64,000 nucleotides of DNA. Origin: Haloterrigena salifodinae (GTDB lineage: Archaea; Halobacteriota; Halobacteria; Halobacteriales; Natrialbaceae). The stretch is from assembly GCF_003977755.1 (NCBI RefSeq), contig NZ_RQWN01000002.1, positions 930,001 through 994,000 of the forward strand. Reading direction: 5' to 3'. The translations under genes were made by a program, and so were the position numbers. This document shows positions 1 through 64,000 of the stretch, in pieces; positions within the stretch are counted from its first letter, which is position 1; every line of letters starts with the position of its first letter. The notes beneath the pieces are model-generated. The model was not told the origin of the DNA. It saw only the letters and a list, made by a program, of their open reading frames with translations, and searched no databases.

Positions 1-456
1 GAACATCCGCTTCATTTCGGCCGGTACGCCGGGAAGGACGTAGATATCTTCGACGACCGCGCCCGGGGCGACCCCCTCGTCGTTGTGTACGGCTCGAGCG
101 CCGGCCGGCAGGTCCGCCGTCCCCGCGGTCAGGTCGTTCCGCGAGTAGCCCGACTCCTCGAGCCAGGCGAGCGCCTCGGCGTGTTCCTCGAGTTCGCGCC
201 CGAGCGCGGCGGCGACGCCCTCCATGGTGACGTCGTCGTGGGTCGGTCCGAGGCCGCCGGTGACGATGACCGCGTCGTACTCGGCGCGGTACTCGTTGAC
301 GACGCGGGCGATATCGCCGATTCGGTCCGGGACTGTGGTGACGCGTTCGACCGAGACGCCGCGCTCGTCGAGTTGTGCGCCGAGCCAGGCGGCGTTCGTG
401 TTCGTCGTCTGCCCGGCGAGCAGTTCGTCCCCGACCGTGACGACCGCGACGTTCAT
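1..456 (-). CDS. CinA/MoaB-like molybdopterin-binding domain protein (C-terminus outside window)
   Basis: The leftward frame is open from an ATG at 456 to the window edge (152 codons), so the 3' end is missing. The product starts MNVAVVTVGDELLAGQ and contains VIVTGGLGPTHDDVT and LPGVPAEMKRMF. These are the hallmark segments of the MoCF-type domain of competence/damage-inducible protein CinA and archaeal homologues. Family members bind molybdopterin or nucleotides; some bacterial CinA proteins are NMN deamidases or ADP-ribose pyrophosphatases, but the stand-alone archaeal form has no firm role. The start is clear because the family begins two to four residues before the VTVGDE segment. It is divergent from the wHTH gene at 625. 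Confidence 0.85.
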   Translation of the reverse strand, partial: MNVAVVTVGDELLAGQTTNTNAAWLGAQLDERGVSVERVTTVPDRIGDIARVVNEYRAEYDAVIVTGGLGPTHDDVTMEGVAAALGRELEEHAEALAWLEESGYSRNDLTAGTADLPAGARAVHNDEGVAPGAVVEDIYVLPGVPAEMKRMF

Positions 457-560
457 ACGTGATCGTTCGGGCCCCGGATTGAAACGAGTATCGAGGCGCC
501 GGTCCGCGGTCGACTCTCGAGATCCCTCGTCGAGGCGCAATCAGTTGCTTTTCAGACTGG

Positions 561-568
561 TATATAAC
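561..568 (+). promoter_or_regulatory. TATA box before the wHTH gene
   Basis: TATATAAC lies about 57 nt before the ATG at 625. This allows transcription from about 590 with a short leader. A second AT-rich stretch at 592-612 makes the exact start uncertain. Confidence 0.5.
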
Positions 569-624
569 TGGACCGGTCAGGTAACCACAAGATTCAATTT
601 TGATAATTCATTAGAGAGTGAACG

Positions 625-981
625 ATGTCTCAGAGTCGGACGGATGGAACCGAGGCGGATTCGAGCGCGATCCTCTCGGCACTCGGGAACAAGTACAGCG
701 CAGAGATCCTCTGCGCGGCGGGAACACCGAAGTCGGCACAGGCCTTGAGCGAGGATATCGAGATTCCGATCGCGACGTGCTATCGGCGCATCGAGGAACT
801 CGTCAACGCCGGACTGTTGACCTGTGAGGGGCGACAGCTCTCCGAAGAGGGACGCCGCACGAATATCTACCGGCGAACCTTAGACGAGATCGACGTCGAT
901 TTCTCGAAGGATCGCCCACAACTCTCTCAAAAGCGCCGAACGGAGGCCAAGAACAGACTGCAAGATCAGCTCAGGGACTAG
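625..981 (+). CDS. Winged-helix (ArsR-like) transcriptional regulator
   Basis: This 118-residue soluble protein has an ArsR-like winged helix over roughly residues 12-75. AILSALGNKYSAEILCAA resembles the first helices, ALSEDIEIPIATCYRRIEEL is the helix-turn-helix, and LSEEGRRTNIYRRT is the wing. The C-terminus is short, charged and helical. Haloarchaea encode many such one-domain regulators; the target and any ligand cannot be read from the sequence. It is monocistronic, with the preQ0 operon 188 nt downstream. The ATG at 625 puts the HTH at the usual position, and the out-of-frame ATG at 618 opens only a short non-conserved frame. Confidence 0.8.
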   Translation: MSQSRTDGTEADSSAILSALGNKYSAEILCAAGTPKSAQALSEDIEIPIATCYRRIEELVNAGLLTCEGRQLSEEGRRTNIYRRTLDEIDVDFSKDRPQLSQKRRTEAKNRLQDQLRD

Positions 982-1169
982 CCGAACCGTCTCGAGCGAC
1001 CGAGGAACGACGAATCGAATCAGGGATGGGAGACGTCGGTCGGACTCGACCGACGAGTCGAACGTTCGTTTTGACCTGTGACTCGAGTCGACGCCAGTAG
1101 ACGGTCGTCCGAACGGATCGCCGTCGACGGTTCGGTCATCCTTAAGTAATCCCGCGGGAATACTGTGGT

Positions 1170-1688
1170 ATGACCGAACCGTCCGACGGACCCGATCCAG
1201 CGGCCGCGACCGACGAGACCTCGACGGTAGCGAGCGGCGACGCCGCGAGCCGCGAGCAGGACCCCGTCGTCGGCACCGAACGCGTCCTCCGGGTCGGCCA
1301 CGACCGACCGATCAGGATCAGCACCGGCCACCGGATCCGCCACCACGACGGCAAGTGCGCGCGCCCGCACGGCCACAACTACGAGGTCGCCGTCACCGTC
1401 GTCGGCGAACTCGCCGCGGAAGGCTGGGTCGCCGACAAGGGCGATATTACCGACGTCATCGACGAGTGGGATCACCGGTTCCTCCTCGAGGCGGGCGATC
1501 CGCTGATCGAGGCCTTCGAGGCCTCGGGCGACGGCGACGCGGTCGTCGTCCTCGAGCATCCGCCGACGGCGGAGGTGATGAGCGTGCTCTTAGAGCGCAA
1601 GCTCGCAGCTGCGCTCCCCGAGAACGTCTCAGACGTCCAGGTGCAGGTCAACGAGACCAGCGAACTCTGCGGGGGCGGCCGGTTCTGA
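1170..1688 (+). CDS. queD: 6-carboxy-tetrahydropterin synthase QueD
   Basis: QueD converts 7,8-dihydroneopterin triphosphate to 6-carboxy-5,6,7,8-tetrahydropterin, an early step to preQ0 for the archaeosine base of tRNA. Zinc ligands are visible as H54 in STGHR and H67/H69 in RPHGHNYEV. C63 in KCARPHGH is the catalytic cysteine, and the end carries ETSELCGGG. The first 40 residues are an acidic, low-complexity haloarchaeal extension, so the 172-residue length exceeds the roughly 120 of bacterial QueD. It leads the queD-queE-queC operon, one base before queE. A TTAAGTAA element around 1142-1149 is a plausible TATA box. Confidence 0.92.
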   Translation: MTEPSDGPDPAAATDETSTVASGDAASREQDPVVGTERVLRVGHDRPIRISTGHRIRHHDGKCARPHGHNYEVAVTVVGELAAEGWVADKGDITDVIDEWDHRFLLEAGDPLIEAFEASGDGDAVVVLEHPPTAEVMSVLLERKLAAALPENVSDVQVQVNETSELCGGGRF

Positions 1689-1689
1689 G

Positions 1690-2508
1690 ATGCCGGTCTC
1701 CGATTCCGTCGACCGCGACGGCGAGGGCGAGGACGCTCGAGACGGTTCGGGAACCCGCGGTGAGCGTCCCGACGACGGCCTCCCGATCAACGAACTGTTC
1801 TACTCGCTGCAGGGCGAGGGCACCCTCGCCGGCGTCCCGTCGGTGTTCGTCCGCACGAGCGGCTGTAACCTTCGGTGTTGGTTCTGCGACTCCTACCACA
1901 CCTCCTGGGAGCCGACCCACGCGTGGCTCGGCCTCGAGGAGATCCTCGCCGAGATCGAGTCCCACGACGCCGACCACGTCGTGCTCACGGGCGGCGAACC
2001 CCTGATCCACGAGGAGAGCGTCGCGCTGCTCGAAGCGCTCGACGATCGGGGCTATCACACCACCGTCGAGACCAACGGGACGATCGATCGCGACGCGCCG
2101 ATCGACCTCGCCTCGATCAGCCCGAAACTCGAGAGCAGCACGCCGACACCGGAGCGCGCGCCGGACGACGCCGACGAGGCCGACGCGGAGCGGTGGGCCG
2201 AGCGCCACGAGCGCGACCGGATCGATCTCGAGGCGCTGGCCGGTCTCGTCGAGGACTACGAGTTCCAGCTGAAGTTCGTCGTCACCGACGGCGACGATAT
2301 GCCCGAGATTCTCGACCTGCTCGTGGAGCTCCGGGACGTTGCGGACGTCCCGATCCGCGACGACGACGTCCTCTTGATGCCCGAAGGCGCGACTCGAGAG
2401 CGCCTCGCGGAGACCCGAACTCGCGTCGCCGACCTCGCGATGGAGCACGGCTTCCGGTACACCCCGCGGCTCCACGTCGACCTCTGGAACGACGCGCCCG
2501 AAACGTAG
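1690..2508 (+). CDS. queE: 7-carboxy-7-deazaguanine synthase QueE (radical SAM)
   Basis: QueE rearranges 6-carboxytetrahydropterin to 7-carboxy-7-deazaguanine (CDG). The radical-SAM cluster motif is CxxxCxxC at C59, C63 and C66 (CNLRCWFCDSYHT). INELFYSLQGEGTLAG precedes it, as in the family, and VVLTGGEPLIHE is the SAM-binding GGE motif. The protein has 272 residues, with an acidic insertion around 150-180 typical of haloarchaea. It starts one base after the queD stop, indicating translational coupling, and queC follows after 32 nt. The N-terminal 30 residues are poorly conserved, so a later start is conceivable. Confidence 0.93.
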   Translation: MPVSDSVDRDGEGEDARDGSGTRGERPDDGLPINELFYSLQGEGTLAGVPSVFVRTSGCNLRCWFCDSYHTSWEPTHAWLGLEEILAEIESHDADHVVLTGGEPLIHEESVALLEALDDRGYHTTVETNGTIDRDAPIDLASISPKLESSTPTPERAPDDADEADAERWAERHERDRIDLEALAGLVEDYEFQLKFVVTDGDDMPEILDLLVELRDVADVPIRDDDVLLMPEGATRERLAETRTRVADLAMEHGFRYTPRLHVDLWNDAPET

Positions 2509-2540
2509 CGACCGACGACCGTTCGACCACGAACACTACG

Positions 2541-3272
2541 ATGACCGACGCGACCACCGCAACTGACGGAGACGAATCGACCGAGAAACGCGCCGCCGTC
2601 CTCCTTTCGGGAGGCATGGACAGCGCCACCGCCGCCTACGAGGCCCGCGACCGGGGCTATGACATCTACGCCCTGCACACCTCCTACGGCCAGCGCACCG
2701 AGGACCGCGAACTCGAGTGCGCCCGCCGACTGGCCGACGAACTTGATGCCGCGGACTTTCTGCAGATCGAAACCGGGCACCTCTCGGCGATCGGTGCCTC
2801 GAGTCTCACCGACGACGAGATGGCCGTCGCGGACGCCGACATGGACAGCGACGAGATCCCCACCTCGTACGTCCCCTTCCGGAACGCGAACCTGCTCGCG
2901 ATGGCGGTCTCCTACGCCGAGGCCAACGACTGCGAGGCCGTCTTCATCGGCGCCCACAGCGAGGACTTCTCGGGATATCCGGACTGTCGTCCCGAGTTCT
3001 TCGAGGCCTTCGAGAACGTGGTCGACGTCGGGACGAAACCCGAGACCGACATCTCGATCGAAGCGCCGTTCGTCGAATGGTCGAAAACAGATATCGCCGA
3101 ACACGGCGTCGGTCTCGAGGTCCCCTACGAACATACCTGGAGCTGTTACCGTGAGAACGAACCCGCCTGTGGCACCTGCGACGCCTGCGCGTTCCGCCTG
3201 CAGGCGTTCCAGAACATCGGCGTCCGCGATCCTATCGAGTACGCCGAGCGGCCGTCGTACGTGGACGAATGA
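2541..3272 (+). CDS. queC: 7-cyano-7-deazaguanine (preQ0) synthase QueC
   Basis: QueC is the ATP-dependent ligase that converts CDG to preQ0, the substrate TgtA inserts at G15 of archaeal tRNA. The PP-loop ATP motif is LLSGGMDSATA (SGGMDS, residues 23-28). Further family blocks are YVPFRNANLLAMAVSYAE and FIGAHSEDFSGYPDCRPEFF. A zinc-binding set SCYRENEPACGTCDAC sits near the C-terminus. The ATG at 2541 gives 243 residues with a short acidic extension. The same frame is open much further upstream, but that part is antisense-style shadow over queE. No tgtA, arcS or folE copy is seen next to the operon. Confidence 0.94.
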   Translation: MTDATTATDGDESTEKRAAVLLSGGMDSATAAYEARDRGYDIYALHTSYGQRTEDRELECARRLADELDAADFLQIETGHLSAIGASSLTDDEMAVADADMDSDEIPTSYVPFRNANLLAMAVSYAEANDCEAVFIGAHSEDFSGYPDCRPEFFEAFENVVDVGTKPETDISIEAPFVEWSKTDIAEHGVGLEVPYEHTWSCYRENEPACGTCDACAFRLQAFQNIGVRDPIEYAERPSYVDE

Positions 3273-3359
3273 CCGGTTTTTGCGGGTGTAACTGAACGAG
3301 GATTTATCTCGGGATGTGTCCCCTCATATTTTATGGGCGGCCATGAGTAGTTGCTACCA

Positions 3360-5726
3360 ATGTACCAGCGGGCGGATCGTGACGACCGCCAGCGACCGCA
3401 GGCGCTCGGAATCGAGTCCGATCTCGAGTCTTCCCGGGGGAATCCGGCGTTTCACGGGCTGGTCGGATCGCCTGACGAGTCCGATCACGATCACGACGAT
3501 TCGACCGATCACGTCGCGCTCCTCTACGAGGACCGCGACGAGCAGTTCAGCGCCGTGATGCCCTTCGTCCGCCGCGGGCTCGAACGCGGCGAACGCTGTC
3601 TCTACATCGCCGACGAGAACGACAGAGCCGACGTCCTGTCCGCAATGCGGGAGTACGGCATCGACGTCGACGATGCCCTCGAGTCGGGCGCGCTCTCGGT
3701 GGTGACGCCCGCGGATACCTATCGTCGAACCGGCGAGTTCGACCGCGACGCGATGGTGCGGTTCTGGGAGGAGTCGCTCGCGGAGGCGACCGAGGAAGAC
3801 GACTTTACGGGTATCCGTGCGGCCGCCGAGATGACGTGGGCCCTGAACGACGGCGATACCGACCTCGATCACCTCGTCGAGTACGAGGCGATCCTCAACT
3901 CGATCTATGAGGGCGAGCCGTACGCCGTCTGCTGTCAGTACAACCGCGAGCGGTTCCCTGCCGACGTCATCTACGAGGTGATCCGCACGCACCCGCTGCT
4001 CGTCCACGACGGCGTCGTCTCGGAGAACATCTACTACACGCCCCCGGCGGAGTTCTTCGGCCCGGATCGGCCCGCTCGCGAGGTCGAACGGATGACGACC
4101 ACGTTGCGCGAGCGAACGATCGGGAACGCGGCCCTCGAGCACGCGACCGAGCGGTTCCGGAAGATCTTCGAGCACAGCCAGGACGCGATCTTCATCAACG
4201 ATCCGTACGCCGACGAGATCCTCGAGGCCAACCCGGCGGGCTGTGAGATGCTGGGCTACTCCCGCGAGGAACTGCTCGAACTCGGGCCGTCGGACTGCCA
4301 TCCCCACGAGATGGAGGCGTTCCGCGAGTTCGTCGGCACCGTCTTCGAGGAGGGTGCCGGCTGGACGGACGAGCTGAGCTGTCTCCCGAAGGTGGGCGAG
4401 CCGATTCCGGCGGAGCTCTCGGCGTCGAAGATCACGGTCGACGGTCGGCCGTGCATGCTCGCGATCGCCCGCGATATCAGCGAGCGGAAGGCACGCGAGC
4501 GCGCACAGCGGCGCCTCTACGAGATCGCCGCCGATCCCGAACGCTCGTTCAACGAGAAATTGCGGGCCATCTTCGACCTCGGCTGCGACCGGTTCGATCT
4601 CGAGCTCGGCGGGCTGGCCCGGATCGACCCCGAGACCGATCGGTTCGTCGTCGAGGCCGTCAGCGGCGACCACGAACACCTCCGACCGGGCGCCGAGGTT
4701 TCCCTCTCGGAGACCTACTGTCGCGTGTTTGCCGACGAGACGGACGAGGCCGAGAACGACGCGGCGACCGACACCGCGTCGATCACCGATCCCGAAGCCA
4801 CCGAGTTCGAGGGAACGACGGCCTACGAGGAGTTCGGCGTCGAGTCCTATTTCGGCACGCGGCTCTCGATCGCAGACGACCTCGACAGAACGTTCTTCTT
4901 CGTCTCGACTGCGCCCCGCGAGGAGCCCTTTACCGAGGCCGAGCGGACGTTCCTCGACCTGATGGGCCAGTGGGTCCGGTACGAACTCGAGCGCGAGCGC
5001 TATGAAGTGACGGTAGAGGAGACGATCGAGCGGCTCGAGCAGTCCAACGAGCGCCTCGAGCAGTTCGCCTACGCGGCCAGCCACGACCTCCAGGAGCCCC
5101 TGCGGATGGTCTCGAGCTACCTGCAACTGATCGAGAGCCGGTACGCCGACCGACTCGACGACGACGGCGAGGAGTTCATCGACTTCGCGGTCGACGGCGC
5201 CGAGCGGATGCGCGAGATGATCGACGGCCTGCTCGCATACTCCCGGATCGAGACGCGGGGCGAGCCGTTCGAACCGGTCGATCTCGAGGCCGTGATCGAC
5301 GACGTCCTTGCGGATCTCCGACTCCGAATCGCGGAGTCCAACGCCGAGGTCGCCGTCGGCGACCTGCCGACCGTCGCCGGCGACCGAAATCAGCTCCACC
5401 AGCTGTTTCAGAACCTGCTGACGAACGCGCTCGAGTACAGCGGCGACGAGCCGCCGCGAGTCGAGATCGCGGCCCGACGGGACGGTCGGCAGTGGATCGT
5501 CTCGGTCAGCGACGAGGGGATCGGCATCGAGCCCGGGGAACAGGAGCGGATCTTCGAGGTGTTCGAACGGCTGCACAGCCGCGCGGAGTACGACGGCACC
5601 GGCATCGGCCTCGCGCTCTGTCAGCGGATCGTCGAGCGCCACGGCGGTGACATCTGGGTCAACTCCGAACCCGGCGAGGGATCGACCTTCTCCGCGGCGT
5701 TCCCCGATCCGGTCGTTCGGGAATGA
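3360..5726 (+). CDS. MEDS-PAS-GAF sensor histidine kinase
   Basis: The protein has 788 residues and no clear membrane segment, so it is probably cytosolic. An N-terminal MEDS domain (about 45-230; HVALLYEDRDEQFSAV, ERCLYIADEN) is the methanogen/methylotroph DcmR-type sensory module. A PAS domain follows (about 255-375; FEHSQDAIFIND, ANPAGCEMLGYSREEL). Next come a GAF domain (about 385-545), a HisKA domain with YAASHDLQEPLRMVSSYL (phospho-acceptor His in SHDL) and a HATPase with QNLLTNALEYS, DEGIGIEPGE and GTGIGLALCQ. The ligand is unknown and no response regulator is adjacent. The ATG at 3360 is preferred over the TTG three codons earlier. CATATTTTATG at 3325-3335 is a weak TATA box. Confidence 0.88.
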   Translation: MYQRADRDDRQRPQALGIESDLESSRGNPAFHGLVGSPDESDHDHDDSTDHVALLYEDRDEQFSAVMPFVRRGLERGERCLYIADENDRADVLSAMREYGIDVDDALESGALSVVTPADTYRRTGEFDRDAMVRFWEESLAEATEEDDFTGIRAAAEMTWALNDGDTDLDHLVEYEAILNSIYEGEPYAVCCQYNRERFPADVIYEVIRTHPLLVHDGVVSENIYYTPPAEFFGPDRPAREVERMTTTLRERTIGNAALEHATERFRKIFEHSQDAIFINDPYADEILEANPAGCEMLGYSREELLELGPSDCHPHEMEAFREFVGTVFEEGAGWTDELSCLPKVGEPIPAELSASKITVDGRPCMLAIARDISERKARERAQRRLYEIAADPERSFNEKLRAIFDLGCDRFDLELGGLARIDPETDRFVVEAVSGDHEHLRPGAEVSLSETYCRVFADETDEAENDAATDTASITDPEATEFEGTTAYEEFGVESYFGTRLSIADDLDRTFFFVSTAPREEPFTEAERTFLDLMGQWVRYELERERYEVTVEETIERLEQSNERLEQFAYAASHDLQEPLRMVSSYLQLIESRYADRLDDDGEEFIDFAVDGAERMREMIDGLLAYSRIETRGEPFEPVDLEAVIDDVLADLRLRIAESNAEVAVGDLPTVAGDRNQLHQLFQNLLTNALEYSGDEPPRVEIAARRDGRQWIVSVSDEGIGIEPGEQERIFEVFERLHSRAEYDGTGIGLALCQRIVERHGGDIWVNSEPGEGSTFSAAFPDPVVRE

Positions 5727-5813
5727 GCGGCTCAGGGGGTCGCTATTCGGGTCCGAACACGGCAGGCACCTCGAGAACCGACCAGTCGTTAGATTAGTAA
5801 CACGACGGGTCGA

Positions 5814-6287
5814 ATGTCGATACCAAGACCGATGCTCCCGCTCCGCGAGTGGTTCCGCGACGAGGACGGGTGGACGACGCCGGACGGTCGCCGCGGCGAA
5901 CTCGTCGAACTCGTCGTCGCTCTCCCGGTGTTCGCTTTCTTCGCGACGCGCGAGACCGGTGCGCCGTCGCCGACGGACCGCCCGATCGCCGTACTTCTCG
6001 GCGTCTGCTGTGGCTTCGGGTACACGGTCTACTGGCGCGAGCGACTTCTCTCGCGGATCCCCGAGCAACTGCGCACGTTCGCCGTGACCTTCGTTCTCGG
6101 CGGCGGAACGGGTCTTTCCCTGCTCCAACTCGTCCACCTCGCGGCGCCGACGATCGTATTCGTCGTCGCGGCGGGGACGACGATCGCCGCGATCTACGCG
6201 ACGTGGCTCTGCTCGCCGCTCGAGGACGGGCTGCGACCGCCGCGTCGGGGCGTCGAACCGCCGTCGTCGCTCGAATCGTCCGAGTAG
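5814..6287 (+). CDS. Predicted four-helix membrane protein of unknown function
   Basis: The product has 157 residues with an amphipathic N-terminus. Four hydrophobic segments follow: about 32-45 (VELVVALPVFAFFA), 60-75 (AVLLGVCCGFGYTVYW), 90-112 (AVTFVLGGGTGLSLLQLV) and 115-135 (TIVFVVAAGTTIAAIYATWL). The C-terminal tail is charged and proline-rich. I do not recognise a family. It lies 87 nt after the kinase gene in the same direction and has its own AT-rich upstream segment around 5787-5800, so it is likely separately transcribed. M7 is an alternative start. Confidence 0.6.
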   Translation: MSIPRPMLPLREWFRDEDGWTTPDGRRGELVELVVALPVFAFFATRETGAPSPTDRPIAVLLGVCCGFGYTVYWRERLLSRIPEQLRTFAVTFVLGGGTGLSLLQLVHLAAPTIVFVVAAGTTIAAIYATWLCSPLEDGLRPPRRGVEPPSSLESSE

Positions 6288-6387
6288 CCCGAGTCGTCGG
6301 CACCGGCGGCCTCGAAGCCGTCAGCATCGGAACCGAACGCCTGACGCCCGCCGTTCGATCGCCCGGTCGGCACCGACGAACCGGCTT

Positions 6388-7617
6388 CTACCACGCCGCC
6401 TCGAGGATCCCCTCGATCTCCTCGACCGACGGCTCGAGTCTCGGCGGCGCGTTCGCCATGAACGCGTCGTCGAGGATCGCCTCCGCGACGGCGGCGAACT
6501 CCTCGGGCTGGGGGCCGTCGACCTCGCGTAACTGCGCGGGGAGGTCGAGCCCGTCCCGAATCTCCGCGACCGCCTCGACGACCGCCGCACCGCGGTCCGC
6601 GGCGTCGCCGACGCCGAGCGCGTTCGCGAGCATCCCAGATCGCGCGTCCACGTCCTCCCGTTCGAAGAGATACTCGAGGACGTGCGGGACAACGATCCCG
6701 TGGGCGGCCCCCTGCTGGACGTCGTAGCCGGCCGTCAGCCCGTGGCCGAAGGCGTGGACGATCGAGAGCGTCGTCTCGCCGGGCCGGGAGATGCCGTACT
6801 GGACGAGGACGATCCCCTCGAGGAGCGTCTCGAACGTTCCTACGTCGCGGTCGCCGTCGCCGAACGCCCGGAGACCGTCCTCGAGTTTCTCGAGGCCGTG
6901 TCTGGCTGTCGCGTCGGTCACGGGCGTCGCGTTGGCCGCGTAGAGCGTCTCGATGCCCTTGTCGAAGCCGTTCATCGCCGAGCCGGTGAGGACCGAGTCC
7001 GGCGTGGTCGCGACCAGTTCGGGGTCGTAGACCGCCGCCGCGGGCATCAGGTCGGGGTGGGAGACGCCGCCGCTGACCGTCTCGTCGACGGGACCCTCGT
7101 CGGGATCGGCAGCGATGCCGGCGACGTTCGAGAGGTCGGCGCCCGCGAGCGTCGTCGGCACCGCGACGACCGGCACCAGCCCCTCGTCGGGGACCGGAAG
7201 CGTCCCCGTCTCGGCGAGTTCCCGGCCGGCGGCTGCCGGGCCGTAGCCGTTGGCCGCGAGGACGCTGATAACCGTCGCGACGTCGAGGCTGCTGCCGCCG
7301 CCGACGCTCACGATCGCGTCGGCGTCTTCGGCCTCGAGGCGGTCGCGCCCCGCCAGCGCCGTTGAGAGCCGCTTCGCCGCCGACGTCTCGTCGAACACGC
7401 CGGCCAGCCGGTCTCCCAGCCCCGATTTCACCGGTTCGATCACCGTCGGCGTCTCCCCCACCGTCGAGCCGCAGACAACCAGCGCGCGCTCGAGACCCAA
7501 GGCCTCGAGTTCGGCCCCGAGGTCGTCGACGCTGCCGGCGCCGAAGCGGATCGTCGCCGGGTCGTAGTCGAAACGGAAGGACGGATCGCGGTCGCTTTCG
7601 CTCGAGCGAGAACTCAT
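6388..7617 (-). CDS. Iron-containing alcohol dehydrogenase family protein
   Basis: This is an NAD(P)-dependent, metal-dependent (group III) dehydrogenase of 409 residues, close to the family norm. The N-terminal dinucleotide fold carries VSVGGGSSLD (GGGSS at 106-110) and VAVPTTLAGADLS, a variant of the usual PTTxGTGSE. The metal ligands seem complete: D219 in NGFDKGIE, H288 and H292 in VHAFGHGL, and H306 in AAHGIVVPH. The substrate cannot be read from the sequence; butanol, glycerol, lactaldehyde and maleylacetate enzymes all share these motifs. It is monocistronic and convergent with the membrane gene at 5814. Confidence 0.88.
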   Translation of the reverse strand: MSSRSSESDRDPSFRFDYDPATIRFGAGSVDDLGAELEALGLERALVVCGSTVGETPTVIEPVKSGLGDRLAGVFDETSAAKRLSTALAGRDRLEAEDADAIVSVGGGSSLDVATVISVLAANGYGPAAAGRELAETGTLPVPDEGLVPVVAVPTTLAGADLSNVAGIAADPDEGPVDETVSGGVSHPDLMPAAAVYDPELVATTPDSVLTGSAMNGFDKGIETLYAANATPVTDATARHGLEKLEDGLRAFGDGDRDVGTFETLLEGIVLVQYGISRPGETTLSIVHAFGHGLTAGYDVQQGAAHGIVVPHVLEYLFEREDVDARSGMLANALGVGDAADRGAAVVEAVAEIRDGLDLPAQLREVDGPQPEEFAAVAEAILDDAFMANAPPRLEPSVEEIEGILEAAW

Positions 7618-7749
7618 GGGCGGTCGTACGGATCGCGGGCTGTTAAAAGCGAGAACAGCGGAGATCCGGGTACGAGGTGTCGGTTCGGGATCCGATTCGC
7701 CGGTTCGTTCGCGTCCGGCGGTCCGCTCGTCGTCGTCGGACTCGCGGCG

Positions 7750-8388
7750 TTAGTGGCCGACGCCGAGATACGCGTGGACCGCCTCGTCGTTTTCCAGTTC
7801 GTCGGCGAACGCGACGGCGAAGTCCTCCATCGAGATGTAGCTCTCGCCGTCCTCGTCGGCGACGAGTTGGCGGTCCGCGGTGCGGTACTCGCCCGTCCGC
7901 TCGCCGGGCTCGATCACCGCCGCCGGTCCGAGGTAGGTCCACCGGAGATCGTCCGCCTCGCTGATGACCCCGTACGCGTCGATGGCCGCCTGCGCGAGGG
8001 GCTCGAGTTCGTCCGGGAACTCCTCGGTCTCGATGAGCATCGTGTCCGGGCCGACGTACAGGCCGCCCGCACCGCCGGTCCAGACCAGGCGGTCGGTGTC
8101 CGTCCGCTGGAGTCCCTCAACGACGGTCTCGGCCATCTCGACGAGGACGTCGACGTCCGCGTCGTCCGACGGGCCGAGCGCCGACGCGACGGCGTCGTGA
8201 TCCGCCGCCAGGGACGCGATTTCGTCCGCGTCGGTCGCGTCGGCGGCGACCGCCTCGAAGTCAGGGTCGTCGATCTCGTCGATCTCGCCGCTGCGGGACG
8301 TTCCCGTTACTTCGTGACCGCGCTCGAGGAGTTCGCTCGCGATTCGTCGTCCGATTCGGCCGCTCGCACCGAGTAGAAGTACGTTCAT
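7750..8388 (-). CDS. NAD(P)H-binding atypical SDR / NmrA-like protein
   Basis: The start at 8388 gives MNVLLLGASGRIGRRIASEL, so the GxxGxxG dinucleotide motif sits at residues 7-13 as in atypical short-chain dehydrogenases (SDR a5 / YwnB-like). Other features are VTGTSRSGEI after strand 2, LVWTGGAGGLYVG for the middle strand and a C-terminal AVAFADELEN block. There is no YxxxK catalytic pair, as expected for the NmrA-like branch, which senses redox state or reduces quinones. The 212-residue length is normal. It is divergent from an HxlR regulator, a frequent arrangement in which the regulator controls this gene. A GTG further upstream (8424) would add an unconserved tail. Confidence 0.85.
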   Translation of the reverse strand: MNVLLLGASGRIGRRIASELLERGHEVTGTSRSGEIDEIDDPDFEAVAADATDADEIASLAADHDAVASALGPSDDADVDVLVEMAETVVEGLQRTDTDRLVWTGGAGGLYVGPDTMLIETEEFPDELEPLAQAAIDAYGVISEADDLRWTYLGPAAVIEPGERTGEYRTADRQLVADEDGESYISMEDFAVAFADELENDEAVHAYLGVGH

Positions 8389-8490
8389 GATCGTGGGGTA
8401 GGTGATTTCGATGGCAGTCGGCACGCGATACGCAGATGAGCAACCGGACAGCCGGTCACATCACCATACCTGCTATTGGGACGTAACTGT

Positions 8491-8498
8491 GATATAGT
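8491..8498 (+). promoter_or_regulatory. TATA box of the HxlR-family regulator
   Basis: GATATAGT lies 33-40 nt before the ATG at 8531. TGTGA next to it (8488-8492) pairs with TCACA at 8456-8460. This is a possible half-site pair for the HxlR dimer in the divergent promoter region, although its 27-nt spacing is wide. Confidence 0.45.
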
Positions 8499-8530
8499 TC
8501 AGCGAACGTCGGTATGAGCAAGTCACACCG

Positions 8531-8890
8531 ATGTCACCGCACTCGGATCTCGAAGCGAAATACGCCAGCTGTCCGGTGATCAAGACCCTCGAGGAGGTCG
8601 GCTCGCGATGGCGGCTGACCGTCATTCACGTCCTCCGAGAGGGCGAACTCCGCTTCAACGAACTCAAGCGCGCGACGGACGCGAACTCGCAGACGCTGTC
8701 ACGCGTACTGGACGACCTCGAGGAGAAGGGCTACGTCGAGCGGCGAGTCGAGGAGGAGAGCCCGATCGCCGTCTACTACTCGCTGACGCCGAAGGGCGCG
8801 GACCTCCTCTCGGCGTTCGACGAGATCCTCGAATGGGGCGAGAAGTGGATCGACGACGACCGCGCCGGCGGCGAGGAGCGCGACCCGTAG
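8531..8890 (+). CDS. HxlR-family winged-helix regulator
   Basis: The product has 119 residues. CPVIKTLEEVGSRWRLTVIH, LREGELRFNELKRAT, SQTLSRVLDDLEEKGYVERR and VYYSLTPKGADL are the classic HxlR blocks, running from helix 1 through the recognition helix to the wing. C14, immediately before PVIKTL, corresponds to the cysteine that makes many HxlR/YodB/QorR proteins thiol- or quinone-responsive. The divergent NAD(P)H-binding gene at 7750-8388 is the likely target, suggesting control of a quinone or aldehyde detoxification enzyme. That regulatory link is inferred from gene order only. Confidence 0.9.
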   Translation: MSPHSDLEAKYASCPVIKTLEEVGSRWRLTVIHVLREGELRFNELKRATDANSQTLSRVLDDLEEKGYVERRVEEESPIAVYYSLTPKGADLLSAFDEILEWGEKWIDDDRAGGEERDP

Positions 8891-9094
8891 CGAGACGAAG
8901 CGCTCGGTACGTGCCTCGAGCGGCGACGGCGGGCGTGACGATGCGCACCCCTCCGTGTGTAACGATGCTGTGGCTCCGCACTGTTACTGCTGTCTTGTCG
9001 CGGCGCCGCGACTCGATCGCTACGCCCGTGGCTCTGCAACGAGACGGCGCCGGCGAGAAAAATCGATCTCGGTTGTCGATCGCGACTCGAGAGT

Positions 9095-9119
9095 CGGACT
9101 CGCTTCGAATTCGAGTCCG
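9095..9119. terminator. Hairpin in the 3' region of the rps3ae operon
   Basis: CGGACTCG and CGAGTCCG form a perfect 8-bp stem with a 9-nt loop. It lies 12 nt beyond the rps3ae stop, between convergent transcripts. There is no U-tract, so a terminator role is tentative. The rest of 8891-9131 shows no gene. Confidence 0.35.
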
Positions 9120-9131
9120 AGTCTGGGCCGA

Positions 9132-9770
9132 TTATTCGGCCGCGACGTCGTCTTCGTCGACGTCGACCGCGGTCGCTTCCTCTTCGGCGACCTCTTCGGG
9201 GTGGGCCTCGAGGGTAGCCTTCTGGATCTCGACGCGGCGCAGCGGGTAGATCGTCTTGGCTTCGCCGTAAATCCCCGAGGAGAGTCGACCCTCGACGACG
9301 CTGTCGATGAGTTCCTCGAAGGAGCGCTCGGCGGCGGCCTCCTCGATCATCTCGACCATCTGGTTGCGGATGGCCTTCTCCTGGCTCGCGTCGGCCTTCT
9401 TGGTCGTAAAGGCGACGGGCTGGATCTGGACGCGGTAGTCGTCCGTCGTGAGGACGGTGACGTACGCCTCGACCTTCGAGGCGCCCCGTCGGACCAGCGA
9501 ACGCAGGTAGTCCCGAGTCAGGGAGTGCTCGACGAACTCCGTGTACGCCGAGTCGCTGCCGACGTCGGTGATCTTGAAGGTCAGCTTGGTGTTGTTCTCG
9601 CTGGCGTTGTTGTTGAGTTCGCCGAGCGTCGTTTCGATGGTTCGGTCGTAGACCTTTTCCGGTTCGTCAGCGGGGGTTTCGCCGAGTTCCTGGCGGTCGA
9701 ACTGCTCGGGTGCCAGGACGGTGTACCACCGCTTCTCCTGTTTCGCGCGTGAAACTGATCGTTCACTCAT
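9132..9770 (-). CDS. rps3ae: 30S ribosomal protein S3Ae (eS1)
   Basis: This archaeal/eukaryotic small-subunit protein has 212 residues and starts MSERSVSRAKQEKRWYTVLA. Conserved blocks are TIETTLGEL, KLTFKITDVGSDSAYTEFV, HSLTRDYLRSLVRRGASKVE and KTIYPLRRVEIQK. The C-terminal 20 residues are a highly acidic tail, usual for haloarchaeal ribosomal proteins. It is the last gene of the leftward rps15 / recJ-like / pcc1 / rps3ae cluster, and its ATG overlaps the pcc1 stop by four bases (ATGA), indicating coupled translation. Confidence 0.97.
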   Translation of the reverse strand: MSERSVSRAKQEKRWYTVLAPEQFDRQELGETPADEPEKVYDRTIETTLGELNNNASENNTKLTFKITDVGSDSAYTEFVEHSLTRDYLRSLVRRGASKVEAYVTVLTTDDYRVQIQPVAFTTKKADASQEKAIRNQMVEMIEEAAAERSFEELIDSVVEGRLSSGIYGEAKTIYPLRRVEIQKATLEAHPEEVAEEEATAVDVDEDDVAAE

Positions 9771-10087
9771 GATGTATCTGTAGTGTTGCTGTCCGCATCG
9801 GACGCGCGCCCCGCGTCCGCTGGTTGCTCGCGCTGTTCCCGTCGGTCCCGTCCAGAGCGGGCCACGTTAATCGCCACCTCGAGGTTGACCGCGTAGTCGT
9901 CGACGTTCGAGTGGAGGCCGCCGGTCGTCTCGCGTTCGATGTGCGTGACGACGGCGCCCTCGGTCTCGCTCTCGTTGCCGTCGCGCTCGACGACCGTCTC
10001 CATCTCGTCGGTGTTGTCCGGGCGAAGCGCCCGCGCGACGAGTTCGGGGTCGTCGTGGCGCGTTCGGATGGTCGCGCGCCGACTCAT
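9767..10087 (-). CDS. pcc1: KEOPS complex subunit Pcc1
   Basis: Pcc1 is the dimerisation subunit of KEOPS, which with Kae1, Bud32 and Cgi121 makes the t6A modification of tRNA. The fold's key pieces are visible: an N-terminal RATIRTRHDDPELVARALRPDN, then GAVVTHIERETTGGLHSNVDDYAVNL, and a final helix LEVAINVARS. The 106-residue length is slightly long because of an acidic tail. ATGA overlaps with both neighbours (recJ-like upstream, rps3ae downstream) tie it to the translation operon. No other KEOPS gene is in the window, as usual in archaea. Confidence 0.93.
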   Translation of the reverse strand: MSRRATIRTRHDDPELVARALRPDNTDEMETVVERDGNESETEGAVVTHIERETTGGLHSNVDDYAVNLEVAINVARSGRDRREQREQPADAGRASDADSNTTDTS

Positions 10088-11277
10088 CGTCGGTCCCTCA
10101 CGATCTGGATGAGCGTCGACTCGTCCACGGCGGGATCGTACCGCAGGTAGCCGCGGCGGCGGCCGCCGTCGTAGGCGACCCCCTCGATTCCGACTTCCTC
10201 GAGTTCGCGTGCGACCGCCTCGACGGTCGCCCCCAGCGGCTCGCCGCCGCGGGTGGCGATCGCCGCCTCGCCGTCGGCGACGGCGAGGACGGTCGCTTCC
10301 GGCGACCGGTAGGCCGCGGCGATCCTGGCGACCGCTTCGACGGGGCCGTCGTCGACGCCGACGACGAACAGCCCGTCGTAGCGTCCCGTCGAGCCGGCCT
10401 CGAGGGCCACGTGGGCGCGTCGGCCGTGCTCGCGCCAGGCGTCCAGTGCCGGCTCGCGGGCGTCATGGCCCATCGCGAGCGCGGCGCCGGTGCCCGGCTC
10501 GGTGCGGGCGGTCGCCTCGAGGACGTCCGCGTAGCCGCCGACGGTCGCAAACGGAGCGTCGGGCGTCGCGTACGGCCGGAGCACGCGTTGGACTGTCTCG
10601 GCCGCAGCCGGTACGGCCTCGTCGTCGCCGACGATATCGAGGGCGACGGCGGAGCCGATCGTCCGGCGTGCGTCCGCGTCGAACGCGTCCGGCGCGGCGA
10701 GGTTGACGCCGAGTTCCTCGAGTGCGGTCCGCGTCGCGCTCAGGTCGCCCGACCACGGTGCGCGAAGGCGCGTCGAGTGGGCGAGGCCATCGACCGGATC
10801 GGTCGTCGGCACCGCGACGCCCGGTCGGCGATCGACCAGGCCCTGCGATCGGGCGGTCTCGAGAACCCACTCGCTCTCGCCAGCGCCGGGTTCGACGCCA
10901 GCGGCAACGAGCCCCGCGAGCGCGAGGACGTGATCCGGCGACGCCTCGAGACCGCGAACGGCCTCGAGCGCCGCGAGCGTGGCGGGTCGGTCGTCGTCGT
11001 CGAGCCGCGTCGCGTCGGCATCGATTGCGCCGATCGCGACGGTGACGTCGTCGGCCGCCGCCTGTCGGTCGCGAACGCGCTCGGTTCGGTCGGCGACCGT
11101 GGGGCCGACGCTCACCTGGAACGGCGTCCCGCGGTCGGCCAGGGCCCGCGCGAGCAGGCCGCAGGCCGCCAGCGCGTCGCCGTCGGCGCGCGCAACGAGG
11201 TGGACGAAGCCGGCGCTCCCGATCGCCTCCGCGGCGGGGGCAGACGGCGGCTCGGCGGACCGACTATCGGTGGCCAT
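10084..11277 (-). CDS. RecJ-like (DHH-superfamily) protein with degenerate active site
   Basis: This 397-residue protein occupies the place of the RecJ-like/GAN gene in the conserved archaeal rps15 / recJ-like / pcc1 / rps3ae order. The DHH-type N-lobe is recognisable (FVHLVARADGDALAACGLLA), as is the DHHA1-type C-lobe ending in GVEGVAYDGG-like and GYLRYDPAVD blocks. The usual metal-binding signatures are altered: motif I reads ARADGDA instead of HxDxDG, and no DHH triplet occurs anywhere. Family members are 5'-3' ssDNA exonucleases or, like Cdc45 and some archaeal paralogues, non-catalytic partners of GINS-MCM. A structural rather than nuclease role is inferred. It sits 14 nt after rps15 and overlaps pcc1. 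Confidence 0.75.
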   Translation of the reverse strand: MATDSRSAEPPSAPAAEAIGSAGFVHLVARADGDALAACGLLARALADRGTPFQVSVGPTVADRTERVRDRQAAADDVTVAIGAIDADATRLDDDDRPATLAALEAVRGLEASPDHVLALAGLVAAGVEPGAGESEWVLETARSQGLVDRRPGVAVPTTDPVDGLAHSTRLRAPWSGDLSATRTALEELGVNLAAPDAFDADARRTIGSAVALDIVGDDEAVPAAAETVQRVLRPYATPDAPFATVGGYADVLEATARTEPGTGAALAMGHDAREPALDAWREHGRRAHVALEAGSTGRYDGLFVVGVDDGPVEAVARIAAAYRSPEATVLAVADGEAAIATRGGEPLGATVEAVARELEEVGIEGVAYDGGRRRGYLRYDPAVDESTLIQIVRDRR

Positions 11278-11291
11278 CTAGATCGGTGGGG

Positions 11292-11762
11292 TTACTCCTC
11301 GTCGATGATCTCTTTCGCGACGTCGTAGGAGTACGTGAAGTCCGGCTCGACTTCGTCGCCGCGGTAGTAGTCGACGAGGCGTCGAACCTTCGACTCCGTG
11401 TTCTGCAGGGCGCGCTTGTTCTGGTAGTCCTGCGGGTTCTGCTGGATGTGCTCGCGCAGGCGCACGGCGCGCTCCATCAGGTTGTAGAGGTCCTCGGGGA
11501 ACTCGGATCGCGCGTCGTTCTCCTCGAGGATCTCGGTGATCTTCTTCCCGGTTGCCAGCTTGACGTCCGGGACGGGCGTGCCGGTGACGCCTTCGTCGCG
11601 CAGCTTCATCCCGATCTGACTGGGATCGTAGCCCTGCTCTGCCAGTTCGACGACGCGGGATTCGATATCGTCCGCGTCGACGTCGCTCCACTCCGGCGGG
11701 TCGTCTGCCGTCGGCTTGTCCGATCCGGACGAGCCGCGACGGCGGGTGTGCATTCGTGCCAT
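11292..11762 (-). CDS. rps15: 30S ribosomal protein S15 (uS15)
   Basis: The ATG at 11762 gives MARMHTRRRGSSGSDKP, the archaeal S15 N-terminus, and a 156-residue protein. ESRVVELAEQGYDPSQIGMK, LRDEGVTGTPVPDVKLATGK and DLYNLMERAVRLREHIQQNP are archaeal-specific and core S15 blocks. RVRRLVDYYR-like residues near the end bind 16S rRNA. It is the promoter-proximal gene of the leftward operon. The frame continues seven codons upstream to another in-frame ATG, but that extension is not conserved. Confidence 0.96.
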   Translation of the reverse strand: MARMHTRRRGSSGSDKPTADDPPEWSDVDADDIESRVVELAEQGYDPSQIGMKLRDEGVTGTPVPDVKLATGKKITEILEENDARSEFPEDLYNLMERAVRLREHIQQNPQDYQNKRALQNTESKVRRLVDYYRGDEVEPDFTYSYDVAKEIIDEE

Positions 11763-12031
11763 TGGTGAGGATAGGAACCGCACTGACCGCTGAAGTCGTG
11801 TGACAGTCGCCGCTGCGACCGTCCGTGCACTTCCGCAATCCCAAGCCGTCCGAAACAGTGGACGGCGCAGTCAGATTTGCGGCCGTGCGCTTCCCACCAG
11901 TGTCTTCGCTCGGACGGACTAAAGGGTTTCTAGACTGGGTTCCTCGAGTCGCGTTTGGTGAAGGCTCGAGAACGGCTGATGGTTCCGAAAACACTACGAA
12001 AGCCCTGATGCGATCGACCATCCGGGCCAAG

Positions 12032-12340
12032 CGAGAGCTTTTAGCTCTCGCTGGCATTCGCTCGCTACGCTCGCGAATAACTCGCTGCGCGTGGTTCGAG
12101 GGAGCGAAGCTCTCTCGTCATCACGGAAGACCGAAGGTCTTCCGAACGACCTCACTCCGTTCGGTGCTTACTTCGTCTGGGACGGATCGATCGCATCAGC
12201 CCCTTTCATTCCCACCCACTGTGACATGACCAGCCAGCTGAAACGGGCGGGACTGAAAGGGGCTGCCTCGCTCGTCCCGGTGAGGTCGTTCGAAAGACGC
12301 TTCGCGTCTTTCGTGATCACGAGAGACCGAAGGTCTCTCG
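12032..12340. repeat. Cluster of perfect short-loop palindromes
   Basis: Four hairpins with 3-nt loops are visible. They are 12032-12050 (CGAGAGCT/AGCTCTCG, loop TTT), 12125-12145 (CGGAAGACC/GGTCTTCCG, loop GAA), 12291-12313 (CGAAAGACGC/GCGTCTTTCG, loop TTC) and 12320-12340 (CGAGAGACC/GGTCTCTCG, loop GAA). A fifth, 12143-12165, pairs CCGAAC with GTTCGG. Stems are 6-10 bp without mismatch. Such palindromes are common between haloarchaeal genes; whether they act as terminators, RNA elements or mobile repeats is unknown. Confidence 0.8.
12197..12265. repeat. Inverted repeat with 21-bp arms
   Basis: Arm 12197-12217 and arm 12245-12265 are reverse complements at 19 of 21 positions and enclose a 27-nt loop. 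The arm core reads GACTGAAAGGGGCTG on the right side. The arms are longer than the neighbouring hairpins, which suggests a non-autonomous mobile repeat or a structured RNA. Confidence 0.8.
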
Positions 12341-12486
12341 AACGACGACGTAAGGACCGCAGGACGGAGTCCGAGGACCGCAGCGAGTTGCAACCGGTCG
12401 AGCGAGGCAGGGGCTTTCGTAGTGGTCTCGAGCGTAGCAGTGCTAAAATAGCGGAAAGCAACCGGGGTCAGCCAGTCGACAACTAA

Positions 12487-14085
12487 TTATTGCTGTCCGA
12501 CGCGCGTCTCCTCTTCGTCCCAGTACTCCTCGCGGAGTTCGTACTTCTGGACCTTGCCGGTCGCGGTCTCGGGGAGATCTTCGACGAAGTCGACGCTCGA
12601 GGGCTTCTTGTAGCCCGCGAGGTGTTCGCCGACGAACTCGAGGATCTCGTCCTCGGTCGGCTCGGCGCCGCTTCGCGGGACGACCAGGGCCTTCGGCGTC
12701 TCACCCCACTGCTCACTGGGGACCGGGATGACCGCGGCCTTCCCGACGTCGGGGTGGTCGTAGAGGACGTCCTCGACCTCGATGCTCGAGATGTTCTCGC
12801 CGCCGGAGATGATGATGTCCTTCTTGCGGTCCTGGATCGCGACCATCCCGTCTTCGTCGATCGTCGCGAGGTCGCCGGTGTGGAAGTAGCCCTCGAGGCG
12901 CGCGGTGAACGCCTGCTCGGTGGCGTCGGGCTTCTCGAGGTAGCGGTCCATCACCTGGTTGCCGCGGACGACGATCTCGCCGATGGTCTCGCCGTCGCGG
13001 GGGACCTCCTCGCCGTCCTCGTCGACGACGCGGACGTCGGTACAGAGCGTCTGGCTGCCCTGCTTGACCTTGAGCTCGCGGCCCCGCTCGGCGAGTCGGC
13101 GCGGCGAGTTGCTCGTCGTGATAATCGGCGCGGTCTCGGTGAGCCCGTAGATGTGGATGATCCGCCAGCCGAACTCGTCCTCGACGGTCTCGATGGTGGC
13201 CGTGGCGGGCGCCGAGCCCGCGGTCGCGATCCGGACGTCCCGGTCGCCGGTCGTCTCGAGGTCGGAGTGTTCGTCGTGGTACTGGATCAGGTTGTTCAGG
13301 ACCGTCGGCGCGCCGCACATGAACGAGACGTCGTACTCGCGCACGCGCTCGAAGACGCCCTCGGCGTCGAAGGTCCGCTGGCAGACGTGGGTCCCGCCGG
13401 TACCCGTAATCGCGTAGGTGTGGCCCCAGCCGTTGCAGTGGAACATCGGCAGCGTCCAGAGATAGGTGTCGTCGTCCCGGATCTCCATGTGCTGGTTGAG
13501 CACCAGCGCGTGCCAGTGTTCGGTGCGGTGGGTGCGGACGACGCCCTTCGGATCGCCCGTCGTCCCCGAGGTGTAGTTGATGCTGGCGTCGTCGTCCTCG
13601 GTGATCTCGGGACGATCGGGTTCGTCGGCGGGTTGGTCCTCGAGGAGGTCCTCGTAGTCCTCCCAGTCGCCCTCGATCTCGTCGGTCCGATAGCCCACGA
13701 ACGTCTCCGCCGGCACCCCGTCGCGGATCGCCTCGATCTTCTCGGCGTAGTCGTCGTCCGCGACGATCGTGTTCGCCGCGCAGTCCTCGAGGATGTACTG
13801 ATACTCGCCCGAGGCCAGCCGGTAGTTCAGCGGAACGAACACCGCGCCGAGCTTGTTGGTCGCGTACAGCGTCTCGATGAAGTAGTGCGTGTTCGGCGCG
13901 AGCAAGGCGACGCGGTCCCCCTGTTCGACGCCGCGCTCCTCGAGGGCGCGTGCGAGCTGATTCACGCGGTCGTTGACTTCCTCGTAGGTGTACTCGGTCC
14001 CGTCGTGGGCGACGACACCGGTGACGTCGCCGTAACTGTCGACCGCCCGCTCGAGGAAGTCCATGGTGAGCATCTCCCGTTTCAT
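12487..14085 (-). CDS. Acyl-CoA synthetase (AMP-forming), medium/long-chain type
   Basis: This ANL-superfamily ligase activates a carboxylic acid with ATP and CoA. Motifs in order are the P-loop INYTSGTTGDPKGVVRTHR, HIYGLTETAPI, GYFHTGDLATID, the hinge DRKKDIIISGGENISS and the catalytic lysine in ETATGKVQKYEL. Length from the ATG at 14085 is 532 residues, normal for the family. FLERAVDSYGDVTGVVAHDG and FHCNGWGHTY match haloarchaeal fatty-acid CoA ligases, but the chain length cannot be fixed; shorter aliphatic acids are possible. It is monocistronic, with a perfect inverted repeat abutting the start. ATGs at 14073 and 14064 are alternative starts. Confidence 0.9.
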   Translation of the reverse strand: MKREMLTMDFLERAVDSYGDVTGVVAHDGTEYTYEEVNDRVNQLARALEERGVEQGDRVALLAPNTHYFIETLYATNKLGAVFVPLNYRLASGEYQYILEDCAANTIVADDDYAEKIEAIRDGVPAETFVGYRTDEIEGDWEDYEDLLEDQPADEPDRPEITEDDDASINYTSGTTGDPKGVVRTHRTEHWHALVLNQHMEIRDDDTYLWTLPMFHCNGWGHTYAITGTGGTHVCQRTFDAEGVFERVREYDVSFMCGAPTVLNNLIQYHDEHSDLETTGDRDVRIATAGSAPATATIETVEDEFGWRIIHIYGLTETAPIITTSNSPRRLAERGRELKVKQGSQTLCTDVRVVDEDGEEVPRDGETIGEIVVRGNQVMDRYLEKPDATEQAFTARLEGYFHTGDLATIDEDGMVAIQDRKKDIIISGGENISSIEVEDVLYDHPDVGKAAVIPVPSEQWGETPKALVVPRSGAEPTEDEILEFVGEHLAGYKKPSSVDFVEDLPETATGKVQKYELREEYWDEEETRVGQQ

Positions 14086-14088
14086 TTT

Positions 14089-14105
14089 GTGGTACCCGTT
14101 ACCAC
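14089..14105. promoter_or_regulatory. Palindromic operator candidate at the acyl-CoA synthetase start
   Basis: GTGGTA-N5-TACCAC is a perfect 6-bp inverted repeat that begins 4 nt upstream of the ATG at 14085. If the mRNA is leaderless or nearly so, a dimeric repressor here would cover the transcription start. This is an inference from position and symmetry. Confidence 0.45.
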
Positions 14106-14198
14106 TGACCACGTAATGGGCCAAATGTTTACTCCCGCCGTCCAGCGAGTGCCAGGGTGGTGTGCTAATACGTGGGATGGCTCGAGCGTTTCGAGGGG

Positions 14199-14206
14199 TT
14201 TATCTA
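14199..14206 (+). promoter_or_regulatory. TATA box of tRNA-Ala
   Basis: TTTATCTA lies about 31-38 nt before the mature tRNA 5' end, the usual distance for archaeal tRNA promoters. Confidence 0.55.
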
Positions 14207-14236
14207 TTCCCGCGGAAAATGGAGGAATGCGTACGA

Positions 14237-14308
14237 GGGCTCGTAGATCAGAGGTAGATCACTCCCTTGGCATGGGAGAGGCCCCGGGTTCAAATCCCGG
14301 CGAGTCCA
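14237..14308 (+). tRNA. tRNA-Ala, anticodon GGC
   Basis: The cloverleaf folds fully. The acceptor stem is GGGCTCG/CGAGTCC with discriminator A. The anticodon arm is CTCCC-TTGGCAT-GGGAG with GGC at the anticodon (reads GCC/GCU Ala codons). The T arm has CCGGG TTCAAAT CCCGG. The length is 72 nt; no CCA is encoded and no intron is present. The D-loop segment AGAGGTA is slightly compact but typical for haloarchaea. The 3' end is partly duplicated at 14380-14393, suggesting use as an integration site. Confidence 0.97.
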
Positions 14309-14350
14309 TTTCCTTCCGTTCACTTCGTTCCCTCCAGTCAATGGACTCAC

Positions 14351-14393
14351 CGTAGTCACACTCGCTTCGCTCGCGTGACTCCCGGCGAGTCCA
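14351..14393. repeat. 43-bp dispersed hairpin repeat, copy 1, ending in a tRNA 3'-end duplicate
   Basis: The last 14 bases (14380-14393, TCCCGGCGAGTCCA) repeat exactly the tRNA-Ala 3' end at 14295-14308. The preceding part holds an AGTCAC/GTGACT hairpin. The whole 43 bp matches 49829-49871 at 39 positions. GAGTCCATT at 14302-14310 and AATGGACTC at 14340-14348 also form a 9-bp inverted repeat across the gap. The likely reading is a scar of an element that used this tRNA as attachment site. Confidence 0.7.
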
Positions 14394-14493
14394 ATACCAG
14401 TATCAGAGTTTTACACCGCAAGGTACGGACCTTGAGAAGGACGGGTTCGCCACTTTTGGGCTGACGACTACTCCCTCACAGAATAGACTTCAT

Positions 14494-14535
14494 CAGAAAA
14501 CCGTACGCGGGCCGACGCCTGTTGGCGGTTTTCTG
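14494..14535. repeat. 10-bp inverted repeat downstream of tRNA-Ala
   Basis: CAGAAAACCG and CGGTTTTCTG are perfect inverted copies separated by 22 nt. TCCCTCA (14472-14478) and TGAGGGA (14534-14540) form a second overlapping pair. The area 14394-14883 otherwise shows only a doubtful small frame. Confidence 0.6.
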
Positions 14536-14555
14536 AGGGAATCGAGGTGGTTCGC

Positions 14556-14675
14556 GTGATTCGGCGTCCGATCGGCGTCGATCACTCGCCACTGATCTGT
14601 GAGTTCTGCGGCTGCGAAATCGACTATCCGAGAAAGCGCTGCCCGACGCTCGAGGTGACGATGCTCAGTATCTAG
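14556..14675 (+). CDS. Possible 39-residue cysteine-rich mini-protein
   Basis: A GTG-started frame encodes a peptide with CEFCGCEIDYPRKRCP, four cysteines arranged as CxxCxC...C. Haloarchaea encode many zinc-binding mini-proteins, but this one lacks the usual CPxCG pair and I do not recognise a family. There is no clear promoter, and an alternative GTG lies nine bases upstream. It could equally be the remnant of a larger gene in this repeat-rich scar region. Confidence 0.2.
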   Translation: MIRRPIGVDHSPLICEFCGCEIDYPRKRCPTLEVTMLSI

Positions 14676-14883
14676 GGGAGTGCGACTCGTCCGAATCGGG
14701 CGCGATTCCGCGGGATGGAACGCTCGACGCCGCTGATTCTAACCCTCGCTCGAGTCGCATCGGGCGGGACTAGATATCTAGGGGTGCCCGCACGACCGTC
14801 GCTTCGACTATTGAGAGCCCGGTTCTTCGAACGATGCGGGTCTGGATCCATGTGGAGTTCGACGGAACTCCGAAGAGACGACC

Positions 14884-15507
14884 ATGAAACGAACTCTACG
14901 CATTACGGTTGCACTGGTGTTCGCCGTGGCACTCGTCGGTGCCCTGGCGAGCGGCAGTGCGCTCGCATCCCCGAGCGATTGCACGTACACCGACTACTGT
15001 AACGACGCCGACGTCGATCAGTCCAACGCCGCCGACGTCTTCCAGAACGGTTTCGGGAACGACGCTGACGTTGACCAGCGCAACAAAGCAGGCGTCTTCC
15101 AGGACGGCAAGTACAACGACGCCGATGTCGATCAGCGCAACAAAGCAGGCGTCTTCCAGGACGGTAAGTACAACGACGCCGATGTCGACCAGCGCAACAA
15201 AGCAGGCGTCTTCCAGGACGGCAAGAACAACGACGCCGACGTCAACCAGCGCAACAAGGCACTCGTCGATCAGGACGGCAAGAACAACAACGCTGACGTG
15301 ACCCAGCGCAACAAGGCACTCGTCGATCAGGACGGCAAGAACAACGACGCCGACGTCGACCAGCGCAACAAGGCGATCGTCGACCAGGACGGCAAGAATA
15401 ACGACGCCAGCGTCGACCAGCGCAACACCGCCACCGTCGACCAGGACGGCAAGAACAACGACGCCGACGTCGATCAGGAGAACACCGCCGTCATCGATCA
15501 GCGCTAA
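14884..15507 (+). CDS. Secreted curlin-like (CsgA-type) repeat protein
   Basis: The product has 207 residues. Residues 1-28 form a Sec signal peptide (MKRTLRITVALVFAVALVGA, then ASGSALA). After a short stretch with two cysteines (C33, C39), eight 19-residue repeats run from Q54 to about 205, preceded by a partial one at 40-53. The repeat core QDGKYNDADVDQ fits the bacterial curlin pattern QxGxxNxAxxxQ exactly, and a second half QRNKAxVxQ provides another Q/N pair. Curlin repeats stack as strand-turn-strand in amyloid fibres of biofilm, so a cell-surface amyloid or adhesin is inferred. The DNA repeats (57 bp) are nearly identical at 15076-15246, implying recent expansion. Two exported-protein genes follow in the same direction. 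Confidence 0.85.
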   Translation: MKRTLRITVALVFAVALVGALASGSALASPSDCTYTDYCNDADVDQSNAADVFQNGFGNDADVDQRNKAGVFQDGKYNDADVDQRNKAGVFQDGKYNDADVDQRNKAGVFQDGKNNDADVNQRNKALVDQDGKNNNADVTQRNKALVDQDGKNNDADVDQRNKAIVDQDGKNNDASVDQRNTATVDQDGKNNDADVDQENTAVIDQR

Positions 15508-15604
15508 TCCGATAGCCGACGCTCCCCGTAGCGAACTCGCGAAGCGCCGCGACCGAGAGCCCGTCTCGAGGGGAGCGTCCGGACGATCGACCGAGAGATC
15601 CCCG

Positions 15605-16381
15605 ATGACGAAGAAGACGAAAGCGACAACGACCGAAGACGAGCCGACTCGCATCGGCGATTCGATTCGTCGTCTGATTCCCGGAGCCACAGCCGTCCTG
15701 CTGCTACTTGCCGTCACAGGAGGAACCGTGCTGGGGCTGCCGGCAGCGGGTACCGGTCCCGCAGACGACCCGACGATCGGCGCGACGGACGCGGAGGCTG
15801 CTGACGACGTGAACGTGACCGTCGAGATCGACTGTGACGAGAGCGACGTGCTGGTTACCGCACCCGACGACGACGAGTACGGACTCAGCGTCGTGAACGT
15901 GGGTTCGTCGGGGACCAGTACGAGCACCTCGAGACGGACCCCGCTCGCGGGGAACGCGACGGTTACGGTAGGCGACGCCGACATCGTATACGCGTTCGTC
16001 ACCGACGCGTCGACCGGGGAGCCGATCACGTCGGCCGTAGAACAGTGCGTCGAAGAACCGCGAACGGAGACGACCGACGGGCCGTCGATAGCCGTCGACT
16101 GCAACGAGAGCGCCGTCCGGTTTACGGCGCCCGATGCCGTCGCGTACACGGCTCGGGTGTCGTCCGTCGACGTCTCGCCGACGGGTGCGTCGACCAGCAC
16201 CGTGAGCGGAACCGTGACGGGGAACGCGACGGTACCGATCGGAGACGACCTGATCATCGCGCTCGCGTCGACCGACGACGCCGACGAGCCGATCACGGCG
16301 ATCCGAGACTGCGGTCGGACCGCAGGCGACGAGCGCTCGCCGGCAGCGGAGCCGTGCTCGAGTGACTCGTCGGACTCGTGA
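15605..16381 (+). CDS. Membrane-anchored or secreted protein with two repeated cysteine-pair domains
   Basis: The product has 258 residues. A positively charged cytosolic start (residues 1-27) precedes one hydrophobic segment (about 28-47, TAVLLLLAVTGGTVLGL), which acts as an anchor or uncleaved signal. The exterior part has two homologous units, about 66-150 and 160-245. Each begins with an IDCDES/VDCNES segment, has a Ser/Thr-rich STSTS stretch and a GNATV(T/P)(V/I)GD strand pair, and ends with a cysteine (EQC, RDC). One disulphide per unit is likely. I do not recognise the family. It follows the curlin-like gene by 97 nt, so a role as a nucleator, secretion factor or surface partner of that fibre is possible but inferred. 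Confidence 0.65.
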   Translation: MTKKTKATTTEDEPTRIGDSIRRLIPGATAVLLLLAVTGGTVLGLPAAGTGPADDPTIGATDAEAADDVNVTVEIDCDESDVLVTAPDDDEYGLSVVNVGSSGTSTSTSRRTPLAGNATVTVGDADIVYAFVTDASTGEPITSAVEQCVEEPRTETTDGPSIAVDCNESAVRFTAPDAVAYTARVSSVDVSPTGASTSTVSGTVTGNATVPIGDDLIIALASTDDADEPITAIRDCGRTAGDERSPAAEPCSSDSSDS

Positions 16382-16563
16382 GCGACCGGTCGGCTTCCCG
16401 CCGCACACGCGGTGCGATCCCGATGGCGCTCTCCCCAGGTAGCGCTTCGGCCCCGAAAATTCGCATTTTTCAGGGCGATCGTTCTCGAGGCACCCGCTAT
16501 CGCTCCCCGCTGAAAGCGCAAACGGTCGCCCGCCGACGACCGGCGGTTGACGACTGACGACCA

Positions 16564-17103
16564 ATGTTCGAATACGACACGTTCGATTCAGTTTCGAAAC
16601 GCAGCGTCCTCAAAGCAGTCGGGACGCTCCTTAGCGGGACGACGCTGCTCACCGTACGAACCAGCGCCCGGACTGGGGAGCGATTCGACTTCGAGATCAC
16701 GGAGCTGGCCGCGGAGACCGTCACCGCTCGCGTGCGCGTCTCGGCGGCGCTCGCGACGCACCTCCGGGAGGTGCCGAGTCAGATCGTTCTCGGACACCGC
16801 GACCAGTTCGGTCTCTCGGAAACGGACTCGGCCGCTATCGACGACGCGGTCGTCGAACGAACGTCCGAGGACGGCGTCGCCACGCCAGACGTAATGGCCA
16901 GCTTCGAACGCACGGACGTGAATGCGAACGCGAATCGGTACGTCGTTACGATGCAGTTTCGCACTCGAGAGATCGATTTCTCCGGGGCCGAGATCGAGGA
17001 CGGGATGCTGACAATGGGGCTGTTCGTTCCCCGACTCGGGTCGGAAACGGAATCGGTCGTGGTCACGGACGAGATCGAGAGCAGTTCGGTCGACCTCGAG
17101 TAG
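16564..17103 (+). CDS. Exported protein of unknown function
   Basis: The product has 179 residues. The N-terminus SKRSVLKAVGTLLSGTTLL resembles a haloarchaeal Tat-type leader, but with KR in place of RR, so Sec export is equally possible. The mature part is rich in beta strands (FDFEITELAAETVTARVRVS, RYVVTMQFRTREIDF) and acidic. It has no cysteine and no recognisable motif. It lies 182 nt after the two-domain exported protein in the same direction and may belong to the same surface cluster. It is convergent with the binding-protein gene at 17202. Confidence 0.6.
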   Translation: MFEYDTFDSVSKRSVLKAVGTLLSGTTLLTVRTSARTGERFDFEITELAAETVTARVRVSAALATHLREVPSQIVLGHRDQFGLSETDSAAIDDAVVERTSEDGVATPDVMASFERTDVNANANRYVVTMQFRTREIDFSGAEIEDGMLTMGLFVPRLGSETESVVVTDEIESSSVDLE

Positions 17104-17201
17104 GCCTCCGTCTCCGCGACGACTTCCGCCGCGATCTCGACCGGACTCGAGTGCTGCGGTTCCGGACCTCGCGTCGACGGCGTCGCGTTCGATCGCGATC
17201 C

Positions 17202-19097
17202 CTACGCGGGTTCGTACTCGTACCCGGAGGTCGTATGTTCCGCGAGCAACTCGCGGGCCCGGTCCTTGTCGTACGACTTGTCGACCCCGAACGGCGTAAT
17301 CTGCGAGTCGTCGTACCAACTCGACCACCGCGGCTGGAACGTGTGGGTCCACTCGGCGAGTCCGCGGAACGCGTCCTCGGTGATCGCCGGTTTCTCGACG
17401 GCCATGGAGAGGGCCTGTCGGACCTCGCGGGTCCGCAGTTCCGCCCACCCATTTGCGCGTTGATTGTACGCGACGATCGTCAGGAACGGCTGCGGAATCT
17501 CGTAGATCTCGACGGCATCCGCCTCTCGAATATCCGCGTAGCGTTCCGGCGGGATCGACGTCGCCGTGAGCTCCCCGTCCGCGAGCGCCTCGAGGCGGTC
17601 CGTTCGGTCCCCGATCACTCGGTAGCTGTAGCGTTCGAAATACGGCGCGTCGCGCCACGCGTCGTCCACGTCGTCGGCGTGTTCACGCATGTAGTACTCC
17701 TCGTTGCGCGCGGTAACGAACTCCTGCGTGCGATCCCATCGCTCGAGCGTGTACGGGCCGAGGTTCCCCGTGAAGCTGAGTTCGGCGAACGCGTCGCTCG
17801 CGCGGAGCGCGTCGGCGTCGGGAACGTGCGCCTCGTAGAGTTCCTTCGGCGCGCAGTACGATCCCCAGAGAACCGGTTCCAGCGGAAAGTCGGGGTTGAC
17901 CGACTCGAGCTCGAGCTGGAACTCGGACTCGCTCGTTTGCTCGACGTTTTCGACCGCCGCCCAATCGTCAACCCGGTTCGAGGGCGGGGTGGGCTCGTTC
18001 CAGGGGTGGTCACGCCCGCCGTCGATGGTGTGGACGTTCTCGATCTGGTACACCCAGTCGTCGGCAGTCATCCGGCCGTAGTCGTCGCCCCACCGGAGGG
18101 TGTCCCGGAGTTCGCAGACGTATACCTGGCCGCTGCCGGTGTCGGTAATATCCATCCACAGCGGTCGGACGGTGCCGTTTTCGTCGACGTCGTAGGCTCC
18201 GTCCAAGGTCAGGTTGATCCGCGCGGTGGCCCTGCTGTCGGTGCGCTCGGGAAAGTACAGCCCCTCGGCCTCGCCTTCCACGCCCCAGACCCACTCGTCG
18301 GAGGCGGTGGGGCCGCCTTCGTTTTCGTTTCCGTCCCCGTCCTCGTCCACGTACCAGGTCGCGCTGTCCCAGTTCCCCCCGAAGGCTTCGACCGGACCGC
18401 GAACCGAGCGTCGGTACCCGATAACGTCGTCCGACATCGCGAGGAAATTCACCGGCTGCTCCTCGCTCAACGCGCCGAGGACCTCGGCGATCGGCGCTCG
18501 CCGCTCGTCCGGATCGGTTGTCGTGCGGAACGCTTCGAGTCGCGACTCGATGTCGGCCTCGGGAACGTACCCGTAGTAGTTGGTCGGCGCCCGCTCGAGC
18601 CAGAACGCGTCGATCGCGGCGGGCGTTCGCGGATACGTGTTGAACGCGACCCCGAACATGAGGTCCCAGGCCGATTCGCTCGCGGTTTCCTCGCGCGGTC
18701 CGGCGTTGTTCGGTCCCGCAGTCCACTCGGGGTCACCGTCGCCGAGGTACCGGTTTCGCACGTACTGCCGGAGGAGCCGATCGTAGCTGACGCGCTCGAG
18801 GGAGACCGCGACGCCGAGATCCGCGACCTCCGCCGCGATGATCTCGGCGGCCGTCTCCACCGCGTCGTTCCCCTCGATACACGCGAGTAGCAGTTCCACT
18901 TGCGTTCCGTCGGGTCCGATCAACTCCGCGTCGCCGCTGTCGTCGTCTCCGTCTTCATCCTCGTTACCGCCGTCGCGCCCGCAGCCGGCGATGCCGACCG
19001 TCGTTCCGACCCCGACCGCCTTCAGAAGCCGTCGTCTGGCCACTGCGTCGCCGTCGGGATCGGTCCCGTCCCCGCCGACTGTGATATCCAGTGGCAT
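17202..19097 (-). CDS. Permuted family-5 (peptide/nickel) substrate-binding lipoprotein, no permease nearby
   Basis: The product has 631 residues. The leader is ARRRLLKAVGVGTTVGIAGC: twin-arginine motif, hydrophobic core and lipobox cysteine, so it is a Tat lipoprotein. The mature chain starts with what is normally the C-terminal lobe of SBP_bac_5 (VELLLACIEGNDAVETAAEI near residue 65, then NYYGYVPEADIESRLEAFRT). The usual N-terminal lobe follows (CELRDTLRWGDDYGRMTADD near 335). The chain ends with YDKDRARELLAE, the segment that normally precedes the C-lobe. This is a circular permutation. The gene lies 35 nt downstream of a cache-type sensor kinase in the same direction, and no ABC genes adjoin, so a signalling co-receptor role is plausible. 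Confidence 0.85.
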   Translation of the reverse strand: MPLDITVGGDGTDPDGDAVARRRLLKAVGVGTTVGIAGCGRDGGNEDEDGDDDSGDAELIGPDGTQVELLLACIEGNDAVETAAEIIAAEVADLGVAVSLERVSYDRLLRQYVRNRYLGDGDPEWTAGPNNAGPREETASESAWDLMFGVAFNTYPRTPAAIDAFWLERAPTNYYGYVPEADIESRLEAFRTTTDPDERRAPIAEVLGALSEEQPVNFLAMSDDVIGYRRSVRGPVEAFGGNWDSATWYVDEDGDGNENEGGPTASDEWVWGVEGEAEGLYFPERTDSRATARINLTLDGAYDVDENGTVRPLWMDITDTGSGQVYVCELRDTLRWGDDYGRMTADDWVYQIENVHTIDGGRDHPWNEPTPPSNRVDDWAAVENVEQTSESEFQLELESVNPDFPLEPVLWGSYCAPKELYEAHVPDADALRASDAFAELSFTGNLGPYTLERWDRTQEFVTARNEEYYMREHADDVDDAWRDAPYFERYSYRVIGDRTDRLEALADGELTATSIPPERYADIREADAVEIYEIPQPFLTIVAYNQRANGWAELRTREVRQALSMAVEKPAITEDAFRGLAEWTHTFQPRWSSWYDDSQITPFGVDKSYDKDRARELLAEHTTSGYEYEPA

Positions 19098-19132
19098 AGT
19101 TAGAGGTACGGAACGGAGTATGAAAGTCGTTA

Positions 19133-20857
19133 TCAGGGGCGGTCGTCGACGCGGCTCGACGGTTCCGGGGCGTTCGCGTCGCCGCGTCGGGGCGCCGATC
19201 GCGGGAGGTCGATGATCACGATCGACCCGCGCGGGTCGTTGTCGGCGAACCGGAGCGTTCCGCCGGAGTTGTCGACCACCCAGTAGGTCAGCCAGAGGCC
19301 GAGCCCGCTTCCGTGCTTGAGCGCCGTCTCGCGCCCCTCGTCGATCGCGGCGCGATCCTGTTCCGGAATGCCGGGACCGTTGTCCGCCACCTCGATGCGA
19401 ACCCGTCCGCCGTTCTCGTCGGCCGGATCGCGGTCGACATCCGGTTCGGGGCCCGTCGCGGTCACCGCTATTTCGACGCGCGGGTCGTCGCTGTCGTTGT
19501 GTTCGCAGGCGTTCTCGCAGACGTTCTCGACTGCTAGCCGCACCGAGGGAAGCGCCATCGCCCACGCCTCGTCCGGCAGCGACGCGGTCACGGTAACGTC
19601 GGGGTATTCCTCGCGAAGCTCTGCGACCGCGTCGGCCGCGAGCGAGGCCACGTCGACGGGCCTTCGATCGGGATCGGCCTCGAGCGCGTTTTTCATCTGT
19701 CGCGCCTTCCGGCTCAAGCCCGTGATGTCTCGCCCGGTCCGGTGGATCGTCTCCGCCGCGCCGACGACCGTTTCGTCCGCAGCCTCGTCGGCGATGAGGT
19801 CCGCGTAGTTCAGAACGATGCTCATTCGGTTGCGGATATTGTGCTGCAACACGCGATAGAGGACGTCGAGGCGCTGCCGGCGCTCCCGGAGTTCCGACTC
19901 GCGCGCTCGCAGCGTCGCCGCCAACTCGTTGAAGCCGTCGCTCATCCGTTCCCACTCGGCGCCGCCGCGCAGCGACACCGTACTGTCGTAGTCGCCCTCG
20001 CCGAGTCGGTCGAACCCGTCGAGCAATCGCTCGGTTTGGCGGAGGCTCACGGCGTACTGCCAGTAACCGAATCCGACCATGACGAGCACCACGATGACCA
20101 ACAGCAGCGTCTGGAGCGCGGCTAACCGATCCAATCGATCCGCTAGCAGCGTCCGATCTCGAGTGACCGTGACCTCCCACCCGGTCGACTCGACGATCGA
20201 GGAGCTTTCGATCCCCTCGTCGAACGTCCGCTCGTTCTCGTTGAGAACCACCCCGTCTCCGACGATAGTGACCGTCTGCGAACTCGTCTCGAGCGGCGGG
20301 ATCGCGTCGAAGATCGTCTGCCGGTCGAGGTACATGGCACCCACGAGGACGCCCCGAACCCCCGACCCGTCCAGTATAGGCGCGCTGAATACGAGAACGG
20401 GCCTGTCGGCTCGCTCGGCGTATTCGACGTCGCTCACGTACGTTTCGCCCCGAAGCGCCCGCTCCACGTACGGCGTTCCGCTTCGGTCGGATCCGATCAC
20501 CGAGCGTCTCGTCCCTGCCGTAACGGAGCCGCGGAAATCGACGACCGTTCCGTTGGCGTCGACGAGTTGCGCCGAGTAGAATCGAGAGTTGTCGAGAAAC
20601 GCATCGAGGAACGGACCGCTCCGATCGAACTGCCGAGCCTCGGGCCGCGAGGCGACCAACCCGATCCGATCTCGGTGTTCCCAGATCGTTTCGTCGATCT
20701 GCTCGGCGACCAACGAGGCCGTCTCGTCGGTTCGCCGTTGTTCGTCGTCGACGACGTCGCGTTTGTACGACTCGAGCGTCCAGTGAACCGTCCCGCTCAG
20801 CACGAGCGTGATCGCGACGAGGATGACGACGAATTTCGTTCGTAATCGGACTTCCAT
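19133..20857 (-). CDS. Transmembrane sensor histidine kinase with dCache-type exterior domain
   Basis: The product has 574 residues. A first membrane helix (about 6-26, KFVVILVAITLVLSGTVHW) is followed by an exterior domain of about 220 residues. That domain has the long N-helix and PYVERALRGETYVSDVEYAE pattern of dCache sensors. A second helix (LLLVIVVLVMVGFGYWQ) leads into a HAMP-like region. The kinase core carries VLQHNIRNRMSIVLNYADL (His acceptor), ENVCENACEHND, DNGPGIPEQD and GSGLGLWLTY. The ATG at 20857 gives MEVRLRTKF. It is upstream of and probably co-transcribed with the permuted binding lipoprotein, and divergent from a HalX response regulator, its likely partner. Confidence 0.88.
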   Translation of the reverse strand: MEVRLRTKFVVILVAITLVLSGTVHWTLESYKRDVVDDEQRRTDETASLVAEQIDETIWEHRDRIGLVASRPEARQFDRSGPFLDAFLDNSRFYSAQLVDANGTVVDFRGSVTAGTRRSVIGSDRSGTPYVERALRGETYVSDVEYAERADRPVLVFSAPILDGSGVRGVLVGAMYLDRQTIFDAIPPLETSSQTVTIVGDGVVLNENERTFDEGIESSSIVESTGWEVTVTRDRTLLADRLDRLAALQTLLLVIVVLVMVGFGYWQYAVSLRQTERLLDGFDRLGEGDYDSTVSLRGGAEWERMSDGFNELAATLRARESELRERRQRLDVLYRVLQHNIRNRMSIVLNYADLIADEAADETVVGAAETIHRTGRDITGLSRKARQMKNALEADPDRRPVDVASLAADAVAELREEYPDVTVTASLPDEAWAMALPSVRLAVENVCENACEHNDSDDPRVEIAVTATGPEPDVDRDPADENGGRVRIEVADNGPGIPEQDRAAIDEGRETALKHGSGLGLWLTYWVVDNSGGTLRFADNDPRGSIVIIDLPRSAPRRGDANAPEPSSRVDDRP

Positions 20858-20955
20858 TGCTAATTTGTGGTAACAACTGTCATAGTACTCGGTACGCGCA
20901 CTTAAGGGCACGCGACGAACGTCGTCGGACACCCGCGACCGGCCGCGCACGAAAG

Positions 20956-20962
20956 CTATAAC
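20956..20962 (+). promoter_or_regulatory. TATA box of the HalX response regulator gene
   Basis: CTATAAC lies about 38-44 nt before the ATG at 21000, inside the divergent promoter region shared with the sensor kinase. Confidence 0.45.
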
Positions 20963-20999
20963 TCGGTCACAGGCGAACTTCTCTAGGACATTCGTTAGC

Positions 21000-21572
21000 A
21001 TGGACCACGACCAGAGCCCGACACTGCTCGTCGTCGACGACGAGCGCGAGGTGGCGGACGCGTACGCGCTTCGTCTTCGGCGGCGGTACGACGACGTCCG
21101 GACGGCGTACGGAGGCGAGGAATGCCTCCAGGAGATGGACGAGACCGTCGACGTGGTACTGCTGGATCGACGGATGCCGTTCTCCGGCGACAAGGTGTTA
21201 ACGGAGATCCGCGATCGGGGACACGACTGCCAGGTCATCATGGTAACGGCCGTGAATCCCGGGTTCGATATCGTCGATATGCCGTTCGACGACTACCTGT
21301 GTAAGCCGATCGAGAAGGACGATCTCTTCGCGGCAGTCGAACAACAGGCGACCGCCGCGTCTTACGACGATCCGCTCTCAGAGTTCTTCAGCCTCACGGC
21401 GAAACTCTCGGTGCTCGAGGCCGAACACACGCCCGAACAGCTCGAGGAGTCGAGCGAGTACGTCCGCATGCAACGTCGGGTCGCGAAACTTCGCGAGGGG
21501 CTGGAGGTGCCGCGGGAGGATTTCGAGCGAATGGTCGAGACGTTCACCGCGATCAATCGGGGCGAAGGGTAG
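21000..21572 (+). CDS. HalX-type response regulator
   Basis: The product has 190 residues. The receiver domain (about 8-120) starts with LLVVDDEREVADAY and has the phospho-acceptor Asp in VVLLDRRMP, the switch Thr in IMVTAVNPG and the Lys in LCKPIEKDD. The C-terminal HalX domain (about 125-190; EFFSLTAKLSVLEAEHTPEQL) is a haloarchaeal helical module without a known DNA-binding fold. Output is therefore probably by protein interaction. It is divergent from the cache sensor kinase at 19133-20857, and the pair may form one two-component system; pairing is inferred from adjacency. Confidence 0.92.
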   Translation: MDHDQSPTLLVVDDEREVADAYALRLRRRYDDVRTAYGGEECLQEMDETVDVVLLDRRMPFSGDKVLTEIRDRGHDCQVIMVTAVNPGFDIVDMPFDDYLCKPIEKDDLFAAVEQQATAASYDDPLSEFFSLTAKLSVLEAEHTPEQLEESSEYVRMQRRVAKLREGLEVPREDFERMVETFTAINRGEG

Positions 21573-21588
21573 CCATCGCGGCAGCCGT

Positions 21589-22767
21589 CTATGTCGCTCT
21601 CTCGTCGGTCTCGACCCCGCGAAATTCGAAGCGCGCGCCCCCGGCGTCGCTGGCCGTGAGCGTCACGTTCCAGCCGTGGTCTTCGACGAGTTGGCGGACG
21701 ATAGCCAGTCCCAATCCGGTGGTACCGTCTTCACTCGAGTAACCGGGTTCGAACACTCGCTCGCGCTCCGCGGGGGGAACGCCCGGCCCGTCGTCGGCGA
21801 CGTAGAACCCGCCGTCCAGGCCGCCGACCGTCACGGTCGCATCCCGACCGCCGTGTTCGACCGCGTTTCGGAACACGTTCTCGAAGACCCGCTGGAGCCT
21901 CTCGGCGTCGGCCTCGAGCGTCGAGAGGTCGGCCTCGATAACGAGCGCGGCGTCGGCCGTTTCGACGGTCTCCCACGCCGTTTCGGCGATATCGCCGACG
22001 GCCACGCTACCGCTCGGTTCGATCTCCGTCCCGCCGACCGAGAGCGCGTCCCGAATCAGCCGCTCGATCCGATCGAGCGCGCCCTCGACTTTCTCGAAGT
22101 GAACGTCCTCGCCCGTATCGCGAGCCGCCTCGAGGCGGATTTTCGCGACCTCCAGCGGGTTTCTGAGATCGTGCGCCGCGACGGTGACGACTCGCTCGAG
22201 CCGGTCGGCGCGTGTCATCACGCGGTCGACGCGCCGGCGTAACTCCGTCACGGTCGTGTAGACGACGTAGCCGCCGGCGTCCCTCCCCCCGTCTCCGTCC
22301 TCGTCCGGAGGCGGGATGGCCTCGAGACGGAAGTACCGCCGCTCGTCGTCGGTTCCGCGGCGAATCTCGACGGTGACGCGTTCGCCCGCATTGAGTTGTT
22401 CGAGGATCGCCGCTCCGGTCGCGTCTGCGTCCGGTTCGTCTCCCTCGGACGGTCGCGTCGCGTTTCCCGCGGCGGTCGCCAGTTCCCAGCGCGGACCGGA
22501 GTCACGGTCGGTCGGTCCGGGAAGCAGTCGTTCACGGAGGGGCGCGTCCCTGATCGCCGCTTCGCCGACCTCGAAGGCCGTCTCGAACGCGGGATTGACC
22601 GCGCGCACTACGGCGGTTCCTCCCTCCACCTCGTAGTAGAGGAGCGGGTCGGGGAAACGCCGAAAGAGGCGTCGCGTCGGTCCGCCGTCGGCGACGAGCG
22701 GGGCGGACTGGTCGTCGCGTCGCCGTTCGAAGGGGCACCCGTCCCGCCGGTTGCTGCGACCGGTCAT
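21589..22767 (-). CDS. PAS-domain sensor histidine kinase
   Basis: The product has 392 residues and no membrane segment. An N-terminal PAS-like domain (about 30-175; RRFPDPLLYYEVEGGTAVVR, ANPAFETAFEVG-like) includes acidic insertions. The HisKA domain has VVTVAAHDLRNPLEVAKIRL (acceptor His in AHDLRNP). The ATPase domain has ENVFRNAVEHGG, DDGPGVPPAE and TTGLGLAIVRQL. The start at 22767 overlaps the stop of the upstream Bat-like regulator by four bases (ATGA), so both are made from one mRNA. Such kinase/Bat pairs are common in haloarchaea and are thought to act in one sensory pathway; the stimulus is unknown. Confidence 0.88.
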   Translation of the reverse strand: MTGRSNRRDGCPFERRRDDQSAPLVADGGPTRRLFRRFPDPLLYYEVEGGTAVVRAVNPAFETAFEVGEAAIRDAPLRERLLPGPTDRDSGPRWELATAAGNATRPSEGDEPDADATGAAILEQLNAGERVTVEIRRGTDDERRYFRLEAIPPPDEDGDGGRDAGGYVVYTTVTELRRRVDRVMTRADRLERVVTVAAHDLRNPLEVAKIRLEAARDTGEDVHFEKVEGALDRIERLIRDALSVGGTEIEPSGSVAVGDIAETAWETVETADAALVIEADLSTLEADAERLQRVFENVFRNAVEHGGRDATVTVGGLDGGFYVADDGPGVPPAERERVFEPGYSSEDGTTGLGLAIVRQLVEDHGWNVTLTASDAGGARFEFRGVETDERAT

Positions 22768-24365
22768 TCGTTTCGCCTCGGTTGGTGGTCGTCGACCGCG
22801 ACCGGCCGTTCGTACTCCGCGTCGTCGTCGAAGAAGGCGTTGAGGAGTTTCCGCTGCCCCGCTCGCAGATGATAGTGAAGCGTCGGCGAACTTATTCCGA
22901 GCGTCTCGGCGAGCTCCTCGGCGGTGCTGTCTCGCGGTGATTCGAAGTACCCGCCGTAGTACGCCATCTGGAGGGTGTTTCGCTGGCGCTCGGTCAGGCG
23001 TTCGTGGAGCCCGCTCCGGAACTCCTGTACCGTTTCGATCGGTCGTTCGCGGTCGAGTTTCGACAGTAGTTCCGATCTGGGAAACCGCTCGCCGACGGCT
23101 TCGACGACTTCTCGAATGTCGCTGCTGGGCGCTACTTCTGCGACGATCAGCCCGGTTCCGTGATCGAACTTCGCCGTTCTGACGGTTGCGCCGTACGTGG
23201 CTAACGTGACGATCGGCGACCGTCCGGACACCGTAACCTCGGTGAAGCCGCCGGTCTCGGTAGCGGACTCGTGGATCACGCGACCGGCGTCGACGTCGGA
23301 TCGATCGTCGGCCAGTTCGAGGAGCACATCGGGTTCGGCACCGTCGACGCGAACGTAGCAGAGTAACGATGCAGCGTCCAACGGGACGATGCCTTCGACC
23401 GCGAGTTCGCAATCGAGTTGCGCGGACGCCGTCGCAAAGAAGGCGTCGGTGATACGGAACGTGAGTTCGATGACCGTATCCGAGAGCAACAGATTACGCT
23501 GGCGAGTCGCGTTGATGACGAACCCGGTGGTTACGCCGAGCGTTTCCAGGCTCTCCCGTTCGCGCTCGCTGAAGGCGTCCGGATCGAGTGCGTAGACGCT
23601 CAACACCCCGTAGGTGGTGTTCCCGTACCGGAGCGGGACGACGATGCTCGACTGCAATCCGCGAGCGAACGCTTCTCGGCGGACCGGTTCGGGAACCGAC
23701 TTGTCGTCGACGAGATGGCGGACGACTCGCGTTTCCCCCGTCTCCATCGTCGCGAACTCCGGCCCCCTCGAGCCGTCGGCGTCGGCACCGCTCTCGACGA
23801 TCAGCTCGAGAATTCCGTCGTGCTCGCCGGCCGCGGTTCGACAGACGAGCTGCTCACCCGTCATCTCTCGCTCGCCGATCACCGTAAACTCGTACAGGTC
23901 GGTCTCCGCGAGCCGCTTACAGACCAGTTCCTCGACTTCCTCCCGGGTCGTGGCCCCGACGAGGTCCCGAATGATCTTCTGGACGATGTTGTTGATCCGC
24001 TCGAGGCGGGCCAGTTCCGCCTCCCGATCCTCGAGGTCGCCCTCGAGGGCTTTCCGGTCGGTCACGTCTCGGTAGTAGACCACGAGTCGCTCTCCGATCG
24101 TCGTCGTCCGAACGCGAAGCCAGACGTCTAGCTCCGGGAAGTACTCCTCGAAGGAGATCTCGGCCGGCTCCGGATCGTCGCCGCCGAAGTGCTCGTGAAA
24201 CGTCGCCGCGAACGATCGCGGGAACACGTCCCTGATATCGGTCCCAACGAGGGTGTCGCGCTCTCGCTCGAGCAGGTCCGCCGCGACAGCGTTAGCCGTC
24301 GTAATCTGCCAGTCGGTGTCGACGACGAGCACGCCGTCGGTGACCCCGTCGAGGACCCTATGCAT
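22764..24365 (-). CDS. Bat-like regulator: PAS, GAF and bacterio-opsin-activator HTH
   Basis: The product has about 533 residues from the ATG at 24365; a GTG at 24380 would add five. An N-terminal PAS domain (about 5-110; VLDGVTDGVLVVDTDWQITT) is followed by a coiled-coil linker. A GAF domain (about 130-290; VVPLRYGNTTYGVLSVYA) and the conserved Bat-specific region precede the C-terminal HTH (LTERQRNTLQMAYYGGYFES, then AEELAETLGISSPTLHYHLR). It resembles Bat, the oxygen/light-responsive activator of bacterio-opsin, but no opsin gene is present. Its stop overlaps the start of the PAS kinase. The target genes cannot be read from the sequence. Confidence 0.9.
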   Translation of the reverse strand: MHRVLDGVTDGVLVVDTDWQITTANAVAADLLERERDTLVGTDIRDVFPRSFAATFHEHFGGDDPEPAEISFEEYFPELDVWLRVRTTTIGERLVVYYRDVTDRKALEGDLEDREAELARLERINNIVQKIIRDLVGATTREEVEELVCKRLAETDLYEFTVIGEREMTGEQLVCRTAAGEHDGILELIVESGADADGSRGPEFATMETGETRVVRHLVDDKSVPEPVRREAFARGLQSSIVVPLRYGNTTYGVLSVYALDPDAFSERERESLETLGVTTGFVINATRQRNLLLSDTVIELTFRITDAFFATASAQLDCELAVEGIVPLDAASLLCYVRVDGAEPDVLLELADDRSDVDAGRVIHESATETGGFTEVTVSGRSPIVTLATYGATVRTAKFDHGTGLIVAEVAPSSDIREVVEAVGERFPRSELLSKLDRERPIETVQEFRSGLHERLTERQRNTLQMAYYGGYFESPRDSTAEELAETLGISSPTLHYHLRAGQRKLLNAFFDDDAEYERPVAVDDHQPRRNE

Positions 24366-24583
24366 GCTAGTCGATATCACACTGTTGTACGTGAATCTTT
24401 CTACGCTGGCGGTGGGAGAGGAGGCGAACGACGCCTCGAGTCGATGAGGACGTTCGCCGGGAGTCGGTCGTCAAACGGGACGGCTCGTCGCCACTGTTCG
24501 CTGGGCGCAACCGATACGGGCCCAGATGGATCGGTCGTCGAGAGAAACGAGGGTGCGCGTGGCCGGAGCGTCGTGCAATGCGG

Positions 24584-24844
24584 TCAGTTCGTCACCTTCC
24601 ATGTCGTCGAACTGGAGTAGCCCCACTTCTCGACGGTCACGTCGAACTCGCCGTCGACGAGCGCCGGCATATTCACGCCGACTTCCTTCGCGCTCAAGCC
24701 CAGGTCGTCGCCGATGTGACGGGACTTGAAGTAGGTGTTCGTCTGGCTCTGCTCGCGGAGGTACCGAAGGATGCGACGCTGTTTGTCGCTCAGCGCGGCC
24801 GCGGTCCGGGTTGCGGTCGAATCGGACGTGTCGGATTTGCTCAT
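24584..24844 (-). CDS. Small winged-helix-like haloarchaeal protein (DUF7123 type)
   Basis: The product has 86 residues. LSDKQRRILRYLREQSQTNT, YFKSRHIGDDLGLSAKEVGV and NMPALVDGEFDVTVEKWGYS form a compact winged-helix-like domain. It ends in an aromatic strand (STTWKVTN). The N-terminus is a low-complexity Ser/Thr/Asp tail. I believe it belongs to the haloarchaeal DUF7123 family, a name from memory only. A DNA-binding role is plausible but unproven. It stands alone, and 24381-24583 on one side shows no gene. Confidence 0.75.
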   Translation of the reverse strand: MSKSDTSDSTATRTAAALSDKQRRILRYLREQSQTNTYFKSRHIGDDLGLSAKEVGVNMPALVDGEFDVTVEKWGYSSSTTWKVTN

Positions 24845-25040
24845 GGTCTCGGTTCACCCGTTTGCGTACGATCGGACGGCTGGCGTCTCCGAAGGGACCC
24901 CGTCTTAGTATTCCAATTGCCGCTCGCCGCTCCACGCTCAATAGCTAGGGGTCCGGATGCGACCGTTTGTTTGGATACTAAGCGGCTGATTCCTCGAGGC
25001 TCCACTCCGTAGCACCACGTGTAGTTACGAGGGACCACCA

Positions 25041-25205
25041 ATGACCGAACACGATTCGACCGCTTCGGCCACAGAGCACGACCCCTTCGAACAGTACCGC
25101 TACATCGAGTACACGATGGATGACGAATCGGTGTCCGTCATTCAGGACATGGAGAACGACCAGGCGTGGATCCAGTCGACGCACGCCGTCCCGGCCTCTC
25201 GGTAA
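25041..25205 (+). CDS. 54-residue haloarchaeal mini-protein, paralogue A
   Basis: ATG at 25041 to TAA at 25203-25205. The sequence is acidic and has the core YIEYTMDDESVSVIQDMEND followed by AWIQST. It shares the pattern V-x-D/Q-x-x-N-D-x-x-x-W-[IV]-Q-S-T with the convergent mini-protein at 25459-25635, so the two are related. Similar short proteins are widespread in haloarchaea, with unknown function. An isolated soluble regulator or metal-free binding module is possible. The codon choice is typical of this genome, supporting a real gene despite the length. Confidence 0.6.
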   Translation: MTEHDSTASATEHDPFEQYRYIEYTMDDESVSVIQDMENDQAWIQSTHAVPASR

Positions 25206-25458
25206 TCGACATCTTTCGCAGCGAATCGGTGATCGACTGTAACGTCCGAAACCACCAGTATTCCGATCGTCCGATACCCACGGAGAGCTTGGCGAACGCC
25301 GATGTTGCTCACGCTCCGTCCTGCTGGCCCTCGAGACTATTCACGTGATACGCAGACTACCGACGATGTCGGTTTCTCCGACCAACTCCGTGCCAATCGG
25401 TGCCGAGAAGGCGCCGCTCAGGTGCGGGGACGCCGATGTCGTTCGCCGGCGTCGGTTC

Positions 25459-25635
25459 TCACCGAAACTCCTTCAGGGAGATGCTCTCCGTCGACTGCAC
25501 CCACCGGTCGGGGTCGTTGCGATCGTAGACGAGCATCTCGTCGCGAAACTCGATCGCACTGTGCGTCGCCGGGATCGACAATACTGGCTCGCTCTCGAAT
25601 TCGTCGGGGTCGCAGGTGTCGGTGGTGTCGGTCAT
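25459..25635 (-). CDS. 58-residue haloarchaeal mini-protein, paralogue B
   Basis: The ATG at 25635 opens MTDTTDTCDPDEFESEPVLS, and the second half is FRDEMLVYDRNDPDRWVQST followed by ESISLKEFR. The RNDPDRWVQST segment matches MENDQAWIQST of the neighbouring mini-protein. The pair therefore looks like a duplicated, convergently placed family. It is acidic, has one cysteine and no membrane segment. The function is unknown. Stretches 25206-25458 and 25636-25952 show no convincing gene. Confidence 0.6.
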   Translation of the reverse strand: MTDTTDTCDPDEFESEPVLSIPATHSAIEFRDEMLVYDRNDPDRWVQSTESISLKEFR

Positions 25636-25952
25636 TGTCGTTCTCCAATTGGACGATGGACCTCCGTTACCGAAGCGTACCTAGCTAAATAGCCGAGTGC
25701 GCGATCTCGCGACCCGCTCTAGACAGCTAGCACTATCGACTCGACCGCACGTTTCCGCCGGAGAAATTGCTGTACGGAGTCGTCTCTAGCCTCGGTGCAC
25801 GCCTCGAGACGCCGACACCAATCCGACAGCGTCCACGACCGATTCCGTCTCTCGCCAATACTGTCATCGAGATACTGAATTGTAATCGCTCGAGCACACC
25901 CCTTCATCTAATAATCGGCTGATCGTAGCCCCGGTCAAGGGGCAAGTTAACA

Positions 25953-27626
25953 ATGAGCACGACGATCGGGAACCGTTCGAGGAGGCTGTTGGTGTGTCTC
26001 ACCGTCCTTTCGGTGACGGGTGCGTTGACCGGCGGCGTCGTCTGGGCGGCCGACGGTGCAGCCGGTGCCGCGCCGAGCGAACCGTCGATCGACAGCGCAC
26101 AGAGGCAGTGTGCGTGCGATTCCGGTGCCGCTCGAGTCGATGGCGCCGGCGAAGCGAACGCACTCGAACCGGGTTCGAACGCTGCACGCGTCGCGTTCGG
26201 TACCGCCCAGACGGCGGATTTCGGCCGGACCGCAGTCGGATCGAACGCGACTCGCGAAGTGCCAATCCGCAATATTGGGCCGGATCCCGTGACGGTGACC
26301 GACGCCACGATCGAGGGGGACGACGCCGGCGCCTTCACCGTCACCGACGACCCCGTCTCGTCGATCGAATCCGGCGAAACGGAGCACGTAACGGTCGTCT
26401 TCAGCCCCGACCGCGACGGCACTCATCGCGCGACGCTTCGGCTCGAGCAAGCTACCGGACCGCTCGCGACCGCCGATCTGACCGGGACCGGCGTCACACC
26501 GGACATCGAAGTCGACCGGGAGCAGCTCCGGTTCGCGAACGTGACAGACCAGACGGTTGCGGAGACGTTCACCCTCACGAACAACGGGACTGCACCGCTG
26601 ACGGTCGACGCGTTACGAATCGTCGGTCCCGATCGAGCCGCCTTCGAACCGGCGGCTAGCGGTCCGTTCACGATCGAACCGGGACAGAGTCGGGAGGTTC
26701 CCGTGCGATTTACGCAGTCGGAACCGGCGGCGCGGTTCGCGACGATGCACATCCTGAGCGACGACCCCGAGCAGCCGCAGCGAAACCTGTGGCTCACCAA
26801 CACGCCGACGGTGGCCCGCGTCTCGCCGTCGCACATCAAAACGGACCGGACGCACGTGAACGCATCCGTCGTCGACGCGGAGCCGAACACGACGCAGTCG
26901 CTCAACATCTCGTGGCCGGCCACTCGAGACGATACCGTCGCGATCGACGCACTCTCGTACACCCCCGAGCAGGGCGGAGAGTTCTCGATCAACGTCACGA
27001 AACGGGACGCGCAGTTCGAAGGGGCGCCTGCGTTCGAACCCGCCGACGGAACCGAGGAGGTGGCGTTCGTCTCGATGGACAGTACCATCGCGAACGAGGA
27101 CCTTCGGGACGTCACCATCACCTTCCGCGTGAGGCAGGATCAACTGGCCGGAGACGAGGCACCGGACGACGTGGCCCTGTACACGCATCAAAACGGTCAG
27201 TGGATCGAGCTTCCGACGACGCTCGTAGACGAGAGTCGGACGCACTACTTCTTCGAAACGGAGTCGCCGGGACTGTTGGACTTCGCGACCGGGATCAAAC
27301 AGGCGAACTTCCGCATCGACGACGCGGCCGTGAGCGTCACGGAGATCAGCGCTGGCGAAAGCATCGATGTCGTGGTACGCGTCACCAACGTCGGCGGCGC
27401 TGACGGCACATACACCGTACGACTCATCCGTAACAATACCGTCGTCGACCAGCGGGAACTGTCGATCGCGGCAACCGGAAGCCGCCAGACGACCCTCACA
27501 GAGTCATTCGACAACCCCGGAACTTACGAGCTGTATGTTAACAATCACCTAGTCGGCAATATCACGGTCCACGGATCTGCGGATGCGCTAACTGATCTGG
27601 TGTTCACGGCGCTCTCACCCGCGTGA
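25953..27626 (+). CDS. Secreted multi-domain surface protein with PGF-pre-PGF domain
   Basis: The product has 557 residues. A Sec-type leader (NRSRRLLVCLTVLSVTGALT) is followed by two ASH/choice-of-anchor-D-like beta domains (about 75-180 and 185-275; VAFGTAQTADFGRTAVGSNA, ITPDIEVDREQLRF-like). A PGF-pre-PGF domain (about 295-445; TRDDTVAIDALSYTPEQGGE to LDFATGIKQ) and a final CARDB domain (about 450-545; VSVTEISAGESIDVVVRVTN) come next. Such proteins usually end in a PGF-CTERM archaeosortase anchor; this one stops after CARDB with no PGF motif or C-terminal helix. It may be released or attached by partners. The ATG at 25953 follows a GTTAAC element, and the gene is monocistronic. Confidence 0.85.
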   Translation: MSTTIGNRSRRLLVCLTVLSVTGALTGGVVWAADGAAGAAPSEPSIDSAQRQCACDSGAARVDGAGEANALEPGSNAARVAFGTAQTADFGRTAVGSNATREVPIRNIGPDPVTVTDATIEGDDAGAFTVTDDPVSSIESGETEHVTVVFSPDRDGTHRATLRLEQATGPLATADLTGTGVTPDIEVDREQLRFANVTDQTVAETFTLTNNGTAPLTVDALRIVGPDRAAFEPAASGPFTIEPGQSREVPVRFTQSEPAARFATMHILSDDPEQPQRNLWLTNTPTVARVSPSHIKTDRTHVNASVVDAEPNTTQSLNISWPATRDDTVAIDALSYTPEQGGEFSINVTKRDAQFEGAPAFEPADGTEEVAFVSMDSTIANEDLRDVTITFRVRQDQLAGDEAPDDVALYTHQNGQWIELPTTLVDESRTHYFFETESPGLLDFATGIKQANFRIDDAAVSVTEISAGESIDVVVRVTNVGGADGTYTVRLIRNNTVVDQRELSIAATGSRQTTLTESFDNPGTYELYVNNHLVGNITVHGSADALTDLVFTALSPA

Positions 27627-27687
27627 ATCACCGCTGCGTTAAACCCCGAGATTCCCTCGACGGCCAGCGGATATCCCGTGTGCGGAA

Positions 27688-27864
27688 CTACATTCTGTCG
27701 GTCTGTTCATCGAGGCGTTCCATCTCGACGGGTTGGGCGAGTCCCTCGGTGCCCTCGAGGAGCGACGCGGAGTCTTCGCGAACGATGACGCCGAGGCCCA
27801 TGAAGGTGCCATCGAGGAGTACGAGACTGTACGATTCCCGACTGCTATCTCCTGCTCTCGAATT
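27688..27864 (-). pseudogene. Possible 3' remnant of a lost gene
   Basis: A 59-codon frame without a proper start ends at a TAG (27688-27690). It contains YSLVLLDGTFMGLGVIVRED and VEMERLDEQTDRM, which have the composition and codon use of a genuine protein C-terminus. A TGA blocks the frame just upstream at 27865. I do not recognise the family. Its position at the edge of a low-GC patch suits a gene truncated by insertion or deletion. Confidence 0.25.
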
Positions 27865-27883
27865 TCATGGCCTCTCGGGAGTC

Positions 27884-28438
27884 TTATCGTCCAATCTCTA
27901 AGTCGAACTCGACAGTAACGACATCGTTGCTAAAATTAGTTGGTGGGGATGCCTCTCCGAGATTCGAATTGTCCAGTATCAGTCGGTAGGACCCCTCTGT
28001 GACCGTGCCACTGACTGTTGTTCCAGCGCTCTCAAACGCACTGAGTGCCGACTTGTACGAAAACCGGCTCTCGTTAGTAAAGTAGGTGTACTCGGATTCG
28101 GCCATGAAAATGACGTCGATCTCCGGTCCCTCGCGAACGATGAAATCGTATTCGATGAACCCGCTGCCATCGAAATCGAACTCGTAATAGATCCATTCGT
28201 CTTCCTCGATTTTTCGGGTATCTGACTTCGTTTCTTTTTGACTCAAGTCGGGGTCGTTGGGATAGTCGTCGTTTGCATCTAGAATACCGTCGTCGTCGGC
28301 ATCCGAATTTGACGACTCGCTAGTTTCATCAGTTCCAGTACTATCAGCGGTCTCATCGCTACTAAGACATCCTGCGACCCCGCTGAGACTGATAGTACTC
28401 ATCCCTAATACCTTCCTTCGTGAATAATCCATATTCAT
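27884..28438 (-). CDS. Tat lipoprotein with thrombospondin-3-like calcium motif, low GC
   Basis: The product has 184 residues. SRRKVLGMSTISLSGVAGC is a twin-arginine leader with lipobox. A Ser/Asp/Thr-rich linker follows, with DADDDGILDANDDYPNDPDL, a thrombospondin type-3-like calcium repeat. The rest is a beta-rich domain (EWIYYEFDFDGSGFIEYDFI, TEGSYRLILDNSNLG) reminiscent of bacterial pre-peptidase C-terminal domains. GC content and codon use are clearly lower than in flanking genes, which suggests recent transfer. AAATATTT at about 28469-28476 is a good TATA box 30 nt upstream. The ATG at 28432 is an alternative start. Confidence 0.75.
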   Translation of the reverse strand: MNMDYSRRKVLGMSTISLSGVAGCLSSDETADSTGTDETSESSNSDADDDGILDANDDYPNDPDLSQKETKSDTRKIEEDEWIYYEFDFDGSGFIEYDFIVREGPEIDVIFMAESEYTYFTNESRFSYKSALSAFESAGTTVSGTVTEGSYRLILDNSNLGEASPPTNFSNDVVTVEFDLEIGR

Positions 28439-28736
28439 GCGGAGAAGCCAGTAGTAATGTGCTTTGTGAAATATTTATTCACGAGAACGATACCATATGT
28501 TCGAATTACTGTTCAACCTATTGGAAGATGACTGAGCGTGAATTACTCGAACGGCTCTCCGATAGTGTGCAGCCGCTATCGTAGCGCCCGTTTTCTGCTA
28601 TCGTGGGTAGAGATTATCCCCAGAAGACAACGCCCTCATCAGTGAGTGGATTCTCGATACAACCCCTTACCGTCGACTGTCGAACTCGAGGTCCACGGTG
28701 AGAAACGAGCGGAAAATCGGAGGCCGTGGCGATCAA

Positions 28737-28743
28737 TTTTATG
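28737..28743 (+). promoter_or_regulatory. TATA box of the DUF2269-like membrane protein
   Basis: TTTTATG lies 26-32 nt before the ATG at 28769, the position expected for a leaderless transcript. The low-GC stretch 28439-28736 holds no gene I can support. Confidence 0.5.
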
Positions 28744-28768
28744 CAGTTCCCAAACACTTCGAGACGGT

Positions 28769-29518
28769 ATGGGAGCAACGGTCAACGGGACGGTCAGAGG
28801 AATGGGACACCGAGCGAATCCGGCGTTCGCCGTCGGCGCGGTCCTCGTCCCGATCGCGGCGCTCGTCTATGCCACTCAGTTCGGGACCCTCGAGCACCAC
28901 ACCTACGTCCACGTCATGGCGGGCGTTCTCTGGACGGGCATCGACCTGTTCATGGCGCTCGTGCTCGGGCCGGTCCTCGGAGGCCTCGAGACCTCGGAAC
29001 GGGCGAGCGTCTTCGAGCGGTTCACGCCGAAGATGACGTTTCTGATGCCGACCCTTGCCGTCGTGACGATCTTCGGCGGGATCACGCTGGCCATACGAAT
29101 GGGGATGTTTGCCCCCGCCAACCCGTGGATTGCGCTGTTCTCGACGGCGTCGGTCCTCCCGGCACTCCTCCTGATTGGCCACCAGTTCGACGCCCTTCGC
29201 GACCGCCGCTGGCTGACCGTCTTCGGCGTCGCCGCGGTCGTCCACGTCGCCTCCCTCGTCACGACGCTGCCCGAGTTCGAACCGACGAGCCCGTCGATCA
29301 TGGTCGCGCTCGCGATTGTCACCGTCCTCACCGTGCTCGGCTTCGGCGTGCTCCTGCCCGGCGAGGCGCGGATCTACCTCGAGATGGTCTCGGCCGACCC
29401 CGACCCGGACGTGATCAGCTACTACGGGATGCGCAACGCGAAACTCAGCGCGGTCCAGGGCGGGTTCCAGCTGGCGATCATCGTCGTCATGGTCTACATG
29501 CGGTGGGGCTGGGTCTGA
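28769..29518 (+). CDS. DUF2269/CopD-like integral membrane protein
   Basis: The product has 249 residues and six to seven hydrophobic helices. HHTYVHVMAGVLWTGIDLFM places conserved histidines in the first helices, as in CopD/DUF2269-type proteins, where they may bind metal or haem. FTPKMTFLMPTLAVVTIFGG and LLPALLLIGHQFD-like segments follow. The function is not established; copper or haem handling and a quinol-linked role are possibilities by family resemblance. The ATG at 28769 fits the promoter, whereas the frame upstream to 28646 lacks coding character. The gene is monocistronic. Confidence 0.75.
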   Translation: MGATVNGTVRGMGHRANPAFAVGAVLVPIAALVYATQFGTLEHHTYVHVMAGVLWTGIDLFMALVLGPVLGGLETSERASVFERFTPKMTFLMPTLAVVTIFGGITLAIRMGMFAPANPWIALFSTASVLPALLLIGHQFDALRDRRWLTVFGVAAVVHVASLVTTLPEFEPTSPSIMVALAIVTVLTVLGFGVLLPGEARIYLEMVSADPDPDVISYYGMRNAKLSAVQGGFQLAIIVVMVYMRWGWV

Positions 29519-29661
29519 GCGGTCGATTCCATCTTCCGTCCGATATCCTCATCGTTCTGTCGTAATCCTTGGATAGACGGCCGATCGGTCAGCCGCAACC
29601 GTCTCTTCCAATGCAACCGAATAGAGCGCCTACCTCCAACGCCGCCGGATAGAATCGACTG

Positions 29662-31032
29662 CTAGCTCGAGGCGGCGACGCCGGAGTCCGACGCCGTCGA
29701 CGGCTCTGACTCGCTGATGCGCACCCGCCTGATGCGCGTGTCGTCGACGCGTTCGACGGTCAGTTCGGCGCCGTCGTAGGCGAACGTCTCGCCGGGCTCG
29801 ACTAGTCGGCCGGCGCGGTTGAAGACGAAGCCGGCGATCGTTTCGAACTCCTCGCCCTCGGGGAACTCGACGCCGGTGACGTCGTTGACGTCCTCGACGT
29901 TCACCTCGCCGTCGACGCGGACGGTTCGGTCGTTGACGGTTTCGATCGGTTCCGCCTCCTGAGTGTCGAGGATCTCGCCGACGACCGCCTCGACGATGTC
30001 CTCGGTGGTGACGATCCCCTCCGTCGTCCCGAACTCGTCGATGACGACAACCTGTTCGACGCGCTCGCGGCGCATCTCGCGGAACAGCTCGTCGACCTGC
30101 TTGCTCTCGGGGACGTGCAGCGTCTCCTCGACATGGGCCTTGAGCGAGCCGTCATCGGCCGACTCGCGACCACCGACGAGGTCGCCGAGCGCGACGACGC
30201 CGACAACGGTGTCGAGATCGTCGTCGTAGACCGGCAGGCGGGTGTGGCCGCTCTCGACGCACTTCGCGACGGCTTCGTCGACGGTCGCTTCTCGATCGAC
30301 GGCAGTGACGTCCAATCGCGGCGTCATCACCTCTTTGGCGATGGTGTCGTTGAACCGGAACACGCGCTGGAGCATCTCGCGCTCGTCGGCCTCGATGACC
30401 CCTTCGCTCTCGCCGGTCCGGATCAACTCCCGAATCTCCTCGCGGGTGACGTACGACTCTTCGACGGCCGTGCCGCCGGTCAGGCGGTTGAGCACCCGTG
30501 TCAGCGCGTCGAACGTGACCACGAGCGGGAACAGCGCGTACTCGGAGTATTTGAGCGGGCGAGCGACCGACAGCGCCCACGATTCGGTGTTTTCGATGGC
30601 GTAGGACTTCGGGGCGCTCTCGCCGAACAGCAGGACGACGGCCGTCACGCCGAACGTCGCCGCCAGCATCGCCCGCCCCTGGCTCGTGTACATCGCGAAC
30701 AGTCCCGTCGCGATCGACGACATCGCGATGTTGACGAGGTTGTTCCCGACGAGGATCGTCACCAGCAGGCGGTGGGGGTCGTCCTTCAGCGCTTGGACGG
30801 TCTCGGCGCCGGGCGCCCCGTCCTCGACGAGCGCTTCGATGCGGTGGTGGGCCAGCGAGAACATCGCAATCTCGGCCGAGGAGAAAAACCCCGACAGGAC
30901 CAGCAACACCAGCAGCGCCGCGCTGCCGGCGGCGGCCACGAGGGTCGTCGACGGCTCGAGACCGACGGCTCCCGATGCGGCTATCGGGCGAGCGACGTCG
31001 GCCAGTACCGCGGTCGCCTCGAGGCCGGACAT
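29662..31032 (-). CDS. CNNM/CorC-type transporter (hemolysin C family)
   Basis: The product has 456 residues. The CNNM membrane domain (about 30-190) has SGFFSSAEIAMFSLAHHRIE, VGNNLVNIAMSSIATGL and FGESAPKSYAIEN, the DUF21 motifs that bind Mg2+/Na+. Two CBS domains follow (about 215-335; VMTPRLDVTAVDREATVDEA, VEQVVVIDEFGTTEGIVT). A C-terminal CorC/HlyC domain (about 350-430; VRVDGEVNVEDVNDVTGVEF) completes it. Family members export Mg2+ or exchange it with Na+ and are gated by ATP through the CBS pair. It is separated by five bases from the peptide transporter operon upstream on the same strand, so read-through transcription is likely. Confidence 0.92.
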   Translation of the reverse strand: MSGLEATAVLADVARPIAASGAVGLEPSTTLVAAAGSAALLVLLVLSGFFSSAEIAMFSLAHHRIEALVEDGAPGAETVQALKDDPHRLLVTILVGNNLVNIAMSSIATGLFAMYTSQGRAMLAATFGVTAVVLLFGESAPKSYAIENTESWALSVARPLKYSEYALFPLVVTFDALTRVLNRLTGGTAVEESYVTREEIRELIRTGESEGVIEADEREMLQRVFRFNDTIAKEVMTPRLDVTAVDREATVDEAVAKCVESGHTRLPVYDDDLDTVVGVVALGDLVGGRESADDGSLKAHVEETLHVPESKQVDELFREMRRERVEQVVVIDEFGTTEGIVTTEDIVEAVVGEILDTQEAEPIETVNDRTVRVDGEVNVEDVNDVTGVEFPEGEEFETIAGFVFNRAGRLVEPGETFAYDGAELTVERVDDTRIRRVRISESEPSTASDSGVAASS

Positions 31033-31037
31033 ACTAC

Positions 31038-33143
31038 TCAGTCACCCACCGAGTCGGTGTTCGCCGAGGCCGGGAACTCGTCGTCGTCCAGCGCGGCCGC
31101 CTCCGACGCGGCCGGTCCGTCCTCGCTCTCCGGGAAGTAACACGCCGCCCGGTGGGTCTCGTCGCCGGTCTCGTCGATAGCCGGTTCGGCCTCCCGGCAC
31201 GACTCCTGAGCCTTCGGACAGCGCGGGGCGAACGCACAGCCCGAGGGGAGGTCGACCGGGTCCGGCGGCTCGCCGTCGAGCAAGACGCGAGTCCGATCCG
31301 CGGTCGGGTCCTTCTCCGGCGCGGCCGACAGCAGCGACGCGGTGTACGGATGCTCGGGTTGGGCCGCGACGCGGTCGACGTCGCCCTCTTCGATGACTCG
31401 CCCGAGGTACATGATGGCCAGCCGATCCGAGACCTGCATCAGGCTCGCGAGGTCGTGAGAGATGTAGACGATCCCGATATCCTCGGCGTCGGCCAGCCCG
31501 CGCAGCAGATTCAGCAGGTTGACCTTCAGCGAGACGTCCAGCATCGACGCCGGCTCGTCGCAGATCAGGAAGTCGGGATCCAACACGAGTGCCTTGGCGA
31601 CCGCCACGCGCTGGCGCTGCCCGCCGGAGAGCTCGTGGGGGTACTTGTCGAGGAACGTTTCGGCGGGGGTCAGCCCCACCTTCTCGAGCGTCTCGACGAT
31701 AGCCCGCTCCTTCTCGTCGGTGCGGTAGTCGTGGATCGTCAGCGGCTCGCCGACGAGCTTGCGGACGGTCTGGCGCGGGTTCAGCGAGTCGAAGGGGTCC
31801 TGGAAGACGATCTGGACCTTCCGTCGGAACTCCGTGAGGTTGCCGTCTTGGTAGTACTCGTAGGGTTCCCCATCGAACGTCAGGTCGCCGCCGGTCGGCT
31901 CCTCGAGGAGGGCCATCGTCTCGCCGAGTGTCGACTTCCCGCAGCCGGACTCGCCGGCGACGCCGAGCACCTCCGAGCGCCGGACCGACAGCGAGACGCC
32001 GTCGACCGCCTTCACGCGGTCGGGGTCCGCGCCGCGGAACTTGTCCAGCAGCGGCTGACTCTGTTCGTAGTGTTTCTCCAGGTCGTCGGTCTCGAGGATA
32101 ACTTCGCCGCGCTCGGAGTCGGCGTCGACGTCGTCGGGGATGCCCCACGTCTCCGGCTCGTCGGCGTCCTGTCTGAGTTGGGCCGCCTCCTTGACGCGGT
32201 GGCAGGCCGAGCGGTGGTTCCGGTTGGGGAGGTCGACCAAGTCCGGATGGGACTCCCCGCACTCGTCGGTAGCGAACGGACATCGGTCCCGAAACACGCA
32301 GGCCGTCGGCTCCTGGTTCAGGTTCGGCGGCGAGCCAGGGATCGCGACGGGGTCCTCGTCCCCTTCGCCGATCTCCGGGAAGGAGTTCTTCAGCCCCATC
32401 GTGTAGGGATTGGTCGGGTTGACGAGCACGTTGTCGACGCTGCCCTGTTCCATTACCTTCCCGCCGTAGAGGATCGACAGCTCGTCGCAGGTCTCGGCGA
32501 TGACACCGATCTCGTGGGTGATCAGGAGCAGCGAGCTGTCCATCCGTTCTTGGATCTCGAGGATCTTGTCGATGATCTTGTCCTGGACGATGACGTCCAG
32601 CCCAGTCGTCGGCTCGTCGGCGATGATGAGGTCGGGCTCGAGGGCCAGGGCCATCGCGATGGTGACCCGCTGGCGCATCCCGCCGGAGAACTCGTGGGGG
32701 TAGTCGTCGATCCGGTCGGGGTCGAGGCCGACGATCTCGAACAGTTCGCGGACGCGATCGCGCGCTTTCGCGTCCGTGACGTTGCGGTGGGTGTGGATCG
32801 CCTGGGCGATCTGGTCCCCGGTCGACATCACCGGATCGAGCGAGTCCATCGCGCTCTGTGGGATGTAGGCGATATCCTCCCAGAGGATATCCCGGCGCTC
32901 GGCGTCCGAGAGCGTCGTGAGGTCCGTTCCCTTGAACTCGATCGTCCCGCTCTCGACGGTGCCGTTGCCGGGGAGCAGCCCCAGCAGCGCCTCAGCGGCG
33001 GTGGACTTCCCGGAGCCGGATTCGCCGGCGAGGCCGTAGTTGACGCCCTCGTCGATGGTGAAGGAGACGTCGTTGACGGCGTGGACTGGTTCGTCGTCGG
33101 TCGCGTACGTGACTGTCAGGTCTTCGACGTTGAGTAGCGTCAT
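31038..33143 (-). CDS. Fused DppD-DppF peptide ABC transporter ATPase
   Basis: The product has 701 residues and two complete nucleotide-binding domains. The first carries GESGSGKST near residue 40, FSGGMRQRVTIAMAL and LIIADEPTTGLD. The second carries GESGCGKST, LSGGQRQRVAVAKAL and FLICDEPASMLD. Each is followed by the oligopeptide-type C-terminal extension with its cysteine motif (ACVFRDRCPFATDEC and GCAFAPRCPKAQESC). Both motors of the heterodimeric Dpp/Opp systems are thus on one chain. The ATG at 33143 overlaps the dppC-like stop. The upstream frame to 33254 is non-conserved. The substrate is a di/oligopeptide or similar compound, by family. Confidence 0.94.
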   Translation of the reverse strand: MTLLNVEDLTVTYATDDEPVHAVNDVSFTIDEGVNYGLAGESGSGKSTAAEALLGLLPGNGTVESGTIEFKGTDLTTLSDAERRDILWEDIAYIPQSAMDSLDPVMSTGDQIAQAIHTHRNVTDAKARDRVRELFEIVGLDPDRIDDYPHEFSGGMRQRVTIAMALALEPDLIIADEPTTGLDVIVQDKIIDKILEIQERMDSSLLLITHEIGVIAETCDELSILYGGKVMEQGSVDNVLVNPTNPYTMGLKNSFPEIGEGDEDPVAIPGSPPNLNQEPTACVFRDRCPFATDECGESHPDLVDLPNRNHRSACHRVKEAAQLRQDADEPETWGIPDDVDADSERGEVILETDDLEKHYEQSQPLLDKFRGADPDRVKAVDGVSLSVRRSEVLGVAGESGCGKSTLGETMALLEEPTGGDLTFDGEPYEYYQDGNLTEFRRKVQIVFQDPFDSLNPRQTVRKLVGEPLTIHDYRTDEKERAIVETLEKVGLTPAETFLDKYPHELSGGQRQRVAVAKALVLDPDFLICDEPASMLDVSLKVNLLNLLRGLADAEDIGIVYISHDLASLMQVSDRLAIMYLGRVIEEGDVDRVAAQPEHPYTASLLSAAPEKDPTADRTRVLLDGEPPDPVDLPSGCAFAPRCPKAQESCREAEPAIDETGDETHRAACYFPESEDGPAASEAAALDDDEFPASANTDSVGD

Positions 33144-34060
33144 TGGTCGGTCTGGATTTCGGGGTTGATGACTTCCTCGTAGGCTCGGCCGATGAGGAAC
33201 ACCGAGGTGGTTATCGCGGCGATACCGACGGCCGGTGGGAGCACCCACCACCACGCGACGCGCATGTTACCCGACGCGAACACCTGCCGGAGCATCCGGC
33301 CCCAGCTGGTCATCGTCGGATCGCCGAAGCCGAGGAAGGCGAGACTCGCCTGTGCGGCGATCGCCCAGGCGACGCCGTAGGCGGTGTAGAGGAAGCCGAT
33401 CGGCAGGACGTTCGGCGCGACGTGGTACAGCATCGTCCGCAGGTCGCTCGCGCCGCTGGCTCGAGCGGACTTGACGAACGTCCGCTCGCGGACCGACAGC
33501 ACCTCCGAACGCACGACCCGCGCCGGCATCTTCCAGAGGAAGGCGGCGATGATCGCCGTGATCAGCCAGATGTTCGGCGTCATGAACGTCAGCAGCAGCA
33601 ACGCCATGGGCATGAACGGCAGTGAGAACGTCAGGTCGGTCAGACGCATCAGGAGTTCGTCGACCCAGCCGCCGTAGTAGCCGCTGACGACGCCGACGCT
33701 GAAGCCGAGCGCGCCCGTACCCAGTCCGCCGAACAGGCCGACGATGAGCGTCGGCCGCGCGCCAGCGAGGAACTGGCTCAGCACGTCCTTCCCGTAGGCC
33801 GTCGTTCCGAAGAACGCGTCAGCGCTCGGGGCGGCGAGCCGGAGCACGGAGCCGCCGTCGCCGCGGACGGTGTGTTCGATCGGGTCGTGCGGGGCCAGGT
33901 ACGGCCCGAACAGCCCGAGGAAGACGAACGCCGCGACGACGAGCATGCCGGCGAAGGCCATCGGGTCCTGTCGCAGGAACGCGAACTGATCGCGGACGGT
34001 CGTCCACAGTGCGTCGACTCGCTTGTACAACTCCGCCTTGGGTTTCGTTTCGGTGCTCAT
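33140..34060 (-). CDS. Peptide ABC transporter permease (DppC type)
   Basis: The product has 306 residues from the ATG at 34060. An N-terminal OppC_N helix (AFAGMLVVAAFVFLGLFGPY) with APHDPIEHT is followed by the BPD_transp_1 domain of five helices. The EAA-type loop reads VLSVRERTFVKSARASGASD followed by VAPNVLPIGF, which docks to the ATPase. It overlaps the dppB-like gene (34057-34060) and the ATPase gene (33140-33143) by ATGA, so the three are co-translated. The upstream part of the open frame to 34231 overlaps the dppB-like gene and is not conserved. Confidence 0.94.
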   Translation of the reverse strand: MSTETKPKAELYKRVDALWTTVRDQFAFLRQDPMAFAGMLVVAAFVFLGLFGPYLAPHDPIEHTVRGDGGSVLRLAAPSADAFFGTTAYGKDVLSQFLAGARPTLIVGLFGGLGTGALGFSVGVVSGYYGGWVDELLMRLTDLTFSLPFMPMALLLLTFMTPNIWLITAIIAAFLWKMPARVVRSEVLSVRERTFVKSARASGASDLRTMLYHVAPNVLPIGFLYTAYGVAWAIAAQASLAFLGFGDPTMTSWGRMLRQVFASGNMRVAWWWVLPPAVGIAAITTSVFLIGRAYEEVINPEIQTDQ

Positions 34061-35052
34061 GCGGTTCCACCTCCGCTCGTCGAGACGGTCGGATCGAAGT
34101 ACGCGTAGAGGACGTCCGCAAGCAGATTCGCCAGGATAACCGCAAGCGCCATGATGAAGACCGCGGCCTGGACCAGCGGGTAGTCCTGCTGCTGGATGGC
34201 CAGGACGAGTTCGCGGCCGATACCGGGCCAACTGAAGACCACCTCGAGCAGGATCAGTCCTTGGAAGATCATCCCCAGCCGCAGCGTGAAGTAGGTCAGG
34301 ATGGGCAGCATCGAGTTCCGACCCGCGCGGGCCAACTGCTCCATCTCGGTGAGTCCCTTCGCCCGGTGGAGCTTGAGGAACTCCGAGCCGCGCTTCTCGA
34401 CGACGCCGTTACGGGCCAGCAACAGGAAGTCGCCGCTGTAGTAGAGGACGGCGATGGTAAACGGGAGGATGTAGTGGTGAAGGAAGTCGAGCGAGCCGAA
34501 CGTCTCGATGTAACCGTCCGGCGTCGCCCGGATCGAGCGCATCCCGAGCGCGGGGACGATCTCCAGGTTGTACGCGAAGACGATGATGAAGAAGATCGCC
34601 GTGATGAACACCGGCGTCGAGCGCAGCAGCGTCGTCGAGACGATGCTGAACTTCTCGAGGCGGCTGCCCCGGTTCCAGCCGGCGTACATGCCCAGTACCG
34701 AACTCAGGATCGCCGTCGTCACCAGCGCGGGCACCAGCAGGATCAGCGAGTTGATCAGCCGCGGCTCGAGGACGTCCCAGACCGGCTGGCTCCGCAGGAT
34801 GGAGTAGCCGAACTGGAAGGTCAGCAGGCTCCCGAGGTAGTTGACGTACTGGACCCAGATCGACTGATCGAGGCCGTACATCGCCCGGATCTCGTCGATC
34901 TGCTCCTGGTTGAGGTTCCCCGAGGTGACGAGCGCCTCGAAGGGGCTCCCTGGCAGCAGCCGGAGGACGACGAAGATGACCGAGACCGCGACCAGCGTCA
35001 GCAGGACGGAGATCGCGAGCCGCTTGAGCAGGAACCGCTGGAATTTGCTCAT
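34057..35052 (-). CDS. Peptide ABC transporter permease (DppB type)
   Basis: The product has 331 residues. MSKFQRFLLKRLAISVLLTL is the typical first helix of DppB, then LLPGSPFEALVTSGNLNQEQ and YGLDQSIWVQYVNYLGSLLT. The transmembrane domain has six helices. The EAA loop is SEFLKLHRAKGLTEMEQLAR. The ATG at 35052 is preferred to a GTG two codons earlier. The preceding 187 nt to the binding-protein gene contain no gene and could carry a hairpin that lowers permease expression relative to the binding protein, as in many ABC operons; I see no strong stem there. Confidence 0.93.
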   Translation of the reverse strand: MSKFQRFLLKRLAISVLLTLVAVSVIFVVLRLLPGSPFEALVTSGNLNQEQIDEIRAMYGLDQSIWVQYVNYLGSLLTFQFGYSILRSQPVWDVLEPRLINSLILLVPALVTTAILSSVLGMYAGWNRGSRLEKFSIVSTTLLRSTPVFITAIFFIIVFAYNLEIVPALGMRSIRATPDGYIETFGSLDFLHHYILPFTIAVLYYSGDFLLLARNGVVEKRGSEFLKLHRAKGLTEMEQLARAGRNSMLPILTYFTLRLGMIFQGLILLEVVFSWPGIGRELVLAIQQQDYPLVQAAVFIMALAVILANLLADVLYAYFDPTVSTSGGGTA

Positions 35053-35239
35053 CGGCACTCACCCGCGGTATCGCGGTCGGTCGCCGGCCGCTTTCTCGCG
35101 CCGGCGTCGCCGTGCTCGAGGGACGCGCGCTCGGTTCGAGCGGCGGCGCGGTCGGGGTGTCGGTTCGCCTCGAATCGGGTCCGTTCCCGCGACGGACGCG
35201 GGTGTCGGTCGGTGGTGTGGTACATTGGGTTCTGGCTGC

Positions 35240-37147
35240 TCATGAGAAGTCGGACTGGCCGAGTTCCGTGCGGCGTTTGTTGGTGTTCCCGGGCTGGAGC
35301 CGTTCGACGAACGCGCCCCACGCCTCGCCGTTGGGGAACCGCAGGTTGCCGTCGTCGTCCCAGGTGTAACCCGCTCGCTCGAGGACGGTTCGCGCTTCTT
35401 CGACGTCGTAGCTGTAGTGGGTCGTCTCGGAGTTGTGCCACTGGGTGAGCGGCGAGATCGGGTTCTCGCCGCTCGGGACCGTCGCCTGTCCGTACAGGAA
35501 GTCGTCGACGAACCCCTGCGAGTCGACCGACTTCGCCAGCGCGACGCGGAACTCCTTGTCTCGGATCGGCGGACAGGAGAACATGAGCTTCGTATCGAGC
35601 GGCGCGTAGCTCCCGGTCGACAGCTGCTCGATCCCGTCGGTCTCGGCCGCGCGGTCGGCCTGCAGGGTCGAGAGCGTCGTCCCGATGGCGTCGATCGATC
35701 CGCTCTGGAGCGAACCGATCAGCGCGTCGACGTTGCTCACGTTGATCCAGATGACGCTCTCGACGCCGGGGCCGCGTTCGGCCTGGTCGCCCAGCGCGTC
35801 GGCCCGCCAGTCGTCGTCGAACATCCAGTGGCCCTCGTTGCGCGAGGCCTCGAACCGGGTCCCCTGCTCCCAGTCTTCGAACTGGAAGGGACCGGTGCCG
35901 ACGGGGGCGTCCGGGTTGTGCTGGGACGGGTTGTCGACGTCCTCCCACCGGTGTTTCGGGAGGATGACGCTCCGGACGACCCGCTGGGTCATGAACGAGG
36001 CGTCGGGGTTCGACAGGTTGAATCGTACCTCGTGATCGCCGAGCACCTCGACGGACTCGATCGGCTCGTAGAACGGCACTTGGCTCGTCGAGGAGTACTC
36101 CTTGTACAGTTCGACGGTGAACTTCACGTCCTCGGCGGTGAACGGCTCGCCGTCGTGCCACTCGACGCCCTCGCGCAGCGCGAGTTCCACGGTCGTATCG
36201 TCGACGAAACCGCCGCCGGTCGCCAGTGCGGGGACCACGTCCAAATCGGGCGTCGCGTCGAACAATCCGTCGTAGATGAACGTGAGTCGATTGGCCTCCG
36301 CGCCGCCGGCGGCCCACGGCAGGTTCAGCGAGTTCATCGACGTGGTGACGCCCTTGACGTAGGTCCGGTTGTCCGTCTCGGGTTGGAGGTTAACCTCCGT
36401 CCAGACGAACGAGTCCATCGTCGGGCCGTTGCCCGGCGTCTCCACGTAGCCGCTCCACCGCTCCGTGTTCACTGCCGTGATGATGTCCGGAAAGAGCGTG
36501 ATGAGCGCCCCGACGTCCTCGGCGAAAATCTCCTGCGCTCGATCGACCAGTTCCTCTCGCTTAGCCCGGTCGGTCGTCTGGGCCTGTTCGGTGAGCACCT
36601 TCTGGAGCTCCGGGTGGTAGTAATTATCGTAGTTCGAGAGCGAGCCCTCGGTCCGGCGCATTAACAGCGGGTTGGGATCGAGTCCCCGCTGCGGGTCGGG
36701 CCCGTGCGTACTCATCGACATGATCGCTTCGAGTCCGCGCGCTTCCCAGCTCTGGGCGTAGAGCTGGTTCAGCGGACGGTCGTTGAGTTCGACGGCGATG
36801 CCCAAATCGTCGAGCCCTTGCTTGACCATCAACGCGTGCTCGCGCATCCACGGATCGTCCTCGCTCGAGAACTCGACGGGGAACCGATCGAGCACCGCGC
36901 CCGCCGTCGCGCTGTAGTCAAGCGGCGGCGAGTCGGCGTCGATCGTCTCCCATTCGCGCCAGTACTGCGTCTCGACCGTTTCCGGCACTCCGTCGGGGAC
37001 GTCCGGCTCGAGGCTGGTGCCGCGACTGCCGCTACAGCCCGCGAGCACGCTCGTCCCGAGCGCCGCGGCGGCCGTAGCGACGTAGCCGCGTCGCGTGAGT
37101 CGGGCGCCACCCTCGGAGCGCGATCTATCATGATTTTCTTCGCTCAT
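35240..37147 (-). CDS. Permuted family-5 peptide-binding lipoprotein of the ABC transporter
   Basis: The product has 635 residues. The leader LTRRGYVATAAAALGTSVLA with C38 makes it a Tat lipoprotein. The segment order is unusual. Residues about 65-245 (MREHALMVKQGLDDLGIAVE, YYHPELQKVLTEQAQTTDRA, WSGYVETPGNG) correspond to the normal C-terminal lobe. Then comes the usual N-terminal lobe with VELALREGVEWHDGEPF near 320-336 (normally near residue 100). The chain ends with YDVEEARTVLERAGY, which normally leads into the C-lobe. This is a circular permutation relative to DppA/OppA. It is transcribed before the permease genes and after the Bat-like regulator. Confidence 0.92.
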   Translation of the reverse strand: MSEENHDRSRSEGGARLTRRGYVATAAAALGTSVLAGCSGSRGTSLEPDVPDGVPETVETQYWREWETIDADSPPLDYSATAGAVLDRFPVEFSSEDDPWMREHALMVKQGLDDLGIAVELNDRPLNQLYAQSWEARGLEAIMSMSTHGPDPQRGLDPNPLLMRRTEGSLSNYDNYYHPELQKVLTEQAQTTDRAKREELVDRAQEIFAEDVGALITLFPDIITAVNTERWSGYVETPGNGPTMDSFVWTEVNLQPETDNRTYVKGVTTSMNSLNLPWAAGGAEANRLTFIYDGLFDATPDLDVVPALATGGGFVDDTTVELALREGVEWHDGEPFTAEDVKFTVELYKEYSSTSQVPFYEPIESVEVLGDHEVRFNLSNPDASFMTQRVVRSVILPKHRWEDVDNPSQHNPDAPVGTGPFQFEDWEQGTRFEASRNEGHWMFDDDWRADALGDQAERGPGVESVIWINVSNVDALIGSLQSGSIDAIGTTLSTLQADRAAETDGIEQLSTGSYAPLDTKLMFSCPPIRDKEFRVALAKSVDSQGFVDDFLYGQATVPSGENPISPLTQWHNSETTHYSYDVEEARTVLERAGYTWDDDGNLRFPNGEAWGAFVERLQPGNTNKRRTELGQSDFS

Positions 37148-37198
37148 CCACCCCCACGTTACGGAGTGACTAGGTTCGCTTTACTCCCTATCGGCGAC

Positions 37199-37218
37199 GA
37201 TAGCTATCATTCTTTAAG
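37199..37218 (-). promoter_or_regulatory. Promoter and palindrome of the peptide transporter operon
   Basis: On the minus strand a TTAAAG-type TATA element (about 37211-37217) is followed at once by the perfect 10-bp palindrome GATAGCTATC (37199-37208). The palindrome falls between the TATA box and the expected transcription start, a position suited to repression. Confidence 0.45.
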
Positions 37219-37271
37219 ACGTGGTGGATGTTTCAACACATCTTGTCAGTTCGGGGACACCAGAGTCGTCC

Positions 37272-37925
37272 TCACTCCCGCGGACCGTAGATGAGTTCGA
37301 GGAGGGTTCGCTCCGCGGTCCGCAGTCGTTCGCTCGCCGTCGACTGTGCGATCTCGAGCTCGTCGGCGAGTTCGGTCGCCGACGTCTCTCGCGGGATGTC
37401 GAAGTAGCCGTTCTCGTAGGCCGTCTCGAGGACCGCCAACTGCTCGTCGGTGAGCTTCGAGACGAGGACTTCCGTTAATCGTCCGCTGTCGAGCGGTTCG
37501 CCGGGGTCCTCGTTTTGGGTGACCGACAGCAGTTCGAACTCGCCGAGCGTCTCCTGGACCTCGTCGGCCATCGCCCGGAACTGATCCCAGTCGCGGGTCG
37601 TCACCACGGCCTCGAAATCGTCGTTCTGGAGGACGATCCGGTTCGGAATCGCCTCCTGTCGCAGGACGAGACTCAGGATGAACGGGTACGATTCGTTGGC
37701 CAGGATCGTCAGCCGGCGAATCTCGAGGTCGTCCGACGCGGTCGGAATCTCGCTGTCGTAGAACAGCGACACGCCGGAAATCTCCTCGACGACGGCGTCC
37801 GGATCGAAGGCGGCGTTCGACGTGACGGTCAGGGACTCGATCCACGTGCCGTCTTCGACGTAGAACGCGTTGTCGAGTTCGATGCTTCGGACGTCGTCCA
37901 GCTCCCGCTGGAGCTTTGCCATCAC
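37272..37925 (-). CDS. Bat-like HTH10 transcriptional regulator
   Basis: The product has 217 residues from the GTG at 37925; an ATG follows one codon later. The N-terminal two-thirds is the haloarchaeal Bat-type sensory region (FYVEDGTWIESLTVTSNAAF, IPNRIVLQNDDFEAVVTTRD). The C-terminus is the bacterio-opsin-activator HTH (LTDEQLAVLETAYENGYFDI, ATELADELEIAQSTASERLR). It lies directly upstream of the peptide transporter operon on the same strand and is its likely regulator. The start is uncertain: coding-like sequence extends about 17 codons further upstream to an in-frame TAG, without an ATG, GTG or TTG. Confidence 0.85.
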   Translation of the reverse strand: MMAKLQRELDDVRSIELDNAFYVEDGTWIESLTVTSNAAFDPDAVVEEISGVSLFYDSEIPTASDDLEIRRLTILANESYPFILSLVLRQEAIPNRIVLQNDDFEAVVTTRDWDQFRAMADEVQETLGEFELLSVTQNEDPGEPLDSGRLTEVLVSKLTDEQLAVLETAYENGYFDIPRETSATELADELEIAQSTASERLRTAERTLLELIYGPRE

Positions 37926-37997
37926 GCCCGTCGGCGCCGTCGTGAACTCGATGCGTAGAATTGGCGACCCTCCCTACGGGGAAGAGTCCGACCCGTT

Positions 37998-38006
37998 CAT
38001 ATATAC
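37998..38006 (-). promoter_or_regulatory. TATA box of the Bat-like regulator gene
   Basis: The minus strand reads GGTATATATG across 37998-38007, an excellent TATA box. Transcription would begin near 37972, about 45 nt before the annotated GTG. The ATG inside this box opens only an eight-codon frame (MNGSDSSP) that ends at a TAG. Confidence 0.5.
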
Positions 38007-38029
38007 CTCACGCTTATCGCGATCGGTTG

Positions 38030-39505
38030 TCAGCCCACTAACGGCCAGTAAACGAGCCACGACACGCCGGCGACGCCGACGGCGAGCACCATCGTCACGA
38101 GGCCAAAGGAGGCGACGTCGCGGTGTGACAGCGGTCCGCGATCCATCGACACCAGCACCGCGGTCGTGTTGAACGGGAGGATCGTCGTCGAGCCGACGAC
38201 CAACAAGACGGTCAGCGCCAGATACAGTCGGTTGACGTCGAAGACCGCCGCGAGTTCGAGGACGATCGGGAGCGCGACCACGATCGCCGCCGAGCCGGTC
38301 GAGAACAAGATTCGGATCCCGACGGCGAGACCGAGCAACACCGCGACGAGCTGCCACTGGGCGAGCGCTGCGAACGGAATCCATCGCGCGAGGACGTCGA
38401 CGATCGCCACGATGGCGCCGGTCGTCTCCAGCGCGTCGAGGATCGATAACATCGCGCCGACGAGGAAGATGATCCCCCAGTTCACCCCGGCGATATCGTC
38501 GGCCGTGATGACGCCGACCTGGGGCAGCGAGAGCGCGACGACCGCGGCGACCGCCGGGAGCACCGTGGGGATCCCGACGAACGAGCCGCCGATCCAGCCC
38601 GCGATGGCGCCCAGGAGGACGAGTCCGACGAGACGCTGGTCTCGAGTCAGCGAGGACGGGTCGTCGCCGTCGGCCTCGGGTGCGGGCCCCTCTCCGTCCG
38701 CCTCGAGTCGCGCCCCGGCGGTCGCGCCGAGCGTCGTCTCGCCGTCGACCGCCGCGAACAGACCCGCACAGAGCGTCGCCGCCGCGTACAGGGCGATCGT
38801 CGGCGGCAGCATCAACACGGCCCAGTCGACCCAGGTGATCGGCCGCACCGAGGTCGCGATAATCTCGGAGGTGACCAGCGCCATGCCGCCGCCGGTCATC
38901 AGCGCCATCGAGGCGATCGGGTTGACGTGACCGAGGACGAGAAACGCCCCGGTTTCGAAGCCGTCGTCGCCCGAGCCGAACGCGGCCGCGAGCCGCTTCA
39001 CGATCGGGATGAACGTTACCGCGCGCGCCATCGCCGACGGCATCACCAGCGCCAGCGCGAGGACGCTCCCGGCGACGGAGCGCAGCGCGCGCCGCGGCGT
39101 ACTCTCCGCCGTCAGCAGTCGGCGTGCCAATCGTCGATCGAGACCGACACTCGTCGTCGCGTCGCCGAGCAACAACAGGAGGAGCAGGAAGAACACGAGC
39201 GTCGACGTAAAGCCCGTCGCGGCCGCGTCGAACGACTCGACCGTCCCCAGCGCGAACAGTAACGTGACGCTGAGCACGCTCGAGACGACGTACGGCACCG
39301 GCCGCGTCAGCCACAGGACGAGCGCCGACGCGAAGACCGCCAGCGCGCGTTGTCCCGCGACGGTCACCGCCGCCGGCGGAGGAACCATCGTCCCGACCGC
39401 GAGGACGGTAACGGCCGCGAGCAGCCCCAGGGATTGCCGCGATGGAAGCGTCGTCTTCGTCTCCGTCTCTGCCCGCGCGCCGTCCCGATCAGCCATTACC
39501 GCCAT
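38030..39505 (-). CDS. SLC13 (DASS) family anion/dicarboxylate permease
   Basis: The product has 491 residues and about 12 hydrophobic helices in two inverted halves. GHVNPIASMALMTGGGMALV and IRILFSTGSAAIVVALPIVL hold the two substrate/Na+-binding loops, where the family has SNT/TGT-type motifs. LPFNTTAVLVSM is the second-half signature. The central charged loop (about 255-290) is acidic. Members carry dicarboxylates, citrate, sulfate or phosphate with Na+; the substrate is not assignable. M4 is an alternative start. It ends about 105 nt before the Bat-like regulator, with no sign of joint control. Confidence 0.88.
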   Translation of the reverse strand: MAVMADRDGARAETETKTTLPSRQSLGLLAAVTVLAVGTMVPPPAAVTVAGQRALAVFASALVLWLTRPVPYVVSSVLSVTLLFALGTVESFDAAATGFTSTLVFFLLLLLLLGDATTSVGLDRRLARRLLTAESTPRRALRSVAGSVLALALVMPSAMARAVTFIPIVKRLAAAFGSGDDGFETGAFLVLGHVNPIASMALMTGGGMALVTSEIIATSVRPITWVDWAVLMLPPTIALYAAATLCAGLFAAVDGETTLGATAGARLEADGEGPAPEADGDDPSSLTRDQRLVGLVLLGAIAGWIGGSFVGIPTVLPAVAAVVALSLPQVGVITADDIAGVNWGIIFLVGAMLSILDALETTGAIVAIVDVLARWIPFAALAQWQLVAVLLGLAVGIRILFSTGSAAIVVALPIVLELAAVFDVNRLYLALTVLLVVGSTTILPFNTTAVLVSMDRGPLSHRDVASFGLVTMVLAVGVAGVSWLVYWPLVG

Positions 39506-39658
39506 CGTCGGCGTTCCCGGTGAAGAATCTGGTGACAGCGCAGTCGAGAACGAGTGCAGGACAGCGTTGCCGATAGAAACGAGTCGTTACCGTGGCGGAG
39601 CGGATCCGATCACCGCGAGCGAGTCGCGGGGAGCCGACCCCCGATCGCTACCGCGCCG

Positions 39659-40060
39659 TCACGACTCGTCTCGAGCCCGCTCGGCTTCCGCCCGCGCCTG
39701 CTCGATCTTCTCGTCGAGTTTCTTCGTGACGGTGTATTTGAACTCGTCGGGCATCTGGCCGTAGTTGATATCGACGGTCAGCATGGCGTCGCAGCCGTCG
39801 ACGATCTCGGGCGCCCAACTCCCTTGCGCGAGCTTCGACTCCTCGGTGACCACGGCCTCGCCGTCCTCGACGTCGATAAAGGCCGTCACCGTGTTCCAGA
39901 TGTTGGGGTTGTTCGTGGTCGCCTCGTCGAACAGCCCCTCGAGTTGCGAGTCCCGGAGCTGTTCGGTCGCGATCTCCTCGCGCAACGCCTCGAGGGCGTC
40001 GGCCAGCGCCTCGTACTCCGCCGCCGGTCGCTCGGAATCATCGAGGATCACCGTCCCCAC
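39659..40060 (-). CDS. Conserved haloarchaeal hypothetical protein
   Basis: The product has 133 residues from a GTG at 40060. It is acidic and soluble. Helical ends (ALADALEALREEIATEQLRD at the front and KKLDEKIEQARAEAERARDE at the back) flank a beta core (NIWNTVTAFIDVEDGEAVVT, AMLTVDINYGQMPDEFKYTV). No catalytic motif is evident and I do not recognise the family. The coding pattern is strong, so the gene is real. The in-frame sequence continues about nine codons upstream to a TAA without an ATG, so the exact start is open. Its neighbours give no functional clue. Confidence 0.65.
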   Translation of the reverse strand: MGTVILDDSERPAAEYEALADALEALREEIATEQLRDSQLEGLFDEATTNNPNIWNTVTAFIDVEDGEAVVTEESKLAQGSWAPEIVDGCDAMLTVDINYGQMPDEFKYTVTKKLDEKIEQARAEAERARDES

Positions 40061-40280
40061 CTCACGTGGTCGTGTGAATGCATCTTAGCTATGGTTGTGA
40101 CTGGACGACCAAGTCTTCCACGTTACGCGACTCGCGTCGGTCCCAGTCGCGGCCGTCGGTCGGCGACGGCCGCATCGACGGTGGCGGGCCAGCTGCGGTC
40201 CCCACAACAGTATGTGGCCGATACGACGTCGATCGGGCCCGATGGCGGTTCGATCTGCGCCGTGCCCCCGCTCGCAGTCG

Positions 40281-40472
40281 TCAGTCGGTGCTGGGATCGG
40301 GCGGCGATCCTCCCTCGGAGTCGTCGGCGACCTCGAAGCTCGTTGCGCCACAGGAGCACCCCTCTTGACCGATGACGCGAACCGTCCCGTCGGGCCACTC
40401 TCGAGCCGCGTAGACGGATCCGCACTCTTCACACACTGCCATAACCCGCGTTACATCGTCCTTGTGAGCCAT
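40281..40472 (-). CDS. Zinc-ribbon mini-protein
   Basis: The product has 63 residues, or 53 if translation starts at the second ATG (40442, MAVCEECGS). CEECGSVYAAREWPDGTVRV followed by CSCGATSFEV gives a CxxC...CxC zinc site, typical of haloarchaeal zinc-finger mini-proteins that bind proteins or nucleic acid. The C-terminal tail is acidic and Pro-rich. The second start would place the zinc finger at the N-terminus, as in most of these proteins, and may be the true one. It is transcribed alone. Confidence 0.7.
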   Translation of the reverse strand: MAHKDDVTRVMAVCEECGSVYAAREWPDGTVRVIGQEGCSCGATSFEVADDSEGGSPPDPSTD

Positions 40473-41114
40473 CCCCGAAACGAGAGAACGAAGATCGGAT
40501 GAATTAACCTTACTACTTGGAAAACCACAGCGAAATATAAGTGGTCTCGTCGGAATTCAACGGAGATCGTCGAACGAGTTACCCTAGAGATTGTTTCGGC
40601 GAGTAGAAGAAGATAATAAGGGGTGTTGCCGTTCCGACCGCTTCGAACGCAAATCTCGGCCAGTGGTCTCGTGTCGCCCGATAGCGGTTCGTGCCACCGC
40701 GGCGCCGTCGCGGTCGCAGATCGAACCGTCGGGTTCGACACGTTATGGGACTGCAGACGGTATCGAATGCCGATACTATCGACGCAGCAATTCGATCAGG
40801 ACCGCCGTACAGAACCCCAGAAATCCGTTCTGTTGAATTTAGTGACAACCTATTTATTATTGGTCCGCTGGACGGGCCACACGTGACGATGATCGACCAG
40901 TGGTGGGGTTCCACGCGGGTGGCGTACCGGAGTTCGGCTATCGCAGCGTCGCGGTTCGGTCGACGCGGACGGAACGCACGGCAGTCTCTCGCACGCGATG
41001 CCTCAAGTCCCGACCGGCGATCCGTCCGTCGGGGTCGCCCCGTTCAACGCCCGTTGGCCGTCGGCGCGAGCATCGCCGTACAGGTGTGTGCACGTTCAGA
41101 GCGGGGCGTCGACG
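40473..41114. other. 640-bp stretch without a supported gene
   Basis: Several short frames exist on both strands, but none has haloarchaeal codon bias or recognisable motifs. Two AT-rich patches (40495-40640 and 40845-40875) stand out from the high-GC background and may hold promoters or relics of inserted DNA. No tRNA, CRISPR repeat or transposase fragment is seen. Confidence 0.5.
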
Positions 41115-41441
41115 ATGGATAACCGCCGATCGCGGTCCCAGTCCCACCGGGACCCGCCCTCCCGTCGAACGGAAGACGAGATCATCGTGGACGTCGTCCA
41201 GGCGCTGGCCACCGCGGATCGCCTCGATCTAGACGAAGTCGAGTACACGCTTTACGAGTACATCAACCCGGCCGTCCTGATCGAACTCGCCGCTCACGAC
41301 GGCGGTAGCTGGGAGTTCACGTTCGAAATCGCCGACCACGAGGTGACACTCACCAGCGACGGTCGGCTCTTCGTCGACGGCGTTCTCTGTCGGGACGATC
41401 TGGCGCTTCGGCGTTCCTCGTCGCCGCCGGCCTACGGATAA
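41115..41441 (+). CDS. HalOD1 output-domain protein
   Basis: The product has 108 residues from the ATG at 41115. After a basic, Ser-rich N-terminus, residues about 22-92 match the HalOD1 domain: IIVDVVQALATADRLDLDEV, LYEYINPAVLIELAAHDGGS, FEIADHEVTLTSDGRLFVDG. HalOD1 occurs alone or at the end of haloarchaeal response regulators. It is thought to be a signal-output module, though its binding partner is unknown. The gene is monocistronic. Upstream in-frame sequence to 40998 is not conserved. Confidence 0.8.
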   Translation: MDNRRSRSQSHRDPPSRRTEDEIIVDVVQALATADRLDLDEVEYTLYEYINPAVLIELAAHDGGSWEFTFEIADHEVTLTSDGRLFVDGVLCRDDLALRRSSSPPAYG

Positions 41442-41505
41442 GCGTCGATCGCCCGCTATCGACCGGTCACGCCGGTCGCAATCGATTCCCCTGTTACCCC
41501 CGCGG

Positions 41506-41652
41506 TCACAGCAACAGCGAGACGACCGCGAGAACGACGAACACTATCACGAGCCACTTCGCGATGGCCATCGACAGTCCGGCGACGCCGCCCGCACCGA
41601 GCGCACCGGCGATGATCGCGATCACGAAGAACAGCAGTGCGAGTTCTAACAT
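41506..41652 (-). CDS. DUF1328 small membrane protein
   Basis: The product has 48 residues from the ATG at 41652. [20 protein letters not shown], then [20 protein letters not shown], gives two transmembrane helices split by a short glycine turn. The IAGALG-GGVAG pattern is diagnostic for the DUF1328 family (YtjA-like), found in bacteria and haloarchaea and often stress-linked. Its function is unknown. It is too short for most gene finders but is clearly conserved. It is convergent with the HalOD1 gene. Confidence 0.85.
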
Positions 41653-41966
41653 GACTCTAGAGACGACTGTCAGACGGATACTGATTCGGCCTTCATACGC
41701 CGTCCACACCGGGGTTGCGCCGTCACGGCGAATCTCTTGTCGACCGCCGCAACCGTCCGGTCGACTCGACTTACAGGCGGATCCGACTCGAGTCGAGCGT
41801 TCCGAATAGTGGGCGACGTGGCTAGCGTGCCGGCGCCGCGACAGCCGACGCTCGAGTCCGGAACGCAGACACAACAGTGGAAAATCAGTCCTCGAGAACG
41901 CGAATACCGTCGACCTCGGCCCCGTCGAAATTGCCCCGGCGTCCCGAACGCGTCCGCGTCGATCCG

Positions 41967-42353
41967 TTACTCGTTGAGGTGGGATCGATACCCCTTCGGC
42001 TCGAACCCGCGCCGGCAGACGACCCGTTTGCGACCGACAGTGATCGCGCTGACTTGCCCTTCGTCTTCCATGCGGTCGATGACCTCCTTGAGGCGGTCTT
42101 CCGACCAGCCGGTCTCCTGACGGACGGTCGACCGATCGACGCGGCCGCCGCGTTTGACGAGCAGTCTGAGGATTTTGTCCTCGTCGGGGAGGTCGTGTTC
42201 GTCGACCCCGTACTCGATCTCCTCGGCGTAGCTCAGTGTTTCGTCCTCGCTGTCGTCCGGTTCCTCGCCCGTCGTCTCGCCGTCTTCCGTCTCGTCTGTC
42301 GAACCGCTCGACCAGAGCGACGAAAGCTGGGTCCAGAGTTCGTTGAATACCAT
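41967..42353 (-). CDS. Winged-helix protein with acidic N-terminal segment
   Basis: The product has 128 residues. The first 55 are acidic and Ser/Thr-rich after a short amphipathic start ([14 protein letters not shown]). The rest is a MarR-like winged helix: [40 protein letters not shown] and the wing [16 protein letters not shown]. Similar C-terminal domains occur in haloarchaeal membrane-linked regulators, but no membrane helix is present here. Target and signal are unknown. It is monocistronic. Confidence 0.75.
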
Positions 42354-42558
42354 CCGTGATCACCCTCCGTAGTCGCTAGTTGTGTCCGTTGGATACCGAT
42401 CTACCTTGCTTTTGTGTTTCATTTGGTACCTATCTCTGTAGCTGCTAATTATGGTCTGGCTATCGTAACGCTGCGGTCGGCGAATAGCACGGGCCTTGCG
42501 AACCGCAAGTCGGTTATCTCGTCACCAAGTAGACACGCGGTCTCGCCGCGACACGGCG

Positions 42559-42729
42559 TCACAGCGGACCACGCGCGCAGTGGCCGATTTGGGCACGCTC
42601 GAGGGACGCAGTCGGCAGCCGGCGTTCGATCTCGACCCACGCCATGGCTGTTCGTTCACCGTGCCGATACAAATCAGTTCGGTAGCGGTCGGCGCGTCCC
42701 CGGGTCGCCTCATCGGTCTGGCAGGCCAT
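42559..42729 (-). CDS. Possible 56-residue protein downstream of surE
   Basis: The frame runs from an ATG at 42729 to a TGA at 42559-42561, starting 27 nt after the surE stop. A GGAG motif sits ten bases before the ATG, an unusually clear ribosome-binding site for this genome. The product is basic and helical: ADRYRTDLYRHGERTAMAWV and EIERRLPTASLERAQIGH. I do not recognise it. Co-transcription with surE is plausible. The rest of 42364-42756 shows no gene. Confidence 0.35.
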   Translation of the reverse strand: MACQTDEATRGRADRYRTDLYRHGERTAMAWVEIERRLPTASLERAQIGHCARGPL

Positions 42730-42756
42730 ATCAATCACTCCTTGGTTTCGGGTCGA

Positions 42757-43563
42757 TTATCGCTCCGTCGAGTCGACGGACTCCGGGTACGCGTCGGCCA
42801 GCGCCGACAGCCCCTCGTAACGGTTCGTCGAGTGCGGGGCGGTCAGCGGCGAGACGCTGATCCGTCCCTCGACGACCGCGCGGCGGTCCGTCCCCTCGGG
42901 GTCGGGCAGCGTCTCGGGATCCATTCGCTCCCAGACGCGGTCTTGGAGGTGGACGCGGTCGCCGTCGCGCTTGGCGTCCATCTCGTAGCGCTTCGAGGGG
43001 CGGGTGACCTCGAGCGGCGCCGGGTCGCCGTCGGCCAGCGGGACGTTGACGTTGAGGTAGGCCGCGTGCTCGAAGACGCCCGCCTCGAGGGCGTTCTCGA
43101 CCAAGTAAGAGGTCACACGCGTCGCCTCGTCGAAGTCCTCCGGCTGCAGGTCGATCTCGCTCAGCGGCCCCCGTTTGGGTGGGACGTACATCGACGTCGC
43201 GATGGCGGGGACGTCGAAGAACGCGGCCTCGACGGCGGCGCTGATCGTTCCCGAGCGCCCGAGGACGTACTCGCCCAGATTCGCGCCCTCGTTACAGCCG
43301 GCGACGACGATGTCGGGGAACGGGCCGAGTTCGGCCAGCCCGGCGACGACGCAGTCCGAGGGCGTGCCGTGGACGGCGTACCCCAGCTCGCGCTCCTCGA
43401 CGTCGACCTCGTGGGACATCGAGCGGCCGCAGGCGCTCTGGTCGGTCGCGGGGGCGACGACGGTCACGTTGCCCAGCTCCGAGAGGGCGTCGTACAGCGC
43501 CCGGATGCCGGTGCTGTCGATCCCGTCGTCGTTGGTCAACAGGATCTCGAGGGGGTCGCTCAT
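42757..43563 (-). CDS. surE: 5'/3'-nucleotidase SurE
   Basis: The product has 268 residues. SurE dephosphorylates nucleoside 5'/3'-monophosphates using a divalent metal. ILLTNDDGIDSTGIRALYDA holds the paired metal-binding aspartates (NDDG). VVAPATDQSACGRSMS supplies the conserved Ser, GTPSDCVVAGL follows, and VVAGCNEGANLGEYVLGRSG holds the Asn ligand and the YSGTVSAA-like loop. The length is normal for archaeal SurE. It is monocistronic or followed by the small frame at 42559. Confidence 0.95.
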   Translation of the reverse strand: MSDPLEILLTNDDGIDSTGIRALYDALSELGNVTVVAPATDQSACGRSMSHEVDVEERELGYAVHGTPSDCVVAGLAELGPFPDIVVAGCNEGANLGEYVLGRSGTISAAVEAAFFDVPAIATSMYVPPKRGPLSEIDLQPEDFDEATRVTSYLVENALEAGVFEHAAYLNVNVPLADGDPAPLEVTRPSKRYEMDAKRDGDRVHLQDRVWERMDPETLPDPEGTDRRAVVEGRISVSPLTAPHSTNRYEGLSALADAYPESVDSTER

Positions 43564-43686
43564 ATCGTTCGGGTCGGAGGCCGGCGCGAAAAGCCCACCG
43601 CTTTGGCAGGTCTATGGCAGGCCGGCCCCGAGGCCGATCGCTCGGGAGTCGCCAGAACTATTATTTCAGAAGTATATCACGACGTA

Positions 43687-43851
43687 ATGCAATCTGAACT
43701 CCCGGTTATCGTCGCGCTGGTCGTCGTTCTCGTCGGGATTCCGTTTGCGATGTTTCTAGTGAAGATACTGCGGGGTGACTTCTGGCCATTGCGTCTATAC
43801 GACGAGTATCGAGACGGGAAACGCGACGGGCCCACGCCAGACGAGAAGTGA
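43687..43851 (+). CDS. 54-residue single-helix membrane protein
   Basis: MQSELPVIVALVVVLVGIPF begins one transmembrane helix (about 5-26). A charged tail follows (FWPLRLYDEYRDGKRDGPTP). The inside/outside charge pattern suggests the C-terminus faces the cytosol. No family is recognised. The ATG at 43687 has a TATA-like ACTATTATT about 27 nt upstream, matching a leaderless promoter, which supports a real gene despite the length. Confidence 0.55.
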   Translation: MQSELPVIVALVVVLVGIPFAMFLVKILRGDFWPLRLYDEYRDGKRDGPTPDEK

Positions 43852-43925
43852 GCGCCCGTCCTCTCTGAATCGACGTCTCCCGTCGTCACGGAGTCCGATA
43901 CCGATATCGCCGACCCACCGACCGC

Positions 43926-45524
43926 TCAGCCGATGCGGTCGACGATCGTCTCCTCGTCGACGACCAGGTTGTACGCCTCCTCGTCGTCGTTCCAGAGCGC
44001 GAGGATCCGTTCGAACGAGCAGACCTCGCCGTAGTCGGCCTCGAGCAGCGGCCGGTTGAGCGAGCTCTCGGCGGTGACGACGGCGTAGTGGTCGATCGAC
44101 TCGCTGCCGTCGCTGATCTTGAAAAGCGGGTTGGAGCGGCCGCCGTGATCGCCGCCCTCGCGGTCGGCGTCGCTCAGCGAGCGGCTGAGTTTCGCCGCAA
44201 CGAGGTCGATCCGGTTAGTCACGTGGCGTTCCATCTCGGCCATCTTCGCCCAGTCGCTGGTCTCGAGCGAGAGGTCGATCCGCCGCTTTCCGTCGAGGCG
44301 TAACAGCGAGGTCGAGAACTGGACGTCGACGTTGACGAACTCGCCGGGGGCGTGCTCGGCGTCGTCGGCCGGCGTCGCCTCGTCGAGTTTCCGCTGGAAG
44401 GAGGGAACGGCGAGGTCTGGCCTGACGTCGAACGTCCAGCCCCGATCCGTCGGGCGCTCGCCTGGCCAGAGGCGGACGGTGGGGCCGTAGACGGTCACCC
44501 GGCCGCGGCGGGCAGCGGCGTCATCCGCTTCGGTCTCTTCAGCCCCTTCAACTTCGCTGTCGTCGTCGGACTCGTCGAAGCCCATCTCCGCGGGCGTCCA
44601 TAGTCGCTCGTCCTCGAGTTCGCGCTCGAGTTCGCGCAGTCGGACGCTGGTGTTCTTGTCCGCGGGCGCCATCGCCAGCAGCGTCCCGTCGGGCGCGAGC
44701 GTCTCGAGGGCCGACCGCAGGACGGCCGCCGGGTCCTCGAGTTCGCTCAGGACGTTGCAGGCGAGGACGAGGTCGAAGCCGTCGTCGGGGGCGGTGGGAT
44801 CGAACGCGTCGCCGTCGGCGTCGCCCGCGCCCACCGCGCCGGGGTCGAACGCCTCGACGGTCGTCCGGTGGATCGTCGGGTGGACATTCGGCCCGGTCTC
44901 CTCGAGCAGTTCCTCGAGCACGTCGGCGGCCGCGCTCGGTTCGACGGCGTGGTAGTCGAGCAGGGCGTCGTCGGGGAGGTAGTCACAGAGCCCCAGCGCG
45001 GGGCCGCCGACGCCGGCGCCAATGTCGAGGACGCGAAGCGACCGTCCCAGCAGGCCACGCTCGGCGAGGTCGTCCAGCGCGTACTGGACGGCCGCGTAGT
45101 AGCCCGGCAGGTGGTAGATCGCGTAGCCGGCGGCGACGTCGTCGTCGTACTCGACCGGCCGGCGCTCGAGATAGCGGCTCTTGAACCGCCGGATCGTCGA
45201 CCGCAGGAGTTCGCCCGTGGCGTCCGCGTGCCAGTCGACGCCGTAGCGCTCGACGAGCAGGTCCTCGAGGCGCTGTTCGTACGCCGCGGGGAAGCGCTCG
45301 ACGGGGCCGCGGTTGGGCGCGACGGGATCGTCCGTGACGGGGACGAAGGTACCGTCGTCGCGCTTGACCAACTCGAGTTCGGGCGCCAGTTCGCGGAGGT
45401 GCTGGCGAACGACCGCCGGGTGTGGGTTGCCCTCGACGTACTCGCAGATCTCGTCGGGGTCGATCGGGCGGACGTTCTGCAGGTACTTCGCGTTCGAGCG
45501 GACTGAGTCGCGCTGGTCGCTCAT
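43926..45524 (-). CDS. Rsm22-like class I SAM-dependent methyltransferase
   Basis: The product has 532 residues from the ATG at 45524. A short N-terminal wHTH-like part (about 15-60; DEICEYVEGNPHPAVVRQHL) precedes the SAM domain. Motif I is LRVLDIGAGVGGPALGLCDY, with DYHAVEPSAAADVLEELLEE and DLVLACNVLSELEDPAAVLR after it. The C-terminal half, with an acidic insertion, fits Rsm22-type proteins implicated in small-subunit ribosome assembly in mitochondria and archaea. The substrate is uncertain. It overlaps the tyrA stop by ATGA (45521-45524), so the two are translated together although metabolically unrelated. Confidence 0.75.
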   Translation of the reverse strand: MSDQRDSVRSNAKYLQNVRPIDPDEICEYVEGNPHPAVVRQHLRELAPELELVKRDDGTFVPVTDDPVAPNRGPVERFPAAYEQRLEDLLVERYGVDWHADATGELLRSTIRRFKSRYLERRPVEYDDDVAAGYAIYHLPGYYAAVQYALDDLAERGLLGRSLRVLDIGAGVGGPALGLCDYLPDDALLDYHAVEPSAAADVLEELLEETGPNVHPTIHRTTVEAFDPGAVGAGDADGDAFDPTAPDDGFDLVLACNVLSELEDPAAVLRSALETLAPDGTLLAMAPADKNTSVRLRELERELEDERLWTPAEMGFDESDDDSEVEGAEETEADDAAARRGRVTVYGPTVRLWPGERPTDRGWTFDVRPDLAVPSFQRKLDEATPADDAEHAPGEFVNVDVQFSTSLLRLDGKRRIDLSLETSDWAKMAEMERHVTNRIDLVAAKLSRSLSDADREGGDHGGRSNPLFKISDGSESIDHYAVVTAESSLNRPLLEADYGEVCSFERILALWNDDEEAYNLVVDEETIVDRIG

Positions 45525-46357
45525 CGGGTTGATTCTCCGTTCGTCTCGCTGTTTGGTTGTCCGTTCATTTCGCTCTCCGTCCGGCCGTTCGGTTCGCCGG
45601 AATCGGTCGCCGCGTCGGACTGCCACCGATCGGCCGCCTCCTGATAGAGCGTCTCGAGTTCCTCGCGGTCGGCGTCGGCGACGGTCGCGGCGGCGTCGGC
45701 GATCGCGTCGGCGCCGTCGAAGGCCTCCTGGATGTCGGCGTAGACGCGGGGCGTCCCCTCGGTCATCTGTTCAGCGAGGGTCTCCAGTCCCTCGTAGATC
45801 GGCGTCTCGAAGCCGTCGGGGACCGGTTCCGCGGCCAGCGCGAATGACAGGACGGCGGCGTGGGTGGCCGCCTGGACCGTCTCCATCGCGTCGTCGTGTT
45901 CCGTCGCTGTCGTCGCGACGAGGTCGTTGCCCCGCGCCGCGAGCGCGTCGAGGAGCGTTTCGATCGTCGGTCCGGCGGCGTCGCGGACGACGGCGATCGA
46001 ACCGGGCGCTCGCTCGGGCGCGAACAGCGGGTGGAGGCTCGCCCGCTCGAGGTCGGGCGCGTGCGTCGCCATCGCCTCGAGGGGCGGCCCCATCACGCCG
46101 GAGACGTCGACGATCGCCCCCTCTGCACGGTCGGCGTGGTCGGCGACGGCCTCGACGGCGTGGGTCATCGGCACCGCGATACAGACCACGTCGTAGCTGT
46201 CGGTCCCCTCGAGCGGCGCGGTGTCGGTGTCGTCCCCGACCGCGTCGGCTGCGGCGGCCGCGGCGTCGGCGTCGACGTCGGCGAACGTCACCGAAGCGTC
46301 TACGGCACGGCCGAGCCACGTCCCCATCGCCCCCGCGCCGACGATCAGTACGTCCAT
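45521..46357 (-). CDS. tyrA: Prephenate dehydrogenase TyrA
   Basis: The product has 278 residues. Prephenate dehydrogenase makes 4-hydroxyphenylpyruvate for tyrosine. The NAD(P) fold begins at once (MDVLIVGAGAMGTWLGRAVD). Other blocks are DVVCIAVPMTHAVEAVADHA, GAIVDVSGVMGPPLEAM and ASLHPLFAPERAPGSIAVVR (the HPLFGP-type substrate motif). The C-terminal 25 residues are a repetitive NG-rich acidic tail (NGRTESEMNGQPNSETNG) not needed by the family. aroA and aroC are 5-12 kb away on the other strand. It is first in a two-gene operon with the Rsm22-like gene. Confidence 0.92.
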   Translation of the reverse strand: MDVLIVGAGAMGTWLGRAVDASVTFADVDADAAAAAADAVGDDTDTAPLEGTDSYDVVCIAVPMTHAVEAVADHADRAEGAIVDVSGVMGPPLEAMATHAPDLERASLHPLFAPERAPGSIAVVRDAAGPTIETLLDALAARGNDLVATTATEHDDAMETVQAATHAAVLSFALAAEPVPDGFETPIYEGLETLAEQMTEGTPRVYADIQEAFDGADAIADAAATVADADREELETLYQEAADRWQSDAATDSGEPNGRTESEMNGQPNSETNGESTR

Positions 46358-46543
46358 CGGCCCCTGCTACCGTCCGGCGTCGCAAAAGCGGTTCGATCGA
46401 TCGGCTCCCGTGACCGTCCGCTCGCTCGAGGCGTCCGCACCGGCCGTCCGTCAGTTCGTCGAACGTCTCGTTCCCGATGGCTATTTCCACGAGGTGTGTT
46501 ATCTACTCCCAAATGTTAACTCACCGGTCTCCGTACTGGCCGT

Positions 46544-47275
46544 ATGGGCGTGCCAGAGCGGCCGACGTTTTCGTCCGACGCCAGCAGACGGATCTACGAG
46601 TACGTCGAGCGCAACGGAACCGTTGCGCGACACAAAGTCATGGACGTGGTAGCGTTGCCGTCCACGGAGTTCGAGTCCCACCTCGAGTCGCTGAAGGCCG
46701 ACGGCTATCTCGAGGAAGACGGCGGCACGCTGCAGATCGCCGTCGAGTTCGGCGCGGTCGCAGAACACGAGACCGACGACCGAACGTTCGTCGTCCGGCC
46801 GGGACGCCAGTCCGACTTCGACGGGCTCATCGAGACGATCAGGGACGTCACAGCCGAGGAGACCTACGTCGTCGCCGAGGCCATCGCCGAGGAACTCCTC
46901 TACGAAGATACCGTCACCAGACACAACACCATCAAATCCCGGATGTTCTTCGTCGCGACGATCGACGGCGACGTCGTCGGCTGGACCCACCTCGACCTCC
47001 CGCAGGTCGATCAGCTTCGGGGGACCGCCCAGCAGACCGTCGGCGTCCGCGAGGCCCACCAGGGACACGGGATCGGAAGCAAACTCCTCCAGCGGGGCCT
47101 CGAGTGGGCCGAAGCCAACGGCTACCGGAAGGTGTACAACAGCGTTCCCATCACCAACGACCGCGCTCTCGAGTTCCTCACCGAACACGGCTGGGACACC
47201 GAGGCGATCCGCCGGGACCACTACGAGATCGACGGCGACCCCGTCGACGAGGTGATGATGGCCCGCGAGCTGTGA
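46544..47275 (+). CDS. GNAT acetyltransferase with N-terminal winged helix
   Basis: The product has 243 residues. Residues about 10-65 form a winged helix (RRIYEYVERNGTVARHKVMD, LESLKADGYLEEDGGTLQI). A GNAT domain follows (about 80-240): RTFVVRPGRQSDFDGLIETI, MFFVATIDGDVVGWTHLDL, the acetyl-CoA loop VREAHQGHGIGSKLLQRGLE (Q/RxxGxG/A) and NDRALEFLTEHGW. The substrate is unknown. Fusion of a DNA-binding-like domain to GNAT is common in haloarchaea. It lies 48 nt before the flavin oxidoreductase in the same direction, so co-transcription is likely. Confidence 0.88.
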   Translation: MGVPERPTFSSDASRRIYEYVERNGTVARHKVMDVVALPSTEFESHLESLKADGYLEEDGGTLQIAVEFGAVAEHETDDRTFVVRPGRQSDFDGLIETIRDVTAEETYVVAEAIAEELLYEDTVTRHNTIKSRMFFVATIDGDVVGWTHLDLPQVDQLRGTAQQTVGVREAHQGHGIGSKLLQRGLEWAEANGYRKVYNSVPITNDRALEFLTEHGWDTEAIRRDHYEIDGDPVDEVMMAREL

Positions 47276-47322
47276 GCCGACGGTGCCGGGATTCTTGACC
47301 GCCCGCCCCGTGAGTTCCGACC

Positions 47323-48402
47323 ATGACACGGATCGGAATCGTCGGTGCGGGTGCGGCGGCGGCCGCCGCCGCGTACGCGCTCGAGTCCGCGAGCGACGAC
47401 GTTTCGGTGACGGTCCTCGAGAAGTCCGGCGGCCTCTGCGGGCGCGCGGCCACCCGCCGGCGAGAGGATGTCACATACGACTATGGCGCGAACTACGTCA
47501 AATCCGACGACAAGCGGGTCGTCGACCTACTCACGGAGACGCTCGAGACCGACGGGCTGGTCGACGTCACCGACCCGGTCTGGACCTTCGACGCCGACGG
47601 CCAGATCTCCGAGGGTCGGGACGCCGACGACCACAAGTGGACCTACGAGGCTGGGCTGACCCAGATCGCCAAGCGCCTGTTCGCGCGCACCGACGCGACG
47701 ATCCACCGCAACACGCGCGTCAAGGCGATTTCTCGAGAGTCGGCCGCGGGGACGTGGCGACTCGAGGACGACGCGGGCGACCGGTGGGGACCGTTCGACG
47801 CCCTCCTGTTGAACCCGCCGGCGCCACAGACCGCCGATTTGCTGCGGTCGGCCGAGTGGGACGCCGATACTGATACCGACGCTGACGCCGATTCCGACGT
47901 TCCGCAACGGCTCGCCGACGCGGCCGAGGCCGTCCCCTACCGAACGATCTGGACGGGCGTGTTCCACTACCCGTTCGAACTTGACGTCCCCTACTACGCG
48001 CTCGTCAACACGGACAAGGCCCACGAGATCGGGTGGATCGGCCGCGAGGAGTGTAAGCCGGGGCACGTCCCCGACGGCGAGTCGCTGCTAGTCGTCCAGG
48101 CCAACCACGAGTGGTCCGTCGACCGCTACGACGACGACCCCGACGCAACCCTCGAGGCCCTCGCCGAACTGACCGCCGATCTGCTGGGCGACGACCGCCT
48201 GCACGAACCCGACTGGACGGACCACCAGGGCTGGCGCTACGCGCTGCCCGAGGACGGCGTCGATCGCGAACCGGTTCGGGCCGCCGAGGACGTAGACCTG
48301 TACTGTCTCGGCGACTGGGTCGCCGGCGAGGGGCGACTCCACGCCGCGTTACGGAACGGCCTCGAGACCGGCGAGCGTATCGCGGAGAACGTATCGAACT
48401 GA
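47323..48402 (+). CDS. NAD(P)/FAD-dependent oxidoreductase (renalase-like)
   Basis: The product has 359 residues. The FAD Rossmann motif is IGIVGAGAAAAAAAYALESA, with VTVLEKSGGLCGRAATRRRE after it, the amine-oxidase-type GG-doublet and arginine region. DLYCLGDWVAGEGRLHAALR near the end contacts the flavin pyrophosphate. YDYGANYVKSDDKRVVDLLT fits renalase-like or small amine-oxidase-like proteins. An acidic TDTDADADSD insertion near 188 is a haloarchaeal feature. The reaction is not assignable from sequence. It probably shares a transcript with the GNAT gene upstream. Confidence 0.87.
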   Translation: MTRIGIVGAGAAAAAAAYALESASDDVSVTVLEKSGGLCGRAATRRREDVTYDYGANYVKSDDKRVVDLLTETLETDGLVDVTDPVWTFDADGQISEGRDADDHKWTYEAGLTQIAKRLFARTDATIHRNTRVKAISRESAAGTWRLEDDAGDRWGPFDALLLNPPAPQTADLLRSAEWDADTDTDADADSDVPQRLADAAEAVPYRTIWTGVFHYPFELDVPYYALVNTDKAHEIGWIGREECKPGHVPDGESLLVVQANHEWSVDRYDDDPDATLEALAELTADLLGDDRLHEPDWTDHQGWRYALPEDGVDREPVRAAEDVDLYCLGDWVAGEGRLHAALRNGLETGERIAENVSN

Positions 48403-48449
48403 ACGACCGGCTTCGCAGTGGCGCGCACTGAGACGTAGTGAGCGATATC

Positions 48450-48473
48450 GAGGTCGAACGAAGTGACGACCTC
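48450..48473. terminator. Hairpin between convergent genes
   Basis: GAGGTCG and CGACCTC form a perfect 7-bp stem with a 10-nt loop, between the converging oxidoreductase and M24 peptidase genes. No U-tract is present, so a termination role is tentative. Confidence 0.35.
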
Positions 48474-48557
48474 AGGGAAGTGAACTGCGTCCCGACACTG
48501 CGCCACCGAAGGAGAACGAATCCGAGCCGGCACCAACATTCCGGATCGAGAGACCGA

Positions 48558-49745
48558 TTACTCTGCAGTCGGCTCGAGTCCCACCCGATAGTCGGTCAGG
48601 TTCTCGTAGCCGTCCTCGGTGACGACGATCAGGTCCTCGATGCGGACCCCGCCCACGGCGGGATCGTAGATGCCGGGCTCGATCGAGATCACGTGGCCGG
48701 GCTCGAGGTCGCCGCCGGCGGGCGAGACGCTCGGCTGTTCGTGGATATCCAGCCCGACGCCATGGCCGGTGCTGTGGATGAAGCCGGTCTCGGTGTTCGG
48801 ATCGCTCCGGAGGGTGTCGTAGCCGGCGCCCTCGATGACGTCGCAGGCCGCGCCGTGGACCTCGGCGCCGGTGGCGCCCGCTTCGACGGCCTCGAGGGCG
48901 GTCTCGTAGGCTTCCCGCGTGACTTCGTACCGTCGCCGGGCTTCCTCACCCGGCTCGCCGCGGGCGAAGGTCCGGGTCATGTCCGCGAAGTAGCCCGTCT
49001 CCTTGTCCCGTGGGAAGATGTCGATCACGATCAGTTCGTCGGCCGCGAGCGGGCCGCTCCCGCGGTCGTGCGGGTCGGCCGCGTCGGCGCCGCAGGCGAC
49101 GATAGTCTCGTCGAGCGCGCAGCCGTGGCGCAACAGCGTGATCTCGATCGCCTCCGTGACGCGCTCGCTGGTCAGCGGCTCGCCGTCCCGCACCAGAAGG
49201 CCGTCCTCGATATCGGCGGTCGCGATCAGTTCCTCCGCGCGGGCCATCGCGGCCTCGTTGGCCCGCTGGCTCGAGCGAATCTGCTCGAGTTCCCAGTCGG
49301 TCTTCGTCGCGCGGATGGTCTCGACGATCCCCTCGGATTCGACCGTCACCGCGAGCCCCTGCTCGCGGAGGCCGTCCGCGGTCCCCGTCGGGAAGTTCTG
49401 CGGGACGGCGATTGATTCGACGCCGTGGTCCTCGAGAAACGCCGCGAGCGCGCGACTCTTGGCCTCGTAGGCGCCGTGCTCGCCGACCAGCTCCTGGTAG
49501 TCGTAGGTCGACAGCCGCGTCACGGAATCGGCGCTCGCGTCCGCCGTCGCGCGGCCGTACTCGAGTCCCGAAACGAGCAGGTGGGTGCCGTCGTCATCGA
49601 CCAGCGTCTGGTAGGGATCCGGCGCCGTGAAGCCGGAGACGTACCGCTGGTCGGCGTCCGAGGCGTCGTCGTCGATCAGGTAGCCGTCCAGCCGGTCGCT
49701 CTCGAGGTGCTCGCGCAACGGGGCGAGGTCGACGTCGAGTTCCAT
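48558..49745 (-). CDS. M24-family aminopeptidase (Xaa-Pro dipeptidase-like)
   Basis: The product has 395 residues from the ATG at 49745. An N-terminal creatinase-type domain (about 1-140; YVSGFTAPDPYQTLVDDDGT) precedes the pita-bread metallopeptidase domain. The five metal ligands are in IVIDIFPRDKETGYFADMTR (two Asp), FIHSTGHGVGLDIHE (His), ISIEPGIYDPAVGG (Glu) and VRIEDLIVVTEDGYE (Glu). The family removes N-terminal residues before proline or splits Xaa-Pro dipeptides. It is monocistronic. Sequence upstream in frame to 49769 is not conserved. Confidence 0.92.
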   Translation of the reverse strand: MELDVDLAPLREHLESDRLDGYLIDDDASDADQRYVSGFTAPDPYQTLVDDDGTHLLVSGLEYGRATADASADSVTRLSTYDYQELVGEHGAYEAKSRALAAFLEDHGVESIAVPQNFPTGTADGLREQGLAVTVESEGIVETIRATKTDWELEQIRSSQRANEAAMARAEELIATADIEDGLLVRDGEPLTSERVTEAIEITLLRHGCALDETIVACGADAADPHDRGSGPLAADELIVIDIFPRDKETGYFADMTRTFARGEPGEEARRRYEVTREAYETALEAVEAGATGAEVHGAACDVIEGAGYDTLRSDPNTETGFIHSTGHGVGLDIHEQPSVSPAGGDLEPGHVISIEPGIYDPAVGGVRIEDLIVVTEDGYENLTDYRVGLEPTAE

Positions 49746-49828
49746 AGCGGGTGTGGAACGGGCGGCCACATAATGTCGGCGGGACCGATTTCACTCGCTC
49801 ACTTCGGTCGCTCGGCCATCGATCCCGC

Positions 49829-49871
49829 CGTAGTCACACTCACTTTGCTCGCGTGACTGCCGGCGAGTCCG
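49829..49871. repeat. 43-bp dispersed hairpin repeat, copy 2
   Basis: This copy matches 14351-14393 at 39 of 43 positions, including the AGTCAC/GTGACT stem and the terminal CCGGCGAGTCC that resembles the tRNA-Ala 3' end. Here no tRNA is adjacent. It lies between the divergent M24 peptidase and lipoprotein genes. Confidence 0.75.
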
Positions 49872-49934
49872 CTCCTTCACTCGCGTTGCTCGTTCGACTG
49901 TGGACTCGAGTGTGGCACCGGACAACCCATAAAC

Positions 49935-49942
49935 TTATAAAT
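49935..49942 (+). promoter_or_regulatory. TATA box of the LolA-like lipoprotein gene
   Basis: TTATAAAT lies 22-29 nt before the ATG at 49964, ideal for a leaderless transcript. Confidence 0.6.
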
Positions 49943-49963
49943 TTCGACGATAGTCCCCCGTGC

Positions 49964-51112
49964 ATGAAGCGTCGACGGTTTCTGACGGTCGGTGCCGGCG
50001 CCGGCGTCTCGCTCGCCGGCTGCGTGAGCTATCCGTCTGCCGACGACGGGCCCTCGAGCGAGGCGCTGCTCCGTGACGCAATCGAGACGCGTCGCCACCT
50101 GCACGATCTCAGGGCCCGCCGAACGCTGTCGGTCGAGACACCGTCTGACACCGTCGAACGAACGGAACGCGTCGTCCGCCAACCGCCGGCCAAGCAGCGC
50201 CTCGAGGTCCTGGAGTCGACCGATCCGGACGCGCCGGTCGGATCGGTCACCGTCACCAACCGCGAGACGACGTGGGAGTACAACCCCGAGGAGGAGCTCG
50301 TCGACATCCAGTTTCACGGCACCAAGGTCGACGCCGACCGGACGCTGCGGGTCCTCGAGAGCCTGCTCGAGAACTACCGGCTCGGCTACGAGGGGACGAC
50401 GACCGTCGACGGCCGGGAGGCCCACGTCGTCGAGACGCGGCCGCCGATCGAGGAGACCGGGCGGCAACTCAATCTCGTCGTCGGCGATACGACCTACGCC
50501 GTCCCGCTGTCGACCGACGACCTCGAGGATCTCGAGGTCACCCGGACGATCTGTATCGACGACGAGTACCGGTATCCGGTCAGGGAGCGCAACGAGGTCC
50601 GCGACGGCGGCGAGATCCGCTACCGACTGACCGTCACCTACGAGGACCTCGCGATCGACGAGGGCGTCGACTCGGAAACGTTCACCTACCAGCCGCCGGC
50701 GGACGCGACGGTCGTCACGGACGGGACGGAACCGGAGGGGATCTTCGACTCGATCGACGAAGCCAAGGCGAACGTCCCCTACGAGCTGCCGGAGGCGGCG
50801 ATCCCCGACGCTTACCTCCTCGATCGAATCACCGTCGTCGAGCGAGCCGAGAAGTACGGCGGGGTGACGACGACGCTGTGGTACAACGATCCGAACGTCG
50901 TCGCCCGCGAACTCTACGTCGTCGTCCGCGAGCAGGGCCGGTTCGATCCGGACGTCCTCGAGGAGATCGAGATCGACGGCCGAACGGCCTACTATCGTGA
51001 CGGCCGGATCCAGAGCATCTTCTGGGACTGCGACGACCTGAGCTACGAGGTCTCGAGTCTGGTCGAGGGCGAGCCGATCCGAGAGATCGCAGCCTCGATC
51101 GGCTGTCCGTAG
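49964..51112 (+). CDS. LolA/RseB-like Tat lipoprotein
   Basis: The product has 382 residues from the ATG at 49964. KRRRFLTVGAGAGVSLAGC supplies the Tat motif and lipobox cysteine. The mature part begins with a LolA-like half-barrel (about 45-220; RARRTLSVETPSDTVERTER, KQRLEVLESTDPDAPVGSVT, WEYNPEEELVDIQF). A second domain (about 240-380; DAYLLDRITVVERAEKYGGV, ARELYVVVREQGRFDPDVLE) resembles the DUF4367-type C-terminal domain. These proteins may carry lipids or monitor the envelope; there is no outer membrane here, so the role is open. It is monocistronic. 51113-51371 shows no gene. Confidence 0.8.
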   Translation: MKRRRFLTVGAGAGVSLAGCVSYPSADDGPSSEALLRDAIETRRHLHDLRARRTLSVETPSDTVERTERVVRQPPAKQRLEVLESTDPDAPVGSVTVTNRETTWEYNPEEELVDIQFHGTKVDADRTLRVLESLLENYRLGYEGTTTVDGREAHVVETRPPIEETGRQLNLVVGDTTYAVPLSTDDLEDLEVTRTICIDDEYRYPVRERNEVRDGGEIRYRLTVTYEDLAIDEGVDSETFTYQPPADATVVTDGTEPEGIFDSIDEAKANVPYELPEAAIPDAYLLDRITVVERAEKYGGVTTTLWYNDPNVVARELYVVVREQGRFDPDVLEEIEIDGRTAYYRDGRIQSIFWDCDDLSYEVSSLVEGEPIREIAASIGCP

Positions 51113-51371
51113 GCGCTCGCGCTCGGCCGAAGAGACGCAGCAGGCCGAGCGTCCAGCGGACGAGTTCGGAGACGACGAGGAGCGCAACCTGGACGACCGG
51201 TCCTCCCTGAACTGTGCACCCGCATAGTTTCGGAAGGGGCACCTGAAATCTCGAGTCGACGGATCGCTGCTGGACGGAACACACCACGCGCCGGGCGGGG
51301 TAACCACCGAACCGTCCGCGGCGACTGCACGGATCGGTATCGGTAAGGCGGGGCCACTCCACAGGGCGACC

Positions 51372-52676
51372 ATGAACGTCACTATCACGCCCTCGAGCGT
51401 CGAGGGGACGGCGCGGGCCCCGCCCTCGAAGAGCTACACGCACCGAGCGATCCTCGCGGCGGGCTACGCCGACGAGGCGACGGTCCGAGACGCGCTCTGG
51501 AGCGCGGACACGCAGGCGACTGCGCGGGCAGTGGACCTCTTCGGCGGCGACGTCACCCGAGACGGGGACGCCACCCTCGAGATCGACGGCTTCGACGGAC
51601 GGCCCGACGTGCCGGCGGACGTCATCGACTGCGCGAACAGCGGGACGACGACGCGGCTCGTCACGGCCGCGGCGGCGCTGGCCGACGGGACGACCGTCCT
51701 CACCGGCGACGAATCGCTGCGCTCGCGGCCCCAGGGACCGCTGCTCGAGGCGCTCTCCGATCTCGGCGCCGAAGCCTACAGCACGCGGGGCAACGGACTG
51801 GCGCCGCTGGTCGTCACCGGGCCGCTGTCGGGCGGCGCGGTCTCGATCCCAGGCGACGTCTCCTCGCAGTATATCACCGCCCTACTGATGGCCGGCGCCG
51901 TCACCGACGAGGGGATCGAGATCGACCTCGAGACCGAGCTCAAGTCCGCGCCGTACGTCGACATCACGCTCGAGGTGCTCGCGGACTTCGGCGTCGACGC
52001 TCGCCAGACCGACGACGGCTTCGCGGTCGACGGCGGTCAGTCCTACCGGCCCGCGGGCGGCGACTACGCCGTGCCCGGCGATTTCTCGTCGATCTCCTAC
52101 CCCCTCGCGGCGGGGGCGATCGCCGGCGACGATGGCGACGGCGTCCGCATCGAGGGCGCCAACCCGAGTGCCCAGGGCGACACCGCTATCGTCGAGATCG
52201 TCGAGCGCATGGGCGCCGACGTCGACTGGGACCAGGATGCGGGCACCATCGACGTCTCGAGCGCTCCCCTCACGGGTATCGAGGTCGACGTCGAGGACAC
52301 GCCCGATCTGCTGCCGACGCTCGCGACGCTGGGCGCCGTCGCCGACGGCGACACGCGCATTACGAACGCCGAGCACGTCCGCTACAAGGAGACCGACCGC
52401 GTGAGCGCGATGGCCAAGGAATTGGGCAAGATGGGCGTCGAAACCACCGAGGAGCGTGACTCGCTGACGGTCCACGGCGGCGACTCCCGACTCGAGGGCG
52501 CCATCGTTTCCGGCTGCGACGACCACCGGATCATCATGTCGCTGGCGCTCGCGGGGCTGGTCGCCGACGGCGAAACGACCATCGAGGACGCCGACCACGT
52601 CGACGTCTCGTTCCCCGGCTTCTTCGGACTGCTCGAGGAGCTAGGCGTCGCCCTCGAGCACGACGACGGGAAGTAG
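51372..52676 (+). CDS. aroA: 3-phosphoshikimate 1-carboxyvinyltransferase (EPSP synthase)
   Basis: The product has 434 residues. AroA joins shikimate-3-phosphate and PEP in the shikimate pathway. Visible motifs are [19 protein letters not shown] (substrate Lys/Ser), [75 protein letters not shown] and [15 protein letters not shown]. The length and motif order are canonical. [20 protein letters not shown] is the usual archaeal start. It is monocistronic, with aroC 5 kb downstream on the same strand and tyrA 5 kb upstream on the other. Confidence 0.96.
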
Positions 52677-52740
52677 CGACGGTATTCCGTCCGGAGCGGA
52701 CGGAAGACGGGGCGGTATCGTCGCTCGGGTCGGCACCGAC

Positions 52741-53484
52741 TTATTCCGGAATCTCGAAGCTGCCGAGCGGGATTTCCTCGTCGGTTTCAGGACTATGCCA
52801 GACAATCGTGAGGGGGTCACCCGGGTTCGCATCCGTAACTGTGACGGTGACCCGATCGTCCGGCGTGATCTCGCCAGAGAACTGCTCGTCGGTGCGATCG
52901 TCTCCGATCCAGATCTCCATAGACGCGCCCTGAACCGTCTCGCCGCTCTCGTGAGTGATCGTGACTTCTCGAGCCGCCTCGTCGTACTCGAACGCGAACT
53001 CGATGTCCGGAACCTCGGGCGGGTCGCGGTCGACGACATTCGGTCGCAGAAAGCCGCCCACTTCGGGGCCCGTCTCGTCGCTATCGGCCTCCTCGACGGT
53101 CATGTTCGAGACGTGAACGACGCGGGGATCCTCGGAATCGGCCGGCGTCGGACCGAAATCGACGGTTGCTCGATAGACGTCGTCGTGGTATTCGGTGAAC
53201 GCCGCGTCGTGTTACTCGATCTCCCGATTATCGACGACGCCCTTGAACTTCCCGAGGTGGATCTAGTGGTCCTCCCTGGCCTCGTAGTAGGCCTCGTCGG
53301 CGTAGGCATGGATTACCCAGTTCTCGGCGTCGGCGTCGTAGACTGGGGCCACAAAGAGGGGCTCCGCGTCGTCGGTTTCGTCGGAGTGGGCGTCGCTCAG
53401 ACAGCCCGCAGCACCGGTCGCTCCGGCGGCGAGCGTCGGAGGAGGATCTGATGGCACCGAATCCTGTTGTGTTTTCCCAGACAT
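52741..53484 (-). pseudogene. Exported haloarchaeal lipoprotein/pilin-like gene with two in-frame stops
   Basis: One frame runs for 248 codons from an ATG at 53484 to the stop at 52741. It is interrupted by a TAG at 53263-53265 and a TAA at 53215-53217, with no frameshift. The pieces read through as one protein. A poorly formed leader has the lipobox-like TLAAGATGAAGC. Then come DADAENWVIHAYADEAYYEA, IHLGKFKGVVDNREIE between the stops, and HDAAFTEYHDDVYRATVDFG. The C-terminal domain has FAFEYDEAAREVTITHESGE and TVTVTDANPGDPLTIVWHSP, which is pilin/archaeal surface-protein-like. The sequence after the stops still has good codon bias, so inactivation looks recent. Confidence 0.8.
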
Positions 53485-53709
53485 ATGATTGGGGATTTTG
53501 ACAGAACGTGTGTTGAAATGATCGGAGCGCAACAAGGGCGACGGCGCGGCGGGCGGTCGGGCACCCAAACGGGAGTGTCGCTTTCGAGTGGGGCGACTCG
53601 AGGACCGTGGGTCTCGATGTTCCGTGGCACCGCTCTAGCGGCCGGACGGGTCGGCCGTCGCTTTCCGGAGAAGTTAACTATTTACAATCACGGAGGATTG
53701 TGCTATACA

Positions 53710-54852
53710 ATGGCAGACACTACACCAGTGATCGTTAGCGCTGTAAGGACCGCACAGGGCAAAGAGGACGGTGCGATCGCGGACGTCCGCAGCGAGGACC
53801 TCTCGATTCCGCTGGTCGACGAGATGCTCGCGGAGACCGGGCTCTCGGGCGAGGACGTCGACGACGTGGTCTGGGGCTGCGCCCAGCAACGCGAGGAACA
53901 GCGGACGAACATCGCTCGCCAGATCGCGCTGTTCTCGGAACTGGGCGAAAGCGTCCCCGCGACGACGGTCGACCGTCAGTGTGCCTCCTCGGCGCAGGCG
54001 ATCATCCAGGCCGCGGATTCGATCGCCGCGGGCCGCCAGGACGCGGTCATCGCCGGCGGCGTCGAGAGCATGAGTCGCGTGAAGATGGGCGCGGCCGAGA
54101 GCGGATCGATGTACCCCAAACTCGACGAGGAGTACGGGATGGAGAACCTCATGATGGGCCAGACGGCCGAGAAGGTCGCCGAGGAGTTCGACATCAGCCG
54201 CAAGGAGCAGGACGAGTACGCCGCCCGCAGCCAGCAGCGTGCCGTCGAGGCTACCGAGGAAGGCACGTTCGACGACGAGATCGTCCCCATCGAGACAGGA
54301 GACGGCGTCCATGGCGAGGACGAGGGGCTCCGACCCGGAACCACGACGGAGAAACTCGCCGAACTGCCGACTGTCTTCAAGGAGGACGGCACCGTCACGC
54401 CGGGCAACGCCTCGCAGATCGCCGACGGCGCCGCCGGCATCATGCTGACCAGCCGCGAACTGGCTGCGGAGCGCGGCCTCGAGATCCTCGCTGAGGTCGG
54501 CACCAGTTACGTCGCCGGCGTCGACCCGACGATTATGGGGGTCGGCCCCGTCCCCGCGACGAAGGGGCTGCTCGAGCGCGCCGGTCGCGAGATCGACGAC
54601 TACGGGCTAGTCGAGATCAACGAGGCCTTCGCCAGTCAGACGCTCTACTCCGCGCGAGAGCTGGGGATTCCGATGGACCGGCTGAACGTCAACGGCGGTG
54701 CGATCGCCATCGGCCATCCGCTGGGCTGTTCCGGAGCGCGCCTGCCCGTGACCCTGATCCACGAGATGAACCGCGAAGGAGTCAAACGCGGCATCGCTAC
54801 CGAGTGCGTCGGCTTCGGGCAGGGTGCAGCGATCGAATTCGAACTGCCCTGA
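53710..54852 (+). CDS. Acetyl-CoA C-acetyltransferase (thiolase)
   Basis: The product has 380 residues from the ATG at 53710. C91 in TTVDRQCASSAQAIIQAADS is the acylated cysteine. GGAIAIGHPLGCSGARLPVT supplies the conserved His, and GIATECVGFGQGAAIEF the second Cys. NEAFASQTLYSARELG is the NEAF motif. It catalyses either the thiolytic step of beta-oxidation or acetoacetyl-CoA synthesis; sequence alone does not decide. It is probably monocistronic, with an AT-rich upstream GTTAACTATTTAC around 53674-53686. In-frame upstream sequence to 53467 runs antisense to the pseudogene start and is not conserved. Confidence 0.94.
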   Translation: MADTTPVIVSAVRTAQGKEDGAIADVRSEDLSIPLVDEMLAETGLSGEDVDDVVWGCAQQREEQRTNIARQIALFSELGESVPATTVDRQCASSAQAIIQAADSIAAGRQDAVIAGGVESMSRVKMGAAESGSMYPKLDEEYGMENLMMGQTAEKVAEEFDISRKEQDEYAARSQQRAVEATEEGTFDDEIVPIETGDGVHGEDEGLRPGTTTEKLAELPTVFKEDGTVTPGNASQIADGAAGIMLTSRELAAERGLEILAEVGTSYVAGVDPTIMGVGPVPATKGLLERAGREIDDYGLVEINEAFASQTLYSARELGIPMDRLNVNGGAIAIGHPLGCSGARLPVTLIHEMNREGVKRGIATECVGFGQGAAIEFELP

Positions 54853-54931
54853 GGTGGTCGAACGACGGTCTCGAGCGTCACGAAAAATCGGTTTTCTCGG
54901 GAGAAGAGAGGGAGCGAGAGCGTGAGACTGC

Positions 54932-55507
54932 TCAGCCGAGGACGTACTCGAGGCGCGGGTAGCGCTCGAGCAACGTCTCGCCACCGAGGTCGTAGGTCTC
55001 GAGGCGGGCGTCGAGGCCGAGGATTCGGCCGGCACCGAACGCGGCGACCGCGAGGAAGACGAGCATGTACGCGAAGTCGCCGTTGATGACGCCGTGGGCG
55101 ATGTCCCAGTTTCCGAAGTAGAACATGAGCATCATGAGCGCGCCGAAGAACGCCGCGAGACGGACGAGCGCGCCGACGAGCAGTCCGAGGCCGATAAAGA
55201 GTTCGCCCCACGGGACGGCGACGTTCGCGAACTCGACGAACCACGGCGTCGAGCCCATCCAGGTGAAGACGTCCGCGAGCGGGTTACCGTTGGTCGCCGC
55301 GACGTTGGTCAGGTAGCCGCCGGCGCTGAACGGTTCGGCCGCGACGATCTTCGTGAAGCCGGAGTAGGCGAACGCCCAACCCATCATGAGCCGAAGCGAG
55401 AGGACGAACCAGGCCGACAGGCTGTGTGCGCGTCCGCCGACCGTGTAGCCGCCGATGGTGCTTTCGAACGTGTTGCGAGCGTCTGCTGGGATGGTGGGTG
55501 CAGTCAT
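54932..55507 (-). CDS. DoxX-family membrane protein
   Basis: The product has 191 residues from the ATG at 55507 (MTAPTIPADARNTF). Four hydrophobic helices cover SLRLMMGWAFAYSGFTKIVA, VPWGELFIGLGLLVGALVRL, FFGALMMLMFYFGN and FAYMLVFLAVAAFGAGRILG, the DoxX pattern. Relatives include the DoxD subunit of thiosulfate:quinone oxidoreductase and uncharacterised redox membrane proteins. It has its own strong TATA box about 46 nt upstream. It is convergent with thiolase and downstream of the MFS gene. Confidence 0.88.
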   Translation of the reverse strand: MTAPTIPADARNTFESTIGGYTVGGRAHSLSAWFVLSLRLMMGWAFAYSGFTKIVAAEPFSAGGYLTNVAATNGNPLADVFTWMGSTPWFVEFANVAVPWGELFIGLGLLVGALVRLAAFFGALMMLMFYFGNWDIAHGVINGDFAYMLVFLAVAAFGAGRILGLDARLETYDLGGETLLERYPRLEYVLG

Positions 55508-55552
55508 GGTACCGGAAGAAAACTTCCCACTTCCTAGACGGACCGCCATGCA

Positions 55553-55560
55553 TATATAAT
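55553..55560 (-). promoter_or_regulatory. TATA box of the doxX-like gene
   Basis: On the minus strand ATTATATA (55553-55560) lies in a 40-bp AT-rich run, about 46 nt before the ATG at 55507. A short leader is expected. Confidence 0.5.
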
Positions 55561-55682
55561 AATATGAATATGTGTTAGCATAGTTTTCCATAAGTTATAC
55601 TGATCCAACGCAGACACGAGTCGAACAGGTGGGACGACGTCGGAGACGAATCGCGTAGCGCCCCCTCCGCGCCGTCGTGCGA

Positions 55683-56897
55683 TTAGTAGCCGAGATCGAA
55701 CGCTCGGTTCACGCCGAGCGCGAGGACCGTGATCGAGAACAGTCCGGCGAGAACGAGAAACGACGGCCCCCAGCCGAACAGGTCGGCCGACAGGCCGACG
55801 CCGACGGAGCCGGCAGCGCCGACGACGGTGTAGACCGTCCGGACGAGTCCGAACCCGGCACCGCGCTCGGCGGTTTCGAACTGGTCGAGGAAGCGCGGGT
55901 CGAGCGCCGCGAAGAAACTCGAGCCCAGTCCGGCCAAGACCACAGCGGCGGCGACGGTCACGCGGCTCCGGGCGCCGACCAGTCCGAAGAGGCCGATCGC
56001 CCCCGCAAGCATCGAGCCGCCGATCGCGATGTCGCGTCCGATTCGATCGGAGAGGTCGCCGAGGAAGAACTGGCCGACGGTTCGCACGACGAAAAACGCC
56101 GAGAAGGCCGTTCCGGCGGCCGTCGCCGAGTAGTCGTGGTAGGCGACGAAGAACGTCGGGAGGAAGGTGAGCAGCCCTTGGACGACGAACGTGCCGAGCA
56201 TGGCGACCGCGAGCGTGAAGACGATCGCTGGCCGCGAGAGCAGGTCGACCAGCGCGGCGAGTTCGAACCGGTCGCGCATCGGCCGTTCCGGTCGTCGCGG
56301 CTCGGTCGGGCGGATCTGCCACGCGAACAGTGCGAACACCGGGAGGCCGACGCCGAGGGCGAGCGCGAGCGCGGGCCGCCAGCCGAACCGGGCCCCGACC
56401 CACGCCGCCGCGACGGGCGCGACCAGCCCGGCGAGCGGACCGCCGATCGAGTGGATGCCCACCGCACGACCGAGTTCGTCGTAGGTCCGCGACAGCAGCG
56501 TCGTCGCGACGGCGTAGTGCAGTCCGGCGACGGCCCCGAGGAGGATGGCGAGGACGACGAACGCGGGAAACGCGGGCGAGAGGGCGAGCAGGAGGCTCGC
56601 GATCGACGTGCCGCCGACGGCGACGAGGATCACTCGTTTCTCCCCGTATCGGTCGCCGAGGACGCCGCTGGGGAACTGTGAGAGGCCATAGGCGAGCCAC
56701 ATCCCCGACAGAGCGAGTCCGATCTGCGTGTTGGAAACGGCGAAGTCGTCGACGATGAACGGAATGACCGGACTGATCGCCATCCGAGCGAAGTAGGTGA
56801 CGAAGAACGCGAGCAGACAGAGGACGAGTACTGTCGACCGATACTGCCAACGCATGAATTCCGTCCGCCGGTTTCGGAGAGACGAGGATAAGGCCAT
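55683..56897 (-). CDS. Major facilitator superfamily transporter
   Basis: The product has 404 residues and about 12 hydrophobic helices. LSQFPSGVLGDRYGEKRVIL is the loop 2-3 MFS signature (GxLaDrxGrrxxl), repeated in weaker form as FFLGDLSDRIGRDIAIGG in the second half. The central loop holds RRPERPMRDRFELAA. The pattern is that of sugar-phosphate/organic-anion or drug-efflux MFS members; the substrate is not assignable. The start may be the ATG at 56855 (MRWQYRS), which would trim an arginine-rich tail. It stands alone between the doxX-like and lipoprotein genes on the same strand. Confidence 0.88.
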   Translation of the reverse strand: MALSSSLRNRRTEFMRWQYRSTVLVLCLLAFFVTYFARMAISPVIPFIVDDFAVSNTQIGLALSGMWLAYGLSQFPSGVLGDRYGEKRVILVAVGGTSIASLLLALSPAFPAFVVLAILLGAVAGLHYAVATTLLSRTYDELGRAVGIHSIGGPLAGLVAPVAAAWVGARFGWRPALALALGVGLPVFALFAWQIRPTEPRRPERPMRDRFELAALVDLLSRPAIVFTLAVAMLGTFVVQGLLTFLPTFFVAYHDYSATAAGTAFSAFFVVRTVGQFFLGDLSDRIGRDIAIGGSMLAGAIGLFGLVGARSRVTVAAAVVLAGLGSSFFAALDPRFLDQFETAERGAGFGLVRTVYTVVGAAGSVGVGLSADLFGWGPSFLVLAGLFSITVLALGVNRAFDLGY

Positions 56898-56939
56898 CGA
56901 GACACGGCTCCAACGGCGGACGACCGCGAGTCCTCGAGG

Positions 56940-57407
56940 CTAGCAGTGGTCGGACTCGGGTTCGAACGTCGACTCGAACTCGCCGTCCTCGAGGACGAAT
57001 AGCTCCGTCGCCGGACAAGGTTCGTCGAACGACGACGGCTCGAGCGTCGTCTCCGCGACGGTGGCGTCGTCGACGGAGACGACCACAGCGTACTCGTCGC
57101 GGTTGCGTATCGTGACGACGACGTGGGCGTCGGACTCGAGGTCGTAGCTCCCGTCGAACGTGGCCGTCTCGGAGTCGATCTCGAGCCCGATCGACCGCTG
57201 GTCGTCGGTTCGGTTCCACAGACGGACGCGGTGGGGCGAGTCGTCGTCCGACGGGGAACCGATCGTCGCGCGAGCGATCGGATCGTCGGGATTCGACGGG
57301 ACCTCTGGGGTCGTCGACTCCTGGAAAACCGTCGCTTCGATCGAGGCGCAGCCCGCGATCGCGGCGCCTGAGGCGGCGACGCCGGCGAGCAACGAACGGC
57401 GGTTCAT
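56940..57407 (-). CDS. Small Tat lipoprotein of unknown function
   Basis: The product has 155 residues. NRRSLLAGVAASGAAIAGC combines a twin-arginine motif and lipobox cysteine. The mature part is an acidic beta-sandwich-like domain (HRVRLWNRTDDQRSIGLEID, DAHVVVTIRNRDEYAVVVSV) ending in a cysteine. Another cysteine lies in DEPCPATELF, so one disulphide is possible. I do not recognise a specific family. It is upstream of the MFS gene on the same strand (43 nt from its first ATG), and co-transcription is possible. Confidence 0.7.
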   Translation of the reverse strand: MNRRSLLAGVAASGAAIAGCASIEATVFQESTTPEVPSNPDDPIARATIGSPSDDDSPHRVRLWNRTDDQRSIGLEIDSETATFDGSYDLESDAHVVVTIRNRDEYAVVVSVDDATVAETTLEPSSFDEPCPATELFVLEDGEFESTFEPESDHC

Positions 57408-57638
57408 AGTGTGGCGATACTTACATCACTCGGCGCAAAGACGCTTTGGGTGGGTTGAGGCGGCCAGATTCAGGATCCCGGGAGAGTCCGTCCGTCGGTC
57501 ATTTCGTTGCAGTGCTGGGACGGACGCTCGCCTCGAGCGCCGCGTTCGGTCGGGTCGCTCGGAACGGAATCGATTCGGCGGCGACCGGCCGTCGAAGATC
57601 CTGCACCGCTAAGTGGCCCCGTCTCCCAGGAAGCCGTA

Positions 57639-58790
57639 ATGAACGGCAACCGCTTCGGTCGCCTCTTTCAGGTGACCACGTTCGGCGAGAGCCACGGGGA
57701 GGCGATGGGCTGTACCATCTCGGGCTGTCCCGCCGGCCTCGAGCTCTCGGAGGAGGACATTCAGGAGGACCTCGACCGGCGAAAGCCGGGCCAGTCGATG
57801 ATCACGACCAGCCGCGGCGAACCCGACGACGTCTCGATCAAGTCGGGGATTCAGGACGGGTACACGACCGGGACGCCGATCGGGCTGGTCATCCAGAACA
57901 AGGACGCCCGCTCGGGCAAGTACGAGCCGTTCATCACGGCGCCCCGTCCATCCCACGGCGACTTCACCTACTCGGCGAAGTTCGGCACCCGCAACTGGGG
58001 CGGCGGCGGCCGCTCGTCGGCCCGAGAGACCGTCAACTGGGTCGCTGCGGGCGCCATCGCGAAGAAGCTCCTCGAGCGCGAGGGCATCGAACTCAAGGCC
58101 CACGTCAACCAGATCGGCGACGTCGAGGCCCCCGAGGTGAGCTTCGAGGAGATCAAGGAACACTCCGAGGAGAACGACGTTCGGTGTGCCCACCCCGAGA
58201 CCGCCGCGGAGATGCAGGAACTGATCGAGGAGTACCAGGAGGAGGGCGACTCAATCGGTGGCAGCATCTACTTCGAGGCCCAGGGCGTCCCCGTCGGCCT
58301 CGGCGCGCCGCGGTTCGACTCGCTGTCCGCGCGGCTCGGCCAAGCCATGATGGCGGTACCGGCGACGACGGCCTTCGAATTCGGCCTCGGCCGCGAGGCC
58401 CGCGAGTGGACCGGCAAGGAGCGCAATGACGACTGGGAGTTCGACGAGGAAGGGAATCCGACGCCCGTCGAGAACGACCACGGCGGCATCCAGGGCGGCA
58501 TCTCGAGCGGCGAACCGATCTACGGCGAGGTCACGCTGCACGCGCCCACGTCGATCCCCAAGTCCCAGCAGACCGCCGACTGGGAGACGGGCGAGATCAA
58601 GGAGGAGAAGGTCATCGGCCGCCACGACCCCGTCCTCCCGCCGCGGGGCGTCCCGGTCGTCGAGGCGATGCTCGCGCTGACGCTCGTCGACTTCATGCTA
58701 CTGTCGGGCCGGCTCAACCCCGACCGCGTCGACAACCAGCCCGGCGAGTACGATACTGACTACCACCCAAGTAACCCGAACAACGAGTGA
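57639..58790 (+). CDS. aroC: Chorismate synthase
   Basis: The product has 383 residues from the ATG at 57639. AroC converts EPSP to chorismate with reduced FMN. Signatures are RLFQVTTFGESHGEAMGCTI, LDRRKPGQSMITTSRGEPDD, APRPSHGDFTYSAKFG and RNWGGGGRSSARETVNWVAA (FMN site), with HGGIQGGISSGEPIYGEVTL and RHDPVLPPRGVPVVEAM towards the end. An acidic insertion (about 200-225) is haloarchaeal. Sequence upstream in frame to 57507 is not conserved. It completes the path whose previous step is aroA at 51372. Confidence 0.96.
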   Translation: MNGNRFGRLFQVTTFGESHGEAMGCTISGCPAGLELSEEDIQEDLDRRKPGQSMITTSRGEPDDVSIKSGIQDGYTTGTPIGLVIQNKDARSGKYEPFITAPRPSHGDFTYSAKFGTRNWGGGGRSSARETVNWVAAGAIAKKLLEREGIELKAHVNQIGDVEAPEVSFEEIKEHSEENDVRCAHPETAAEMQELIEEYQEEGDSIGGSIYFEAQGVPVGLGAPRFDSLSARLGQAMMAVPATTAFEFGLGREAREWTGKERNDDWEFDEEGNPTPVENDHGGIQGGISSGEPIYGEVTLHAPTSIPKSQQTADWETGEIKEEKVIGRHDPVLPPRGVPVVEAMLALTLVDFMLLSGRLNPDRVDNQPGEYDTDYHPSNPNNE

Positions 58791-58854
58791 CCGGGTAGCC
58801 GATCGAGGCGCCGATCGGTCGTTTTCTCAACCGCTTACAGCTGTACCAAACGCC

Positions 58855-58992
58855 GTGTCGCCTGTTCCACGTTCGACGAGCAGCCAGAACTCGAAGAGTG
58901 CTGGCGACGTCGACGACTTGAACGGCGCGGTCTTCGAAACTGCAGCGAACGCGGAGTCGGTGCCCGAAACGGACGCGACCGATCCCGAGTAG
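58855..58992 (+). CDS. Possible 45-residue acidic mini-protein
   Basis: A GTG-started frame after aroC encodes SPVPRSTSSQNSKSAGDVDD followed by an acidic end (ESVPETDATDPE). Composition and codon use fit this genome, but there is no recognisable motif and no ATG. It could be chance coding in a 247-bp intergenic space. The remaining part, 58993-59037, is empty. Confidence 0.25.
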   Translation: MSPVPRSTSSQNSKSAGDVDDLNGAVFETAANAESVPETDATDPE

Positions 58993-59037
58993 CGCGGTCG
59001 GCCAGTGGGAACACCGCGGTCGTGGGACCGCCGACGG

Positions 59038-59439
59038 CTACAGCCGTTCCCACGAGACGTCCAGCGGCGTCTCCTCGTCGACGAGCTGCGAGACGTGACA
59101 GCCCCGCTCGCCGAAGTCGACGAGGCGATCGACCGTCTCGTCGTCGGCGTCGGTCTCGAGTCGAATCGTCGCCTCGAGGCGGTCGACGGAGCCTCGTTCG
59201 GGTTCGGCCTCAGTCGTGACCTCGATGGTCTTGACCGCCGTGTCGCGCTTGTTCGCCTGGAAGCGAACGCTCAGCGAGAGACAGGAGGCCAGCGCGCTGA
59301 GGAAGACGTCGACCGGCGTCGGCCCCGTCTCCGAGCCGCCGGCTGACTCGGGTTCGTCGAACCGCCATTCGAACGAGCCGGCCTCGATAGTCCCGCCCAT
59401 CCCCTCCGGGTTCCGGGCGGTGACGGTTCGCTCGGGCAT
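59038..59439 (-). CDS. OsmC/Ohr-family protein
   Basis: The product has 133 residues from the ATG at 59439 (MPERTVTARNPEG). GPTPVDVFLSALASCLSLSV contains the first conserved cysteine in the buried helix. RLVDFGERGCHVSQLVDEET contains the second, so the peroxidatic cysteine pair is complete. The family reduces organic hydroperoxides or is induced by osmotic stress. The in-frame upstream part to 59616 is arginine-rich and not conserved. It is divergent from the E1 alpha gene across a 229-bp promoter region. Confidence 0.88.
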   Translation of the reverse strand: MPERTVTARNPEGMGGTIEAGSFEWRFDEPESAGGSETGPTPVDVFLSALASCLSLSVRFQANKRDTAVKTIEVTTEAEPERGSVDRLEATIRLETDADDETVDRLVDFGERGCHVSQLVDEETPLDVSWERL

Positions 59440-59637
59440 CATTCGCAAACCACCTCGGTCGACATCGGCGTCGATGCCGGCGTCGGCGACTGCAGTTTCG
59501 ATTCCGCGCCGCGATCGACGGACCGCGAGCGGTCGAGGTCCCGTCTTCGGTGTGCTGGTGCGTGCATACCGTTCGATCCTCACCGTTCGGGCTAATAAAC
59601 GACCGCCTACGGGCATCGATTTTGGTCACCGTTAGCG

Positions 59638-59643
59638 TTATAC
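59638..59643 (+). promoter_or_regulatory. TATA box of the 2-oxoacid dehydrogenase E1 operon
   Basis: TTATAC lies 26-31 nt before the ATG at 59669, consistent with a leaderless transcript. Confidence 0.5.
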
Positions 59644-59668
59644 ACTGGTCCATGGTATCGTGTGCCAC

Positions 59669-60715
59669 ATGGCCGATTACACACTAGAAACTGAGGAGGG
59701 GCGACGGGAGGCGCTCCGTCGAATGCTGACGATCCGCGAGTTCGACTCGACGGCCGGCGACTACTTCGCCGACGGAGAGATCCCGGGCTTCGTCCACCTG
59801 TATATCGGGGAAGAGGCAGTCGGTGTCGGCGCGTGCGCCGCGCTCGAGCCCGACGATTACATCGCGAGCACGCACCGGGGCCACGGACACTGCATCGCGA
59901 AGGGATTGGACCCGAAGCTGATGATGGCCGAGCTGTTCGGCAAGCAGGACGGCTACTGCAACGGGAAGGGCGGCTCGATGCACATCGCCGACGTCGACTC
60001 CGGGATGCTCGGCGCGAACGGCATCGTCGGTGCGGGTCCGCCGCTGGCGACCGGCGCCGCGCTGTCGATCGATTACGACGACCGCGAGCAGGTGGCCGTC
60101 GGCTTCCTCGGCGACGGCGCCGTCGCGCAGGGACAGGTACACGAGGCGATCAACCTCGCGGCGACCTGGGACCTGCCGGCGGTCTTCGTCGTCGAGAACA
60201 ACCGCTACGGTGAGGGGACGCCCGTCGAGGAGCAGCACAACGTCGACGACCTGAGCGACACGGCCGGCGCCTACGACATTCCCGGCGTCACCGTCGACGG
60301 GATGGACGTCACCGCCGTCGCCGAGGCCATCGAGGAGGCGCGCAAGCACGCTCGAGCCGGCGACGGGCCGACGATCGTCGAAGCCGAGACCTACCGCTAC
60401 CGCGGCCACTACGAGGGCGACGAGCAGCCCTACCGGGACGAGGATGAGATCGAGAAGTGGAAGGAACAGGACCCGATCGATCGGTTCTCGGACCTGTTGA
60501 TCGACCGCGGCGAACTGACCGAGGAGGAACTCGAGGAGCTGCGGACCGAGATCGAGGCGGAGATCGAAGAGGCGATCGAGTACGCTCAGGACGCTCCGCT
60601 CCCGGACCCGAGCGAAGCCTACGAGGACATGTTCGCCGAGATGCCACCCGAGATCGAACGGTTCGCCAGCCAGGCCCGTGCGGACGGCGGTTCGCTCGGA
60701 GGTGATCGGCGATGA
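59669..60715 (+). CDS. 2-oxoacid/acetoin dehydrogenase E1 component, alpha subunit
   Basis: The product has 348 residues. It is the TPP-dependent alpha subunit of pyruvate, branched-chain or acetoin dehydrogenase type. YIASTHRGHGHCIAKG and NGKGGSMHIADVDSGMLGAN are conserved. The TPP motif begins GDGAVAQGQVHEAINLAATW and closes with VFVVENNRYG (GDG...NN). Phosphorylation-loop-like RYRGHYEGDEQPYRDEDEIE follows. The following AcoX-like gene favours an acetoin-type assignment, but pyruvate or branched-chain substrates are not excluded. It overlaps the beta gene by ATGA. Confidence 0.92.
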   Translation: MADYTLETEEGRREALRRMLTIREFDSTAGDYFADGEIPGFVHLYIGEEAVGVGACAALEPDDYIASTHRGHGHCIAKGLDPKLMMAELFGKQDGYCNGKGGSMHIADVDSGMLGANGIVGAGPPLATGAALSIDYDDREQVAVGFLGDGAVAQGQVHEAINLAATWDLPAVFVVENNRYGEGTPVEEQHNVDDLSDTAGAYDIPGVTVDGMDVTAVAEAIEEARKHARAGDGPTIVEAETYRYRGHYEGDEQPYRDEDEIEKWKEQDPIDRFSDLLIDRGELTEEELEELRTEIEAEIEEAIEYAQDAPLPDPSEAYEDMFAEMPPEIERFASQARADGGSLGGDRR

Positions 60716-61719
60716 CCGCCCAGGCCGAGATCGAGCGCGCCGAGGAGACCGAGACGATGACCGTCCGCGAGGCGATCAGGATGGCCTTACGCGAGGAGCT
60801 GCAGCGCGATGAGGACGTCTACCTCATGGGCGAGGACGTCGGGAAGTTCGGCGGCGTCCTCGAGGTGACCGGCGGCCTCTGGGAGGAGTTCGGCGACGAA
60901 CGCGTCCGCGACACGCCGATCAGCGAGGCCGGTTTCATCGGCGCCGCGACCGGCGCCGCCGCGACCGGGACCCGGCCCGTCGCCGAGCTCATGTTCTCGG
61001 ACTTCATGGGCGTCTCGATGGAGCAGATCATGAACCAGATGGCGAAGATGCGCTACATGTTCGGCGGGAAGACGGAGATGCCGGTCACCGTCCGGACGAC
61101 CGAGGGCGGCGGCATGGGCGCCGCAAGCCAACACTCCGGGACGGTCCACGCCTGGATCGCTCACTTCCCCGGCCTGAAGGCCGTCGCGCCGGGGACGGCC
61201 GCCGCAGCGAAGGGACTGACGAAGGCCGCCGTCCGGTCGAACGATCCCGTGTTCGTCTTCGAGAACAAGATGATCTACGAGCAGCAGGGCGAGGTCCCCA
61301 CCGACGAGGAGTTCACCGTCCCCCTCGGCGAAGCCGCGGTCGAACGCGAGGGCGAGGACGTCACCGTGGTGGCGACCCAGCGGCTCGTCGGCGAGAGCCT
61401 GCAGACCGCCGACAGTTTGGCCGACGACGTCAGCGTCGAAGTCATCGACGTCCGCTCGCTGTACCCGCTGGACACGGAGACCATCGCCGACAGCGTCCGG
61501 AAGACCGGCCGGCTGGTGGTCGCCGACGAGAGCCCCCTCTCCTACGGCGTCCACGCCGAGATCGTCAGCCGCGTCCAGGAGGAGGCGTTCTTCAGCCTCG
61601 ACGCCCCGATCCAGCGGATCGGGACGCCGGACACTCACATGCCGTTCAGTCCCCCGCTCGAACAGGAGGTCCTCCCCGACGGCGACGACGTCCGGGAGGC
61701 GATCAAGCTGATCACGTAG
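60712..61719 (+). CDS. 2-oxoacid/acetoin dehydrogenase E1 component, beta subunit
   Basis: The product has 335 residues. MTVREAIRMALREELQRDED followed by VYLMGEDVGKFGGVLEVTGG holds the beta-subunit Glu that activates TPP. RVRDTPISEAGFIGAATGAA, GGKTEMPVTVRTTEGGGMGA and FPGLKAVAPGTAAAAKGLTK are canonical blocks. The transketolase C-terminal domain has SVEVIDVRSLYPLDTETIAD and HMPFSPPLEQEVLP. Its start overlaps the alpha-subunit stop, giving coupled translation and likely equimolar alpha2-beta2 assembly. Confidence 0.93.
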   Translation: MTAQAEIERAEETETMTVREAIRMALREELQRDEDVYLMGEDVGKFGGVLEVTGGLWEEFGDERVRDTPISEAGFIGAATGAAATGTRPVAELMFSDFMGVSMEQIMNQMAKMRYMFGGKTEMPVTVRTTEGGGMGAASQHSGTVHAWIAHFPGLKAVAPGTAAAAKGLTKAAVRSNDPVFVFENKMIYEQQGEVPTDEEFTVPLGEAAVEREGEDVTVVATQRLVGESLQTADSLADDVSVEVIDVRSLYPLDTETIADSVRKTGRLVVADESPLSYGVHAEIVSRVQEEAFFSLDAPIQRIGTPDTHMPFSPPLEQEVLPDGDDVREAIKLIT

Positions 61720-61747
61720 CGATGGCAGCGAGCCGCGGGGCCGACGC

Positions 61748-62767
61748 GTGACCCGCGTCGGACTCATCGCGAACCCGGCTGCCGGTCGCGACATCCGGCG
61801 GCTCACTGGCGGCGCGAGCGTCGTCGACAACTACGCCAAGCGCCGCGTCGCCGAGTGCGTCCTCGAGGGGCTGGCCGTCGTCGCCGAGCCGCCTGACGTC
61901 GCGGTCATGCCCGACCGGAGCGGGATCGCCGACCACGCCGTTTCCGAGGCGCCCGACGACCTCGCGGTCGAACGCGTGGAGATGACGATCGAGGAGTCGG
62001 CCGCGGACACGCGACGGGTGGCCGCGCGCTTCCGCGAGAGCGCCGATGCCGTCGTCGTCCTCGGCGGCGACGGCACCACCCGCGACGTCGCGCTCGAGGT
62101 CGGCGACGTGCCGGTCGTCTCCGTCTCGACGGGGACGAACAACGTCGTGCCGACGCCGGTCGACGGCACCGTCGCCGGAGCGGCCGCGGCCGCGGTCGCG
62201 ACCGGCGCCGCGGACGCCGACACCGTAACCGATCGCCACGGTCGGATCGACGTCCGAGCGGACGACGTCAACGGCGAGAAGCGTCTCACCGGACTGGCAG
62301 CGGTCGAGATCACGGACCGATCGTTCGTCGGCACACGGGCTGTCATCGACCCGTCCGAACTGGTCGGCGGCGTCGTCTCGCGGGCGCACCCGAGCGACAT
62401 CGGCCTCGGGAGCGTCGCCGGCTGTCTCGAGCCGCTGGCGCCCGACGCGCCGGGCGGGGTCGCGCTCCGCCTCGACGACCCCGAGGCGACGCCGCGGTCG
62501 GTCTCGGCGATCGTCGCGCCCGGGATGACGGCGACGATCGGAATCGAGGAGCGCGAACGCCTGGACTGGAACGAGCCGGCGACCTTCGACGTGTCTGACG
62601 GCGTCGTCGGCGCGGACGGCGAGCGCGAACTCGAGGTTGTGGACGCGACGGTCGAGATGACGCCAACCACCGACGGGCCGCGACTCGTAGACGCTGACGC
62701 CGCGCTCGGCGCCGCCGTCGAGGCGGGCGCGCTGGTCCGCGAGGGTCCGCTGCTCGAGGAGCGGTAG
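61748..62767 (+). CDS. NAD-kinase-fold protein, AcoX-like
   Basis: The product has 339 residues from a GTG at 61748. VGLIANPAAGRDIRRLTGGA and DAVVVLGGDGTTRDVALEVG carry the NPxAG and GGDGT motifs of the NAD kinase/diacylglycerol kinase superfamily. VSVSTGTNNVVPTPVDGTVA is the next substrate loop. In bacterial acetoin clusters AcoX has this fold and position but no settled activity. The gene begins 28 nt after E1 beta in the same direction, supporting an acetoin-type operon. No ATG start exists near the family N-terminus. Confidence 0.85.
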   Translation: MTRVGLIANPAAGRDIRRLTGGASVVDNYAKRRVAECVLEGLAVVAEPPDVAVMPDRSGIADHAVSEAPDDLAVERVEMTIEESAADTRRVAARFRESADAVVVLGGDGTTRDVALEVGDVPVVSVSTGTNNVVPTPVDGTVAGAAAAAVATGAADADTVTDRHGRIDVRADDVNGEKRLTGLAAVEITDRSFVGTRAVIDPSELVGGVVSRAHPSDIGLGSVAGCLEPLAPDAPGGVALRLDDPEATPRSVSAIVAPGMTATIGIEERERLDWNEPATFDVSDGVVGADGERELEVVDATVEMTPTTDGPRLVDADAALGAAVEAGALVREGPLLEER

Positions 62768-62779
62768 CGACTTCCGTTT

Positions 62780-64000
62780 TTACTCACGGCCGCGGTACGA
62801 CCCGAGGACGAGTTCCGACGCCCGCTCGGCCCGGTCGAACAGTCGCTCGAGGAACGCGGCTGCCTCGTTGCCGCCGATCGCTCGCGCGTCGTAGGTCAGC
62901 GTCGCGACCACGAGCGGCCGGAGGCGCACGTCGTCGCTGTTCGGAACGGCCCGCTGGCTGGTCGGATCGACCTCGAGGGTCGCGACGGACGGCGGATTGA
63001 CGAGTCGCCCGTCCGCCTCGGTCTCGGCGGCGTTGGCGACGGTGAACGTGGCCCGCTCGTCGGAGGTGGCGGCGTCCGCGTCGTCGCCGTCGACCGTCCG
63101 CCGCGCCTCGACGATCTCCGTCAGCGAGCGGTTTCGAGCGTCCGGGACGACCACGGAGACCGGCCCGTCGTCGCTCCCGGCGACGAGCGCGACGTTCTGC
63201 GTCTCTCGGACCTGATGGGTCGATTCCGCGTACGTTCCGTTCAGAACTGGATGGTCGGCGAGCGTCGCCGAGGCGAGAACGACCAGCAGGTCGGTCATCG
63301 TGACCTCGTCTTCGAAGGCGGTCCGCACCGCTTCGGTCGCCTCGAACAGCGCGTTTGCGGCCGCCGGCGCGGCGACGGCCGTCGTCCGATGGTACCGATC
63401 CGTCAGCGGATCTCCGGGTTCGATTCGGCGGACGCCGGCGACGTCGGTCGGTTCCGTCGAAATCTCGACGTCGGCCTCACGCTCGGCTTCGGCGCTGGTG
63501 GTTCCGGGCTCCGGCGCCGACTCGGCCGCCGCCTCCACGTCGGCTTCGGTGATCGATCCCATCGGTCCCGTTCCTCCGACCGTCGTCAGATCGACCTCGA
63601 GTTCCGCCGCCCGTTTCCTCGCACGCGGCGAGGCCTTGATCTCCTCGCCGTCCGTCGCGTCGGCTGCAGTCGGCCCCGCATCCGTCGCTTCGGCGGCCGA
63701 TTCCGCCGCGGCCTCGACGTCCTCTTCGGTGATCGACCCCATTGGGCCCGTCCCCTCGACCGCCGTCAGATCGACCTCGAGTTCCTCCGCGCGTTTTCGC
63801 GCGCGCGGAGACGCTTTGAGGTCCTCGGGCGCCCCGCCCGACCCGCCGCTGGAGGGTTGCGCGGCGGCCGCGTCGCCGCCGTCGGTGGCGTTCGCCTCGG
63901 ACGTCGCGGCCGCGTCTGACGCCGCGCCGGCGTCCGGACCGGCGGCCGCCGCGATCTCGGGCGCCTCCTCCTCGAGGCCGGCCTCGGCGTCGGCCCGCAG
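62780..64000 (-). CDS. 2-oxoacid dehydrogenase E2-like protein, degenerate catalytic domain (N-terminus outside window)
   Basis: The frame is open from the window edge for 407 codons. Two nearly identical peripheral-subunit-binding domains occur (63698-63820 and 63518-63640; KASPRARKRAEELEVDLTAV and KASPRARKRAAELEVDLTTV). They are joined by Ala/Asp-rich linkers typical of E2. The C-terminal part has the acyltransferase fold (LVVLASATLADHPVLNGTYA, NVALVAGSDDGPVSVVVPDA). The catalytic HRxxDG motif is replaced by DARAIGG (62870-62890), so the active His and Asp are absent. A lipoyl domain is expected beyond the edge. It converges with the E1/AcoX operon. It may be a structural E2 or an assembly partner rather than an active acyltransferase. 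Confidence 0.82.
   Translation of the reverse strand: MRADAEAGLEEEAPEIAAAAGPDAGAASDAAATSEANATDGGDAAAAQPSSGGSGGAPEDLKASPRARKRAEELEVDLTAVEGTGPMGSITEEDVEAAAESAAEATDAGPTAADATDGEEIKASPRARKRAAELEVDLTTVGGTGPMGSITEADVEAAAESAPEPGTTSAEAEREADVEISTEPTDVAGVRRIEPGDPLTDRYHRTTAVAAPAAANALFEATEAVRTAFEDEVTMTDLLVVLASATLADHPVLNGTYAESTHQVRETQNVALVAGSDDGPVSVVVPDARNRSLTEIVEARRTVDGDDADAATSDERATFTVANAAETEADGRLVNPPSVATLEVDPTSQRAVPNSDDVRLRPLVVATLTYDARAIGGNEAAAFLERLFDRAERASELVLGSYRGRE

Follow-up and report, generated by a model that had tools for sequence, protein, structure and literature searches.

RESULTS

The locus and its genes

The 64,000-nucleotide stretch of Haloterrigena salifodinae DNA that was analyzed (the window) carries a gene for a solute-binding lipoprotein of family 5 (SBP_bac_5), followed in the same operon by genes for the other components of an ABC importer (Table 1). 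The two BPD_transp permeases and OppD/F-type ATPases that define such an operon were found at the locus, and this neighborhood, already pointed out in a sequence-only reading of the window, was conserved next to permuted orthologues of the binding protein. A gene for a BAT/HTH_10-type regulator (37272-37925, minus strand) lies directly upstream of the binding-protein gene. Residues 1-42, which include the signal region, were modeled with a pLDDT below 50, and alignment of relatives found the extension at residues 43-84 in the closest haloarchaeal members and mostly missing from the bacterial ones.

Table 1. Coordinates of the binding-protein gene, its parts and its operon in the window, and of binding-protein genes at four compared loci (L numbers)
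Feature	Position	Strand	Basis
Circularly permuted SBP_bac_5 solute-binding lipoprotein, 635 aa	35240-37147	-	ORF, Pfam, HMMs, predicted model
Signal region, residues 1-38	37034-37147	-	RR motif TRRGYVA (Tat-like) and lipobox LAGC ending at Cys38, by motif only
Linker and N-terminal extension preceding block B, residues 43-84	36896-37021	-	Alignment of relatives
Block B, residues 85-245, corresponding to the C-terminal part of OppA/DppA (DppA ~342-506)	36413-36895	-	PDB profile search, fragment model
Block A, residues 253-605, corresponding to the N-terminal part of OppA/DppA	35333-36391	-	Pfam, phmmer, fold search (Z 21-24)
C-terminal tail (new C-terminus), residues 606-635, and stop codon	35240-35332	-	Kept in close orthologues (alignment)
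Permease, DppB/OppB type (BPD_transp_1), next gene of the operon	34057-35058	-	Pfam; kept beside permuted orthologues
Permease, DppC/OppC type (OppC_N and BPD_transp_1), start codon uncertain	33140-34231	-	Pfam; conserved
Two fused ABC ATPase domains (DppD-DppF like) and oligo_HPY, start codon uncertain	31038-33254	-	Pfam; conserved
L286, permuted orthologue	6827-8386	-	
L288, normal-order orthologue	8000-9550	+	
L219, binding protein	1214-3520	-	
L220, binding protein	1714-3864	+	

Order of the two blocks in the chain

The window protein matched PF00496 (SBP_bac_5) significantly (E=1.9e-54), with residues 304-612 covering only positions 2-288 of the 368-position profile. HMMs of block B (~95-245) and block A (~285-600), built solely from the four permuted sequences that this genome encodes, found B (95-245) followed by A (286-600) in the window protein. 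In Escherichia coli DppA and OppA, both kept out of the model building, the same HMMs found A followed by B (in DppA 60-368, then 386-524; E=1.9e-12). A PDB-wide profile search with residues 85-256 (43 relatives) led to DppA 357-493 (E=4e-18), as well as to AppA 361-505 and OppA 374-484, all of them C-terminal parts. With phmmer, residues 270-613 aligned to Thermotoga TM1223 26-370, and residues 171-213 gave an off-diagonal match to TM1223 453-495 that was weak and not significant alone. None of the best 60 PDB matches was a solved chain carrying both blocks in the permuted order. Because its order is B-A instead of the A-B that is canonical for SBP_bac_5, the window protein was classed as a permuted variant.

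An AlphaFold model of the whole protein (mean pLDDT 87.3, pTM 0.85) and fold searches with the model and with its N-terminal fragment both returned the two-lobed periplasmic-binding-protein fold of the OppA/DppA type. Residues 253-605 superposed on DppA 1-345 and OppA 1-361 with Z scores of ~21-22 (best chain, 24.2). The fragment comprising residues 85-256, modeled alone (pLDDT 81), matched OppA 355-514 and DppA 342-506 (VIA-align; Z 9.5-10.3), and its best fold match was another OppA entry (Z 11.0). Since both parts of OppA/DppA are matched at opposite ends of the model, they are present in swapped order, and the fold predicted for the window protein is that of an ordinary two-lobed binding protein. 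The new chain ends lie in the C-lobe, where the cut comes after the YDxEEAxxxLExAGY helix and before the beta strand that follows it, and the old C-terminus runs on into the old N-terminus through a short linker at about residues 245-257.

These results bear out the circular permutation proposed in the sequence-only reading, which had placed a cut between two segments and a join of the old termini: HDGEPF and DDLGIAVE occupy residues 331-336 and 113-120 of the translation, as had been read, and the segments map to OppA/DppA parts in swapped order, the outcome also of the superposition on OppA that had been suggested as a check. Two details needed correction. The stretch YDVEEARTVLERAGY, which had been taken as the end of the chain, does lie near the C-terminus, with 41 more residues (TWDDDGNLRFPNGEAW...) following it. 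The proposal of permuted lobes holds for the swapped block order and fails for whole lobes, the cut being inside the C-lobe. We regard it as close to certain that the gene product is a solute-binding lipoprotein of family 5 (cluster C) that has undergone a natural circular permutation and belongs to a Dpp/Opp-type ABC importer.

Constraint and ligand

Orthologues of the window gene differed at 3-11% of non-synonymous and 21-43% of synonymous sites (pN 0.03-0.11 vs pS 0.21-0.43), which indicates strong purifying selection. Across archaea and bacteria, permuted genes of the window clade adjoined DppB/DppC-like permeases and ATPases. Selection and conserved operon context support the earlier suggestion that the permuted protein is probably functional, and homology, predicted fold, operon and constraint together point to a role as the binding protein of an importer. 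The SBP_bac_5/cluster C family binds many ligands. A dipeptide ligand was considered by analogy with DppA, whose residues R383 and D436 contact the dipeptide (PMC12136057); the window protein has retained neither of them, so this assignment was not supported.

Distribution of permuted proteins

Three further permuted proteins are encoded in the same genome (L009:4036-5811, L009:11779-13422 and L012:1906-3729), together with binding proteins of normal order (L011, L013). At L013:1896-7832, on contig 6, three very similar normal-order binding-protein genes (604 aa) stand in tandem. A search of the haloarchaeal class gave matches to both blocks in at least ~97 of 292 genomes (counted by eye), and collinear relatives were found in Alphaproteobacteria, Trueperaceae, Burkholderiaceae, Brevibacillus and other Bacillota, and Desulfurococcaceae. 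The fetched loci, which are not an unbiased census, contained 153 proteins of normal order, 88 permuted, two otherwise permuted and one tandem. Among the NCBIfam equivalog models run on eight permuted proteins, none reached its cut-off. For three Bacillota loci (L210, L211 and L212), profile matches were flagged with one internal TGA, and open ORFs of 563-594 aa were recovered nonetheless. A normal-order relative of one own-genome permuted paralogue is split over two overlapping frames (L223:4706-6417, minus strand), reflecting a frameshift or a sequencing error.

Repeated changes of order

A tree was built by quick search from blocks A and B put in one common order (100 rows, LG+C20 mixture). 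It placed 27 permuted rows, including the window protein, in one clade (98% SH-aLRT) that spans haloarchaea, a Desulfurococcaceae archaeon, Alphaproteobacteria, Burkholderiaceae and Bacillota. Further permuted rows sat within normal-order clades; two of the permuted proteins (L137 and L195) were on long branches, and their placement is uncertain. By a fewest-change count, the order label changed at least seven times on the tree, with four changes forced by starred branches.

Four cases of permutation were clear, the first being the window clade itself. The second consists of the own-genome paralogue L009:11782-13422 and its relatives, for which L233:5301-7025 is a normal-order orthologue with the same operon neighbors. 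BLAST between the two gave directly the pair of off-diagonal blocks that the sequence-only reading had expected from a dot-plot (239-546 against 70-378, 47%; 45-233 against 385-571, 41%), and in the paralogue the cut comes one helix before the site used by the window type. The third is a Bacillota group (L210, L264 and others) standing beside the normal-order L268 at 58%/45% identity; its permuted chain ends in ...YDPEKAKQLLREAGYRVD, the point at which L268 goes on with ...AGYEKG-FNMVF.

The fourth case lies within one archaeal genus, from another family of the same phylum, where L286 is permuted and L288 normal. Their amino-acid identity was 86%/83%, their DNA was 79-80% identical over both swapped blocks, and their lipoprotein signals were similar. 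A second permuted genome of this genus (L287) had the same order and the same start of block B. In the permuted genomes of the genus, the binding-protein gene is divergent from the permease operon, whereas in normal-order relatives from other genera of the family (L290, L291) it lies upstream of the permeases and is co-directional with them. Apart from these four cases, the Thermoproteota proteins of L219 and L220 showed the order A2-B-A1, with the cut ~190 positions into block A.

It is thus very likely that family 5 has been permuted repeatedly and independently, in at least four events, mostly at one hot-spot loop of the C-lobe, with the Thermoproteota type cut inside block A in addition. 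The view that permuted proteins form a large, conserved and repeatedly invented class, in which the window protein is no lone oddity, is supported.

Alternative explanations

Considered alone, the single Pfam stretch at residues 304-612 is what would be expected if a binding protein of normal order carried an unrelated additional domain at its N-terminus and were truncated at its C-terminus, the arrangement that the sequence-only reading had itself set against its proposal. The PDB profile match and the fragment fold led us to reject this model, to which we attach practically no weight: in sequence the N-terminal segment is a homologue of the last third of OppA/DppA, and it folds like that third; the remainder of the chain matches their first two thirds; and in the fourth case the segment stands at the opposite end of normal-order orthologues that are more than 80% identical. 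An assembly or annotation artefact, in which tandem normal genes were collapsed or misassembled into a B-A gene, has a starting point in the tandem copies of such genes that do exist. Close orthologues in many independent genomes nevertheless show the identical order and junction, the gene is under strong purifying selection, and in the genus of the fourth case two independent assemblies, one of them a single contig, have the same junctions. Given this recurrence across assemblies, the artefact was rejected as having a negligible chance of being correct.

Somewhat more can be said for one ancient permutation of all these proteins, with the interleaving of orders ascribed to tree artefact, recombination or reversal to the normal order. 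Most permuted proteins do fall in one well-supported clade, most are cut at the same loop, and the long branches of L137 and L195 leave some placements open to question. Against this stands the AU test, which rejected a single clade of all permuted rows (p=5e-11, with the two differently cut proteins included in the permuted group). The cut sites also differ, that of the own-genome paralogue being one helix earlier than the window type and those of the Thermoproteota proteins lying inside block A, and the close identity of permuted and normal proteins inside one genus likewise speaks against a common ancient event. A single origin was therefore rejected and appears improbable compared with repeated, independent permutation.

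DISCUSSION

The window protein resembles DppA/OppA/AppA/NikA-type proteins (PF00496, cluster C) in its homology along the whole chain, its predicted fold, its operon with permeases and ATPases, and its lipoprotein signal; it differs from them in its swapped blocks and in having both chain ends within the C-lobe. As a rule, natural circular permutations are recognized when very distant homologues are compared, by which time the event lies far back and its steps are hard to reconstruct. The ~85%-identity pair, the tandem intermediate and the reuse of nearly the same loop render mechanism, tolerance and functional effect directly testable here. If the recurrence is true, the family amounts to a natural experiment in which permutation can be followed through many degrees of divergence.

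Among binding proteins, circular permutants have been reported for glycine-betaine-binding proteins, molybdate-binding proteins and CysB (CPSARST, PMC2395249). Those examples share with ours a natural circular permutation within periplasmic-binding-protein folds; they concern other solute-binding families at below 24% identity, whereas here orthologues with up to ~86% identity differ in order and several independent events occurred in one family. Chains of the OpuAC/ProX (glycine-betaine-binding) type were absent from the matches listed in sequence and fold searches with the window protein. We found no description of permuted family-5 or cluster C proteins in the open-licence PMC literature, the part covered here, so a report elsewhere is possible. 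What is surprising beside the known permuted binding proteins is the recurrence, the within-genus case and the tandem intermediate. Across a large class of importer proteins, the rearrangement is masked by automatic annotation, which yields one C-terminal Pfam stretch. For biosensor design, permuted binding proteins that occur in nature are also available as scaffolds.

In permutation by duplication, the expected intermediate is an A-B-A-B tandem. A single archaeal protein of 1011 aa (L221:855-3887, plus strand) contains two complete SBP_bac_5 units in this order; its domains are the same, each in normal order and head-to-tail, so that unlike the window protein it is not permuted, and trimming of such an architecture could give a permuted gene. 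This tandem fusion, found elsewhere, and the general scheme suggest a duplication route, in which an in-frame A-B-A-B fusion would form first and the first A behind the signal peptide, together with the last B, would then be lost to give signal-B-A. In the genus of the fourth case, the divergent orientation of the permuted gene, set against co-directional normal-order relatives, makes a more complex rearrangement possible.

In the proposed import cycle, a solute, either peptide-like or another family-5 ligand, would be bound in the cleft through the usual Venus-flytrap movement and handed to the adjacent permeases. In lipoprotein members, the lipid anchor would now sit on a C-lobe strand rather than on the N-lobe. 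In Gram-negative permuted members, such as L050 from Aliihoeflea, the signal, judged by eye, seems to be of the ordinary cleavable kind. The Thermoproteota proteins of L219 and L220 are extended at the C-terminus, and their extension finishes with a hydrophobic stretch resembling a membrane anchor.
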